Below are positions 1 through 46,732 of a stretch of DNA of 46,732 nucleotides, in pieces. Under the pieces are notes generated by a model. That model made no database searches, was not told where the DNA came from, and saw nothing but the letters and a program-made list of their open reading frames with translations. The stretch's first letter is position 1, and each line of letters opens with the position of its first letter. This stretch comes from an uncultured Clostridia bacterium (GTDB lineage Bacteria; Bacillota; Clostridia; RUG12999): positions 1-46,732 of the forward strand of contig CAMNSU010000012.1 of assembly GCA_946555455.1 (NCBI GenBank). Reading direction: 5' to 3'. Both the position numbers and the translations under genes were made by a program.

Positions 1-591
1 CGCAACGCTGAGCAGTCCCAACATTTCCATCAGAAAATGATTGTGGTCTGCATTCGGCCATAAAAGCGGCGATACTTCCTCCAGCAGCCGCGCATGTTCC
101 AGCAAACTGTTTCGGTAAACCCCTTGCAACTCCGCTGAAAACAGTGGGTCGTCCGCCAAAAAATCCATCAAAAGCGGAAAGGTTTTATACGCGCGAATCC
201 CTACCTCTAAAATGCGCCAAGGGTGCGGACCGCTGAAAAGCGCGTCCATTTCATGAATATCCCGCGGCACCTGCGGCGCAGGTACTGTTTTTACCCAATG
301 CGCCAGTTCGTCCAGCACTTTTTTTGCATATTTTTCTTCCCTTGTCAGCGCATATGCCGCCAGCAGCGGCTGCCAATGCGTCATACGGTTGAGCTGCCAC
401 AAATATTCCTTGTCGCCCACCTTGTTGTCCGTCCAATCCACCGGATTGCCCACAAACAGCGGTTTGGCGCCCGTGCCGGGCAGAATATGTTCTCCCCGCA
501 GATACATGTCCGCACGCCGAATCGTTTCCTGCGCCACCTCCGGCAATCTTTTTTGTATCAACGCCGCGCGGCGCTGCATGTCCTGCCGCAT
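1..591 (-). CDS. heparinase II/III family polysaccharide lyase (N-terminal part; gene runs off the left edge)
   Basis: The first 197 codons of a leftward gene are visible. The start ATG at 591 follows a G-rich ribosome site (GGGGG about 8 bases upstream). The protein matches the all-alpha N-terminal toroid domain of heparinase II/III lyases: a WQLNRMTHWQPLLAAYALT stretch near residue 70, then WRILEVGIRAY and later NADHNHFLMEMLGLL, where the family keeps WR-LE-GIR and a conserved Asn/His pair. These enzymes cleave uronic-acid polysaccharides (heparin/heparan, alginate, ulvan-like glycans) by beta-elimination, leaving 4,5-unsaturated uronates. There is no clear signal peptide, so it may act inside the cell on imported oligosaccharides. 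It is the last gene seen in the same-direction locus that includes the GH88 gene, whose enzyme removes exactly such unsaturated ends. The substrate cannot be fixed because the catalytic domain is outside the window. Confidence 0.82.
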   Translation of the reverse strand, partial: MRQDMQRRAALIQKRLPEVAQETIRRADMYLRGEHILPGTGAKPLFVGNPVDWTDNKVGDKEYLWQLNRMTHWQPLLAAYALTREEKYAKKVLDELAHWVKTVPAPQVPRDIHEMDALFSGPHPWRILEVGIRAYKTFPLLMDFLADDPLFSAELQGVYRNSLLEHARLLEEVSPLLWPNADHNHFLMEMLGLLSVA

Positions 592-622
592 TTTATTGTC
601 CCCCTTTTCTCTGCTCTACTGC

Positions 623-2107
623 TCATTTTTTGTTCACAAACACCGGCGATACCCATGCATATTGCTCGTTTTTCTGTCGCACTTCCACATAATAAACATC
701 ATGCTCCGTCTGCGGCGTATCTTTGACATTCGCCTGAAACCGGTACGTCGTATCCGGCACTGCCTGATGTACCAGACAGGCGTGGCTGTTATAGCTGTCC
801 ATGTGCATGGAGCGGGAGCTTTCCAGCAGTTCTCCCACCGTCACATTCATTTGCCGTCCGTTTACCTCCAGCGAAAGCGCCGTTTTGGAGCTGCCGCTGA
901 CAGTCAGGTTCACTGCCGCTGTCGCCGGTACGGTACTGGACGGATTTTTAAATGTCTCCGCGGTAAATTCCACGCTGCTGTCGCTGCACACGGCAATGTG
1001 GTTACGGAGCTTGTTCACATCATCATCCGCTTTGTCTTTTTCCGCCGGCGAAAGAACATTGCGCCCGCGGAAACACGGTTCCGCGTCCAAAAATTTTCCG
1101 CCGCGCACGCCCGCCGCGCATTCCCACAGATACCCTTCTTCGGTGTTTTTACCCCAGCCCAGTTCGATACGGATTTTATAGTTCCCTTCCGTTTCGTCCG
1201 ATTCCGGCTGATGGAACACATAGAGCGGTTTCAGGTTTTTATATAACGTAATGCTGTCGATAAAATCGCACGCTTCCACGTTAATATCAATGTCACGCGC
1301 GTCCGCTGTGATTTCACTGCCCATGGGCGCGCCGTTAATGGAAAATTGACAGCGGATTTTGTCCCCTGTGACCGCATAAGTCCGCCGTTTCAAAATAGCG
1401 TCCCAAATCGCTTCTTTTGTGGATTCTTCCGCCCAGACCGCCGCGCGTCCGTCGCCATAGCTGCCCGGGTAGCCTGCATGATGGTCGGTGGACGCGACAA
1501 ATCCGAATTTATATCCGCGGCGCAATCCTTCCCATGCTGTGCTGCGTCCGTCGCGCGGTCCCATGGTGTGGTAGTAAGGATAGGGCGCGCTGTCCGACAT
1601 GCCGCAGCCATGCTTGGAATAGACTTCCACCACCGGAGAAACCGTTTCATCAAATTCCTCCCAGTTGATACCGCGGTATCCCGGCGTGTAGCCCATGTGG
1701 TGGGGAATCACAATGCCAGGACTGGGCGACACATTTTCCAGCAAATTTTTGGGAGACGCAGATGGGATTAGTGGTAAGTGATTGTCTGTGGAAAGCAAAT
1801 GATAGTCCCCATAGTGGGAGGAATGCATTTCGTAGCCCTGAAAAGTGATAAACCCTTCCGCCGCCGCTGTCGCTACAATCGCGCGGATTTCCTCCCAGCG
1901 CGCTTTCAGTTTGGCAAACCCTGCCTTGTGATAGTCCACCAGAAACGCGCGCTCCGGCGTGCGCTCCGGAATATCGGGCCACATCGCATGTCCTGTCACC
2001 ATACAAAAATCCAATTGTTCCCGCGCCGCGGCAAGCGCATGTTCCAGACTTCCATATCCATAGGTCATGCCGCAGTGGTTATGGATATCGCCAAACAAAA
2101 GTTTCAT
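623..2107 (-). CDS. PHP-type (CehA/McbA or DUF3604-like) metallohydrolase
   Basis: A 494-residue protein starting at 2107 after GGAGG with a 6-base gap. The N-terminus carries GDIHNHCG, then TGHAMWPD near residue 40, PHHMGY near 135, a glutamate in VVEVYSKHG and STDHHAGYPG near 210. This is the His/Asp metal-ligand series of PHP-fold hydrolases of the CehA/McbA and DUF3604 type. The C-terminal 250 residues look like beta-sandwich material. Such proteins often sit in glycan-use loci and are thought to act on phosphate, sulfate or ester bonds, but no exact reaction can be given. It lies 31 bases upstream of the heparinase-like gene and is probably co-transcribed with it. No signal peptide is seen. 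Confidence 0.72.
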   Translation of the reverse strand: MKLLFGDIHNHCGMTYGYGSLEHALAAAREQLDFCMVTGHAMWPDIPERTPERAFLVDYHKAGFAKLKARWEEIRAIVATAAAEGFITFQGYEMHSSHYGDYHLLSTDNHLPLIPSASPKNLLENVSPSPGIVIPHHMGYTPGYRGINWEEFDETVSPVVEVYSKHGCGMSDSAPYPYYHTMGPRDGRSTAWEGLRRGYKFGFVASTDHHAGYPGSYGDGRAAVWAEESTKEAIWDAILKRRTYAVTGDKIRCQFSINGAPMGSEITADARDIDINVEACDFIDSITLYKNLKPLYVFHQPESDETEGNYKIRIELGWGKNTEEGYLWECAAGVRGGKFLDAEPCFRGRNVLSPAEKDKADDDVNKLRNHIAVCSDSSVEFTAETFKNPSSTVPATAAVNLTVSGSSKTALSLEVNGRQMNVTVGELLESSRSMHMDSYNSHACLVHQAVPDTTYRFQANVKDTPQTEHDVYYVEVRQKNEQYAWVSPVFVNKK

Positions 2108-2227
2108 AGTTATCCTCCTGATTTCTACTCATTATGAAGGGGGCGGAAGCCGGTAAACTGCGCCGGACTCCGTCCCCTCTCTTTTTTTCATTGCAGTCGC
2201 TGCCGCGACTATGATTGCGATTTACTA

Positions 2228-2341
2228 ATAAACACAGTAGTGTTTATCATGTACTTTTTGGAGCAAAAGCACATTTCCCCTTGCAGAGGTGATACCAGTC
2301 ACTTGCGTGACTGATATGTACTTTTTGCCGACAAAAAGTAC
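2228..2341. repeat. three consecutive perfect hairpins
   Basis: Three perfect palindromes follow each other downstream of the SLH gene: an 8-bp stem with loop AGTA (2228-2247), CAGTCAC/GTGACTG with loop TTGC (2296-2313), and a 10-bp stem GTACTTTTTG with loop CCGA (2318-2341). No long T tract follows any of them. They continue into the composite repeat to the right. Confidence 0.6.
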
Positions 2342-2385
2342 CAAAAACGCTGGGGCGTTCCGCTTCGCCCCCAATTGTCGCTACG

Positions 2386-2466
2386 GATATTTACCCCTTG
2401 AAAATGTCCTCCGACTTTGTGCTTTGCACAAAGTCTCCCCCTCTTACTTTTCTTGGGGTAAATATC
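2386..2466 (-). repeat. nested hairpin module, copy A
   Basis: Outer arms GATATTTACCCC/GGGGTAAATATC (12 bp) enclose the conserved segments of the family (read on the minus strand: GAAAAGTAAGAGGGGGAG and CGGAGGACATTTTC). An inner perfect palindrome ACTTTGTGC-TTT-GCACAAAGT lies between them at 2414-2434. Confidence 0.8.
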
Positions 2467-2573
2467 CTCCGCTCCTTTGCCCCCAGCCGCCTTCGCTCCT
2501 GCGGAGGGCTATAGTGCTTGTCGTTACTATAGCTTTCTACAGTAAGTAACCGGAATCGGACTACTTTTCATTC

Positions 2574-2606
2574 ATGGAATGTCCGGACACGTGCCGGACA
2601 TTCCAT
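2574..2606 (-). repeat. hairpin module H, copy 1
   Basis: A 13-bp perfect stem ATGGAATGTCCGG/CCGGACATTCCAT with a 7-base loop. On the minus strand it is followed by the conserved tail GAATGAAAAGTAGT and TTCCGGTTA shared by all copies. Confidence 0.75.
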
Positions 2607-2682
2607 ACCTCTCGCCGTTCGGAGTGCCGAGGTACGAGGCGCGACGCGCGAGCGCAGAACGGCAGGGGGCAAAGAGCGGAGA

Positions 2683-2755
2683 ATGTATTCTTCCAAGAAA
2701 AGTAAGAGGAGGAGCGGGCATAGCCCGCGGGGGACATTTTCAAGGAAGAATACAT
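2683..2755 (+). repeat. nested hairpin module, copy B
   Basis: Outer arms ATGTATTCTTCC/GGAAGAATACAT (12 bp) and inner palindrome CGGGC-ATA-GCCCG (2715-2727), with the conserved family segments between them. Both stems differ in sequence from copy A while the unpaired segments are the same. Confidence 0.8.
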
Positions 2756-2835
2756 GCGGAGCGTACCTTGGGGGGACGATAACGACGGCACGCATAGCAA
2801 GCCGGAGTAAGTCCCCTCTTGGCACTATATACGTT

Positions 2836-4644
2836 TTATTTTTTCAGCAATTCATACAGCATTTTACATGCCTGTGCACGCGTTGCGTTTTGCTGCGGCT
2901 GGAAGGAACCGTCCTCCATACCGTTCACAATGCCGTTTGCCTGCATTTTGCCAACCGCTTCCGCTGCATAGTCACTAATTGCCGCTGCATCGGTGAACGC
3001 TGCGCCTGTTCCACCGTCCAGCGAAACGCCCGCATACTGTGCGGCGCGCACGATAATCACCGCCATATCCTCTCGCGTGATGTTGGCATTCGGACTAAAT
3101 CCGCTGCCGGTGCCGTTCACAATACCACAGGCTGCCGCTGTACGCACTACATCATAGAACCAGTCGCCCTGCGCCACATCGTCAAACGCCACACTGCCGG
3201 CGTCCGCTGTAATTTCCAGCGCATTCACAATCATTTTCACAAATTCTGCGCGCGTCACACTGCTTTCCGGGTCAAACACGCCGCTTTCTTTACCATTGAC
3301 CACGCCGCGGTAATACAGAGCAAGAATGGGTTCCTGCGCCCATTCGGAACCTGCCAAATCATAGAACACCTGCGTGTTCTCCGTGCCGGTACCGCTGCCC
3401 GTGCCTGTGCCGCTTCCGGTTCCTGTTCCCGCGCCCGGATTTGTCGGAATACCTGTCCAGGAACCACCTCCGCCGCTTCCGCTGCCACCGCCATGTCCGC
3501 CTCCGCCCTGCGGCGGCGTTGTCGTAATCTTATCATCATCATCTGTGCCCGCTGCGTATTCCTGCACCTTTGCCGCAAACTGCGCGGCAATCTCCGCCGC
3601 CGTCGGCATGGTGAGTTTCATCAAATCGTTTATCACGCGCACCCGTTTCGTGTCTGACAACGCGTCATATGCCGTGAAATCAATGCCCAGTGTCGCCGCT
3701 TCCCGCCGCAGCACCTCCTGCATGGTGCCGGACGCCGTGATATCATTGATATATCCAACCAGCGCCGCTTTTTCAAAAGATGCACGCGCGGTCTGCACGT
3801 CCGCAAAATTTCCCTCCGCCGCTAACGCCTGATAAACAATCGTGCGATTCGCCGCTAAGTTGATTTTTGCATAATTGCTGCCGTCTCCCATGGCAAACTG
3901 ATAGTAGTGATTATAATTTCCGATATATTCCTGCAATTTTGCCGCGTCTTTTGTGCTTTGCAGCAGTGCAAACGCTGCCGGCTGCTCAAACAGCCGCGCA
4001 ATGCGGTTCGCACTCGCCAAATCCTCTCCGTCAATCGCCGGGTCGGCGTTTACAATCGCGCCATAGATTTTTTCCGCTGCCGCACCGGTCAATGTTTTTT
4101 GTGCATCGTCCGCCAAATCGCCGTTCATACCCAATTTCACAGCAACGTCTTTTGTGAACATCTCCTGCAACGCTTCCGGTGATTCTACCGCCGCAATCGC
4201 ACGCAGTACGTCCAATACATCGTTCCGGTTGGTGTAGTCAATCGTTCCGGTTTTGATGTCGCCGCACGCCAGAATAAACGGATATGCGCCCGTTTCGCCT
4301 TCCACGCCGTCCGGACCTTTGGTCATGTCAAATTCAATTTCAAATACACCGTCCTCAAAAGACTGCACGGTGTCTGTATAATATAGTTTTTCCTCCAGCA
4401 CGTCCGTCGTTTGCAAAATGCCGCTCACATTGGTGCCGGGCACGAATACCATCAGCGTCACACCGGTTTCTTTCTTTGCCGTCAACGCGCCGGAAACGAC
4501 GACAAATCCCGTTTCCACGTCCACATCAGGCACATCGATTTCTGCAAAAGCGCTGCCTGCTGCCAACGAACCGGCTGTGCATACCATCATGCATACCGCC
4601 GCTGCCAGCGCAGTGAGTCTGCGTGCCAATTGATTTCTTTTCAT
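2836..4644 (-). CDS. SLH-domain surface protein
   Basis: The protein is 602 residues long from the ATG at 4644, chosen because GGAGGGAACA precedes it and a signal peptide follows at once; an in-frame start at 4734 has neither. After the signal peptide (about residues 1-35, ending ASAFA-like) comes a beta-rich region of about 100 residues, an alpha-rich region to about residue 370, a Gly/Ser/Thr-rich linker, and three S-layer homology domains at the C-terminus (FYDLAGSEWAQEPI, FDDVAQGDWFYDVV, FTDAAAISDYAAEA, each with a TRAE/TRED/TRAQ motif). SLH domains hold proteins to pyruvylated secondary cell-wall polymer. It lies 100 bases after the large modular protein gene, in the same direction, and could help display or dock that protein or its glycan. 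The middle region is not recognised. Confidence 0.8.
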   Translation of the reverse strand: MKRNQLARRLTALAAAVCMMVCTAGSLAAGSAFAEIDVPDVDVETGFVVVSGALTAKKETGVTLMVFVPGTNVSGILQTTDVLEEKLYYTDTVQSFEDGVFEIEFDMTKGPDGVEGETGAYPFILACGDIKTGTIDYTNRNDVLDVLRAIAAVESPEALQEMFTKDVAVKLGMNGDLADDAQKTLTGAAAEKIYGAIVNADPAIDGEDLASANRIARLFEQPAAFALLQSTKDAAKLQEYIGNYNHYYQFAMGDGSNYAKINLAANRTIVYQALAAEGNFADVQTARASFEKAALVGYINDITASGTMQEVLRREAATLGIDFTAYDALSDTKRVRVINDLMKLTMPTAAEIAAQFAAKVQEYAAGTDDDDKITTTPPQGGGGHGGGSGSGGGGSWTGIPTNPGAGTGTGSGTGTGSGTGTENTQVFYDLAGSEWAQEPILALYYRGVVNGKESGVFDPESSVTRAEFVKMIVNALEITADAGSVAFDDVAQGDWFYDVVRTAAACGIVNGTGSGFSPNANITREDMAVIIVRAAQYAGVSLDGGTGAAFTDAAAISDYAAEAVGKMQANGIVNGMEDGSFQPQQNATRAQACKMLYELLKK

Positions 4645-4743
4645 TGTTCCCTCCACCCGCTTTCTATCGTTTTCAGCCCTTCCGGCCGGTTCTTCTGTTT
4701 GTTTGGGAGGGACGCCGCGCCCGCTCCCAAACACATCATTTCT

Positions 4744-7700
4744 TTATTCTCCGTCAATCGCCGCTAAAACGTCCAGCGTTTCGCCATTTTCGCCCATTCT
4801 CCAGATGAAATAGCGGACGCTGTAGTTGTTTCCTGACGGTTTATGCACAATTTCCTCTGCGGTCAGAGAAACCGTCTCACCTGTCCGGAGGGTTACTTGT
4901 TTCGTTTTTGCTGCCATGAGCGACGGCTTGCCGGTGCTGTTGTCATACAGCGCGCTCATTACCAGCGCAGTATCGTCCGCGCTGTCCAGATTCTTTTTAA
5001 TCGTAATGCCTGCCGCCTCGTTTTCAAGGTCGATAAAATAGTCGGAATCCGGACGCAGACCGGTCTGCGTACCCGGTACCACATTTGGCGTCACAAGACG
5101 CGTTCTGTCCGGCGCGCCTTCATAGATGTCCAGATTGTCAATATAGAGCGGTCCGAAGCCCTCCGCTATATTGATGCGGAGCTGTTTCGCCGTATAGGGA
5201 TTGCCGTTCAGGTTGAAGGTCAATTTTCCCGTTTCGCCTGTTGTGGTGTCGGTCACGGTCACAGTCGTGCTTGCAATGCCGGTTGTTGAACCGGTCGTTC
5301 CGACATGCACTTCCACATGGAACCAGTGATTCGGCGTATATTTCAGCGCCGGTTTTATATCTGTTGCATTTGCTTCAAAAATACCGTCTTTTCCAATTTG
5401 GAACGGACGTCTGCTGATTTCCGGAAGCTGAACCATTGCCATGTAATCGCCAACGCTATAGTCCTCTTTGGTGCCAAAGAAATCATAGGCGACCGTATAG
5501 CCCGTTTTATAGTCCGGCACTGTGCCAAGATTGATGTTCAACGCCCCGTTTTCCATTTTCAGAGTGTTGTTTTCTTTGGCACCGCGATAGGCATAGTCTT
5601 TTGCCAGCTTTGCCGTCCAAGTATAGTTTCCGTTTGCGCTGAGCGCAAAATCCTGTTTCTTTCCGGAAGCCGGCAATTCCCATGTTTCAAAGGTGTTTTG
5701 TTCCATGGTTCCTGCCAGTTTATCCACACCAAATGTCGCTGTCAGCGTCACATCTCCTGCCGGCATGGTGATCGTCAACGGATTTTGCGTCTGCTGTGCG
5801 GCGCTCAAGGTGATACCTTCCGCCGTCCAACTTGTAAACTGATACCCTTTGTTTGCCGTTGCCGCTACCGTCACTTGCGTGCCCGCTTCAAATGCCGCGC
5901 CCGCCGTCTGCACTGCCGCGGTTCCCTGTGCGCTGTCAGACGTTGCCGCCGTCACGGAATAGGTTTGCAGACCCGGTGTGCTGTTCGCCACCGTAACCGT
6001 CACTGCCGGATTCGTGCCGCCGTCCATTGCAAAGGTCAATGTATGGGCACCCAATGATAACGTATCCAGATAAGAGGTTGCAATGGTATAGGTATTGCCG
6101 CTTACGGTATAGTCCGTATCTTTTGCCAGTGTCGCACTGCCGTTTTTCAACGCGCTGAAGGTATAATCACCCGCCGCTAACGTTACGGCAACCGCCTGAT
6201 GGTCTGCGTGGCTGGCATATTTATCATAATTTGCCGCCGCAGGCGTTACGGACGCATTCGTTTTTGCCGCAAACGCCGCCGTGAGTGTCACGTCCGCGTC
6301 CGGCATGGTAATGGTCAGCGGATTCTGTTTTTGCTGCTGCGCACTCAAAGTGATTCCTGCTGCTGTCCAGCCCGCGAATTTATAGCCTGCTTTGGGCGTG
6401 GCTTCCACCGTCACGCTTGCGCCCGCTTCAAACCCATTTCCTTCTGTCGTCACTGCCGCGGTTCCCTGCGCACTGTCCGTCGAAGCCGCTGTCACTATGT
6501 GCGTGCCTGCCGGAGGTGGCGTAGTACCGGGCGCAATCGTCGGTGTCACCAGACGTGTTCTGTCCGGCGCGCCTAAATAGAAATCAAGGTTGTCAACATA
6601 AAGGTCAATATCTCTCGCAGTTTGAATCTGGAAATATCCACAGGCTCTTGCATCAACATTAGGACCATAGGTCACAGTTCCTGTTTGCCCCGCTGTGGTA
6701 TCTGTCAGGATACCGGTCGCATTTCCGCTCGCCGGCATATATAATTCTATATGATACCAATGATTTGGTGTATACGCCATTGTCGCTCCGTTGCCGTCTG
6801 TTACCGCCACACCATTAATTGAAAAATTCCCACCGCTCTCTATTGCGAGCGCCCGTGTGCCCACCAAATGAATGAGTTCTAAACGTGCGGGAGCAGTCGG
6901 GAAGGTCCCATAGAAATCATAGGCAAGCGTCCATGCGCCAGATACCCCTTTGGGCGTCAGTCTCATATACAGCGGCTGTCCGGTGCCTTTCAGCAGAAAC
7001 GAGGTGTTTTGTATGGTTCCGTTGTCCGCCTTGTCCATTTGCAGCGTGTTATAGCTGCTGTAAGAATAGGCGCCGTTCGCGCTGCCGGAAACAAATGCTG
7101 TCGGCGGCGCTCCCTCCAAATCCTTCCATGTCTCAAAAGTATTTTGTTCAATCGTTTTGTTGATATTGATGGCAAGACGCGCCGATTTTGAGTCGTTTTT
7201 GCCGTCATATGCTACAATAAACGCCAGTGTAGTCGTTTTTCCTGCCTCTTTGGTATCCAGATAAGAGGTTTTAATCGTATATTTGTTACCGTCCACGGTA
7301 TAATCTGTACCTTCTACCAATACTTCCGCACTGGTTTTCTTAATTTGTACAAACGTATAGTCACCTGTATCCAGCGTCACTTCAATATCTTTGCGGTTCG
7401 GTGAACTTTGGTCATACGTTGCTGTCGTTTTATCAAGACTTGCCGTGCGCAGCGCTTTGAAATTCGCCGTCAGCGTCACGTCGCCTGCCGGCATGTTGAA
7501 TGTGATTTCTTTTGCCGTCGCGTCCGCGAGTGTCACGCCGGTTGCCGTCCAGTTCACAAATCCATATCCGCTGTTTGGCGTTGCCGTAACAGTCACTTCC
7601 GCGCCCTCTTTCACGCTGCCTCCCTCGGGACTTACCGCCACTTTTCCGCCTTCTCCGGCAGTGGCAGTCAATGTATGCGTCGGTGTATTGTCGCTTACCG

Positions 7701-9183
7701 TTACGGTCAGCGTTGGGTCGGCGCCGCCGTCCATGTCAAAGGTCAATGTGTTTTCCCCTGCCGGCAGCGTATCCAAATAGGAGGTTGCAATGGTATAGGT
7801 ATTTCCACTTACAGTATAGTCCACCCCCCCTACAAGAGTTTTTTCGCCGTTTTTCAATGCAGCAAAGGTATAGTCGCCCGGTGTAAGCGTCACTTCAAGC
7901 GCACTGCGGCTCGCGTCGTTCGCGTCATATGTCGCGGTAGTGGGTGTGATGGTCGCGTCCGTTTTTGCCGCAAATGCCGCTTCCAGCGTCACTGCGCCTG
8001 CCGGCATGTCGAACTTGGCAGGGTTTGCCATAGCATCTGTTAATGTCACACCGGTTGCCGTCCAGCCTGTGAATTTATAACCGCTGTTCGGTGTTGCCGT
8101 GACGGTCACTGCCGCGCCCTCTTCAAATTCCGTGCCGGTCGGCGACACGCCTACCGTTCCGCCTGTTCCCGCAGTGGCAGTCAGTGCATATCTCGATACT
8201 TCTACAAAGTTCGCCGTCAGCGTCACATCAGCGCTCTCCACCGCAATCTCCAGCGGATTTGCCTTTTGCTGCTCCGCGCTCAAGGTAATACCTTCCGCTG
8301 TCCAGCCTGTGAAAGCATAGCCGTCTTTCGCTTGCGCAGTCGCTGTGGCAGTTCCACCTGTTTTCAGGTAGTTTTCCGCTTTGTTTGCGCCGCCTGTCAC
8401 AGACACGGTTCCTGCATTTTCATCTGCACTTACGCCCGATACTTTATAAGCAGTGGCATTCGGAATCTGTGCCGCGCGGCTTAAGTTTCCGCCCGCCGTA
8501 CCGGTATAGATTTCAAAGTTGTCCATATACAGTGCACTGGTAGCAGCGTCAGCATATGTCGCAAGGAACACAATCTGTGTGTTTGGTCCCTTTCCATCAG
8601 TAACTGCCCATGATTTATTTGCTGATTTCCCTGTTGCTAAATCTGTTATCGTTACAGCTAATCTATTTTCCACCGGTGTTGCAGCGCTTGACATGCTTGC
8701 CACTACTTTTGCATGATACCAATGTCCCGGTATATAGTCTAAGTCTAAATCCCCTGCATTTGCTTGAAATTTTTTGCTCTTTACATTGATAGAAATCGGT
8801 CTTTTACCAATGGTATTCAACATCATGAATCTCAATTCGGTACCCGATGCATCAGTAGTAGAAAGTTCTCCCTCGCCATAGAGGTCAAACTCTATAGTAT
8901 ACTCCTCTGTCAGTGCGTTTTTTAATCCAACCGTATGGTTTCTTTCCGTCAGCTTCATGCTCTTATTTGTCGCTCCGCCGCCGGTACCTGTCACAAGCTG
9001 CGGCACTCGAATGAGCGTCAGCGTTGCATTGCTGCCGCCAAATTCCATGCCGCTCGACAGTGCCGCCATCTCTTCAAATGTTTCCGATACGATAATTTCT
9101 CCTGCCGCTGTGACCGCGGAAAACGGCAGCGCGGCTGCCAGCATGACAAATACCAATGCCAGCGAACATAATTTGCGTTTCAT
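4744..9183 (-). CDS. large secreted modular protein with jellyroll, InlB B-like and X2 repeats
   Basis: 1,479 residues with a signal peptide (about 1-26, MKRKLCSLALVFVMLAAALP). Three jellyroll (LamG/concanavalin-like) domains lie at about 28-230, 675-890 and 1165-1375. Each contains a GHWYH/NHWYH/NHWFH motif and ends in LY-x-DN, two of them in GAPDRTRLVTP. Between them are five InlB B-repeat-like units (GWTATGVTL type followed by DVTLTA-F) and three X2-like carbohydrate-binding modules (DYTVSGNTYTI-TSYLDTL). No catalytic module, SLH or sortase signal is seen, so it is secreted or held by another protein, perhaps the SLH protein encoded next. The GH88 gene ends 13 bases upstream. The role is inferred to be glycan binding at the cell surface; the repeats may have arisen by internal duplication of a jellyroll-InlB-X2 block. 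Confidence 0.75.
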   Translation of the reverse strand: MKRKLCSLALVFVMLAAALPFSAVTAAGEIIVSETFEEMAALSSGMEFGGSNATLTLIRVPQLVTGTGGGATNKSMKLTERNHTVGLKNALTEEYTIEFDLYGEGELSTTDASGTELRFMMLNTIGKRPISINVKSKKFQANAGDLDLDYIPGHWYHAKVVASMSSAATPVENRLAVTITDLATGKSANKSWAVTDGKGPNTQIVFLATYADAATSALYMDNFEIYTGTAGGNLSRAAQIPNATAYKVSGVSADENAGTVSVTGGANKAENYLKTGGTATATAQAKDGYAFTGWTAEGITLSAEQQKANPLEIAVESADVTLTANFVEVSRYALTATAGTGGTVGVSPTGTEFEEGAAVTVTATPNSGYKFTGWTATGVTLTDAMANPAKFDMPAGAVTLEAAFAAKTDATITPTTATYDANDASRSALEVTLTPGDYTFAALKNGEKTLVGGVDYTVSGNTYTIATSYLDTLPAGENTLTFDMDGGADPTLTVTVSDNTPTHTLTATAGEGGKVAVSPEGGSVKEGAEVTVTATPNSGYGFVNWTATGVTLADATAKEITFNMPAGDVTLTANFKALRTASLDKTTATYDQSSPNRKDIEVTLDTGDYTFVQIKKTSAEVLVEGTDYTVDGNKYTIKTSYLDTKEAGKTTTLAFIVAYDGKNDSKSARLAININKTIEQNTFETWKDLEGAPPTAFVSGSANGAYSYSSYNTLQMDKADNGTIQNTSFLLKGTGQPLYMRLTPKGVSGAWTLAYDFYGTFPTAPARLELIHLVGTRALAIESGGNFSINGVAVTDGNGATMAYTPNHWYHIELYMPASGNATGILTDTTAGQTGTVTYGPNVDARACGYFQIQTARDIDLYVDNLDFYLGAPDRTRLVTPTIAPGTTPPPAGTHIVTAASTDSAQGTAAVTTEGNGFEAGASVTVEATPKAGYKFAGWTAAGITLSAQQQKQNPLTITMPDADVTLTAAFAAKTNASVTPAAANYDKYASHADHQAVAVTLAAGDYTFSALKNGSATLAKDTDYTVSGNTYTIATSYLDTLSLGAHTLTFAMDGGTNPAVTVTVANSTPGLQTYSVTAATSDSAQGTAAVQTAGAAFEAGTQVTVAATANKGYQFTSWTAEGITLSAAQQTQNPLTITMPAGDVTLTATFGVDKLAGTMEQNTFETWELPASGKKQDFALSANGNYTWTAKLAKDYAYRGAKENNTLKMENGALNINLGTVPDYKTGYTVAYDFFGTKEDYSVGDYMAMVQLPEISRRPFQIGKDGIFEANATDIKPALKYTPNHWFHVEVHVGTTGSTTGIASTTVTVTDTTTGETGKLTFNLNGNPYTAKQLRINIAEGFGPLYIDNLDIYEGAPDRTRLVTPNVVPGTQTGLRPDSDYFIDLENEAAGITIKKNLDSADDTALVMSALYDNSTGKPSLMAAKTKQVTLRTGETVSLTAEEIVHKPSGNNYSVRYFIWRMGENGETLDVLAAIDGE

Positions 9184-9196
9184 TGTCTCATTCCTC

Positions 9197-10372
9197 CTAC
9201 CAGAATTTTACCCATTTGTCTGTTTTGCGCATCAGCGCTTCCATGTAGTAGTAGTCTCCCCAAATCACACACTCATCAACGCCGCGGTTCGCCGGTTTTG
9301 CATAGACGCCGTGCTGCAAAATCCCGTTAGATTTTTGTCCCGCAGTGGTATAGTCCTGCGCTAGCGACCGCAACATCGCATCCGCCGCGCCGGTATAAAT
9401 CTGTTTTAAATCTTCTCTCTCTATGTATTTTATCGCCTCGTCCAGCCCGCAAGCTGCAATTGCGGCCGAACTGGAATCGCGCGGCTGTGTGCCGCTCGTG
9501 AAAATCAAATCCCAATAGGGCACGAAATCCTGCGGCAGACGGTTCAAATAATATGCCGTCACTTTTTCGTGCACCTCCATAGCAAGCGCGTCCTTCGTAT
9601 AGCCAAAACTCAACGGCAGTCCGTAAACCGCCCACGCCTGCCCGCGCGCCCAACAGGAATCGTCGCTATAGCCCTGATGGGTTTCGCCGTGATGCGGCAA
9701 TCCCGTTTCAGGATCCATGAAAAACGTGTGGAAGGTGGACGCGTCCTCCCGCAAAATGTTATCCAGCGTTGTTTTCAAATGTTTTTTTGCCCGCTCTGTA
9801 TAGAGCGTATTTCCTGTTTCTTCGCCTGCCCAATAGAGCAGCGGTAAATTCATCATACAGTCAATGATAAACCGATAGTTCGCAGGGTCGTCGATTCTGC
9901 CCCACGCCTGGAAAAACTCGCCTTTTTCTTTCCAGCGGCGCATGAGCGCGTCCGCTGCGCCCACGGCAACATCTTTTGCATGTCCGTCGCCCGTGAGTTT
10001 ATAGTGCGCCACGCAGGAGAGGGAATACAAAAATCCTATATCGTGCGTATCCATGTCTCCATGGCGCAGACGGTCTTCAAAATTTTCTGTGTGATGCTCC
10101 GCTACGCGGCGGTAGCTGTCTTTGCCGGTCAGCGCATATGCCAGCCACAGCATTCCTGTGTAGAAACTGCACGTCCATTCATCGTTTGCGCCGCCCGCAT
10201 ACCAGCCATTTTCGCTGGACGAGCGCGGAAACTGGTCTGTGAAACTGTCCATGGTTTCATCCAGCCGCTTACAGCAAAACGCCAGCGCGTCCTCCGCCTC
10301 CTGACGCGTAAACGCCGGTACTTTCTGGAATATCTCCGCCTGGAGAATCGGTTCTTGTACAATATGTTTCAT
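9197..10372 (-). CDS. unsaturated glucuronyl hydrolase (GH88)
   Basis: 391 residues with no signal peptide, so cytoplasmic. It has the GH88 alpha6/alpha6-barrel signature, with the two acids of the Bacillus GL1 enzyme seen as Asp111 (in DTHDIGFLY) and Asp171 (in FIIDCMMNLPLLYW), the usual 60-residue spacing. WARGQAWAVYG and QPRDSSSAAIAACGLDE are also typical. The enzyme hydrates the 4,5 double bond of the unsaturated uronate left by a lyase, which opens the sugar and frees the rest of the oligosaccharide. This pairs with the heparinase-type lyase and importer of the locus. Start ATG at 10372 follows AGAAGGGGGAAC. GH105 is a less likely alternative, given the length and motifs. Confidence 0.88.
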   Translation of the reverse strand: MKHIVQEPILQAEIFQKVPAFTRQEAEDALAFCCKRLDETMDSFTDQFPRSSSENGWYAGGANDEWTCSFYTGMLWLAYALTGKDSYRRVAEHHTENFEDRLRHGDMDTHDIGFLYSLSCVAHYKLTGDGHAKDVAVGAADALMRRWKEKGEFFQAWGRIDDPANYRFIIDCMMNLPLLYWAGEETGNTLYTERAKKHLKTTLDNILREDASTFHTFFMDPETGLPHHGETHQGYSDDSCWARGQAWAVYGLPLSFGYTKDALAMEVHEKVTAYYLNRLPQDFVPYWDLIFTSGTQPRDSSSAAIAACGLDEAIKYIEREDLKQIYTGAADAMLRSLAQDYTTAGQKSNGILQHGVYAKPANRGVDECVIWGDYYYMEALMRKTDKWVKFW

Positions 10373-10736
10373 TTGATATTTTGTTCCCCCTTCTCACGCC
10401 ATTTCATTGTATTTTCCCCTATATTTTGCCTTCTTTATATGTAACTCCAATATATAACCTCAAATTGCTTCCCAAAACAGCAACCTTAACGCAAAGCGCC
10501 GCAGTTCAGGCAGCGGTCTGCCCCGCAGACCTGTTATTTATTTTTCCCCACAAAATCCCCTGAGATTGAATACGTTCTTGTGCCTTTAGACATAAGGGAA
10601 TCGAATCATATATGCCTTAACCCCGCCGCGTTTCCGAAAGAAACGCCGGGCGGGGTGGGCACCTATCCGCTGCCTTTCACAAGACAGTTTTTATGCCTAA
10701 GCAAAAGAGAGTCGAACCGCGTGCGGTCTCCTTTAT
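10373..10736 (-). other. intergenic region between permease and GH88 genes with strong hairpins
   Basis: No gene is seen in these 364 bases. On the minus strand a very strong hairpin lies at 10621-10656 (CCCCGCC...GGCGGGG enclosing GCGTTTC...GAAACGC), without a T tract. A second hairpin around 10519-10536 has arms GGTCTG/CAGACC. Two related 30-base segments with TTCGAYTCYCTT near 10598-10612 and 10704-10718 bracket the first hairpin. The hairpins may stabilise or partly terminate the operon transcript between the transporter and enzyme genes. Confidence 0.45.
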
Positions 10737-11621
10737 TTAACCTTTCACTGCTCCTACCATTACGCCTTTGACGAAATATTTTTGCAGGAAGGGGTAAACG
10801 AACAAAATGGGCAATGTCGCAACAACAATAACAGCGTATTTAATGGTTTCACCAACCACTTCCTGGTCTCCTACGCCCACGCCGCTGCTCGACGCCATGT
10901 TCGTTGTATCATTTTGAATCAGGATTTCCCGCAGTACAAGCTGCAGCGGGAATTTTTCTCTGGTGTTCAGATAAATCATCGCGTTGAACCATCCGTTCCA
11001 GTGCGCCACTGCATAGTATAGCACGATAACAGCAATGGTGGGCAGCGCCAGCGGCAGCACAATTCTTCCCAAAATGGTGAAATGTCCCGCGCCGTCAATT
11101 TTTGCGCTTTCCTCCAGCGAAACCGGAATTGCTTCAAACCCTGTCCGCATGATAATCAGGTTGAACACCGAAATGGACGCGGGCAAAATGATAGCAAACA
11201 GACTGTCGTAAAGTCCCAAGTCTCTGACGTTCAAATAGCTGGGAATGAGTCCGCCTTGGAAAAACATGGTGAATACAATAAACACTGTAACCACTTTTGC
11301 CGGCATGAAGTTTTTGCGCGACAACACATAGGCTGCCAGCGACGTCAGTGCAATATTAATACAGGTTCCGACAATCACAATAAATAGCGTGTTGCCATAG
11401 CCTTTGACAATCATGGGGTTTTTGAATACCATAGCATATGCCGCCATGTTAAACTTCAGCGGGTACAGCAGCGGCCCCTGGTGCGCCATGAGTTCATAGG
11501 GACTGCTCAGCGATGCAAAAATGACGTGCAGAATGGGATAGAGCATGGTAAACATAATCACTACCATGATGATGTAGTTGAACACCTCAAAAATATTTTG
11601 TCCTTTTGTTCTTCTTATCAT
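10737..11621 (-). CDS. carbohydrate ABC transporter permease (YtcP/YesQ-like, CUT1 family)
   Basis: 294 residues from ATG 11621, which has GGAGGT 9 bases upstream; a longer in-frame start at 11687 lies inside the preceding gene. About six membrane segments are predicted. The EAA-type cytoplasmic loop reads ESAKIDGAGHFTILGRIVLP, the contact site for the ATPase. It ends in KGVMVGAVKG, typical of the YtcP subgroup that works with LplB-type partners. It is 16 bases downstream of the other permease gene. No ATPase gene lies in the window; this importer class usually shares an MsmK-like ATPase encoded elsewhere. Confidence 0.9.
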   Translation of the reverse strand: MIRRTKGQNIFEVFNYIIMVVIMFTMLYPILHVIFASLSSPYELMAHQGPLLYPLKFNMAAYAMVFKNPMIVKGYGNTLFIVIVGTCINIALTSLAAYVLSRKNFMPAKVVTVFIVFTMFFQGGLIPSYLNVRDLGLYDSLFAIILPASISVFNLIIMRTGFEAIPVSLEESAKIDGAGHFTILGRIVLPLALPTIAVIVLYYAVAHWNGWFNAMIYLNTREKFPLQLVLREILIQNDTTNMASSSGVGVGDQEVVGETIKYAVIVVATLPILFVYPFLQKYFVKGVMVGAVKG

Positions 11622-11637
11622 TTCTTCTGCACCTCCT

Positions 11638-12588
11638 TTACCACAATGACGAGTCGTTCGCCCGTTTACTGATTTGGTTTGCCGCAATCAGCAGCAAGAA
11701 GTTAATCACCGAGTTGAACAGTCCCACCGCTGTGGAAAAGCTGTAATCGTTTTGCAGCAAACCGCGGCGGTATACATAGGAACTGATAACGTCTGATGTG
11801 GAATAAATTGCCTCGTTATATAACAGAATAATTTTTTCATATCCCACGTTGAGCATACTTCCCATACGCAAAATCAGCATTACCATAATGGTGGGAATAA
11901 TGCTGGGCAGCGTGATATGAATGGTTTGTTTCCAGCGGCCCGCGCCGTCCAATTCCGCCGCTTCATACAGTTCCATGTCAATGCCTGTCAGCGCCGCTAG
12001 GTATACAATACTGCCCCATCCGACGGTCTGCCAGATTTCCGAAATGACATAGACCGGAACAAACAAATTCGGTTTGTTCAGCATGGTTTCCCGCGGAAAC
12101 CCGAAATAGCTTAAAAAGACAGTGATAACACCATTGTCCATGGTAAAATCACGAATCATGCCGCAGATAACAACCAACGAAATAAAATGCGGCAGGTATG
12201 TAAGCGTCTGTACGGTACGTTTGAACAGGTTACAGCGGATTTCGTTCATCAGCAGCGCCAAAATAATGGGCGCCGGAAACCCGAAAATCAACGTACTTAA
12301 ACTAATAATTAGCGTGTTACCAACAATACGTCCAAAATAGGGGTCGGTGATGAAACTTGCAAAATGCTCCAATCCAACCCAATCGCTCCCCAAAACACCT
12401 TTTCTGGGGTTGAAATCCTTAAACGCAATAATTGCGCCATACATGGGTTTATAATGAAACAGCAGGAAATATGCCACAACCGGAATCAGCATAATATAAA
12501 GCTGGTAATTGCCTCTGAAATCCGCCTTGAGACGGCTCCCAAAGCTTGGTTTGACATAGCCCTGCGCAGTAGCTAGGCTCCCTTTCAT
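11638..12588 (-). CDS. carbohydrate ABC transporter permease (LplB/YteP-like, CUT1 family)
   Basis: 316 residues from ATG 12588, chosen because GGAG sits 6 bases upstream; starts at 12621 or 12600 remain possible. Six membrane segments are predicted, beginning YIMLIPVVAYFLLFHYKPMY, the hallmark of the LplB/YteP subgroup. The EAA loop reads EAAELDGAGRWKQTIHITLP. It forms the membrane channel with the next permease and receives sugars from the lipoprotein encoded upstream. This subgroup commonly imports uronate-containing or other complex oligosaccharides released outside the cell. Confidence 0.9.
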   Translation of the reverse strand: MKGSLATAQGYVKPSFGSRLKADFRGNYQLYIMLIPVVAYFLLFHYKPMYGAIIAFKDFNPRKGVLGSDWVGLEHFASFITDPYFGRIVGNTLIISLSTLIFGFPAPIILALLMNEIRCNLFKRTVQTLTYLPHFISLVVICGMIRDFTMDNGVITVFLSYFGFPRETMLNKPNLFVPVYVISEIWQTVGWGSIVYLAALTGIDMELYEAAELDGAGRWKQTIHITLPSIIPTIMVMLILRMGSMLNVGYEKIILLYNEAIYSTSDVISSYVYRRGLLQNDYSFSTAVGLFNSVINFLLLIAANQISKRANDSSLW

Positions 12589-12593
12589 AAAAA

Positions 12594-12850
12594 TCTCCAT
12601 TCCGCCGCCCTGCATCGGCACAAATAAAAATTAAATTTCTCTTATCGGCAGGGCAAGGAATGATAAGAGATTTTTTTGCGCATGTGCGTTTGCGAACCGA
12701 AGGTGAGCAAAATTTCGCACGCGCTTTTTATTCCGCCGGAGGCTAACGTGAAAGTTCCTTTCACGTTATTCTCCATTCCGCCGCTCCGCATCGGCATATC
12801 ATAGCACTGAAATTTCTCTTATCCGCAGAGGTTCAAAATGATAAGAGATG
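12594..12850. repeat. imperfect direct repeat with hairpins between binding-protein and permease genes
   Basis: Two copies of a segment of about 80 bases (12594-12672 and 12770-12850) begin TCTCCATTCCGCCG and each ends in a hairpin with identical arms TCTCTTATC/GATAAGAGA (12638-12670 and 12815-12848). Between them lies a perfect 11-bp stem with a 3-base loop, TAACGTGAAAG-TTC-CTTTCACGTTA (12744-12768). On the minus strand the left hairpin is followed by AATTTAATTTTT, so it could be a leaky terminator that lets the binding protein be made in excess over the permeases. No gene is seen in the 362-base gap. Confidence 0.6.
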
Positions 12851-12950
12851 GTTAGGCACAGGTGCAATTGTCTTATCCAAAGAAATGGCACCTGCGCCGT
12901 TTATTCCATTCAGAAGATTCTTTAAGAAAAATATTTCCTGTTTTGTTTGT

Positions 12951-14552
12951 TTATCGTGTCTGATAGCGTTTATATTGTGCGTTTTTGATTTCCAGAACGC
13001 GGTCAATGCCTTTGTTTCTCAGTTCGCTCACATAGGAATCAAATTCGCTCAGCGGTTTGATGCCCATGATGAATTGCAGGAAGGTTTCACTCACATAGGT
13101 GTCAATGGCGTTGGTCAGTTTTGCCAGTTCACTGCTTTCCTCTTCCGTTGCACTGATGGTCGGAACTGCATGGCTTTCCGCATTGGTGTTCACCCAAAGG
13201 TCAATTGCCTGTGTCTGTTCTTCACGTTCGTAGTATTGTTCCAAATAGCGTTTGTCCTGCACAAACGGGCCGCTTCCCGCCGCACGGATATAGCGCATGA
13301 GCGCGTTGGTTTTGGTTAAGCCTTCTTCGTTGTGCAGCACTTTGTCCGTATAGGTGGGATAGCCGTCCACCATGTTATAGCTTTCGCCTTCCACACCAAA
13401 GTTATAGAGAAGTTTTCCTTCTTCGCCATAGGCGAAATCCAAGAATTTTGCCGCTACCTGCGGATATTTGCAGGCGGTTGTAATGGCTGCGCTTCCACTG
13501 CTGACATACGGCAGGCTATATGCGCCGAATTCTGCTTTCTGTCCTTTTTCCAGCACCGGATACGGTGTTCCGACCAGTCGGTAGTTCTCCGCTTTTCCTT
13601 CGGAAGTAGCGCTCATCCATTTATCCAGTCCGCTGCCCGCGTAGGCAACGCTTGCGCCGGTTTTGCCTGTCAGCATATTGGTATCTAAAATTTTGTTGTC
13701 GATGGTTGCAATGTTGTTGTCCAGCAATTTTTCGCTGTACCATTTCTGGAACGTTGCCAAAAATTCTTTATATTCCGGCTGCGCGGGACCATATTTGATT
13801 TCATTGCCGTCAACATAATATTCACGCGCAATGCCGTACGCGCCAATGAACGGATTCATGGTTTTCAGATTGTTCAACAAGAAACTCAGCGGCGCCTGCG
13901 CCCCTTTTTCGTCACGGAACTTCACCAGCATGTTATACCAGTCGTCCATGGTTTCCGGCACGGAAAGATTTAAGTCCTCCAGCCAGTCCGCACGCACCAT
14001 GGGGCCTGCGGATACCAACAGTGTTTCATCGCCGCGGATAAACGGGAAACAGTAGTAGGTTCCTTCGTCTGTTTTCGCCATTTTATCAATATCGGGATTT
14101 TCACTGTAGTATTGTTTTAAGTTCACAATCGTGCCGTCGTCCATCAAATCATTCAGCGGCAGAATCACTTCGTCACCGATGGCCTTCTGCGCGCCGCCCG
14201 GATAGGCATACCAATCATTCATAATGATGTCCGGTAATTCATTGGACGCAATCATCAGGTTCAATTTTTCATTTTCCTGCCCTGCTGCCGGATGCTGAAA
14301 TTCCACATTCGCACCCGTTTGTTTCAGCAGTTCTTTTGCAAACGGTGTGTCGCCCAGATTGGCAGCCGTTGCGCTTGTCATGGTGTCAAGCGGCAGCCAA
14401 TAGGTCAGTTTCACGTCTGTTTGCATAGGATATTTACTGATGTCCCCAACTTCTTCTGTCGTCCCGCCGCCATTTCCGCAGCCTGCCAAAAGTGTGGACG
14501 CTGCGAGACATGCCGCTAAAATTCCGCATACACATTTTTTTGTTTTTTTCAT
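12951..14552 (-). CDS. extracellular sugar-binding lipoprotein of ABC importer (LplA-like)
   Basis: 533 residues from ATG 14552. GGAGG is 9 bases before this ATG but only 3 before the in-frame ATG at 14558, so the inner one is preferred. A lipoprotein signal peptide ends in STLLAGC, with the lipidated cysteine at residue 25. The body is a type I solute-binding protein of the LplA/YtcQ group (WLPLDTMTSATAANLGDTPF, GANVEFQHPAAGQENEKLNLMIAS, LPDIIMNDW). It is the first gene behind the divergent promoter region, followed by the two permeases, and captures the oligosaccharide at the cell surface. The ligand is unknown; GH88 and lyase neighbours suggest a uronic-acid oligosaccharide. Confidence 0.9.
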   Translation of the reverse strand: MKKTKKCVCGILAACLAASTLLAGCGNGGGTTEEVGDISKYPMQTDVKLTYWLPLDTMTSATAANLGDTPFAKELLKQTGANVEFQHPAAGQENEKLNLMIASNELPDIIMNDWYAYPGGAQKAIGDEVILPLNDLMDDGTIVNLKQYYSENPDIDKMAKTDEGTYYCFPFIRGDETLLVSAGPMVRADWLEDLNLSVPETMDDWYNMLVKFRDEKGAQAPLSFLLNNLKTMNPFIGAYGIAREYYVDGNEIKYGPAQPEYKEFLATFQKWYSEKLLDNNIATIDNKILDTNMLTGKTGASVAYAGSGLDKWMSATSEGKAENYRLVGTPYPVLEKGQKAEFGAYSLPYVSSGSAAITTACKYPQVAAKFLDFAYGEEGKLLYNFGVEGESYNMVDGYPTYTDKVLHNEEGLTKTNALMRYIRAAGSGPFVQDKRYLEQYYEREEQTQAIDLWVNTNAESHAVPTISATEEESSELAKLTNAIDTYVSETFLQFIMGIKPLSEFDSYVSELRNKGIDRVLEIKNAQYKRYQTR

Positions 14553-14688
14553 GTTCATCTTCCTCCATTTTCTATACGCACGTTTTTATGTAGCTAAAAA
14601 ACCGACCCACCAGCATGTTCCTTTTAGAACCGGAATTTTTCCGTCTGCATGTCATGCAGATTTTGTCCGCTGCTGGCTTCATAATTTT

Positions 14689-14717
14689 ATTATACAATGA
14701 TTTTTTTTCACCGTAAA
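14689..14717 (-). promoter_or_regulatory. predicted sigma-A promoter of the polysaccharide locus
   Basis: On the minus strand TTTACG (14712-14717), a 17-base spacer and TATAAT (14689-14694) face the binding-protein gene, giving a leader of about 130 bases. Confidence 0.55.
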
Positions 14718-15025
14718 CAGGCACTTTGCCATATGAAGGGACACCTTCACAGACGCCCCGCTTTTCATGCGCGTTTGCGCCGTTTTGGTAATGTTTTCCC
14801 CTGCAGAATTGTCCCTGCCCCTGTGAAAGTGGGGCATGGACCGCGGGCGTATGTTTTTCTGCATAGAAAAACGGCACAAAGCGTTCCCTCGTGGCGCGAG
14901 TGTCTTTATTGGACTTACGGAAAATCGCATAAACACAAGGATTTTACGCAGTCAATGAACAGTATTAACTTCAAAAATAAATGATTTTAAAGAAACCTAT
15001 CTTGCATTGGATTTTTTCCACTTGA
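14718..15025. other. divergent intergenic region, no gene seen
   Basis: These bases separate the leftward importer operon from the rightward chromate-transporter pair. Small hairpins are visible (GAAGG-GACA-CCTTC near 14737, TTTTTCT-GCAT-AGAAAAA near 14851), but there is no open frame with a ribosome site and no recognised regulator site. Base composition turns AT-rich near 14930. Confidence 0.4.
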
Positions 15026-15054
15026 TTGTAATTTTGAGTGTTCTATGTTATAAT
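15026..15054 (+). promoter_or_regulatory. predicted sigma-A promoter of the chromate-transporter pair
   Basis: TTGTAA (15026-15031), a 17-base spacer and TATAAT (15049-15054), about 57 bases before the first start codon. Confidence 0.6.
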
Positions 15055-15113
15055 TTGTTTTATAGACAATTATTGGTTTATTGTGTATTTCTATATTTTG
15101 TATGGAGGCTATG

Positions 15114-15701
15114 ATGAGAAAAAACAAACTATTATTAGATTTACTGCTGACATTTATGAAAATAGGTCTTTTCACATTTGGCGGCGGTTCTGCAATGATT
15201 CCTATGATAGAAAATACTTGCGTTGAAAAAAGAAAATGGATTACTCACGATGAAATGATGAATATAACTGTTATTGCTGAATCAACGCCCGGTCCGATTG
15301 CAATTAATTGTGCAACTTATATTGGATATCAGCAGGCGGGTATTATAGGCTCATTGCTCACAACATTGGGCGTTGCCATTCCTTCATTTCTTATTATTTT
15401 CATAATCTCAGCATTTCTTAATAATTTTCTTGAGATAATTTTTATTGCAAAAGCTTTTAAAGGAATTAAAATTGCTGTCGGAATTTTAATTATTGATGCA
15501 GCAGTAAACATGATTAAGAAAATGCAAAAAAGAATACTTGCAATAACTATTATGCTGTGTTCATTTGTGGCTACGCTTTTAATAAATATTTTTTCGTGGA
15601 ACATCTCATCAATCATACTGATGCTTATTGCAGCAGGTATTAGTTTCGCTTGGTTTTTTGTTATATCTATATCCAAATTAAGAGGCGGTGAAAATAAATG
15701 A
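15114..15701 (+). CDS. chromate transporter family protein, short form, first subunit
   Basis: 195 residues from ATG 15114 (GGAGG 5 bases upstream; ATG 15111 is equally in frame). It is a half-length CHR-family protein with the N-terminal signature FMKIGLFTFGGGSAMIPMI, followed by ESTPGPIAINCATYIGY and several membrane segments. Short CHR proteins occur as pairs that insert in opposite orientation and together form the carrier; chromate export is known for some members, but the natural substrate of most gut forms is unknown. It overlaps the second gene by 4 bases (ATGA). The region is much richer in A+T than its neighbours, which suggests acquisition from elsewhere. Confidence 0.88.
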   Translation: MRKNKLLLDLLLTFMKIGLFTFGGGSAMIPMIENTCVEKRKWITHDEMMNITVIAESTPGPIAINCATYIGYQQAGIIGSLLTTLGVAIPSFLIIFIISAFLNNFLEIIFIAKAFKGIKIAVGILIIDAAVNMIKKMQKRILAITIMLCSFVATLLINIFSWNISSIILMLIAAGISFAWFFVISISKLRGGENK

Positions 15702-16255
15702 TTTACTTTCATCTATTTTTCGGTTTTCTAAAAATAAGCCTTTTTGCTTTTGGCGGTGCGTACGGTGCGATACCGCTTATCAGAGATGTTGTATTTTCAC
15801 ATGGTTGGTTGTCAGATGAAATGCTTACATATATGATTGCTGTAAGCGAAAGCACGCCGGGACCTATAATAATTAATCTTGCAACCTATATCGGAAGTAG
15901 TAAGGCAGGATTGTTGGGCGCTGTTGCAGCAACACTCGGCGTCTTAATTCCATGTTTTGTTATTATCATTATTGTTACAGTATTAATGAAGCATGTTAAA
16001 AAAAACAAATATATTCAAGCTGTCCTGCAAGGAGTGAAACCATGTATTATCGGTATTATTTTAGCGACCGGAAGTTACATGGCTATAAGTGCTTTAATTC
16101 CTAATTTAAGCGGTACGCCGTTCAGCATAAAATCGTTTGTTATAACGATTGTTCTTGCACTAATTATGTTCGGTACAAAACCTATACTCAAAAAGAAAAT
16201 ATCTCCGATTATGTTAATTATAATATCTGCAATTTTGGGTATGGCGATTTATTGA
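15698..16255 (+). CDS. chromate transporter family protein, short form, second subunit
   Basis: 185 residues. It repeats the family signature in LKISLFAFGGAYGAIPLIRD and ESTPGPIIINLATYIGSSKAG, with five to six membrane segments. It starts within the stop codon of the first gene, so translation is coupled and the two subunits are made in equal amounts. It is a true paired gene rather than a frameshifted long form, because each half has its own full signature and start. AT-rich like its partner. Confidence 0.88.
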   Translation: MIYFHLFFGFLKISLFAFGGAYGAIPLIRDVVFSHGWLSDEMLTYMIAVSESTPGPIIINLATYIGSSKAGLLGAVAATLGVLIPCFVIIIIVTVLMKHVKKNKYIQAVLQGVKPCIIGIILATGSYMAISALIPNLSGTPFSIKSFVITIVLALIMFGTKPILKKKISPIMLIIISAILGMAIY

Positions 16256-16290
16256 ATATAAATCAGAACGTATAATTTGTTGTCTGAGAA

Positions 16291-16335
16291 CAAAAAAGAG
16301 TGCCCTTATGGATTTTAAATCCAATAAGGACACGT
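16291..16335 (-). terminator. terminator-like hairpin reading leftward
   Basis: Arms CCTTAT-GGATT/AATCC-ATAAGG around 16304-16330; on the minus strand the stem is followed by CTCTTTTTTG. It would stop leftward transcripts from the tRNA region and lies just beyond the chromate-transporter genes. Confidence 0.6.
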
Positions 16336-16351
16336 AGTATAGTCTCCGCGA

Positions 16352-16651
16352 CACGCACGGCAATACGCCGTGCTGCCCCCTTGCAGCATAGCTGCTGCGG
16401 GGCTTCTTGCTAAAATCGTGCCACCGGCACGATTTCTTCACGCAAAAACCTTCTTAAGGTGGGGGTCCTTCCATTTCTATACCAAAAGAGAAAGGGACTC
16501 CCCATTCATGCGCCCAAGGCGCAACCACCAAAAAGCGACCCATGCTTTTTGGTGAGAAGGAGGAGCAAGGCAGCGGGCGGATGATTTATTTTTGCAAAAA
16601 AATAAATCGGAGCAAAGCGAACTTTGCTCCGACGTGGTCGGAGTGACAGGA
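16352..16651 (-). repeat. 300-bp tandem unit 1 next to tRNA-Pro (duplicate of the tRNA 3' flank)
   Basis: This unit is about 93 percent identical to the next 299 bases. It holds a row of hairpins: GCACGGC/GCCGTGC, AATCGTGCC/GGCACGATT, an AAAAAGC/GCTTTTT stem, and at 16608-16631 CGGAGCAAAG-CGAA-CTTTGCTCCG. Its right end (16633-16651) repeats the last 16 bases of the tRNA gene plus CCA and flank, so each unit ends with a piece of tRNA-Pro. Loops and stems differ slightly between copies. No gene is seen; the short frames are shadows. Confidence 0.85.
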
Positions 16652-16950
16652 CACGCACGGCGTATTGCCGTGCTGCCCCCTTGCAGCATAGCTGCTGCGG
16701 GTTTTTTGCTAAAATCGTGCCACTGGCACGATTTCTTCACGCAAAAACCTTCTTAAGGTGGGGGTCCTTTTCATTTCTATACCAAAAGAGAAAGGGACTC
16801 CCCATTCATGCGCCGAAGGCGCACCACCAAAAAGCGACTCGCGCTTTTTGGTGAGAAGGAGGAGCAAGGCAGCGGGCGGATGATTTATTTTTGCAAAAAA
16901 ATAAATCGGAGCAAAGCGAACTTTGCTCCGACGTGGTCGGAGTGACAGGA
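16652..16950 (-). repeat. 300-bp tandem unit 2, ending inside the intact tRNA-Pro gene
   Basis: Second copy, of 299 bases. Its right end is the 3' end of the intact tRNA-Pro, and its hairpin at 16907-16930 acts as the tRNA terminator. In the stem beside it, copy 1 reads CGACCCATGCTTTTT and copy 2 CGACTCGCGCTTTTT, a change that keeps pairing. Confidence 0.85.
16891..16930 (-). terminator. intrinsic terminator of tRNA-Pro
   Basis: On the minus strand a 10-bp perfect stem CGGAGCAAAG/CTTTGCTCCG with a TTCG tetraloop is followed by ATTTATTTTTTT. It starts 3 bases after the tRNA CCA end. The same terminator is present 300 bases further on in unit 1 (16591-16631). Confidence 0.9.
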
Positions 16951-17009
16951 CTTGAACCTGCGGCCTCTTGACCCCCAGTCAAGCACGCTACCAGCTGCGC
17001 CACACCCCG
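16934..17009 (-). tRNA. tRNA-Pro (anticodon GGG)
   Basis: 76 nucleotides including an encoded CCA. The acceptor stem CGGGGTG pairs with CACTCCG (one G-U). The anticodon arm is CTTGA-CTGGGGG-TCAAG, giving anticodon GGG. The T arm contains the usual GGTTCAAGTCC. A leftward promoter precedes it and a terminator follows. Confidence 0.95.
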
Positions 17010-17041
17010 AAATATATACCATTTTTTAAAACTACCGTTCT

Positions 17042-17070
17042 ATTATAGCATAAAGTATTGCATTTGAAAA
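17042..17070 (-). promoter_or_regulatory. predicted promoter of tRNA-Pro
   Basis: On the minus strand TTTTCA (17065-17070), a 17-base spacer and TATAAT (17042-17047), 33 bases before the mature tRNA 5' end. Confidence 0.6.
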
Positions 17071-17158
17071 GCCCCTTTTTCAAATTTTTTAAAAAAATCT
17101 TTCCGCTCAGCTTCCTTTATGCTTTTTCTGCATATACTGAATACAGGGAGGGAACGGC

Positions 17159-17359
17159 ATGACGCCTTTTGAAATGACGGCACTGATTACTGTGCTTGCA
17201 AATGTGATGGCGGAAAATTTAAACAGTGAACAACTGGGGTTTGTGTCCGCTGTTTTCGACCAATTGGGCGATACACTGGATACCATTGCTTTGCAGCGGG
17301 CAAATCTGCAAAGCAGCAACGGAAAACAAAAAGAGAAAGAAAACGTGGAATTGATATAA
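17159..17359 (+). CDS. small conserved protein, DUF6774-like
   Basis: 66 residues, start ATG 17159 after GGGAGGGAACGGC. The sequence is mostly helical with the pattern LNSEQLGFVSAVFDQLGDTLDTIALQRA, which resembles the small Bacillota family annotated as DUF6774 (match from memory, not checked). No signal peptide or membrane segment. It is a single-gene unit with its own terminator. Function unknown. Confidence 0.65.
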   Translation: MTPFEMTALITVLANVMAENLNSEQLGFVSAVFDQLGDTLDTIALQRANLQSSNGKQKEKENVELI

Positions 17360-17397
17360 CCGGCGGCAGAAATCACATGCTGCCGGTTCTTTTTTGG
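17360..17397 (+). terminator. intrinsic terminator
   Basis: Arms CCGGCGGCAG/CTGCCGG with a loop AAATCACATG are followed by TTCTTTTTTGG. It ends the transcript of the 66-residue protein. Confidence 0.8.
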
Positions 17398-17405
17398 CAA
17401 AAAAC

Positions 17406-17434
17406 TTGCAGCAGTCCTCAGATTATGATACAAT
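17406..17434 (+). promoter_or_regulatory. predicted sigma-A promoter upstream of leader module G
   Basis: TTGCAG (17406-17411), a 17-base spacer, TACAAT (17429-17434). Module G begins 10 bases after the -10 box. Confidence 0.65.
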
Positions 17435-17442
17435 ATATGCAG

Positions 17443-17518
17443 AGCTTTCTCGAAAGGGGGACTTTTTCCGGCTCGTTTTACTCGCCGTCATACCGTCCCC
17501 CTTGTCGGAATCCCCCCG
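17443..17518 (+). ncRNA. candidate structured leader, module G copy 1
   Basis: Begins GCTTTCTCGAAAG (small hairpin), then GGGGGAC pairs with GTCCCCC (17456-17462 with 17495-17501) around an inner hairpin CGGC...GCCG, followed by CTTGTCGGAATCCCCC. It lies at the expected transcript start and 65 bases before the lipoprotein gene. Copy 2 at 38801 is almost identical and also follows a promoter. Confidence 0.55.
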
Positions 17519-17583
17519 CTGCGCATCAAACGCGCGGGCGGAAAGGAACAAAAAAAGAGCGGAAAGAAAGGGGAAATCATCAT

Positions 17584-18207
17584 ATGAAACAAACAATGAA
17601 AAAATGGGGTACACTGTGCATGTGCGCACTGCTCTGCATTGCAATGCTGGGAGGCTGCGCTATGACGCAGGAAAACCGACAGATGCAAGCGAAGGATGCA
17701 TTGGGGAACTTGGTGTCGGCGCTGAAAGCGGCGGATATCCCGACGGCGCAGCAATATATCGATATGGCAGATTTGGAATCCGGCGGCATTGATTTTACCA
17801 GCGATGCCTATCTGCCGCTGGCAAAAGAAATGTTCGGAAAACTGGAATACGAAGTCCTTTCAGCAGAAGAAACAGACCGCGAAAATGTGCGTTTACATGT
17901 TAAAATCAAGGCGATAAACATGCAGCCGGTTATGGTGACATGGATTCAAAACTTAATGCAAAAGGCATTGACGCTGGGCGAAAGCGCGTCCCAGATGAGC
18001 GAAGAAGAACAGACGCAATTGGCAATGGACGGACTTATCGAGGCCGTTCAGCAGTCCGGCGGCGATTTGCTGGAATCAGAGGTAGACGTGAATGTGACAT
18101 GGGTGGACGGCGCGCCCAAAATCCAGTCAGACGAGGCGTTTGTCAATGCTTTGACAGGCGGATTGATGGACGCGGCGGAAGGTCTGCAAAACAGCTTGGG
18201 TGAATAA
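17584..18207 (+). CDS. lipoprotein of unknown function
   Basis: 207 residues from ATG 17584 (AAGGGG upstream). The lipoprotein signal peptide ends in AMLGGC with the lipidated cysteine at residue 25. The mature part resembles small helical/beta lipoproteins of the DUF5105 sort in Bacillota: a helix with KAADIPTAQQYIDMAD, then a beta strand YEVLSAEETDRENVRLHVKIKAIN, which suggests a cystatin-like fold. It is encoded 30 bases before the aldo/keto reductase and probably co-transcribed. Exact function not recognised. Confidence 0.7.
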   Translation: MKQTMKKWGTLCMCALLCIAMLGGCAMTQENRQMQAKDALGNLVSALKAADIPTAQQYIDMADLESGGIDFTSDAYLPLAKEMFGKLEYEVLSAEETDRENVRLHVKIKAINMQPVMVTWIQNLMQKALTLGESASQMSEEEQTQLAMDGLIEAVQQSGGDLLESEVDVNVTWVDGAPKIQSDEAFVNALTGGLMDAAEGLQNSLGE

Positions 18208-18237
18208 AGCAAAGCAAACGGAAGGAGAGGAACTCCC

Positions 18238-19371
18238 ATGGAAAAGCGGAATTATCGAAACACCGGCGCAGAAATTTCTCTGCTGGGATTTGGCTGTATG
18301 CGCCTGCCAAGGATAGACCCTGAAAAGCAGGACATTAATTTTGCGCAGGCGCAGGAATTGATTGACATGGCATATGCGCAGGGCGTGAACTACTTTGACA
18401 CCGCCTATATGTATCACGGCGGGCAGTCGGAACTATTTATCGGTCAGGCGTTGAAAAAATATCCGCGCGACAGCTTCTATCTGGCAAACAAAATGCCGGT
18501 CTGGATGGCGGAAACCAAAGAAGATGTAGACCGTATTTTTCAGGATCAGCTAAAAAAATGCGGCGTGGACTATTTTGACTTCTATCTCTGCCATTCCCTC
18601 AACCGCGGGCACTGGAAACGGCTGCGGGAATTCGGCGTTTATGAATATTTATCGGAACAAAAGAAAGCGGGCAAAATCCGCCAATTGGGATTCTCTTTCC
18701 ACGACAAACCGGATTTGATGGAAGAAATTCTGCAAACCTATACTTGGGATTTTGCGCAGATTCAACTCAACTATCTGGATTGGGATATGCAAAACGCAAA
18801 ACGGCAGTATGAACTGCTGGAAGCGCACGGACTGCCCTGCATCGTGATGGAACCGGTGCGCGGCGGCGCGCTGGCAACGCTCAGTCCCGAAGCGGCGGCG
18901 CTGCTGAAGGAAGCAGACCCCACGCGCTCCATAGCGTCTTGGGCGCTGCGCTATGCCGCGTCTTTGCCCAATGTCATGACGGTGCTCAGCGGCATGAGTA
19001 CGCCGGAGCAGGTGCAGGACAATTTGCAGACCATGACGCCGTTTGTGCCGCTGTCGCAGGAGGAAACCGCGCTGGTATACCGTGCGGCACGGCTCTATCT
19101 GGAAAGCAGAACCGTCCCCTGTACAGCGTGCCGCTATTGCATGGACTGTCCGGCAGGCGTGGACATTCCGCTGATGTTTCAGATTTTCAACCGTTTCAAA
19201 ATGACGGAAAACGGCGCGGACGCACGCAGTGCGTTTGCAGCGGCGGGCGAAGAAAAACAGGCGGCGCACTGCGTTTCCTGCCGGAAATGTACGCAGCACT
19301 GCCCGCAGCTGATTGACATTCCGGAGCGGCTGAAAGAAGTCGAGGAACTGGCACGGCGGGTAAGCCGCTGA
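18238..19371 (+). CDS. aldo/keto reductase with C-terminal 4Fe-4S domain
   Basis: 377 residues, start ATG 18238 after GGAGAGG. The N-terminal 280 residues form an aldo/keto reductase barrel: YRNTGAEISLLGFGCMRLP, the catalytic Tyr in NYFDTAYMYHGGQSE, a Lys in LANKMP and the His of CHSLN. The C-terminal part carries two cysteine clusters, CTACRYCMDCP and CVSCRKCTQHCP, expected to bind 4Fe-4S clusters. This fused type is common in anaerobes and probably passes electrons from ferredoxin-like donors to carbonyl substrates. The substrate is unknown. A long bidirectional terminator follows. Confidence 0.92.
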   Translation: MEKRNYRNTGAEISLLGFGCMRLPRIDPEKQDINFAQAQELIDMAYAQGVNYFDTAYMYHGGQSELFIGQALKKYPRDSFYLANKMPVWMAETKEDVDRIFQDQLKKCGVDYFDFYLCHSLNRGHWKRLREFGVYEYLSEQKKAGKIRQLGFSFHDKPDLMEEILQTYTWDFAQIQLNYLDWDMQNAKRQYELLEAHGLPCIVMEPVRGGALATLSPEAAALLKEADPTRSIASWALRYAASLPNVMTVLSGMSTPEQVQDNLQTMTPFVPLSQEETALVYRAARLYLESRTVPCTACRYCMDCPAGVDIPLMFQIFNRFKMTENGADARSAFAAAGEEKQAAHCVSCRKCTQHCPQLIDIPERLKEVEELARRVSR

Positions 19372-19385
19372 TGTGAAAAGCTGAC

Positions 19386-19428
19386 ATAGAAAAGAGGAAG
19401 AAACACCATGTTTCTTCCTCTTTTCTAT
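19386..19428. terminator. bidirectional terminator between convergent genes
   Basis: A perfect 19-bp stem ATAGAAAAGAGGAAGAAAC/GTTTCTTCCTCTTTTCTAT with loop ACCAT serves the reductase gene from the left and the thioredoxin gene from the right. Confidence 0.85.
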
Positions 19429-19474
19429 TATGATGGAAACATCTGCGCTCTGTGCCGATAAGACCGCTGTTTTT

Positions 19475-19786
19475 TTATTTCAGCATTTCCTCCACCGCGG
19501 CTTTGGGCTGCACGCCAACCGCCGTCTGCACCGGCTGCCCGTCTTTGAGAAACACCAGCGTCGGAATGCTCATCACGCCAAAACGCTGCGCCAATTCCGG
19601 TTCCTCGTCAATGTTGACCTTGCCGACTTTCACGCTGCCGGCATATTGCTCCGCAATTTCGTCCACGACCGGAGAAAACATGCGGCACGGACCGCACCAC
19701 TCCGCCCAGAAATCCAGCAGTACCGGCTGGGAACCGGACAGAACTTCCGTATCAAAATTTGTTTTTGTAATGTTTATCACAGACAT
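19475..19786 (-). CDS. trxA: thioredoxin
   Basis: 103 residues from ATG 19786, chosen because AAGGAG lies 7 bases upstream; a longer in-frame start at 19834 lacks a site. It has the thioredoxin fold with the redox motif WAEWCGPCRM near residue 27-36, the cis-proline in SIPTLVFLKDG and a G-V-Q motif near the end. It reduces protein disulfides in the cytoplasm using thioredoxin reductase, which is not in the window. It stands alone, converging on the aldo/keto reductase. Confidence 0.95.
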   Translation of the reverse strand: MSVINITKTNFDTEVLSGSQPVLLDFWAEWCGPCRMFSPVVDEIAEQYAGSVKVGKVNIDEEPELAQRFGVMSIPTLVFLKDGQPVQTAVGVQPKAAVEEMLK

Positions 19787-19887
19787 ATAAATGCTCCTTT
19801 CATCTGAGATATATTTATGTTTTAGGGTGTGCACTTAGAAATATTATATGCTCATTTTCGCAAAAAATCTGTCATTGCAAACTTTTC

Positions 19888-20136
19888 GGTCATGAAATCT
19901 TCGGACATGCCGCTCCATGGCACGAGTGTATACCAAGAAAAGCAAGCGGCGGATCGGGGCTGAAAGCGGGGGTAGTTCTCCCCAAAAAAAGTAAGAGGGG
20001 GAGGAGCCGTAGGCGACGGAGGACATTTTTAAGGGGAGAACTACCCGGAGCAACCTTGGGGACAATTTCATACCAAAGGATCGGAAGCCTCGCTGCCGCT
20101 GCGTTTCCTAGTCCCTATGCCGCTCCATGGCACGCG
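19888..20136. repeat. composite intergenic repeat locus 3
   Basis: The 364-base gap between trxA and the RNase M5-like gene contains a broken H module (ATGAAATCTTCGG at 19891), a mini-repeat M (19908-19927), a degenerate copy of the conserved purine segment (AAGAAAAGCAAGCGGCGG near 19934), the full nested hairpin C, and another mini-repeat M (20118-20136). No credible gene is present. Confidence 0.7.
19971..20045 (+). repeat. nested hairpin module, copy C
   Basis: Outer arms GGTAGTTCTCCCC/GGGGAGAACTACC (13 bp, perfect), a third arm sequence for the family. Conserved segments AGTAAGAGGGGGAG and CGGAGGACATTTTTAA are kept; the inner palindrome is weak (CCGT...ACGG). Confidence 0.75.
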
Positions 20137-20150
20137 CCAAGTTCCTTCTC

Positions 20151-20741
20151 CTAGGCAAACAACTGTGTACACAGCCGGAACAGTTCTTCTTTGCCATAGA
20201 GACATTGCAGTGCGTCCAGCATCGCGCCCGTGGATAAATAGTCCGGCAGCCCGCAATGCGCCAATAGCTTCCGCCGCCGCGCTGCGCTGTCCGCACAGCC
20301 GGAAAGTCCGAGTTCATAAAGATTCAGTTTGGTCAGCGGTTCCGCCGGCGGCGGCATATTCTCCTGCGGCGCGGCACGCAGCACACAGTCAATGAGAATG
20401 TCGTCCGCAATCCCTTCCACGCCCAGCAAACCTTCTTTGCCCGGCACGCGCTTACGTTTTTCGCACCCCTGCACTTGCGGCGTATAAGCGTGCTTGATAT
20501 AGGCGCTGCCGATAGCGCCTTGCAGATAGTTGCGAATCACCAGTCCCGCACCGTCCGCATCCGTCAAAAGAATAATGCCTGTTTTATGCGCGGCGCGGCG
20601 CAGGGTCTCCAGCAGCGCTTTGTCCTTAAAAATACGGAACCCTCCAACCGCAATGACCCATGTATCAAACAGTTCGGAGAGTTTTTGTTTGTCATATTTC
20701 CCCTCCACCACAAGGGGCTCCCGTAGCGGTATTTTTGCCAC
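20151..20741 (-). CDS. rnmV: TOPRIM/DUF4093 protein, ribonuclease M5-like
   Basis: 196 residues from GTG 20741, with AGGTG 5 bases upstream. It contains a TOPRIM domain: the acidic VVEGKYDKQKLSELF at the N-terminus and LTDADGAGLVIRNYL near residue 57-71, which supply the metal-binding Glu and Asp pair. The C-terminal half matches the DUF4093 region that follows TOPRIM in RNase M5. RNase M5 matures 5S rRNA in Bacillota. Divergence from the Bacillus form (GVEGIADDILID in place of GVEHA) leaves the exact substrate open. It is 16 bases downstream of the PHP phosphatase gene and likely co-transcribed. Confidence 0.75.
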   Translation of the reverse strand: MAKIPLREPLVVEGKYDKQKLSELFDTWVIAVGGFRIFKDKALLETLRRAAHKTGIILLTDADGAGLVIRNYLQGAIGSAYIKHAYTPQVQGCEKRKRVPGKEGLLGVEGIADDILIDCVLRAAPQENMPPPAEPLTKLNLYELGLSGCADSAARRRKLLAHCGLPDYLSTGAMLDALQCLYGKEELFRLCTQLFA

Positions 20742-20757
20742 CTTATCACCTGCTTTT

Positions 20758-21552
20758 TTAAAGTTTCATCATTGTTGGTTTGCGCGCTTTGAATATTGTG
20801 ATATAGCGAAATCCCAGCGTCCGCAGCAACTCCTGCGCGTCCGCTATGTTTTGCCCTACCGCATGAGACACATGCGCGTCGGAACCGGTTGTGATGATTT
20901 CGCCGCCCAAGTCGCGGTAGAGTTTCAAAATGGATTTAGACGGCATGGTGGTTCCCACCTGCTGCCGCAGTCCGGACGTATTCAATTCAATCCCTCTGCC
21001 GCCCTCAATCACGTTCTTCAAAATTTGACGGATATAGTCCATATACCGCCGCTCGGTATACGGAAATTTCTGCACTGCCGCATAGCGTTTGGGATAGTCG
21101 ATATGCCCCAGACAATCATAGTAGTCCGTGCGCGAAAGCGCCAGCAGTTCGCGGTAGTATTGTTCAAAAACATCGTAATTAAACCCGCTGTAGCGCACCA
21201 GCGCAAGATCGATATCTCCTTCAATGTTATGCATAGAACCTATCACATAGTCAAACGGACGCGTTAAAATGCGTTCTGCCGCCGCCTGATATTTGTGGGC
21301 TTGTCCTAATTCCAGCCCATAAAGAACTGTCAATTTTCCCTGCCATTGCTCTTTCATGCGCATGATTTCCGCCTGTACCGCATCCGCGTCATAGTTTTTC
21401 CGGCAGTCCTCATCTGCGGCAGTCGGGTCGAAATGGTCTGTAAGGGCAATTTCCTGCAACCCCTTTTGAACGGCTGCGCGGCACACATCTTCCGGCTTTG
21501 CTTGGCTGTCCATGGAATATTTACTATGGGTATGGTAGTCCACCAGATACAT
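20758..21552 (-). CDS. histidinol-phosphatase family PHP hydrolase
   Basis: 264 residues from ATG 21552 (AGGAGGTGG upstream). A PHP-domain metallohydrolase of the HisJ/HisK type: YLVDYHTHSKYS, IALTDHFD, a ligand Glu in GLELGQ, IGSMHN, LGHIDYPKR and TTGSDAHVSHAVGQN give the full trinuclear metal set. Family members dephosphorylate histidinol phosphate, but no other histidine genes are nearby, so a broader phosphoester role is possible. It precedes the RNase M5-like gene in a two-gene unit. Confidence 0.85.
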   Translation of the reverse strand: MYLVDYHTHSKYSMDSQAKPEDVCRAAVQKGLQEIALTDHFDPTAADEDCRKNYDADAVQAEIMRMKEQWQGKLTVLYGLELGQAHKYQAAAERILTRPFDYVIGSMHNIEGDIDLALVRYSGFNYDVFEQYYRELLALSRTDYYDCLGHIDYPKRYAAVQKFPYTERRYMDYIRQILKNVIEGGRGIELNTSGLRQQVGTTMPSKSILKLYRDLGGEIITTGSDAHVSHAVGQNIADAQELLRTLGFRYITIFKARKPTMMKL

Positions 21553-21738
21553 CCCGCACCACCTCCTAACATGCAATTCTATCATAATATCATTATTATA
21601 TCAGAAACTATGTCGCGTTTCAAGCATTTGTCTACATAGAATGAGATAAAAACGGAGTATGGAAAACTGTCTCCGGAATAATTTCACGGCGCACCGCATT
21701 TTTATGCACAATCACGAAAAAAATTTCTGCCATATCCA

Positions 21739-21767
21739 TAGACAAGAATAGGATTTTATGATACAAT
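21739..21767 (+). promoter_or_regulatory. predicted sigma-A promoter of the pyr operon
   Basis: TAGACA (21739-21744), a 17-base spacer and TACAAT (21762-21767) give a leader of about 250 bases before pyrR. Confidence 0.65.
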
Positions 21768-21810
21768 AAATAAAACTTCATTTGACGCGGCAACCAGTTT
21801 TCACTTTTAA

Positions 21811-21966
21811 ATCGGTACAGAGAGACTGATAAGGTGATACACAATAGGGAGCGCGGCGCGCCGGAAATACCCTGGGACAGCTATAGGCAGTCCGCGGGGC
21901 GTTTTGGCAAACCTAAGTGACTATTTTGTACCTCTTATCCAGTCGGTAAGAGGTATTTTTTATTGC
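21811..21966 (+). promoter_or_regulatory. PyrR-type transcription attenuator in the pyr leader
   Basis: The leader contains the PyrR-binding core ACAGAGAGACTGATAAGG (21817-21834; consensus CAGAGAG-CT) and ends in an intrinsic terminator TACCTCTTA/TAAGAGGTA followed by TTTTTTATT (21929-21966). By the known Bacillus mechanism, PyrR bound to UMP holds the anti-antiterminator and lets the terminator form; without UMP an antiterminator forms and the operon is read. The middle segment 21840-21925 is presumed to supply the antiterminator. Confidence 0.85.
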
Positions 21967-22024
21967 CTGAAACCATCTGCGTCCGCGGCGGAAGAAAAGG
22001 ACTGATACAAGGGAGGATATAAAC

Positions 22025-22585
22025 ATGGCGGAATATGTTAAAAAAGCAAGAATCATGGACGATATCGCCATCACGCGCGCGGTGCGGCGTATCGCGTTTG
22101 AAATCATTGAAAAGAACCGCGGCACCCGCCGGCTGTGTCTCATTGGTATTCAGCGGCGCGGCGTGACGCTGGCGCAGCGCATTGCGCAGCAAATTGCGGA
22201 GATTGAAGGCGTAGAAGTGCCGGTCGGCGTGCTGGACATCACGTTTTACCGCGACGACCTGAGCATGTTGAATGAACATCCTGTTTTAAACGACACCAAA
22301 ATCGATTTTATGGTAGACGGCAGCCAGCTTGTGCTGGTGGACGACGTGCTCTATACCGGGCGGACGGTGCGCGCGGCGATTGACGCGGTGATGGATTTGG
22401 GTCGTCCGCAGTGCATTCAGCTTGCCATTTTAATTGACCGCGGGCACAGAGAACTGCCCATCAGAGCGGATTTTGTCGGCAAAAACGTACCGACCTCGGG
22501 CACGGAAAATGTGCATGTGATGCTGGAAGAAATTGACGGCGCGGAAGAAGTCCGCATTCTGGAAAGGGTGGAGGAAGAATGCTAG
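22025..22585 (+). CDS. pyrR: bifunctional pyr operon attenuator / uracil phosphoribosyltransferase
   Basis: 186 residues, start ATG 22025 after GGGAGG. It has the phosphoribosyltransferase PRPP-binding loop [19 protein letters not shown] and the PyrR-typical [15 protein letters not shown] and [20 protein letters not shown] segments. PyrR binds the leader RNA together with UMP and causes termination; it also has weak uracil phosphoribosyltransferase activity. It is the first gene of the operon, directly behind its own target, and overlaps pyrB by 7 bases. Confidence 0.96.
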
Positions 22586-23526
22586 GAGACAAAAAAGACC
22601 TGCTGGGTCTGAAAGACCTGCCCGCGGACGATATCCGCTATATTTTGGGACAAGCCGAAACCATGAAACATATCCTCATGCAGAACAACAAAAAAACGCC
22701 GCATTTGCGCGGTAAATCCGTGGTGACGCTGTTCTATGAAAACAGCACCCGCACCCGTCTGTCGTTTGAGCTTGCCGGAAAATATCTCAGCGCGGACACG
22801 GCGAACATCACCGCTTCCGGCAGCAGCGTAGCAAAAGGCGAAAACCTGCTGGACACGGCGCGCACCATTGACCGCATGGGCGCAAACGTCATTGTTATGC
22901 GCCACAGCAGCAGCGGCGCGCCGCATTTGGTGGCGCAAAACGTGAAAGCGTCCGTGATTAACGCGGGCGACGGCATGAACGAACACCCCACGCAGGCGCT
23001 GCTGGATATGTTCACCATTCAGGAGAAAAAAGGACAGATTGAAGGACTCAAAGTCGCCATTGTCGGCGACGTGTTACATAGCCGCGTAGCGCGCAGCAAC
23101 ATCTATGGACTCACCAAACTGGGCGCGCGCGTCAGCGTCGGCGGACCGGCAACCCTCATGCCGCGCGGCATGGAAGCCATGGGCGTGGACGTTTGCTCCA
23201 GCGTGCAGGAAGCCATTTTAGACGCGGACGTGGTGATGGGACTGCGCATTCAGCTGGAACGGCAAAAGGCGGGACTGTTCCCGACGCTGCGGGAATATTC
23301 ACGGTTTTTCGGCATTGACGAGCGGCGGCTGGAATATGCCAAACCGGACGCGCTGATTCTGCACCCTGGCCCTGTGAACCGCGGCGTGGAATTCACGACC
23401 GGCGTGACCGACCACGAACGCAGTTTCATTGACGAACAGGTCACAAACGGCGTGGCGGTGCGTATGGCGCTGCTCTACATTTTCACAGGCGGCGTGAAAA
23501 ATCCGCGTCAGGGGAAGGAGGATTAG
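22579..23526 (+). CDS. pyrB: aspartate carbamoyltransferase catalytic chain
   Basis: 315 residues, normal length. The carbamoyl-phosphate site [24 protein letters not shown], the HPTQALLD motif and [11 protein letters not shown] are all present. It joins carbamoyl phosphate and aspartate in the committed step of pyrimidine synthesis. The start ATG lies inside the end of pyrR, so translation is coupled. No pyrI regulatory chain is seen, as is usual when PyrR attenuation controls the operon. Confidence 0.97.
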
Positions 23527-23527
23527 C

Positions 23528-24820
23528 ATGAAAATTTTAATCAAAAACGGACGGGTGCTTGACCCGTCGCAAAATATAGACGACGTGATGGACGTGTTCG
23601 TAAAAGACGGCATGATTCACGAAATCGGGCAAGACCTCGGACTGGACGATTTGGAGGATTTGGAGATTATTGATGCGTCCGGCAAAGTGGTATGCCCAGG
23701 CTTCATTGACATGCACGTACATTTGCGCGAACCTGGATTTGAATATAAAGAAACCATTGCAACAGGCACGCGGGCGGCGGCAAAGGGCGGTTTCACGACC
23801 GTTGCTTGTATGCCCAACACCAATCCGGTGATTGACAGTGAATCGGTGGTGAGCTTCATCTTCCAAAAAGCGAAAGAGGAAGGACTGGTCAACGTCTATC
23901 CCATTGGCGCGATTACCAAAGGGCTGAAGGGCGAAGAAATGGCGGAAATCGGCGAACTGAAATTCGCGGGCGTGGTTGCCGTTTCGGACGACGGCCGTCC
24001 GGTGCAGGACGCGGGTATGATGAAAAAAGCCATGATGTATGCCAGCATGTTTGACACGCTGGTGATTTCCCACTGCGAAGAACTGTCTTTGATTGAGGGC
24101 GGTTCCATGAACGAAGGCGCGGTGGCGACAGAACTCGGACTCAAAGGAATTCCGGCGCCGGCAGAGGAATGCATGGTGGCGCGGGACTGTTTGCTGGCGG
24201 GCTATACCGGCGCGCCGCTGCACATTGCGCACGTCAGCACAAAAGGCAGCGTGGAAATCGTGCGTCAGGCAAAAAAGAACGGCGTGAACGTGACCTGCGA
24301 AACCTGCCCGCACTATTTTACGTTGACGGAAGAAAGCGTCAAGGGCTACAACACCAACGCCAAAATGAATCCGCCGCTGCGGACGGAGGAAGACCGGCAG
24401 GCGGTGATTGAAGGGCTGAGGGACGGCACCATTGACGTGATTGTGACCGACCATGCGCCGCACCACGTGGACGAAAAGAACGTGGAATTCGACAAAGCGG
24501 CAAACGGTATCGTGGGACTGGAAACCTCGTTTGCGCTGGGCATGACTTATCTGGTCAAAGCAGGTCATTTGACGCTGCCGCAGCTCATTGCGAAAATGAC
24601 GGTGCGTCCGGCGGAAATTCTGGGACTGAACAAAGGGCGCTTGCAGCCTGACCGTCCGGCGGATATCGTGGTGATTGACCCACTAGCGGAATATGAAATT
24701 GACGTAAACACCTTTGAATCCAAATCCAAAAACTCTCCGTTTGACGGATTTCCGGTGGCAGGAAAGGTGCTCTACACCATTGTGAACGGAAAACTCGTCT
24801 TGCGCGAAGGGATTCTTTAA
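23528..24820 (+). CDS. pyrC: dihydroorotase (type I)
   Basis: 430 residues, 1 base after the pyrB stop region, start ATG 23528 after GGAAGGAGG. Metal-binding motifs are complete: [27 protein letters not shown], and the catalytic Asp in VTDHAPH. CMPNTNP is also typical. It cyclises carbamoyl aspartate to dihydroorotate. The gene is followed by an unusual 473-base repeat-filled gap before pyrF. Confidence 0.97.
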
Positions 24821-24827
24821 ATATTTA

Positions 24828-24894
24828 TCGAAAGGAGGACTAATTCCAGAATGTAAAACATTCTGTCATGCCGTCCCCCTTGTCGAAATCCCCC
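24828..24894 (+). repeat. module G copy 3 (diverged)
   Basis: GGAGGAC pairs with GTCCCCC-like arms around a perfect inner hairpin CAGAATG-TAAAA-CATTCTG (24847-24865) in place of the CGGC...GCCG hairpin of copies 1 and 2. The flanking TTCC, TCA-CCGTCCCCCTTGTC and AATCCCCC are unchanged. No promoter directly upstream. Confidence 0.7.
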
Positions 24895-24908
24895 AAGTGT
24901 CGCTCCGC

Positions 24909-24981
24909 ATGTATTCTTCCTTGAAAATGTCCCCCGCGGGCTATGCCCGCTCCTCCTCTTACTTTTCTTGGAAGAATACAT
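24909..24981 (-). repeat. nested hairpin module, copy D
   Basis: Nearly identical to copy B but inverted: arms ATGTATTCTTCC/GGAAGAATACAT, inner CGGGC-TAT-GCCCG (24937-24949). Confidence 0.8.
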
Positions 24982-25052
24982 TCTCCGCTCTTTGCCCCCC
25001 TGCCGCGTACGCTCTCGCAGCGTTCCTATCGAAACGCCCGCGGCTGAGAGGT

Positions 25053-25085
25053 ATGGAAACTTCGGTACACGCCCGAAGTTTCCAT
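25053..25085 (+). repeat. hairpin module H, copy 2
   Basis: 13-bp stem ATGGAAACTTCGG/CCGAAGTTTCCAT; 5 stem positions differ from copy 1 on both arms together. The conserved tail GAATTAAAAGTAGT follows. Confidence 0.75.
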
Positions 25086-25147
25086 GAATTAAAAGTAGTT
25101 CGGTTCCGATTAGTTACCGTAGAACGCTAAAGGGGGCTAATAGCGGA

Positions 25148-25230
25148 GGATATTTACCCCAAGAAAAGTAAGAGGGGGAGGATTTTGACTACGTCAAAAT
25201 CCGGAGGACATTTTCAAGGGGTAAATATCC
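25148..25230 (+). repeat. nested hairpin module, copy E
   Basis: Outer arms GGATATTTACCCC/GGGGTAAATATCC as in copy A, but the inner palindrome is GATTTTGAC-TAC-GTCAAAATC (25181-25201). Confidence 0.8.
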
Positions 25231-25293
25231 GTAGCGCACCTTGGGTAACATTGCTTCAAAAAGTACATTTAAATAGAGAAGGGAAGGGACAAA

Positions 25294-26202
25294 ATGGACA
25301 AGCTGATTGAAAAAATCAAAGAGAAACAAAATCCGTCCGTGGCAGGGTTAGACCCCAAGCTGGACTACATTCCGGCGCACATTTTGGACAAGCACATCAA
25401 GCAGCACGGCAAAACTTTGCAGGGTGCGGCGGGCGCGATTTTGGAATTCAATAAAGGGCTGATTGACGCGCTGTGCGACGTGGTACCGGCGGTCAAACCC
25501 CAGTCCGCTTACTATGAATCCTATGGGCTGCCGGGTCTGTCCGCCATGCACGAGACCATTTCCTATGCGCAGCAAAAAGGGATGTATGTGATTCTGGACG
25601 TGAAACGAAACGATATCGGTTCCACCGCCGGTGCCTATTCGGCGGCATATTTGGGCGAGACGGACGTATGCGGCGAAAAAGTGCGCGCGTTCACACCCGA
25701 CTGCGTGACGGTGAACGGATATCTCGGCACGGACGGCGTTGCGCCGTTTGTGAAGGACTGCGAAACGTTTGACAAGGACATTTTCGTGCTGGTGAAAACC
25801 TCCAATCCGTCCTCCGGCGAGTTGCAGGATATTCAGGCGGACGGCGAAGCAATTTATGAAAAAATGGCAAAGCTGGTGGACGGCTGGGGCAGCGGCAATA
25901 TCGGCAAATATGGCTACAGCCATGTGGGCTGCGTGGTGGGCGCAACATGGCCGCAGCAGGCGGAAGTGGCGCGCAAACTCATGCCGCACGCCTATTTTCT
26001 GGTGCCTGGCTACGGCGCGCAGGGCGGCGGCGCAAAAGACGTGGTGCCCTGCTTCAACCAAGACGGACTGGGCGCGATTGTCAATTCTTCGCGCGGCATC
26101 ATGTGCGCATACCAAAAACAGAATTTAGCAGGTGAAGCGTTCGCGGAGGCGGCGCGCGCGGAAGCTGTTCGTATGCGGGACGAAATCACAGCATGTATTT
26201 GA
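25294..26202 (+). CDS. pyrF: orotidine 5'-phosphate decarboxylase (long, type 2 subfamily)
   Basis: 302 residues, start ATG 25294 after GAAGGGAAGGG. The catalytic motif LDVKRNDIGST has the key lysine at residue 104 with the conserved aspartates on each side. The length of about 300 and the N-terminus KQNPSVAGLDPKLDYIP mark the type 2 subfamily. It makes UMP from OMP, the last step of the pathway. Its place in the middle of the operon, before carA, differs from the Bacillus order. orotate phosphoribosyltransferase (pyrE) is not in the window. Confidence 0.95.
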   Translation: MDKLIEKIKEKQNPSVAGLDPKLDYIPAHILDKHIKQHGKTLQGAAGAILEFNKGLIDALCDVVPAVKPQSAYYESYGLPGLSAMHETISYAQQKGMYVILDVKRNDIGSTAGAYSAAYLGETDVCGEKVRAFTPDCVTVNGYLGTDGVAPFVKDCETFDKDIFVLVKTSNPSSGELQDIQADGEAIYEKMAKLVDGWGSGNIGKYGYSHVGCVVGATWPQQAEVARKLMPHAYFLVPGYGAQGGGAKDVVPCFNQDGLGAIVNSSRGIMCAYQKQNLAGEAFAEAARAEAVRMRDEITACI

Positions 26203-26226
26203 AAGAGATAGAAAGGGGATAGATGA

Positions 26227-27285
26227 ATGACAAAGGCATATTTGGCGCTGCAAGACGGCACGGTGATGCAAGGCGAAAGCGTGGGCGCGCAGGGCACTTA
26301 TATCGGTGAAGTGGTGTTCACAGTCGGCATGGCGGGCGCGGTGGAATATTTAACAGACCCCACCTTCGCGGGACAGATTTTAACCATGGCATACCCCATT
26401 ATGGGCGGCGCGGGCGTGAATCTGGAGGACGCGGAAAGTGACAGGGCGCAGGTGCGCGCGCTGGTGGTGCGGGAGGTATGCGACTTTCCGAACAATTTCC
26501 GTATGCAAATGGATTTGGATACCTATTTGAAACAGCAAAACATCATTGGTATCACAGGACTGGACACGCGCAAACTGGTGAAGATTTTGCGCGACAAAGG
26601 CGCGCAGACGGGCGTCGTGACAACCGACCCGGATTTCCGTTTTGATACATATAAAGCACAGATGGACAGTTACTGCCGTCAGGTGGATTTGGCGGAATTG
26701 TCGCGGGAAAAACAGGTCGCCGGCGGCAGCGGCAAACACATTGCGCTGCTGGATTTGGGCGCGAAAAACAGCACGATTGCGGCAATGCAGGCATTGGGAT
26801 ATCAGGTGAACATCTATCCGGCGGGCACACCGGCGGCGGAACTCCTTGCGGGCGCGGACGGCGTTGTGATTGCGGGCGCGGCAGGCGACGCGAACGCGTA
26901 TCCGGAACTGGTGGAAACCGCGCGGCAGCTTGCGCAGTCAGGAAAACCGGTGCTGGGTATCAATCTTGGAATGCAGCTTTTGGCGCTGGCGTTCGGCGGC
27001 GCGGTCAGTGGTCTGGCGCACGGACACCGCGGCTCCCACCCTGTGCGGGACTTGGCGACGCAGCGCACGTTTGTGGCGGTGCAGGGCAGCGGGTGCGCGG
27101 TGCAAGAGGATTCTATCGACAAAAACGTCATGGAAATTACGCATGTGAACATGAGCGACGGCGCAGTGGAAGGGCTGGCGTGGAAAAACCTGCCGGTACG
27201 GGCGGTGCAGTTCTATCCCGATTTATCGCATGACACGAAACATATTTGGCAGCAAATGCAAAACTTGATGGGAGGGGAACGGTAA
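26227..27285 (+). CDS. carA: carbamoyl-phosphate synthase small subunit with a degenerate glutaminase site
   Basis: 352 residues, start ATG 26227 after AAAGGGG, overlapping carB by one base. The N-terminal domain is recognisable ([54 protein letters not shown]). The class I glutamine amidotransferase domain has the right overall layout but lacks the catalytic residues: GICLGHQ reads GINLGMQ (Asn246 for the nucleophile Cys, Met249 for His), HPE of the His-Glu pair reads YPD (Tyr330, Asp332), and GPGDP reads GAAGDA. It should not hydrolyse glutamine. The reading frame is intact and the gene keeps its operon position, so the protein may serve a structural role with CarB, which would then use free ammonia or another glutaminase. 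I read the codons directly (AAT at 26962-26964). Confidence 0.85.
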
Positions 27286-30200
27286 TGCCAAAGGATTTGA
27301 GTATCAAAAAAGTATTGGTGATAGGTTCCGGCCCGATTGTCATTGGACAGGCGGCGGAATTTGACTATGCGGGCACGCAGGCGTGCCGCGCCCTGAAAGA
27401 AGAAGGAATTGAAGTGGTGCTGGTGAACTCCAATCCGGCAACCATTATGACAGACCCTGAAATGGCGGATCACATCTATATCGAGCCGCTGAATCTCGAG
27501 AGCGTGAAAAAAATTCTGGAAATCGAACGTCCCGACAGCATTCTGCCCACGCTGGGCGGACAGACGGGACTGAACCTCGCGGTGGAACTGGCGGAGGACG
27601 GCTGCCTGAAAGAATGGGGTATCCGGCTGCTGGGGACAGCGGTGGAAACCATTCAAATGGCGGAAGACCGGCAGGAATTTAAGGATACCATGGAACGTAT
27701 CGGCGAACCGTGCATTGCCAGCAAAGTGGTGGATACCTATGAGGACGCGCTGGCGTTTGCCAAAGAGATTGATTTTCCTGTGATTGTGCGTCCCGCGTAT
27801 ACGCTGGGCGGCACGGGCGGCGGTATCGCCTACAACGAAGCGGATTTGGAGGAAATCGCGCCGAATGGGCTGCGCCTCTCCCGCGTGCATCAGGTGTTGA
27901 TTGAGAAATGTATTTCCGGCTGGAAGGAAATTGAATATGAAGTCATTCGGGACAGCAAGGGCAATGCGATTGCCGTTTGCAACATGGAAAACGTAGATCC
28001 TGTGGGCGTACATACCGGCGACAGTATCGTGGTTGCGCCGGTGCAGACGCTGGGCGCGAAAGAATGCGCCATGCTGCGGGATTCCGCGCTGAACATCATC
28101 ACGGCGCTGGGCATTGAAGGCGGCTGCAACGTGCAGTTTGCGCTGCATCCGGACACCATGGAATATGCGTTGATTGAGGTGAATCCGCGCCTGTCGCGTT
28201 CCTCCGCGCTGGCGTCCAAGGCGACGGGCTATCCCATTGCAAAAGTGGCGACCAAAATCGCCATTGGCTATGGACTGGACGAAATCGAAAACGCCGTCAC
28301 CAAAAAGACCTATGCGTGCTATGAACCCACGCTGGACTATGTGGTGCTGAAATTCCCGCGCTGGCCGTTTGACAAGTTCGTGAAAGCGAAACGGACGCTG
28401 GGGACGCAAATGAAAGCGACAGGCGAAGTCATGTCCATTGGAAACAGCTTTGAAGCGGCATTGATGAAAGCGGTGCGGTCGCTGGAAATGGGCTATACCT
28501 ATCTGTCCTCAAAACCGACGGCAGCCATGGACGACGCGGCGCTCAAAGAAAAACTGCATACGATTGAGGACGACCGCCTGTTTGTCATGGCGGAACTGAT
28601 ACGCCGCGGCGCAATGTCGCTGGAGGAAATCCACGCGGCAACCATGATGGACATGTGGTTTTTGAAAAAATTTGAAAAACTGATTTTGCTGGAACAAGAA
28701 CTGCGCGCAGGCGACCTCACGCCGCAGCTTTTGCGGCGGGCGAAACAAAACGGGTTTTTGGACAGCGATATCGCCGCCTTCTGCGGCAAAAGCGAAGCGG
28801 ACGTGAAACAAATGCGCCAAGAGCACGCTATTTCGGCGACCTATAAAATGGTGGACACCTGCGCGGCAGAATTTGAAGCGGTAACGCCGTATTATTATTC
28901 CACGTATGAGGAAGAATGTGAAGTGACGGACAGCGGCCGCAAAAAAATTCTGGTGCTCGGTTCCGGCCCCATTCGTATCGGACAGGGCATTGAGTTTGAC
29001 TATTGTAGCGTGCACTGCGTCTGGGCACTGAAACAGCAGGGCTATGAAACCATTATCATCAACAACAACCCCGAAACGGTTTCCACGGATTTTGACACGG
29101 CGGACAAGCTCTATTTTGAACCGCTCACGCCGGAAGACGTGGAAAACGTGGTGCGCAAAGAAAAACCGCTGGGCGCGATTGTGCAGTTCGGCGGACAGAC
29201 GGCAATCAAGCTGACCAAAGCGTTGGTGGACATGGGCGTGAAAATTCTGGGTACCGCGCAGGAGGACATTGACGCGGCGGAGGACAGAGAACGGTTTGAC
29301 GAGATTTTGCAGCAGTGCGGCATTCCGCGTCCCGAAGGCGACACGGTGTTTACAAAAGACGAAGCGCTGGCGGCGGCGAACAAATTGGGCTATCCTGTGC
29401 TGGTGCGCCCCTCCTATGTATTGGGCGGTCAGGGCATGGAAATTGCCTACAGCGACGAGGATATCACGGAATATATGTCCATTATCAACCGCACCAAACA
29501 GGAACACCCGATTTTGGTGGACAAATATATGATGGGAAAAGAGCTGGAAGTGGACGCTATCTGCGACGGAGAAAACCTGCTGATTCCTGGTATCATGGAA
29601 CATCTGGAACGCGCGGGCGTGCATTCCGGCGACAGTATTTCCGTTTATCCAACGCAAACGATTGTGCAGAAACATAAAGATACCATTGTACGCTACACCG
29701 AAGCGCTCGCCAAAGCGCTGCACGTGGTGGGGCTGGTAAACATTCAGTTTGTGCTGTGCAACGACGAGGTTTATGTCATTGAAGTGAATCCGCGTTCCAG
29801 CCGTACCGTGCCGTATATCAGCAAAGTGACGGGCATTCCCATGGTGGACTTGGCAACCCGCGTGGTGCTGGGCGAATCTTTGCAGTCGCTGGGCTGCGGT
29901 ACCGGTCTGCACCCCGAAGGGGACTATGTGGCAGTGAAAGCGCCGGTGTTCTCCTTTGAGAAACTGCACGGCGTGGACACCAGCTTGGGGCCGGAAATGA
30001 AATCCACCGGTGAAGTGCTGGGCATTGCGCATGACTTTGACAGCGCGCTGCTCAAAGCGCTCAAAGCTACGGGACTGCACCTGAAACAGGGCGGTAATGT
30101 TCTGATTTCCGTTGGCGACAGGGACAAACAAGAGGTGATTCCGCTGGCGGAACAACTGGAATCGCTGGGCTTCCATCTCTATGCAACGGCAAACACGGCG

Positions 30201-30479
30201 CATGTGCTGAACCGCAACTGCGTGGCGGCAAGCGTGGTGGCGAACGTGGGAGACGCGGAGCATGACGCCATGCACGCGATTTACAGCGGCAAGCTGGACA
30301 TGATTGTCAACACCATTTCGCGCAAAAAGAAATCCGCCAAGGGCGGCGCGAAAATCCGGCGGGCGGCAGTGGAGCATTCCGTTCCCTGTTTCACGGCGCT
30401 GGATACCGCGGCGGCGGTGATTCGCACCATGAAACGCGGCGGACAGGACGAAACCATGATTGATATTGTACAGTTATAA
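27285..30479 (+). CDS. carB: carbamoyl-phosphate synthase large subunit
   Basis: 1,064 residues from ATG 27285, chosen because GGGAGGGG precedes it and it overlaps the carA stop (TAATG); an in-frame ATG 39 bases earlier is inside carA. Two ATP-grasp halves are complete: [21 protein letters not shown] at the start, the [12 protein letters not shown] loop, [35 protein letters not shown], then [20 protein letters not shown] and [11 protein letters not shown] in the second half, ending in an MGS-like regulatory domain with a typical IIS/IPL pattern. It makes carbamoyl phosphate from bicarbonate, two ATP and ammonia. Its active sites look normal, in contrast to the small subunit. Confidence 0.97.
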
Positions 30480-30527
30480 ATGGTGTGCCAAATGGGCGGA
30501 CGCCCTGAATGGAACACAGGAACAAAC

Positions 30528-30551
30528 AGGGGCGAAGGTATCTTTGCCCCT
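30528..30551 (+). terminator. intercistronic hairpin between carB and pyrK
   Basis: AGGGGCGAAG-GTAT-CTTTGCCCCT with one G-U pair, followed by ATGTTTT. A weak terminator or processing site that could lower expression of pyrK-pyrD. Confidence 0.45.
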
Positions 30552-30581
30552 ATGTTTTAACAGAATACGAGGTGAACAACT

Positions 30582-31346
30582 ATGAAAACCATGATTGGAA
30601 CCGTTGCCTATCATCGGGAGATTGTGCCGGGCATTTTTGACATGGGCATTGACTGCGGTGAAGCGGCAAACGCGGCGCAGGCGGGACAGTTTGTGAATAT
30701 CCTGTGCGAAGGCGGAGACGCGCTTTTGCGCCGTCCCATCAGCGTTTGCGACGCGGAAGGGAATCTGCTGCGCATTGTCTATGAAGTGAAAGGCAAAGGG
30801 ACAACGCTGCTGTCAAAGTATCAGGTGGGGCAATCCGTTAACTTTTTGGGGCCGCTGGGACACGGCTTTGACACGGCATCGGCGGGCGAAAAACCGCTGG
30901 TCATTGGCGGCGGTATCGGGACGTATCCGCTGCTGCTGCTGACCAAAAAGCTGAACAACGCCAATGTCTTTTTGGGATTCCGGGACAAAAACCGCCTGAC
31001 GCTTCTGGACGAGTTTGAGCGCATTGCAAACACGAAAGCGGCAACAGACGACGGCAGTTTCGGGTACCATGGACTGGTGACGGATTTGGTGAAAACGCAT
31101 TTGGAACAACACGGCGGCAGCATGATATATGCCTGCGGCCCAAAACCCATGCTGAAAGCCGTGCAGGCATTGGCGGCGCAATATGGCGTGCCCAGCCGGC
31201 TTTCCATGGAGGAACGCATGGGCTGCGGTATCGGCGCGTGTCTGGTGTGCGCCTGCAAGACCAAAGCCGCGGACGGACAGGTGCACCAGTCGCACGTTTG
31301 CTGCGACGGGCCGGTGTTTGACGGCAAGACCATTGTGTTTGACTAA
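30582..31346 (+). CDS. pyrK: dihydroorotate dehydrogenase electron transfer subunit
   Basis: 254 residues, start ATG 30582 after GAGGTG. FAD-binding RRPISVCDAEGN, the NAD-binding IGGGIGTYPLLLL and the C-terminal 2Fe-2S cysteines CGIGACLVCAC...CC are present. It passes electrons from NADH to PyrD in the class 1B enzyme. It is followed after 19 bases by pyrD. Confidence 0.95.
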   Translation: MKTMIGTVAYHREIVPGIFDMGIDCGEAANAAQAGQFVNILCEGGDALLRRPISVCDAEGNLLRIVYEVKGKGTTLLSKYQVGQSVNFLGPLGHGFDTASAGEKPLVIGGGIGTYPLLLLTKKLNNANVFLGFRDKNRLTLLDEFERIANTKAATDDGSFGYHGLVTDLVKTHLEQHGGSMIYACGPKPMLKAVQALAAQYGVPSRLSMEERMGCGIGACLVCACKTKAADGQVHQSHVCCDGPVFDGKTIVFD

Positions 31347-31365
31347 GGAAGGAGGGACAGCAGAA

Positions 31366-32277
31366 ATGGCGGACTATCGAGTGAAGATTGCGGGCGTGGA
31401 ATTTGAAAACCCCATCATTGCCGCGTCGGGCAGCTACGGTTTCGGCAGGGAATACGGACAGTTTTATTCCTTGGACGAAATCGGCGGCGTCAGCGTCAAA
31501 GGGCTGACGCTGAAACCAAGAGAGGGCAACGACGCGCCGCGTATTGCGGAAACGCCTATGGGGATTTTGAACAGCGTGGGACTGCAAAATCCCGGCGTGG
31601 ACTATTTTTTGGCGCAGGAACTGCCTTTTTTGAAACAGTTTAAAACCAAGGTGATTGCCAACATTGCGGGCAATACCATAGAAGAATATTGCCGGATGGC
31701 GGAAAAAATTTCAGACAGCGCCGTGGACATGATTGAAATGAACATCTCCTGCCCCAACGTGAAAGAGGGCGGCGTGGCGTTTGGCGTTTGTCCCGCCACG
31801 GTGGAGGAAATCACGCGCGCGGTGCGGCAATATGCCAAAAAACCGCTGATTGTGAAACTGTCGCCCAACGTGACGGATATCACGGAAACCGCGCGGGCGG
31901 CGGAAGCAGGCGGCGCGGACGCGGTTTCGCTGATTAACACATTAACGGGCATGGCGATTGACATTCACACCCGCCGACCCATTTTGCACAACAACATCGG
32001 CGGACTTTCCGGTCCGGCGGTGAAACCTGTTGCGGTGCGCATGGTGTGGCAGGTGCGGCAGGCGGTGAACATTCCCATTATCGGCATGGGCGGCATCTCC
32101 AGCGGCGAGGATGCGGTGGAATTTTTGCTGGCGGGCGCAAACGCCGTGGCGGTGGGAACGCACCACTTTGTTGACCCCATGGCGGCGGTTCGCGTGATGG
32201 AGGGTATCAAAAACTATATGAACGCATATCATATAGAGCGGGTCTGCGACCTGACAGGGGCGGTACAGCCCTACTAA
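31366..32277 (+). CDS. pyrD: dihydroorotate dehydrogenase, class 1B catalytic subunit
   Basis: 303 residues from ATG 31366 after GGAGGG; a longer in-frame start at 31183 lies inside pyrK. FMN barrel with AASGSYGFGREY, NSVGLQNPG and the class 1B active-site cysteine in MNISCPNVKEGG. IPIIGMGGISSGEDAVEFLLAGA forms the phosphate-binding end. It oxidises dihydroorotate to orotate with PyrK. It is the last recognised pyr gene; a large repeat block follows. Confidence 0.97.
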   Translation: MADYRVKIAGVEFENPIIAASGSYGFGREYGQFYSLDEIGGVSVKGLTLKPREGNDAPRIAETPMGILNSVGLQNPGVDYFLAQELPFLKQFKTKVIANIAGNTIEEYCRMAEKISDSAVDMIEMNISCPNVKEGGVAFGVCPATVEEITRAVRQYAKKPLIVKLSPNVTDITETARAAEAGGADAVSLINTLTGMAIDIHTRRPILHNNIGGLSGPAVKPVAVRMVWQVRQAVNIPIIGMGGISSGEDAVEFLLAGANAVAVGTHHFVDPMAAVRVMEGIKNYMNAYHIERVCDLTGAVQPY

Positions 32278-32337
32278 TTTGTTACATGTACGGTAGCGTT
32301 CTGCGGGTAGTAACCGGAAGCGGACTATTTTCAAATT

Positions 32338-32388
32338 ATGGAATGTCCGGACATACCCTCTAGGGCACGCGTGGGCCGGACATTCCAT
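32338..32388 (-). repeat. hairpin module H, copy 3, with mini-repeat M in the loop
   Basis: 13-bp stem ATGGAATGTCCGG/CCGGACATTCCAT. The 25-base loop contains TACCCTCTAGGGCACGCGT (32354-32372), the mini-repeat M. Confidence 0.75.
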
Positions 32389-32531
32389 ACCTCTCAGACG
32401 CGGGCGTTTCATAAGGAACGCCGCGCGAGCAAACGCGGCTAAAGGGGGCGAAGAGCGAAGGGTATTTTACCCTCTGGGGCACGCGTCCTCAGAAAAAGTA
32501 AGAGGAGGAGAAAATGGGGGCAAGGAGTGTA

Positions 32532-32614
32532 AGATATTTCCCCTAAGAAAAGTAAGAGGAGGAGGATTTTGACTGTGTCAAAATCCGGGGGACATTTTCA
32601 AGGGGGAAATATCT
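32532..32614 (+). repeat. nested hairpin module, copy F
   Basis: Outer arms AGATATTTCCCC/GGGGAAATATCT, inner palindrome GATTTTGAC-TGT-GTCAAAATC (32565-32585). Compared with copy E, outer-arm changes on one side are matched on the other. Confidence 0.8.
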
Positions 32615-32686
32615 GGAGCGACCCTCGGGGGACATTTTTCACGAGGAATATACCACTCCGTGGCACGCGTACCCGTAGCGACAATT

Positions 32687-32798
32687 GGGGGATTCCGCGC
32701 GTGCCCCGGAGGGTAATAAGGGGGGACGGCGTGACAGCGACCCGAAGGGAGCTGGAATACCACTCCGTGGCACGCGTGAGTCCCCCTTTCGAGAAAGC
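32687..32798 (-). repeat. module G copy 4, interrupted by two mini-repeats M
   Basis: Read on the minus strand: GCTTTCTCGAAAGGGGGACT, then mini-repeat M (32758-32777), TTCC, inner hairpin AGC-CCC/GGG-GCT, CCGTCCCCC, a second M (32698-32715), GAATCCCCC. The M insertions lengthen loops or linkers and leave the paired arms whole. Confidence 0.65.
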
Positions 32799-32815
32799 AA
32801 GTGAGGTGACGGCAG

Positions 32816-33475
32816 ATGACAACGCTGATTTTTGTGCGGCACGGAGAAGCGGAGGGCAATGTACAAAAGATTTTTCACGGCTGGTACGATTCCAGCCTGA
32901 CGGAAAACGGACACCGGCAGGCGGCGTGTACGGCGGACTATCTGGCGGACGTGCCCATAGATGTTCTCTATGCCAGCGACCTAAAGCGCACCATGGATAC
33001 CGCGGGCTATATTGCGCGGAAAAAGCACATGGACATTCATCCCGACAGCCGTCTGCGGGAGATTTTCGGCGGCAAATGGGAAAATGTGCGCTGGGCGCTG
33101 CTGCCCGAGCAGTTTCCGGAGGCGTATGAAAACTGGCTGACCTATCCCCATAAACTGACGCTGCCGGAAGGCGAATCCATGGTGGAATTTCAGAGGCGGC
33201 TGGTGGACGCGGTGGAGGATATCGCCGCGCGCCATGCGGGAGAGCGCATTGGCATTGTGACGCACGGTACGGCAATCAAAGCGCTGCTTTGCTATTTCCG
33301 CAAGCTGCCGCTGTCGGAATTTCCGTTTCAAAAATGGTGCGACAACGCCGCTGTGACGATTGTGGAAGCGGTCGGCGGAGCATATACCGTCACGGTAGAC
33401 GGTTATAACGCGCATTTGGGCGACCTCAGCACGCTGGACAAACAGACGTGGTGGCGCGGTATAAACGACGATTGA
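32816..33475 (+). CDS. histidine phosphatase family protein (phosphoglycerate mutase-like)
   Basis: 219 residues. The family motif FVRHGEAEGN gives the phosphohistidine at the N-terminus, with conserved Arg in YASDLKRTMDTA and the second histidine in IGIVTHGTAIKALL. Such proteins remove phosphate from many substrates (phosphosugars, nucleotides, cobalamin precursor). The substrate is not evident. It lies downstream of pyrD beyond the repeat block and may or may not belong to the pyr transcript. Start ATG 32816 follows GAGGTGACGGCAG. Confidence 0.88.
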   Translation: MTTLIFVRHGEAEGNVQKIFHGWYDSSLTENGHRQAACTADYLADVPIDVLYASDLKRTMDTAGYIARKKHMDIHPDSRLREIFGGKWENVRWALLPEQFPEAYENWLTYPHKLTLPEGESMVEFQRRLVDAVEDIAARHAGERIGIVTHGTAIKALLCYFRKLPLSEFPFQKWCDNAAVTIVEAVGGAYTVTVDGYNAHLGDLSTLDKQTWWRGINDD

Positions 33476-33542
33476 TTTCATAAAATGTTTGAAAATTTGA
33501 AAGAACTTTTCAGAAAATTTTACTTATTTTGAAAGAACTCTT

Positions 33543-33595
33543 TGCTATAATGTAAGCTGCAAACGGGAACTCCCGCTGCAGCTTTTTTTATTTTG
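33543..33595 (+). promoter_or_regulatory. extended -10 promoter followed by terminator hairpin (possible attenuator)
   Basis: TGCTATAAT (33543-33551) is an extended -10 box. Just after it, a hairpin AAGCTGCA...TGCAGCTT with inner CGGGA/TCCCG is followed by TTTTTATTTT (33554-33595). The hairpin could end the upstream transcript or attenuate the one starting here. Confidence 0.55.
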
Positions 33596-33621
33596 CATAA
33601 GACGAAAGGAAGGATTGTGAC

Positions 33622-35979
33622 ATGAAAAAGAGAATACTCGCGTGGGTCGCTGCCGCGGCACTGACGGTTTCCGCCCTGCCGCACGCAGGTTTGGCAGCAG
33701 AGCCGGAGACCTATGCCACGCGCGGACAAGTGGTGGAAATGCTGCTGGGCGCGGCGGACGACTACACGCCGAACCTGCAAAAAAACATGATTGTCAAAGG
33801 CTATGCGGACGGCTCCGTGAAAGAAGAACAATATATCACGCGCGCGGAAAGTTTTGTCATGCTCAGCCGCGCGTTCGGCGCACTGCCGGAGCCGAGGGGC
33901 AACGACGCACGTATCAGCCCCAAAAACGTGCAGTATGACGGCGTGCCGGAATGGGCGCGGGCGGACGTGGAAAATCTGGTGCGCGGCGGCGTGCTGATGG
34001 GTTCGGACGACGGACTGCTGCACGGCGACGACAACGTGACAGTGGAACAGGTGTCCACAGTGATTCGCCGTATCTGGGCGCTGAAAGGCAGCAATTTAAA
34101 AGACGATTTCTATGCGACAGCAAACAAAGCCGATTTGGACAGCAGCGTGATTGCGGCAGGTGAATTTGCCGACGGCGGATTTTACACACTGCAAAAAGCA
34201 ACGGACGAACGCGTGGCGGGTATCATTCGCGAAATCGTGCAAAAGCCGCAGACCAAAGGAACCAAAGAACAAAAAATCCGCGATTTATATTTAAACATCA
34301 CCAACATGCAGGCGCGTAACGCCGCAGGACTTGCGCCCATCCGGCCCTATCTGGACGAACTGAAACAGGCGCAGACGGTGGACGAATTAAACGCATTGCA
34401 GCTAAAAATGGTGAAGGAATTGACGCTCGGCGGGTTGCTGACGTTTAACCTGACCGTAGACGCAAAAGACAGCAACAAATATGTGCTCACCGTGCAGGGA
34501 CACACGCCCGCGCAGAGCAAAGAAGAATATCAGAATATGGACTCCAAAAACATGAAAGGCTACCGCACTTATATCGAAAAACTGCTCCTGCTGGGCGGCG
34601 ATTCCGAGCCGCAGGCGGCGGCGAATACCGAGGCGTTTCTCGCGTTTGAAAAGGCGCTCTCCGAACGCCAAATGAACCGGCAGGACTACGCGGACGTTGA
34701 CAAGACCTATAATGTCTATCCGATTCAAAAACTGCGGGAACTGTTTCCGTCGGTGAACATAGACGAACTGCTGACGGCGCGTGGGTACACTGTACCCGAA
34801 TCGCTGGTGGTGCAGGATGAAGGTTTGCTGAAAGCCTATAGCGAATATATCGCTGATGAACATATTGATTTGCTCAAAACGGAAGCCAAACTTGCCATAC
34901 TGCTGCGCTACGGCAGATTTTTGGGACAGGATTTTGACGACCTTTCCAAGGAATATCAAAATGCGGCGTTCGGGATTGAAGGCTCCAAAACAGTGGAAGA
35001 GGAAGCGGCAGTTTATGTCCAAAGCTGGATGAGCGACTATTTGGGCGAGATGTATGCGGCGCGTTATTTCTCGGAAGAAGCGAAACAAGACGTGGAATCC
35101 ATGGTGCAGCAGTTCATTTCCGTCTACAAAAACCGTATCAAAAATCTGGACTGGATGACGGACGCGACAAAAACCATGGCGCTGAAAAAACTGGAGACCA
35201 TGACCTATAAAATCGGGTATCCCGATTCGTGGGAAACGCCCATGGACAACGTGGAAATCAAGAGCGCGGCGGAGGGCGGCAGTTTCTTTGACAATTTCAT
35301 TTCCATTGCAAAAGAGAGTCTCAAAGTGCAGGCGGCGCGGCAAAACGAGCCGGTGGACAAAACCGGCTGGGATTTGCCGGCATATACGGTCAACGCCTAC
35401 TATAATCAAAGCGCGAACGAAATTGTGTTTCCGGCAGGTATTTTGCAAGCGCCGTTCTATGACGTGAACGCCAAACCGGAGGCAAACCTCGGCGGTATCG
35501 GTATGGTCATTGCCCATGAAATCACGCACGCCTTTGACAACAATGGCGCGAAATATGATGAAAAAGGAAACGCGGCGAATTGGTGGACACAGGAGGATTA
35601 TGCGGCGTTTCAAAAACTGTGCGACCGCATTGTGGCATTTTATGACGGACAGGAAGCCGCGCCGGGTATCACGGTGGACGGCGCGCTGACGCTGAGCGAA
35701 AACATTGCGGATATCGGTGGCATGAGCTGCGCGCTGGAGGTGGCTTCTGCGCTCCCGAACCCTGACTATGACGCGTTTTTCAAAAACAACGCGAAAATCT
35801 GGATGATGACAACCTCCCGCGAATATTTAGACCAGCTTTCCAAAACAGACTATCACAGCGCAAACAAAATCCGTTCCAACCGCGTGATTGTGAATTTTGA
35901 TGAATTCTATCAGACCTATGACATTCAGGAAACGGACGGCATGTTTGTGCCGGAGGCGCAGCGCGTAAAAATCTGGTAA
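33622..35979 (+). CDS. SLH-domain M13 (neprilysin/PepO-type) zinc metallopeptidase
   Basis: 785 residues with a signal peptide (about 1-26, ending GLAAE). Residues about 30-145 form two SLH-like domains (MIVKGYADGSVKEEQYITRAESFVML, GVLMGSDDGLLHGDDNVTVEQ), and the rest is an M13 peptidase. The zinc site is HEITH in VIAHEITHAFDNNGAKYD, the third ligand is in ENIADIGGM, and substrate-binding NAYYNQSANEIVFPAGILQ is present. M13 enzymes cut small peptides; this one would act at the cell wall. SLH plus M13 in one chain is less common than secreted M13 alone. Start ATG 33622 after GGAAGG. Confidence 0.9.
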   Translation: MKKRILAWVAAAALTVSALPHAGLAAEPETYATRGQVVEMLLGAADDYTPNLQKNMIVKGYADGSVKEEQYITRAESFVMLSRAFGALPEPRGNDARISPKNVQYDGVPEWARADVENLVRGGVLMGSDDGLLHGDDNVTVEQVSTVIRRIWALKGSNLKDDFYATANKADLDSSVIAAGEFADGGFYTLQKATDERVAGIIREIVQKPQTKGTKEQKIRDLYLNITNMQARNAAGLAPIRPYLDELKQAQTVDELNALQLKMVKELTLGGLLTFNLTVDAKDSNKYVLTVQGHTPAQSKEEYQNMDSKNMKGYRTYIEKLLLLGGDSEPQAAANTEAFLAFEKALSERQMNRQDYADVDKTYNVYPIQKLRELFPSVNIDELLTARGYTVPESLVVQDEGLLKAYSEYIADEHIDLLKTEAKLAILLRYGRFLGQDFDDLSKEYQNAAFGIEGSKTVEEEAAVYVQSWMSDYLGEMYAARYFSEEAKQDVESMVQQFISVYKNRIKNLDWMTDATKTMALKKLETMTYKIGYPDSWETPMDNVEIKSAAEGGSFFDNFISIAKESLKVQAARQNEPVDKTGWDLPAYTVNAYYNQSANEIVFPAGILQAPFYDVNAKPEANLGGIGMVIAHEITHAFDNNGAKYDEKGNAANWWTQEDYAAFQKLCDRIVAFYDGQEAAPGITVDGALTLSENIADIGGMSCALEVASALPNPDYDAFFKNNAKIWMMTTSREYLDQLSKTDYHSANKIRSNRVIVNFDEFYQTYDIQETDGMFVPEAQRVKIW

Positions 35980-35982
35980 CGT

Positions 35983-36013
35983 CAAAAGCCCACGGAATTT
36001 CCGTGGGCTTTTC
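35983..36013 (+). terminator. intrinsic terminator
   Basis: AAAAGCCCACGGA-ATT-TCCGTGGGCTTTT, a 13-bp stem ending in T residues, just after the peptidase gene. Confidence 0.88.
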
Positions 36014-36014
36014 T

Positions 36015-36177
36015 ATATTGTATACTTTTTGCAACAAAAAAATTTTGTGCAGTTTACTTGAAACTCTTATCATTAGTATAACATATTTTGACTGAAATGT
36101 CCACATGTTTTTTACGAACAGCATATTTCTTGCTAGGAAACAGACAAAAATAACGATTTGCAAAAAGTATACTATAT
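36015..36177. repeat. 163-bp segment bounded by 20-bp inverted repeats
   Basis: Left arm ATATTGTATACTTTTTGCAA (36015-36034) and right arm (36158-36177) are inverted copies matching at 19 of 20 positions. The enclosed 123 bases are AT-rich, with no gene. It could be a miniature insertion element or a pair of operator sites in front of the next gene, which starts 22 bases after the right arm. Confidence 0.7.
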
Positions 36178-36199
36178 GTAAAAAAGGGAGTCGGCTATC

Positions 36200-37630
36200 A
36201 TGAAAGAACAACATATCAGCGTAGATATCAATTCCTACCTATCGGAGTTGACCTGCCCTGTCACGGTCAAAGAGGGAAACCCTGTGTCAGTGTTGTCGTT
36301 TCGGAACCTTCATGCGGGAACCATGACGGCAATTCAATTTACCGCGAAAGGATATAACTCTTTCGGGGAACTTGTTCCTGTGAACGGAGAAGAACAGTTT
36401 CTCATCACCGTGCAGGATATTTCTGTGCCGCAGGGCAAAATGGTTCGGAATTTACAGGCGCCGCTGCCGCAGGGAGATATTCGGAAAATTGAGTTGACGG
36501 AACATCAATATTCTTTTGCGGATGGCACAGTCGCCATGTATGAAGGGGAAAAATGGGTGGACTATGATGTGACGTTGTTCGATACGCAGGACGCAGAAGA
36601 AAAAGAACAGTTGGACGCGCTGAAAACCATCAACGCGCAGGCGGCGGCAAAACCGGCGGAACTGGACGGCGCGTGGGTTTGCCTGTGCGGACATTATAAT
36701 CCGGAAGAAAAAGAAGCTTGCGGCAGATGTGCAATGACAAAAGAAGCGGCGTTTGAAGCAGTCACAGAAACGGCTTTAAACGACCTGATGGAAGCAAATA
36801 AAGTCAAAAAAGCCCAGGCAGCCGAAGCGAACAAGAAACAGAAAAAACTTCTCATGCTGCTGAGCATACCGGCCGCGCTTGTTTTAGCGCTTATCATCAC
36901 GTTGGTGGGCAATGCGGCAGTGCTGAGTGGACGCAAAACATTTGATTCGGCAGCGGATATGCAAAAGGCGGTGCAGGGCAGATGGACGGCTGTGACAGAG
37001 AATGGCAAAACCGCGTCAGGGCGCATTGTGATTAGCGAAAACAAGCTGGAATCTACTGCGGGCAGCGCTTCTGCAAAAGCAAGCGGCAGCGCCGCGCCAA
37101 GCAGCGATGATGCGGGCGCGAAAGCAACCGCAAAAACAACGGAAAACGCTGCAAAAGACACGAAAGAAATCACTTGGAAACCGTCGCGCGGCGTGTTCAA
37201 AGCGGACGGAAAGAAATATACCGTGAAGAAAAACGGCCGTATCAAAGACAGTTCCGGCAACGAATATAAAAAAGCTGTCACTTCCTCCGGCTCCGGCAGT
37301 TCCTCGTCGGGTTCCAAAAGCAGTTCTTCCAAATCGGGCAGTTCCTCGTCCGGCTCCGGCATATTGAAAATTTCAAACACAAAAGTGACCAGCAACTCCT
37401 CCTACACGATTTGTACAGGTACTTTGACCAACAACGGAAAAGCTACTTATAAATTCGTGCAGGTGAAAGGCGCGTTCCAGAATGCTTCCGGTAAAGTGGT
37501 GGACACGGATTCCACCTATGCGGTTGGCGCAGAAGGGCTCGCGCCCGGAGAATCTACCACGTTCCAGCTTTCCATTAAGAAAAATGCAAGCGCAACCAAA
37601 TGTAATGTGACGATTTTCTCGTTTAAATAA
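36200..37630 (+). CDS. membrane protein with zinc ribbon and C-terminal FxLYD domain
   Basis: 476 residues, start ATG 36200 after GGGAG. The N-terminal 150 residues are beta-rich and not recognised. A RanBP2-like zinc ribbon follows (WVCLCGHYNPEEKEACGRC, about 163-181), then a charged helix, one membrane segment (LLMLLSIPAALVLALIITLV, about 220-240), a region rich in Ala/Ser/Lys, a Ser/Gly linker and a C-terminal FxLYD domain (TGTLTNNGKATYKFVQVKGAF). It appears to have its N-terminal part in the cytoplasm and the FxLYD part outside. Function unknown; possibly an envelope stress or secretion factor. Confidence 0.7.
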   Translation: MKEQHISVDINSYLSELTCPVTVKEGNPVSVLSFRNLHAGTMTAIQFTAKGYNSFGELVPVNGEEQFLITVQDISVPQGKMVRNLQAPLPQGDIRKIELTEHQYSFADGTVAMYEGEKWVDYDVTLFDTQDAEEKEQLDALKTINAQAAAKPAELDGAWVCLCGHYNPEEKEACGRCAMTKEAAFEAVTETALNDLMEANKVKKAQAAEANKKQKKLLMLLSIPAALVLALIITLVGNAAVLSGRKTFDSAADMQKAVQGRWTAVTENGKTASGRIVISENKLESTAGSASAKASGSAAPSSDDAGAKATAKTTENAAKDTKEITWKPSRGVFKADGKKYTVKKNGRIKDSSGNEYKKAVTSSGSGSSSSGSKSSSSKSGSSSSGSGILKISNTKVTSNSSYTICTGTLTNNGKATYKFVQVKGAFQNASGKVVDTDSTYAVGAEGLAPGESTTFQLSIKKNASATKCNVTIFSFK

Positions 37631-37686
37631 GACGTCCTCGTCACAAAGTGACGCGCCCCCCTATGCGCAGGGCGCAGCGTTCTATC

Positions 37687-37722
37687 AAAAAAACCGTGCC
37701 TTCACACGAAAGCACGGTTTTT
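37687..37722. terminator. bidirectional terminator between convergent genes
   Basis: AAAAACCGTGC/GCACGGTTTTT around CTTCACACGAAA, with A and T tracts on both sides. Confidence 0.88.
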
Positions 37723-37729
37723 GTTTGTC

Positions 37730-38599
37730 TCACGCCTGTTCAAACATATCCGCAAGCCGACGCGCCGCGTCCGAAAGTTCACGGACGCCCTGCTGCACAT
37801 CTCCGTCCGCATAGTTCGTCGCGAGATATTGGTCAGCCTCTAGCGTGAACCAGCCGCTGTAGTTTATTTGTTTCAGCGCTTTCACGACGCGCGAAAAATC
37901 AATGTCCATGGAGAACGGAATTTGATGGCTGTCGTGGTGCAAATCGTTGTCGTGGATATGCAGCGCCTGCAAATGACTGCCCAGCGACAGAATCATTTGC
38001 TCCGCCGAAGTCTCCAGTCCGCGCATTTCCGCGTGACCGATATCCAGACACGCCACAAAATGCGGGTCGTCTACCAGTTCCAAATGCTTCAGAAAATCGC
38101 CGTGCGACGAGCACGCGGCAGCGCAGGCGCAGTCTTTTTCATTGTCCCAGCTCCACATGTTTTCCACGGCAATTTTCACGCCGCATTCCTTGGCAAACGG
38201 CAACAGTTCCTGAAACATTTCAGCATTTCGCGCGGCAGGTTCATGGTTGATGGGATGAATCACACAGATTCCCGCGCCCGCCTCCGCCGTGCATTCAATG
38301 GCGCGCTTTAAATAGCTGCGTATCTCAGGAATGTAGCTGGGAAACGGCGCGTGGGACTGATTGCAGACGATACCGTTCGCTTCACCGATTTTCTTTAGTT
38401 CCCGCACAAATTTCAGGTAGTCCGCCCCCCGAAACGGTGAGTGGTTTTCTATCACTGATTTTGTGTTCCAATCATACATCGCCATGTCAAACATGGATAA
38501 GTCAAAGCCGTCAAACCCTGCGTTTGCCACATATTCTACGGCTTTTTCATAGCCGGTAAACGCCGCGATAGAAGCAATTTCCGTTGATGTTTTCATCAT
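37730..38599 (-). CDS. sugar phosphate isomerase/epimerase (xylose isomerase-like TIM barrel)
   Basis: 289-290 residues from ATG 38599 or 38596 (GGAGGGCGAAAC upstream); a longer in-frame start at 38716 has no ribosome site. The AP-endonuclease-2/xylose isomerase fold has its metal ligands in IAVENMWSW (Glu), CLDIGHAE (Asp, His), ALHIHDND (His) and WFTLEAD (Glu). Substrate not identified; keto-sugar epimerisation is typical. It is a single leftward gene. Confidence 0.88.
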   Translation of the reverse strand: MMKTSTEIASIAAFTGYEKAVEYVANAGFDGFDLSMFDMAMYDWNTKSVIENHSPFRGADYLKFVRELKKIGEANGIVCNQSHAPFPSYIPEIRSYLKRAIECTAEAGAGICVIHPINHEPAARNAEMFQELLPFAKECGVKIAVENMWSWDNEKDCACAAACSSHGDFLKHLELVDDPHFVACLDIGHAEMRGLETSAEQMILSLGSHLQALHIHDNDLHHDSHQIPFSMDIDFSRVVKALKQINYSGWFTLEADQYLATNYADGDVQQGVRELSDAARRLADMFEQA

Positions 38600-38764
38600 G
38601 TTTCGCCCTCCTTTTTTGTTCCGCATAGGGAATCCGAATTTCTCATATGTATTCGTTTTTCCTATACTGAAATGTTGTTTCTCTTTATTATAGCATACGC
38701 TTCGCAAGATGTCCATGCTAAGCCCAAAAAGAATTTTTTATGTTGACAATAGCAGCCGACAAGA

Positions 38765-38793
38765 TTGAAATTATTCCGCGGACATGGTATAAT
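38765..38793 (+). promoter_or_regulatory. predicted sigma-A promoter upstream of leader module G copy 2
   Basis: TTGAAA (38765-38770), 17-base spacer, TATAAT (38788-38793). Module G again begins 10 bases after the -10 box, as at 17406. Confidence 0.7.
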
Positions 38794-38800
38794 AGTCACA

Positions 38801-38877
38801 AAGCTTTCTCGAAAGGGGGACTTTTTCCGGCTCGTTTTACTCGCCGTCAAGCCGTCCCCCTTGTCAGAATCCCCCCT
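38801..38877 (+). ncRNA. candidate structured leader, module G copy 2
   Basis: Almost identical to copy 1: CTTTC-TC-GAAAG hairpin, GGGGGAC/GTCCCCC outer stem, CGGC/GCCG inner stem, CTTGTCAGAATCCCCC tail. It lies in the leader of rsmD, about 175 bases before the start codon. Confidence 0.55.
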
Positions 38878-38937
38878 GTCAGCGTCCTTCACTCGCGTGT
38901 CGTGCCTCATTCTTCGACACTCCGGACGCTGTAAGGT

Positions 38938-38988
38938 ATGTAATCTTCGGCACGCGCGTGCCCCAGAGGGTATGTCCGAAGATTACAT
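38938..38988 (+). repeat. hairpin module H, copy 4, with mini-repeat M in the loop
   Basis: 13-bp stem ATGTAATCTTCGG/CCGAAGATTACAT; the 25-base loop contains mini-repeat M inverted (38955-38972). The conserved tail GAATGAAAAGGTAGTTC follows. With module G this fills the 451-base gap before rsmD; no gene is seen. Confidence 0.75.
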
Positions 38989-39050
38989 GAATGAAAAGGT
39001 AGTTCAGTTCCGGTTATTTATTCTCTCATTTTTACAAAGGAGGAATCATC

Positions 39051-39587
39051 ATGCGCGTCATTGCCGGAAGTGCAAAAGGACGGCAGCTCGCCTGTTTGAA
39101 AGGGGAACACACGCGCCCCACGACCGACCGTGTGAAAGAAAATCTGTTTAATATTTTGTCGCCCTACGTGGCAGGTGCGCAGGTGCTGGACTTGTTCGCC
39201 GGAACGGGCGCGCTGGGCATTGAAGCGCTCAGCCGCGGCGCGGCGCATTGCCTGTTCGTGGAAAAGGACGCGGCGGCAGCGCGGATTGTGCAGAAAAATC
39301 TGGCGGCGGCGCGTGTGGAAGAACGCTCCACCCTGCGCCGCACGGACGCATTGCAGGTGCTGCGCGAAGGCGGACAATATGACTTGATTCTGCTGGATCC
39401 GCCCTATCCGCTGGGACTGATTCCCAAGGTTTTGGAGGAAATCAGCCGTAGTGGTTTGCTGCGCGCGGGCGGTATTATCGCGGCGGAAAACGAAGCGCCC
39501 CTGCCGGAAACCGTCGGCAATCTGCAGCGCACAGACGAACGCCGTTATGGACGCATTTGGCTGTCTTTCTATAAAATAACCGACTAA
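39051..39587 (+). CDS. rsmD: 16S rRNA (guanine(966)-N(2))-methyltransferase
   Basis: 178 residues, start ATG 39051 after AAAGGAGG. RsmD signature MRVIAGSAKGRQL, TRPTTDRVKENLFNIL, the AdoMet loop LDLFAGTGALGIEALSRGA and the catalytic DPPY in LILLDPPYPLG. It methylates G966 of 16S rRNA in the small ribosomal subunit. In many Bacillota coaD follows; here it does not. Confidence 0.95.
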   Translation: MRVIAGSAKGRQLACLKGEHTRPTTDRVKENLFNILSPYVAGAQVLDLFAGTGALGIEALSRGAAHCLFVEKDAAAARIVQKNLAAARVEERSTLRRTDALQVLREGGQYDLILLDPPYPLGLIPKVLEEISRSGLLRAGGIIAAENEAPLPETVGNLQRTDERRYGRIWLSFYKITD

Positions 39588-39678
39588 CCGACATTTCAAA
39601 AGAGGGACGCCGTCTCCGCTTTGTGTCCTGCCGCACAAAAGCACCAGACGCTGAATTGATAAAAATTTTATTTTCCTA

Positions 39679-39707
39679 TTGTCATTTTTTCCATTTTGGC
39701 GTATAAT
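39679..39707 (+). promoter_or_regulatory. predicted sigma-A promoter
   Basis: TTGTCA (39679-39684), 17-base spacer, TATAAT (39702-39707), 106 bases before the zinc-ribbon gene. The leader contains a TAGGCA/TGCCTA stem. Confidence 0.75.
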
Positions 39708-39813
39708 AAAGGTAGGCATAAGCGCAACGGCTTTTGTTTGCCTAAGAAACAACGGAACTTATCAAAATGAATCATTGCGGACATATGCAATCACATAAAA
39801 GGAGGAATGAATC

Positions 39814-40173
39814 ATGGAATTATGGGAAACCATCAAAGACAAAGCGACAGATTTAGGACGCAGCGCCGTGAAAGAATCCAACCGCATGGTGGAAACCGTG
39901 AAGGGAAATTTCTCTGTTTCCGAAGCAGAAGCAGTGGTGCGTAAATTGAAACTGGAACTGGGCGAACTGGTATACGCGGCATATCAAAATCAGGAAGAGC
40001 TTCCGGCGGATACCGCTATGGAAAAATGCAAAGAAATTGACGCGAAAATCGCAGAAGCCGCGACCATGAAAGAGGAACTTGCGAAACTGAAAAATCAGAA
40101 AAAATGCGAGAATTGCGGCAATGTCACCTCCCGTACTTACGATTTTTGTCCCAAATGCGGACATTCCCTGTAA
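39814..40173 (+). CDS. small zinc-ribbon protein
   Basis: 119 residues, start ATG 39814 after AAAGGAGG. A long helical, probably coiled-coil region (about 5-95) is followed by a zinc ribbon with CENCGNVTSRTYDFCPKCG (four cysteines). No membrane segment or signal peptide. This arrangement is common in Bacillota zinc-ribbon proteins of unknown function. It has its own promoter; no clear terminator follows, and the next promoter begins 11 bases after its stop codon. Confidence 0.8.
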   Translation: MELWETIKDKATDLGRSAVKESNRMVETVKGNFSVSEAEAVVRKLKLELGELVYAAYQNQEELPADTAMEKCKEIDAKIAEAATMKEELAKLKNQKKCENCGNVTSRTYDFCPKCGHSL

Positions 40174-40184
40174 TCTTTTAGGGG

Positions 40185-40213
40185 TTGACAAATTACCCAA
40201 AAACGGGTATAAT
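40185..40213 (+). promoter_or_regulatory. perfect sigma-A promoter for antisense RNA, copy 1
   Basis: TTGACA (40185-40190), 17-base spacer, TATAAT (40208-40213): full consensus. Confidence 0.85.
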
Positions 40214-40219
40214 AAATGC

Positions 40220-40315
40220 AGGCAGAGAGTGAACCGTATGAAATCGGTTTGCCGAAATAGTAGTTGTAAAGTAGCCACTATCTTTGGTCGGAGGGCGGCT
40301 ACTTTACGTTTATAG
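40220..40315 (+). ncRNA. candidate antitoxin RNA, copy 1 (3' end uncertain)
   Basis: Expected start near 40220. It contains AACCG/CGGTT and then an 11-bp stem GTAAAGTAGCC/GGCTACTTTAC (40266-40307) whose loop has CTTTGGT, a U-turn type loop seen in antisense RNAs. It overlaps the 3' end of the leftward peptide frame. No T tract marks its end. Confidence 0.5.
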
Positions 40316-40376
40316 AAAATATAATTAGGATGGCTATGATTAAAATAGGAATTCCTAATATATGTACCATAAACAT
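40299..40376 (-). CDS. 25-residue hydrophobic peptide, type I toxin-like, copy 1
   Basis: Starts ATG 40376, with GGGGGTGAT 4 bases upstream. The peptide MFMVHILGIPIL...FSINVK is almost entirely hydrophobic with a single charged end, long enough for one membrane helix. On the mRNA, CCCCC just upstream can pair with GGGGG of the ribosome site, masking it. Its stop codon lies inside the hairpin shared with the opposing RNA. The five differences from copy 2 are all at third codon positions and four are silent. These are features of type I toxins (Fst, BsrG, Ibs and similar). The specific family is not recognised, and toxicity is inferred only. Confidence 0.6.
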   Translation of the reverse strand: MFMVHILGIPILIIAILIIFSINVK

Positions 40377-40442
40377 CACCCCCTCTCTTAGGGTTTGGGG
40401 GCAAACCGTCCTCACACGCACTCTCTCTCCTGCATAACTTAT

Positions 40443-40471
40443 AGTATACCATGTTTCTTTTTATAATTCAA
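40443..40471 (-). promoter_or_regulatory. promoter of peptide gene, copy 1
   Basis: On the minus strand TTGAAT (40466-40471), 17-base spacer, TATACT (40443-40448), giving a leader of about 60 bases. Confidence 0.75.
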
Positions 40472-40512
40472 TATGTTTCTCTTAAAAGTTATGAAATTGT
40501 AATATTTCGGTA

Positions 40513-40541
40513 TTGACAAACTACCCAAAAACAGGTATAAT
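40513..40541 (+). promoter_or_regulatory. perfect sigma-A promoter for antisense RNA, copy 2
   Basis: TTGACA (40513-40518), 17-base spacer, TATAAT (40536-40541). Confidence 0.85.
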
Positions 40542-40547
40542 AAATGC

Positions 40548-40640
40548 AGGTAGAGAGTGAACCGTATGAAATCGGTTTGCCGGAAGGTTGTTAAAATAGC
40601 CGTGACCTTTGGTTGGGGGACGGCTATTTTACGTTCATAG
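40548..40640 (+). ncRNA. candidate antitoxin RNA, copy 2 (3' end uncertain)
   Basis: Same layout as copy 1. The hairpin reads TAAAATAGCCGT/ACGGCTATTTTA; relative to copy 1 a G-C pair has become A-T on both arms, so pairing is kept. Confidence 0.5.
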
Positions 40641-40701
40641 AAAATATAATTAGGATAGCTATGATTAAGATGGGAATTCCTAATATATGTACCATAAACA
40701 T
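40624..40701 (-). CDS. 25-residue hydrophobic peptide, type I toxin-like, copy 2
   Basis: Start ATG 40701 after GGGGGTGAT. Identical to copy 1 except Ile22 to Met. Same masked ribosome site (CCCCC upstream) and same relation to the opposing promoter. Role inferred as for copy 1. Confidence 0.6.
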   Translation of the reverse strand: MFMVHILGIPILIIAILIIFSMNVK

Positions 40702-40766
40702 CACCCCCTTCCTTAGACTTGGGGGCAAACCGTCCTCACACGCACTCTCTTTCCTGCATAACTTAC

Positions 40767-40795
40767 AGTATATCATATTTCTTTTTATAATTCAA
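40767..40795 (-). promoter_or_regulatory. promoter of peptide gene, copy 2
   Basis: On the minus strand TTGAAT (40790-40795), 17-base spacer, TATACT (40767-40772). Confidence 0.75.
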
Positions 40796-40837
40796 TATAG
40801 TTATGAAACTGTAATATAATTGTAAGATATAAAACAA

Positions 40838-40879
40838 CAAACCACCGGATACTGTTTTAACAGTTCTCCGGTGGTTTTT
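40838..40879. terminator. bidirectional terminator after the regulator pair
   Basis: AACCACCGGA/TCCGGTGGTT with an inner ACTG/CAGT stem and T or A tracts on each side. It ends the leftward regulator transcript. Confidence 0.85.
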
Positions 40880-40912
40880 CATTTTCAGGGAAATATCTCA
40901 CGCTTTTATTGT

Positions 40913-41365
40913 TTAAAATTTTTCTTCAAATCCCACAAGGTAGTCTAATGACACACCGAACAAGTCCGCAAGTGCAATCAGGCGTTCCACGTTTGGTTCC
41001 CTAGTACCGCGTTCATAATGAATACAACTGAATCGGGACAACAGACCCATTCCTTCAGCCATATCAACCTGTGTCATTTGCTTTTCCTGACGTAATTGTC
41101 GAACGCGTTCCCTAAAGGAAACAACAACTTCTTTATTAAAACGCGAAGAAAGAGTCTTTTTTTCATCAATTCGCCCTAACAAATAATCTAACGAAATATC
41201 AAGCCGAACAGCAATTTTTCGTAAATCGGCAATACATGGATAAGCAAGTCCTTTCTCATAGTTTGGATAATTTGTCGGCTTAATCCCAAGATATTCTCCA
41301 AATTTCCTCTGCGACAGTCCTGCTTCGTTCCGAAAATCACGTAGACGTTGAGCAAATAAATTCAT
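40913..41365 (-). CDS. double-HTH XRE regulator, second of a tandem pair
   Basis: 150 residues with two complete Cro/CI-type helix-turn-helix domains in one chain: residues about 6-60 (RLRDFRNEAGLSQRKFGEYLGI...NYEKG) and about 83-145 (RVRQLRQEKQMTQVDMAEGMG...HYERG). Each ends in the same DISLDYLLG/GVSLDYLVG pattern. It starts 3 bases after the preceding gene's stop codon (TAA ATC ATG), with GGAGAG inside that gene, so translation is coupled. No ligand or peptidase domain is seen. It may act on nearby promoters; targets unknown. Confidence 0.85.
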   Translation of the reverse strand: MNLFAQRLRDFRNEAGLSQRKFGEYLGIKPTNYPNYEKGLAYPCIADLRKIAVRLDISLDYLLGRIDEKKTLSSRFNKEVVVSFRERVRQLRQEKQMTQVDMAEGMGLLSRFSCIHYERGTREPNVERLIALADLFGVSLDYLVGFEEKF

Positions 41366-41368
41366 GAT

Positions 41369-41812
41369 TTACTCTCCTCTTCCCAGTAGTTTATCCAGAC
41401 TAATTCCAAAAAAATCTGAAAGTTCAATAACTTTGGTATAATGTGGCATAGCTTCCTGCAATTCATAAGATTGATACGTCCGTTCTTCCACTCCAAGGAA
41501 TTCAGCCATTTCTTTTTGTGTTTTTCCTTTTTTCTCTCGTTCTTTTTTAATTGACCATGCAAACATTTCTTGCAAATCTCCTACAAAATGCTTTGTGTTT
41601 TCACTTGGTGTAGTTACTTTTCCGCAAAGGAAATCTAGCGATACATCTAAAACATCTGCAATTCTTGCCATTTTTATAATGGATGGTTTAACCTTACCAT
41701 ACTCATAATTCTGGTAAGTTGTTTCTTTCAATCCAGCCAATTCTGCTACATTCTTTTGGGATAATTGTTTTCGTTTTCTCGCTTCTATGAGACGGCTTGA
41801 AAATATATCCAT
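41369..41812 (-). CDS. double-HTH XRE regulator, first of a tandem pair
   Basis: 147 residues from ATG 41812: AGGAG is 8 bases upstream of it, whereas the in-frame GTG at 41821 overlaps that site. Two HTH_XRE domains are seen (RLIEARKRKQLSQKNVAELAG...NYEYG and SIKKEREKKGKTQKEMAEFLG...SYELQ), with LDVSLDFLCG and FGISLDKLLG after them. It is a paralog of the next gene, so duplication happened both within a chain and of the gene. The upstream region has a strong divergent promoter and TAGTTA repeats that could be operators. Confidence 0.85.
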   Translation of the reverse strand: MDIFSSRLIEARKRKQLSQKNVAELAGLKETTYQNYEYGKVKPSIIKMARIADVLDVSLDFLCGKVTTPSENTKHFVGDLQEMFAWSIKKEREKKGKTQKEMAEFLGVEERTYQSYELQEAMPHYTKVIELSDFFGISLDKLLGRGE

Positions 41813-41836
41813 TTTTTTCACTCCTAAAAAAAATGC

Positions 41837-41865
41837 TTGACACGAGTCTATTTAGGTGTTATAAT
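41837..41865 (+). promoter_or_regulatory. perfect sigma-A promoter divergent from the regulator genes
   Basis: TTGACA (41837-41842), 17-base spacer, TATAAT (41860-41865) pointing right. Just downstream TAGTTA occurs twice (41867 and 41881). No gene follows for 430 bases, so it drives an RNA or a long leader of the gene at 42305. Confidence 0.8.
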
Positions 41866-41939
41866 GTAGTTAAGAAATTTAGTTATTTTTGTAAACACAC
41901 CAAAAGTTAATATCGTCAAAACCGCAACATATCACAAAA

Positions 41940-42160
41940 AAGCGGCTCTATCCATTTTGGGAAATCCCCCTTGTGACGGACAGACTTTCCCCAAAATGGC
42001 GCAAAAATTCCCCAAAATTTAAGCACAAAAATAGAGTTGTTACATAGGCAAAGTGGTATCTGCGTTTTGAATACGTCCCTATTGGCGTAGGGATATTGCC
42101 TGTCATGGGCGGATTTGCGAGGTTCGCCCGACAGGTTTTTAACATGGACATAGTAGTCCA
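41940..42160 (-). ncRNA. candidate structured non-coding RNA
   Basis: A leftward promoter at 42167-42195 is followed by a chain of stems: GGAC/GTCC, then CCTGTC/GACAGG enclosing GGGCG/CGCCC (42099-42136), then CCCTA/TAGGG (42087-42102 region), and a final long stem CCATTTTGGG/CCCCAAAATGG (41952-41999) followed by CCGCTTTTTT. No reading frame has a ribosome site. The dense structure with its own promoter and end suggests an independent RNA; a raiA-motif-like RNA is one idea from memory, not verified. Confidence 0.45.
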
Positions 42161-42166
42161 CCTTTT

Positions 42167-42195
42167 ATTGTACTAAAATTTTGCCGAAAAAGCAA
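42167..42195 (-). promoter_or_regulatory. predicted promoter of the candidate RNA
   Basis: On the minus strand TTGCTT (42190-42195), 17-base spacer, TACAAT (42167-42172). Confidence 0.55.
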
Positions 42196-42304
42196 GTTTT
42201 TTTCAGGGATATGTAAATTTTTTGCCGCTGTCCCCATTTCATGAGCATAAGAAAAACAGGATGCGGACGATTTCTTTTTTTATGCTTAAAGCGGAGGTAG
42301 TTCC

Positions 42305-42955
42305 ATGAATCGTGCACGCATCAGGCATCAAAGGCAGGCTTTCCGCGCAGCGGCAAGGTCTGTGCAGCAGAATTTCTGCTATCCCAAAAGCAACTTCTTT
42401 CTTTATAAATTATTGCCGTGGCTGACGGAAATTTTGCTTGCCATTGCGCTTTTGACTTCCGGCGGTTCGCTGTTCGTAAGTCTGCGGGCGCAAAGCCGCG
42501 CGAATGCGTTGCAAGCGCAAGTCGCGGCATATGAACAGCAGCTTGACACAGCATTGCAGCAGGTTCCGGCGAATTCTTCTCCCACGCCGGAGCCTGCCAA
42601 AGCAGACGCAGACAACAGTGCAGCCGAACAAAGCAAGGTGCAAACCGCTGAGACTGCGCAAAAGCAAACACAATCGTCTGTGCAAACAGTTCCCAAAACA
42701 AACGCACAGCAAACCGCGCCGCCAAAATCCGGCGCAGCCGTGCAGCAGCAACAAGCTGCTCCGGCAGCACAACCCGCGGCGCAAACACAGCCGCCTGTCC
42801 AAAAACAGGAAATCACGGTCTATGTCACCAAAACGGGCGACTGCTATCATTCAGACGAGTGTCCGCATTTGCGGCAAAGCAAAGTCCCCACCACACTCGA
42901 AGCCGCAAAAGCGCAGGGATACCGCCGCTGTTCCCAGTGCGATGCGCCGAGATAG
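42305..42955 (+). CDS. membrane-anchored protein with Gln/Ala-rich linker and C-terminal Cys/His domain
   Basis: 216 residues, start ATG 42305 after GGAGG. A cytoplasmic basic N-terminus (about 1-35), one membrane helix (LLPWLTEILLAIALLTSGGSLFV, about 38-60), a coiled-coil start, a low-complexity Gln/Ala/Pro/Thr linker and a C-terminal domain VYVTKTGDCYHSDECPHL...AKAQGYRRCSQC. The C-terminal pattern is the small metal-binding module found at the ends of many secreted Bacillota proteins (Cys-His, Cys, then Cys-x-x-Cys). Probably displayed outside the membrane; function unknown. Confidence 0.7.
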   Translation: MNRARIRHQRQAFRAAARSVQQNFCYPKSNFFLYKLLPWLTEILLAIALLTSGGSLFVSLRAQSRANALQAQVAAYEQQLDTALQQVPANSSPTPEPAKADADNSAAEQSKVQTAETAQKQTQSSVQTVPKTNAQQTAPPKSGAAVQQQQAAPAAQPAAQTQPPVQKQEITVYVTKTGDCYHSDECPHLRQSKVPTTLEAAKAQGYRRCSQCDAPR

Positions 42956-43038
42956 GTTTTACATATATGTCTCCTAGACAAACAACAGGCAAAACTCCAT
43001 GTCTCCTAAATGATATACACCCATATACATTGTAACAC

Positions 43039-43077
43039 AAAAGGCGTGATGGCTGCAAGACCATTACGCCTTTTTTT
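43039..43077. terminator. bidirectional terminator between convergent genes
   Basis: AAAGGCGTGATGG/CCATTACGCCTTT (one G-U pair) around CTGCAAGA, followed by TTTT on the right and preceded by AAAA on the left. Confidence 0.88.
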
Positions 43078-43090
43078 CATATCTTAACTC

Positions 43091-45652
43091 TTATTCTTCC
43101 GGCTCTGCCGCGTCCTCTCCTTCGCGAAGATTTTCCTCCGCTTCCGCCTCCGCGGTGAAATCCTGCGGTTCCTCACCGGGCAGTGGTTCCGGCAGCGTCT
43201 CCGCTTCCGTTTCCTCGCCCAGACCGCGTTCAATCTTCGCAATTGCCGCCACAGTGTCGTCCTCGCCGGCACGAATCAGCCGCACGCCCTGCGACACACG
43301 TCCGCAAGAACGGATTTCATCAATATGAATACGAATGATAATGCCGCCTTCCGTCATCAAAATCAGGTCGTCCGTCTCATCATTCACAGTCTTAATACCA
43401 ACGATATTGCCTGTCTTTTCGGTAATCATATAGTTCTTGATACCCATACCGCCGCGCGACTGTTTCCGGTATGCGGAAATCGGCGTCTTTTTCCCAAGTC
43501 CTTTTTCCGTCACGGTCAACAGTTCCATGTCGTCGTTCGCTATCGCCATGCCGACCACATAATCGCCTTCCGACAGCTTCATGCCGCGCACGCCGCGCGC
43601 GCTGCGTCCCACGATACGCACGTCTTGTTCATTGAACCGAATCGCTTTGCCGAGATACGTTCCGATAATCACTTCCGCCGTGCCGTCCGTCTTTTTCACG
43701 CGAATCAATTCGTCGCCGTCGTCCAGCGTAATAGCGTTGAGCCCACGGTAGTAGGAATCATATTTTTGCAGTTCCGTCTTTTTAATCACGCCGTTTTTCG
43801 TCAGCATGAGCAAATATTTACCTTCCTCAAACTCGCTCATGGGAATGCAGGCGGTCACTTTTTCCTCCGCCTCCAGCTCCAGCAAGTTCACCAGCGCCGT
43901 GCCGCGCGCCTGCCGTCCCGTTTCGGGAATTTTATAGGTCTTTATCTTATACATGCGCCCGCGGTTGGTGAAAAACAGAATATAATCATGTGTGGACGCC
44001 ACGAAAATTTCCGTTGCAAAATCTTCTTCGCGCGTGTTCATGCCGGAAATGCCGCGTCCGCCGCGGTGCTGTGTCTTATACGCGTCCACCGCCATGCGTT
44101 TCACATAGCCGAACTGCGTCAGCGTCACCACGTTGTCCTCTTCCGGAATCAAATCTTCAATATCCAAATCCGATTCGCCGAACGTGATTTCCGTGCGGCG
44201 TTCGTCGCCGAATTTATCCGCCACTGCCGTGAGTTCTTCGCGGATAATGGACATCACCATACTATCGTCCGACAATATCTTTTGATAGTATGCGATTTTT
44301 TCAATCAGTTCCGCCAGTTCCGCTTCAATTTTGTCGCGTTCCAGACCGGTCAACCGTGCCAAACGCATGTCCACAATCGCCTGCGCCTGTTCCATACTGA
44401 GTTCAAATTCCTGCATCAAACTTTCCCGCGCTTCGCCCACGTTTTGGCTGCCGCGGATAATTTCAATCACGCGGTCAATGTTGTCCTGCGCAATTTTCAA
44501 GCCTTCCAAGATATGTTCGCGCGCCTGCGCTTTTTTCAAATCATATTGTGTGCGGCGGATAATGACCTCTTTCTGGTGTTCCAGATAGCATTCCAGCATT
44601 TGTTTGAGGTTATATTCCCGCGGTTTTTTATCTTTGCCGATTGCCAGCATGATGATACCGCAGCTATCCTGCAACTGCGTATGTTTATAAAGCTGGTTCA
44701 GAATCACGCCCGCATTGGCGTCGCGTTTGAGGTCAATGACAATGCGCATACCTTCTTTGCCCGATTCGTCGTTGAGGTCGGAAATACCTTCCACAACCTT
44801 GTTTTTCACCAGCGCCGCAATGCTTTCAATCAAACGCGTTTTGTTGACCTGATAGGGGATTTCCGTCACGATAATACGCTGACGTTTGCCGTCGTCCTCA
44901 ATCTCCGTCCGCGCACGGACTGCCACTTTGCCGCGCCCTGTTTCATAGGCTTTACGGATACCGCGCACGCCCATAATGAGCCCGCCCGTCGGGAAATCAG
45001 GCCCTTTGATATGTTCCATGAGTTCCTCAATTGTCGCGTCAGGATTGTCAATCAGCGCAACACACGCGCCTACCACTTCCCGCAGGTTGTGCGGCGGAAT
45101 GTTGGTCGCCATACCGACGGCGATACCGGAAGACCCGCTGACCAAAAGATTGGGGAATTTGCTGGGCAGCACGTCCGGTTCCTTGGTACTTTCGTCGAAG
45201 TTGGGAACAAAATTCACCGTTTCTTTTTCAATGTCCGTCAGCATTTCCATGGAAATTTTGCTCATGCGCGCTTCGGTATATCGGTAAGCAGCGGGCGGGT
45301 CGCCGTCCACGGAACCAAAGTTTCCGTGTCCGTCCACCAGCGGGTAGCGTAAAGAGAAATCCTGCGCCATACGCACCAGCGCGTCATATACAGACGCGTC
45401 GCCGTGCGGGTGATACCGTCCCAGCACGTCGCCGACCGTGGTCGCACATTTTTTATAGGGGCTCGACGGCGTGAAACCGTCCTCATACATGGTATATAGA
45501 ATGCGCCGGTGCACAGGTTTGAGCCCGTCGCGCACATCCGGCAGCGCACGTCCCACGATAACGCTCATGGCGTAGTCAATGTAGGACTGCTTCATCTCTT
45601 TGTTAATATCAACGCTTATAATTTCGCCGTCGCGATTATATTCCGTTTCCAA
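43091..45652 (-). CDS. gyrA: DNA gyrase subunit A
   Basis: 853 residues from TTG 45652: AAGGAGG lies 8 bases upstream, whereas an earlier in-frame TTG at 45676 would put that site inside the gene. The protein has the full breakage-reunion domain with catalytic Tyr125 ([10 protein letters not shown]), GyrA boxes in the C-terminal beta-pinwheel ([11 protein letters not shown]) and an acidic tail. The quinolone region reads [10 protein letters not shown]: Ala86 stands where E. coli has Ser83, and Asp90 matches Asp87. It introduces negative supercoils together with GyrB, encoded 92 bases upstream. Confidence 0.97.
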
Positions 45653-45744
45653 TTGATGACCCTCCTTTTGGCACAAGGGAGTTTCGTCCCGTTATGCTCT
45701 TGTCCGCAAAAATGTTTGGTTGTGATGAAAGAAATTTCTGCGGT

Positions 45745-46732
<988 letters not shown>

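Follow-up and report, generated by a model that had tools for sequence, protein, structure and literature searches.

The window, a stretch of 46,732 nucleotides from an uncultured Clostridia bacterium, carries two modules in tandem, at 40185-40471 and 40513-40795. Both are very probably type I toxin-antitoxin modules belonging to a new family, with their transcripts and their toxicity inferred. An earlier note, made from the DNA letters alone, had read the copies as type I toxin-antitoxin-like modules. This reading is supported and stands up to all the computational tests tried, although transcription and toxicity remain inferences.

Organization of the two modules

The two window copies are direct repeats, 324-328 bp apart and 87-91% identical. 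The location of promoters, direct repeats and shared hairpins confirms the tandem pair that the earlier note described, but the pair is merely two among at least 12 copies in the genome.

Copy 1 begins with a rightward antitoxin promoter, TTGACA-17-TATAAT (40185-40213, plus strand), which is kept in relatives. The rightward promoters of both copies match the consensus at 12 of 12 positions. The predicted antitoxin RNA 1 extends from about 40220 to about 40311 on the plus strand, with no transcript data available. R1, a covariance model of the antisense RNA built from an alignment of 11 copies in three genomes, matches this strand at 40208-40307 with 98.8 bits. A 5' hairpin, GGCA...AACCG/CGGTT.TGCC, lies at 40221-40253 of the plus strand. 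Its core, CGGTTTGCC (40245-40253), is identical to the core in the toxin leader. A linker (40254-40265, plus strand), which diverges strongly between copies, leads to a shared bidirectional terminator-like hairpin (40266-40307, both strands). The loop of this hairpin (40277-40296) forms the main part of a proposed pair-specific address and contains UUUG, a YUNR motif, on the antitoxin strand (40283-40286).

The toxin promoter of copy 1, TTGAAT-17-TATACT, is read from 40471 to 40443 on the minus strand. The 5' part of toxin mRNA 1 (40400-40433, minus strand) resembles the antitoxin 5' end, with GCAGGAGAGAGAGTG at 40419-40433 and the core at 40400-40408. The ribosome site GGGGG (40379-40383) lies within 40379-40404 of the same strand. 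The masking arm UUGCCCCC (40397-40404, minus strand) pairs with GGGGGUGA over this site (folding z -3.7). The toxin-like peptide frame, MVHILGIPILIIAILIIFSINVK plus stop, occupies 40299-40370 on the minus strand and would encode 25 residues if it started at 40376. Its stop codon sits in the first arm of the strong hairpin that also ends the opposing RNA. Inverted repeats at 40235-40253 and 40400-40418 flank the module.

Copy 2 has the same elements. The antitoxin promoter (TTGACA-17-TATAAT) is at 40513-40541 on the plus strand and precedes the predicted antitoxin RNA 2 at 40548-40635 (R1 match 40536-40632, 90.1 bits), with its 5' hairpin at 40549-40581. The shared terminator-like hairpin spans 40592-40631 on both strands. 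On the minus strand lie the peptide frame, MVHILGIPILIIAILIIFSMNVK plus stop (40624-40695), the 5' part of toxin mRNA 2 (40724-40758) with the core CGGTTTGCC at 40724-40732, and the toxin promoter TTGAAT-17-TATACT, read from 40795 to 40767. An equivalent masking pairing is found in the leader (folding z -2.2).

Several details of the earlier note hold. It had described a CCCCC-type masking of the ribosome site, which is met by the leader pairing in both copies. The translations bear out five differences between the two frames, all at third codon positions, four of them silent and one exchanging I and M. The compensated base pair in the shared hairpin is a change from G-C to A-U between the copies. 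Other details need correction. The frame is hydrophobic, but the length given, 25 residues, is doubtful. Judging by ribosome-site spacing and alignment with relatives, the second ATG is the probable start, which gives a peptide of 23 residues, MVHILGIPILIIAILIIFS(I/M)NVK. The U-turn loop of the shared hairpin is present as YUNR in the antisense RNA, but not in the peptide mRNA.

A large family in gut Clostridia

Three further copies, on two contigs, came to light when the window's genome was searched at the DNA level. At E<=0.01, R1 detects 12 loci in this genome, while two further genomes of the genus have 10 and 8. The earlier note had proposed a covariance search in Clostridia; R1 has matches at E<=1e-3 in 56 of 391 sampled Clostridia genomes. 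Among 298 other genomes sampled across the phylum, only four have matches at E<=1e-4. A 2.4-Mb Clostridia genome (G145) contains 29 matches at E<=0.1, many of them in tandem.

A pattern of 29 nt, representing the most frequent antitoxin 5' end, occurs in 66 stretches of named gut Clostridia/Oscillospiraceae assemblies, and R1 matches nearly all of these over the full model length. The cultured gut species Monoglobus pectinilyticus has four tandem modules (NZ_OY725742.1, 153339-154507). No gene is listed over these four copies in the PLSDB gene table, which is incomplete.

Viral contigs gave two matches to a sister type and none to the window type, and nothing beyond the Monoglobus record and trivial phage matches came from plasmid and phage collections. 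Because these collections yielded so few matches, the family appears to be mainly chromosomal, and carriage by phages or plasmids was rejected.

No Rfam covariance model reaches its gathering score, the matches to MIR530 and rli28 being far below their cut-offs. The peptide, which the earlier note could not name, indeed matches no family: none is found in Pfam or NCBIfam at cut-off, and PHROG gives no convincing match, these models being weak on such short peptides. No description of the family was found in the open-access literature; most subscription papers and preprints were outside the scope of that search. The modules thus belong to a large and apparently undescribed family in gut Clostridia. 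If the toxin-antitoxin assignment is true, these bacteria have a large additional family of very small toxin genes. According to a 2019 review, experimentally validated type I systems in Clostridia are known only from C. difficile.

Conservation of the peptide, the hairpin and leader masking

The layout seen in the window recurs in the family. When the antitoxin part is kept constant, a ribosome site plus a frame of 18-32 codons whose stop lies 5-7 nt inside the hairpin is found at 94 of 128 distinct loci, compared with 0.93 in shuffles. The peptides share the plan M-x-YI-hydrophobic-(S/T)-I-K-x-K. Over 27 disjoint pairs their pN/pS is 0.27; the neutral simulation has a median of 0.66 and a minimum of 0.43 in 1000 runs. 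The peptide is under purifying selection.

The shared hairpin is supported by covariation. When 40 dissimilar sequences are put through a plain MAFFT alignment, both partners have changed in 10 of the 11 pairs, and 95.9% of the cells are paired, which is reached in 0 of 500 shuffles. The ribosome site is also masked across the family, with a mean unpaired probability of 0.14 in 85 modules versus 0.34 with shuffled leaders. Masking is weaker in window copy 1, where the gain is slight (0.34 versus 0.39 with a shuffled leader). YUNR is present in all 68 antitoxin loops (47.7 when shuffled). In toxin loops it occurs in 36 of 68 (36.3 when shuffled), no more often than by chance. The tests of frame, selection, covariation and masking, like that of gene loss described below, are independent of how the loci were found.

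In a subgroup of loci (L076, L108, L116, L119, L129, L130, L131, L138, L143 and L146), the frame that follows the ribosome site is long and polar (MKSK...). The hydrophobic stretch, with an end such as ...IKAQ, is in a different frame and has no clear start codon. These loci may use translational coupling or start in an unusual way.

The 5' hairpins of the two RNAs

The toxin and antitoxin RNAs of a module carry the same 5' hairpin. In 102 of 126 loci the core CGGTTNGCC occurs at the expected distance on the toxin strand, compared with 3.1 in shuffles and 8 on the other strand. Within a module, the toxin and antitoxin cores agree at 9.1 of 10 positions, against 7.8 between modules. The two cores change together between subfamilies, as CGGTTTGCC, CGGTTAGCC, CGGTTATGCC or CGGCTCGCC. 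On the 5' side of the core, same-sense likeness is higher for the cognate pair than for the reversed one in 82 of 83 cases and than for non-cognate pairs in 76 of 83. The reverse-complement likeness of the two 5' parts is low. In the sister type, both RNAs fold as GGYA-A-GACY...GGUU-A-UGCC. These counts are not independent events, since related modules share ancestry. The earlier note had pointed to related starts of the two RNAs in the window; they appear as inverted repeats in the DNA, and the same-sense likeness extends to the whole family.

Because the two ends are identical in the same sense, they cannot pair directly, but pairing is possible by exchange of hairpin arms. The arm-exchange duplex has a predicted energy of -19.3 kcal/mol, compared with -15.6 kcal/mol for shuffled sequences. 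Cognate 5' pairing beats non-cognate pairing in only 47 of 84 cases, which is no better, and pair-specific 5' pairing finds no support. The 5' ends thus confer no specificity, and any contact between them would be family-wide. Binding of a common protein or stabilisation of the 5' end is as likely a role for the hairpin as arm exchange.

The identical ends may also have no role in silencing, either as a mere trace of promoter and leader duplication or as a simple stabiliser of the 5' end. We take this possibility seriously while leaning somewhat against it. The identity is in the same sense rather than complementary and the duplex strength is not pair-specific, as would suit ends without such a role; however, the cores change jointly in separate subfamilies, and this requires ongoing selection or conversion. 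How type I RNAs meet is a question that the shared 5' hairpin makes sharp and testable.

Divergence of the loop and linker between co-resident copies

Tandem copies are nearly identical in the leader, the frame and the antitoxin 5' end, but differ in the hairpin loop, its second arm and the linker. The copies in one related genome (G002) differ at 1 of 153 positions in leader and frame, 0 of 56 in the antitoxin 5' end and 13 of 43 in loop and linker. The corresponding counts for a Monoglobus-type pair are 1 of 153, 0 of 52 and 19 of 41. Over eight tandem loci from several genera, loop and linker differ at 120 of 358 columns (33%), third codon positions at 11 of 175 (6%) and promoter spacers at 12 of 136. 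By part, the divergence of tandem copies is 2% in the first arm, 33% in the loop, 21% in the second arm and 42% in the linker. The columns include gaps and are not independent. In addition, the antitoxin 5' end of loci found by the 29-nt pattern is conserved by data selection, so its comparison carries little weight.

Loop and linker diverge between copies that share a cell, which a pair-specific address would predict. It is possible that the linker is situated past the toxin terminator, and its divergence therefore need not belong to an address.

The main alternative is gene conversion that homogenises the rest of the module and spares the hairpin, which either escapes conversion or mutates faster, so that the tandem differences are unselected. 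The low third-position divergence of tandem copies is compatible with conversion, and window copy 2 and its G002 counterpart are also divergent in the loop. However, nine orthologous pairs differ at only 25 of 371 loop and linker columns (6.7%), with 10 of 190 third codon positions different. Orthologues at equal third-position divergence are thus far more alike in loop and linker, which is not the behavior of a plain fast-mutating stretch. The tandem pattern is, moreover, found at eight loci in several genera. We consider it less likely than not that the differences are unselected.

An address in the loop and linker could be combined with the shared 5' hairpin in a two-part recognition code, with the identical 5' hairpin as a common tag and the terminator loop and linker as the private address of each co-resident copy. 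This proposal is tentative, and the odds seem to us to be against it. If true, it would allow dozens of near-identical modules, such as the 29 matches in one genome, to coexist without cross-silencing, with either a single factor or arm exchange reading the common tag. The tandem arrays constitute a natural experiment on pair-specific antisense recognition.

Asymmetry of toxin and antitoxin loss

R2, a covariance model of the toxin leader made from sister-type leaders only, was run on 22 genomes and found 47 leader matches. The model also recognises the window leaders, on which it was not trained (40353-40454, minus strand, E 9e-4; 40678-40758, minus strand, E 0.05). None of the 46 checkable toxin leaders, those R2 matches with enough contig, lacks an antisense gene. 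The leader at G001:C201 runs off its contig, and G002:C92 shows its antitoxin only in part. The leaders were sought in genomes already known to have antitoxins; the test itself is made per locus. Candidates for toxins without an antitoxin (L184, L188, L201, L203, L209, G323:C21 and G055:C28) were rejected, as the antitoxin was found in each case, that of L201 being truncated where the contig ends.

It is common for an antitoxin to have no toxin or a broken one (L048, L049, L060, L061, L063 and L064). At L010:4274-4556 (G000:C10), the toxin frame is interrupted by a MITE-like insert of about 290 bp that bears terminal inverted repeats (TACCCTCTCTTGACAA), while the antitoxin is intact. The earlier note had counted relatives with a broken peptide frame as a refutation. 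Such relatives exist, but only with the antisense gene kept, as toxin-antitoxin logic allows. The asymmetry of loss is the pattern expected if the peptide is intolerable without its antitoxin.

The same observations bear on whether the peptide is a toxin at all. It could be a small regulatory membrane peptide, for example a modulator of a membrane protein, with its dose set by the antisense RNA. Toxicity has not been measured, and the peptides are conserved and kept in many copies, as a regulator might be. This explanation is improbable, however, as it does not fit the common antitoxin-only loci set against the lack of antitoxin-less toxin loci, nor the tightly masked leader, and many near-identical copies per genome with different addresses suit addiction-like modules better.

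That the modules are small MITE-like mobile elements, with the related 5' ends as terminal inverted repeats, can be dismissed with little hesitation despite the flanking inverted repeats and the many dispersed copies, since conserved promoters lie outside the repeats, dispersed copies far diverged (68-76%) keep their coding and structure, corresponding copies in related genomes are alike along their length, and a MITE-like insert instead disrupts one copy. An invertible segment was also rejected, all aligned copies having one orientation between the promoters.

Genomic surroundings

Two XRE-type double helix-turn-helix genes (40913-41365 and 41369-41821, minus strand) lie upstream of toxin 2 on the toxin's strand. 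XRE-type genes make up 23 of 995 ORFs within about 1.2 kb of modules and 1 of 1143 ORFs far from them. They adjoin most modules of the genus (L009, L027, L028, L048, L049, L051, L053-L055 and L060), mostly on the toxin's strand and upstream of the toxin.

In CreTA, a CRISPR-regulated toxin-antitoxin system, the antitoxin derives from CRISPR-like repeats. No CRISPR repeats are present at the window's modules, and no clear module match lies beside the arrays of the window's genome (contigs C51, C101 and C138). A CRISPR/CreTA reading was rejected, as only one locus of a related genome (L028, G001:C377) has modules among CRISPR repeats. There, at 6661-8337, three and a half tandem modules alternate with the repeats (ATTTCAATCCACGCGACCC...GGGTCGCGAC). 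Degenerate repeats are also present at L028, one of them shortly upstream of antitoxin promoters. CreTA-like use of the repeats cannot be excluded for that locus.

CRISPR arrays with a type I-C-like repeat are located at L173:6594-9801 (G000:C101, about 48 repeats) and L172:18152-19201 (G000:C51). Two repeat forms, GAGCCCTTCACAGGGCTCGAC and GCGACCCTCACGGGTCGCGAC, are intermingled in the C51 array. The window contains further repeats. A tandem repeat of about 299 bp (16400-16951), up to 98% identical, adjoins a tRNA (16937-17009). One kind of dispersed intergenic repeat (CGAAAGGGGGACTTTTTCCGG...) is found at 17425-17517, 24803-24895 and 38784-38876. A second kind (GGGGGC...AAGTAAGAGGGGGAGGA) occurs at 2659-2750, 19949-20039, 25126-25252 and 32438-32648, and also at the end of G002:C85, near modules.

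Proposed mechanism

On the toxin-antitoxin reading, the leftward mRNA would encode a single-helix membrane peptide of 20-32 residues, which is probably growth-inhibiting when overproduced. A hairpin in its leader would hide the ribosome site until contact with the antitoxin. The rightward RNA, from the stronger promoter, would be the antitoxin. A single two-way terminator hairpin, which contains the stop of the toxin frame, is predicted to end both converging RNAs.

Computation supports the layout, the conserved frame, the covariation, the masking of the ribosome site, the shared 5' hairpins, the address divergence and the lack of toxins without antitoxin. The transcripts, the toxicity, the order of the RNA contacts and the role of the 5' hairpin are inferred. 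The U-turn loop of the antitoxin probably kisses the cognate toxin hairpin first, with the loop, and perhaps the linker, serving as a pair-specific address. Pairing may then spread along the hairpin and perhaps reach the 5' hairpins. The identical 5' hairpins might provide a second, family-generic contact by arm exchange, or a common binding or stability element. The duplexed toxin mRNA would be silenced or degraded.

Against this reading, there are no transcript, toxicity or rescue data, the XRE genes that accompany many copies could point to a further layer or a different role, and arm exchange remains a model only.

Comparison with known type I systems

At the sequence level, the modules meet the class-level type I criterion of a small hydrophobic peptide gene overlapped by an antisense gene. 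In Fst/par-pAD1 (RNA I/RNA II) of Enterococcus faecalis, convergent promoters are combined with a two-way terminator and a masked ribosome site (PMC7472228). The Fst/Ldr superfamily is marked by a PxxxG(C) membrane-helix motif and by direct repeats, DRa and DRb, which are crossed by both RNAs (PMC7472228). The modules resemble Fst/par-pAD1 in their convergent promoters, shared two-way terminator, small hydrophobic peptide and masking leader hairpin, as well as in the U-turn loop and the proposed second contact near the 5' ends (PMC7472228). Unlike Fst, the peptides have 20-32 residues, match no toxin model, and lack both the PxxxG(C) motif and a long charged C-terminal tail. A copy contains no direct repeats DRa/DRb but inverted repeats and same-sense 5' hairpins, and the U-turn is in the antitoxin. 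The earlier note's comparison to Fst/BsrG-type systems therefore applies to the plan of the layout, but not to the PxxxG motif, the direct repeats or the Pfam toxin models.

TxpA/RatA and BsrG/SR4 of Bacillus subtilis likewise have a convergent toxin mRNA and antisense RNA that overlap at the 3' end (PMC4147584). The family's peptides are about half the length of those toxins and unrelated to them by model search, which gave no match to TxpA/BsrG-type family sequence models. The overlap here is the terminator hairpin of some 40 nt, compared with about 75-120 nt in TxpA/BsrG.

The type I modules of Clostridioides difficile (CD2517.1-RCd8, CD0956.2-RCd10 and others) have antitoxins that act mostly on their own toxin (PMC6563280). 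Their toxins, of 34-59 residues with charged lysine-rich tails, were described as without homology to others (PMC6563280). Both sets of modules are from Clostridia, convergent and multicopy, and some of the C. difficile ones lie beside CRISPR arrays (PMC6563280); the related locus L028 is within an array, whereas the window's modules are not. The family's peptides miss the size and charged-tail criteria of the C. difficile toxins, although the sequences were not compared directly.

Duplicated type I modules are also known in E. coli. In Zor/Orz, a short recognition region, V1 of OrzO and OrzP, discriminates between duplicated copies, and recognition domains are known for Ibs/Sib (PMC3919570, PMC4147584). 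The orz genes are divergent, and the peptides and layout differ from those described here. The Sib RNAs span the whole ibs frame, whereas in the present family the variable region consists of the terminator loop and the linker.
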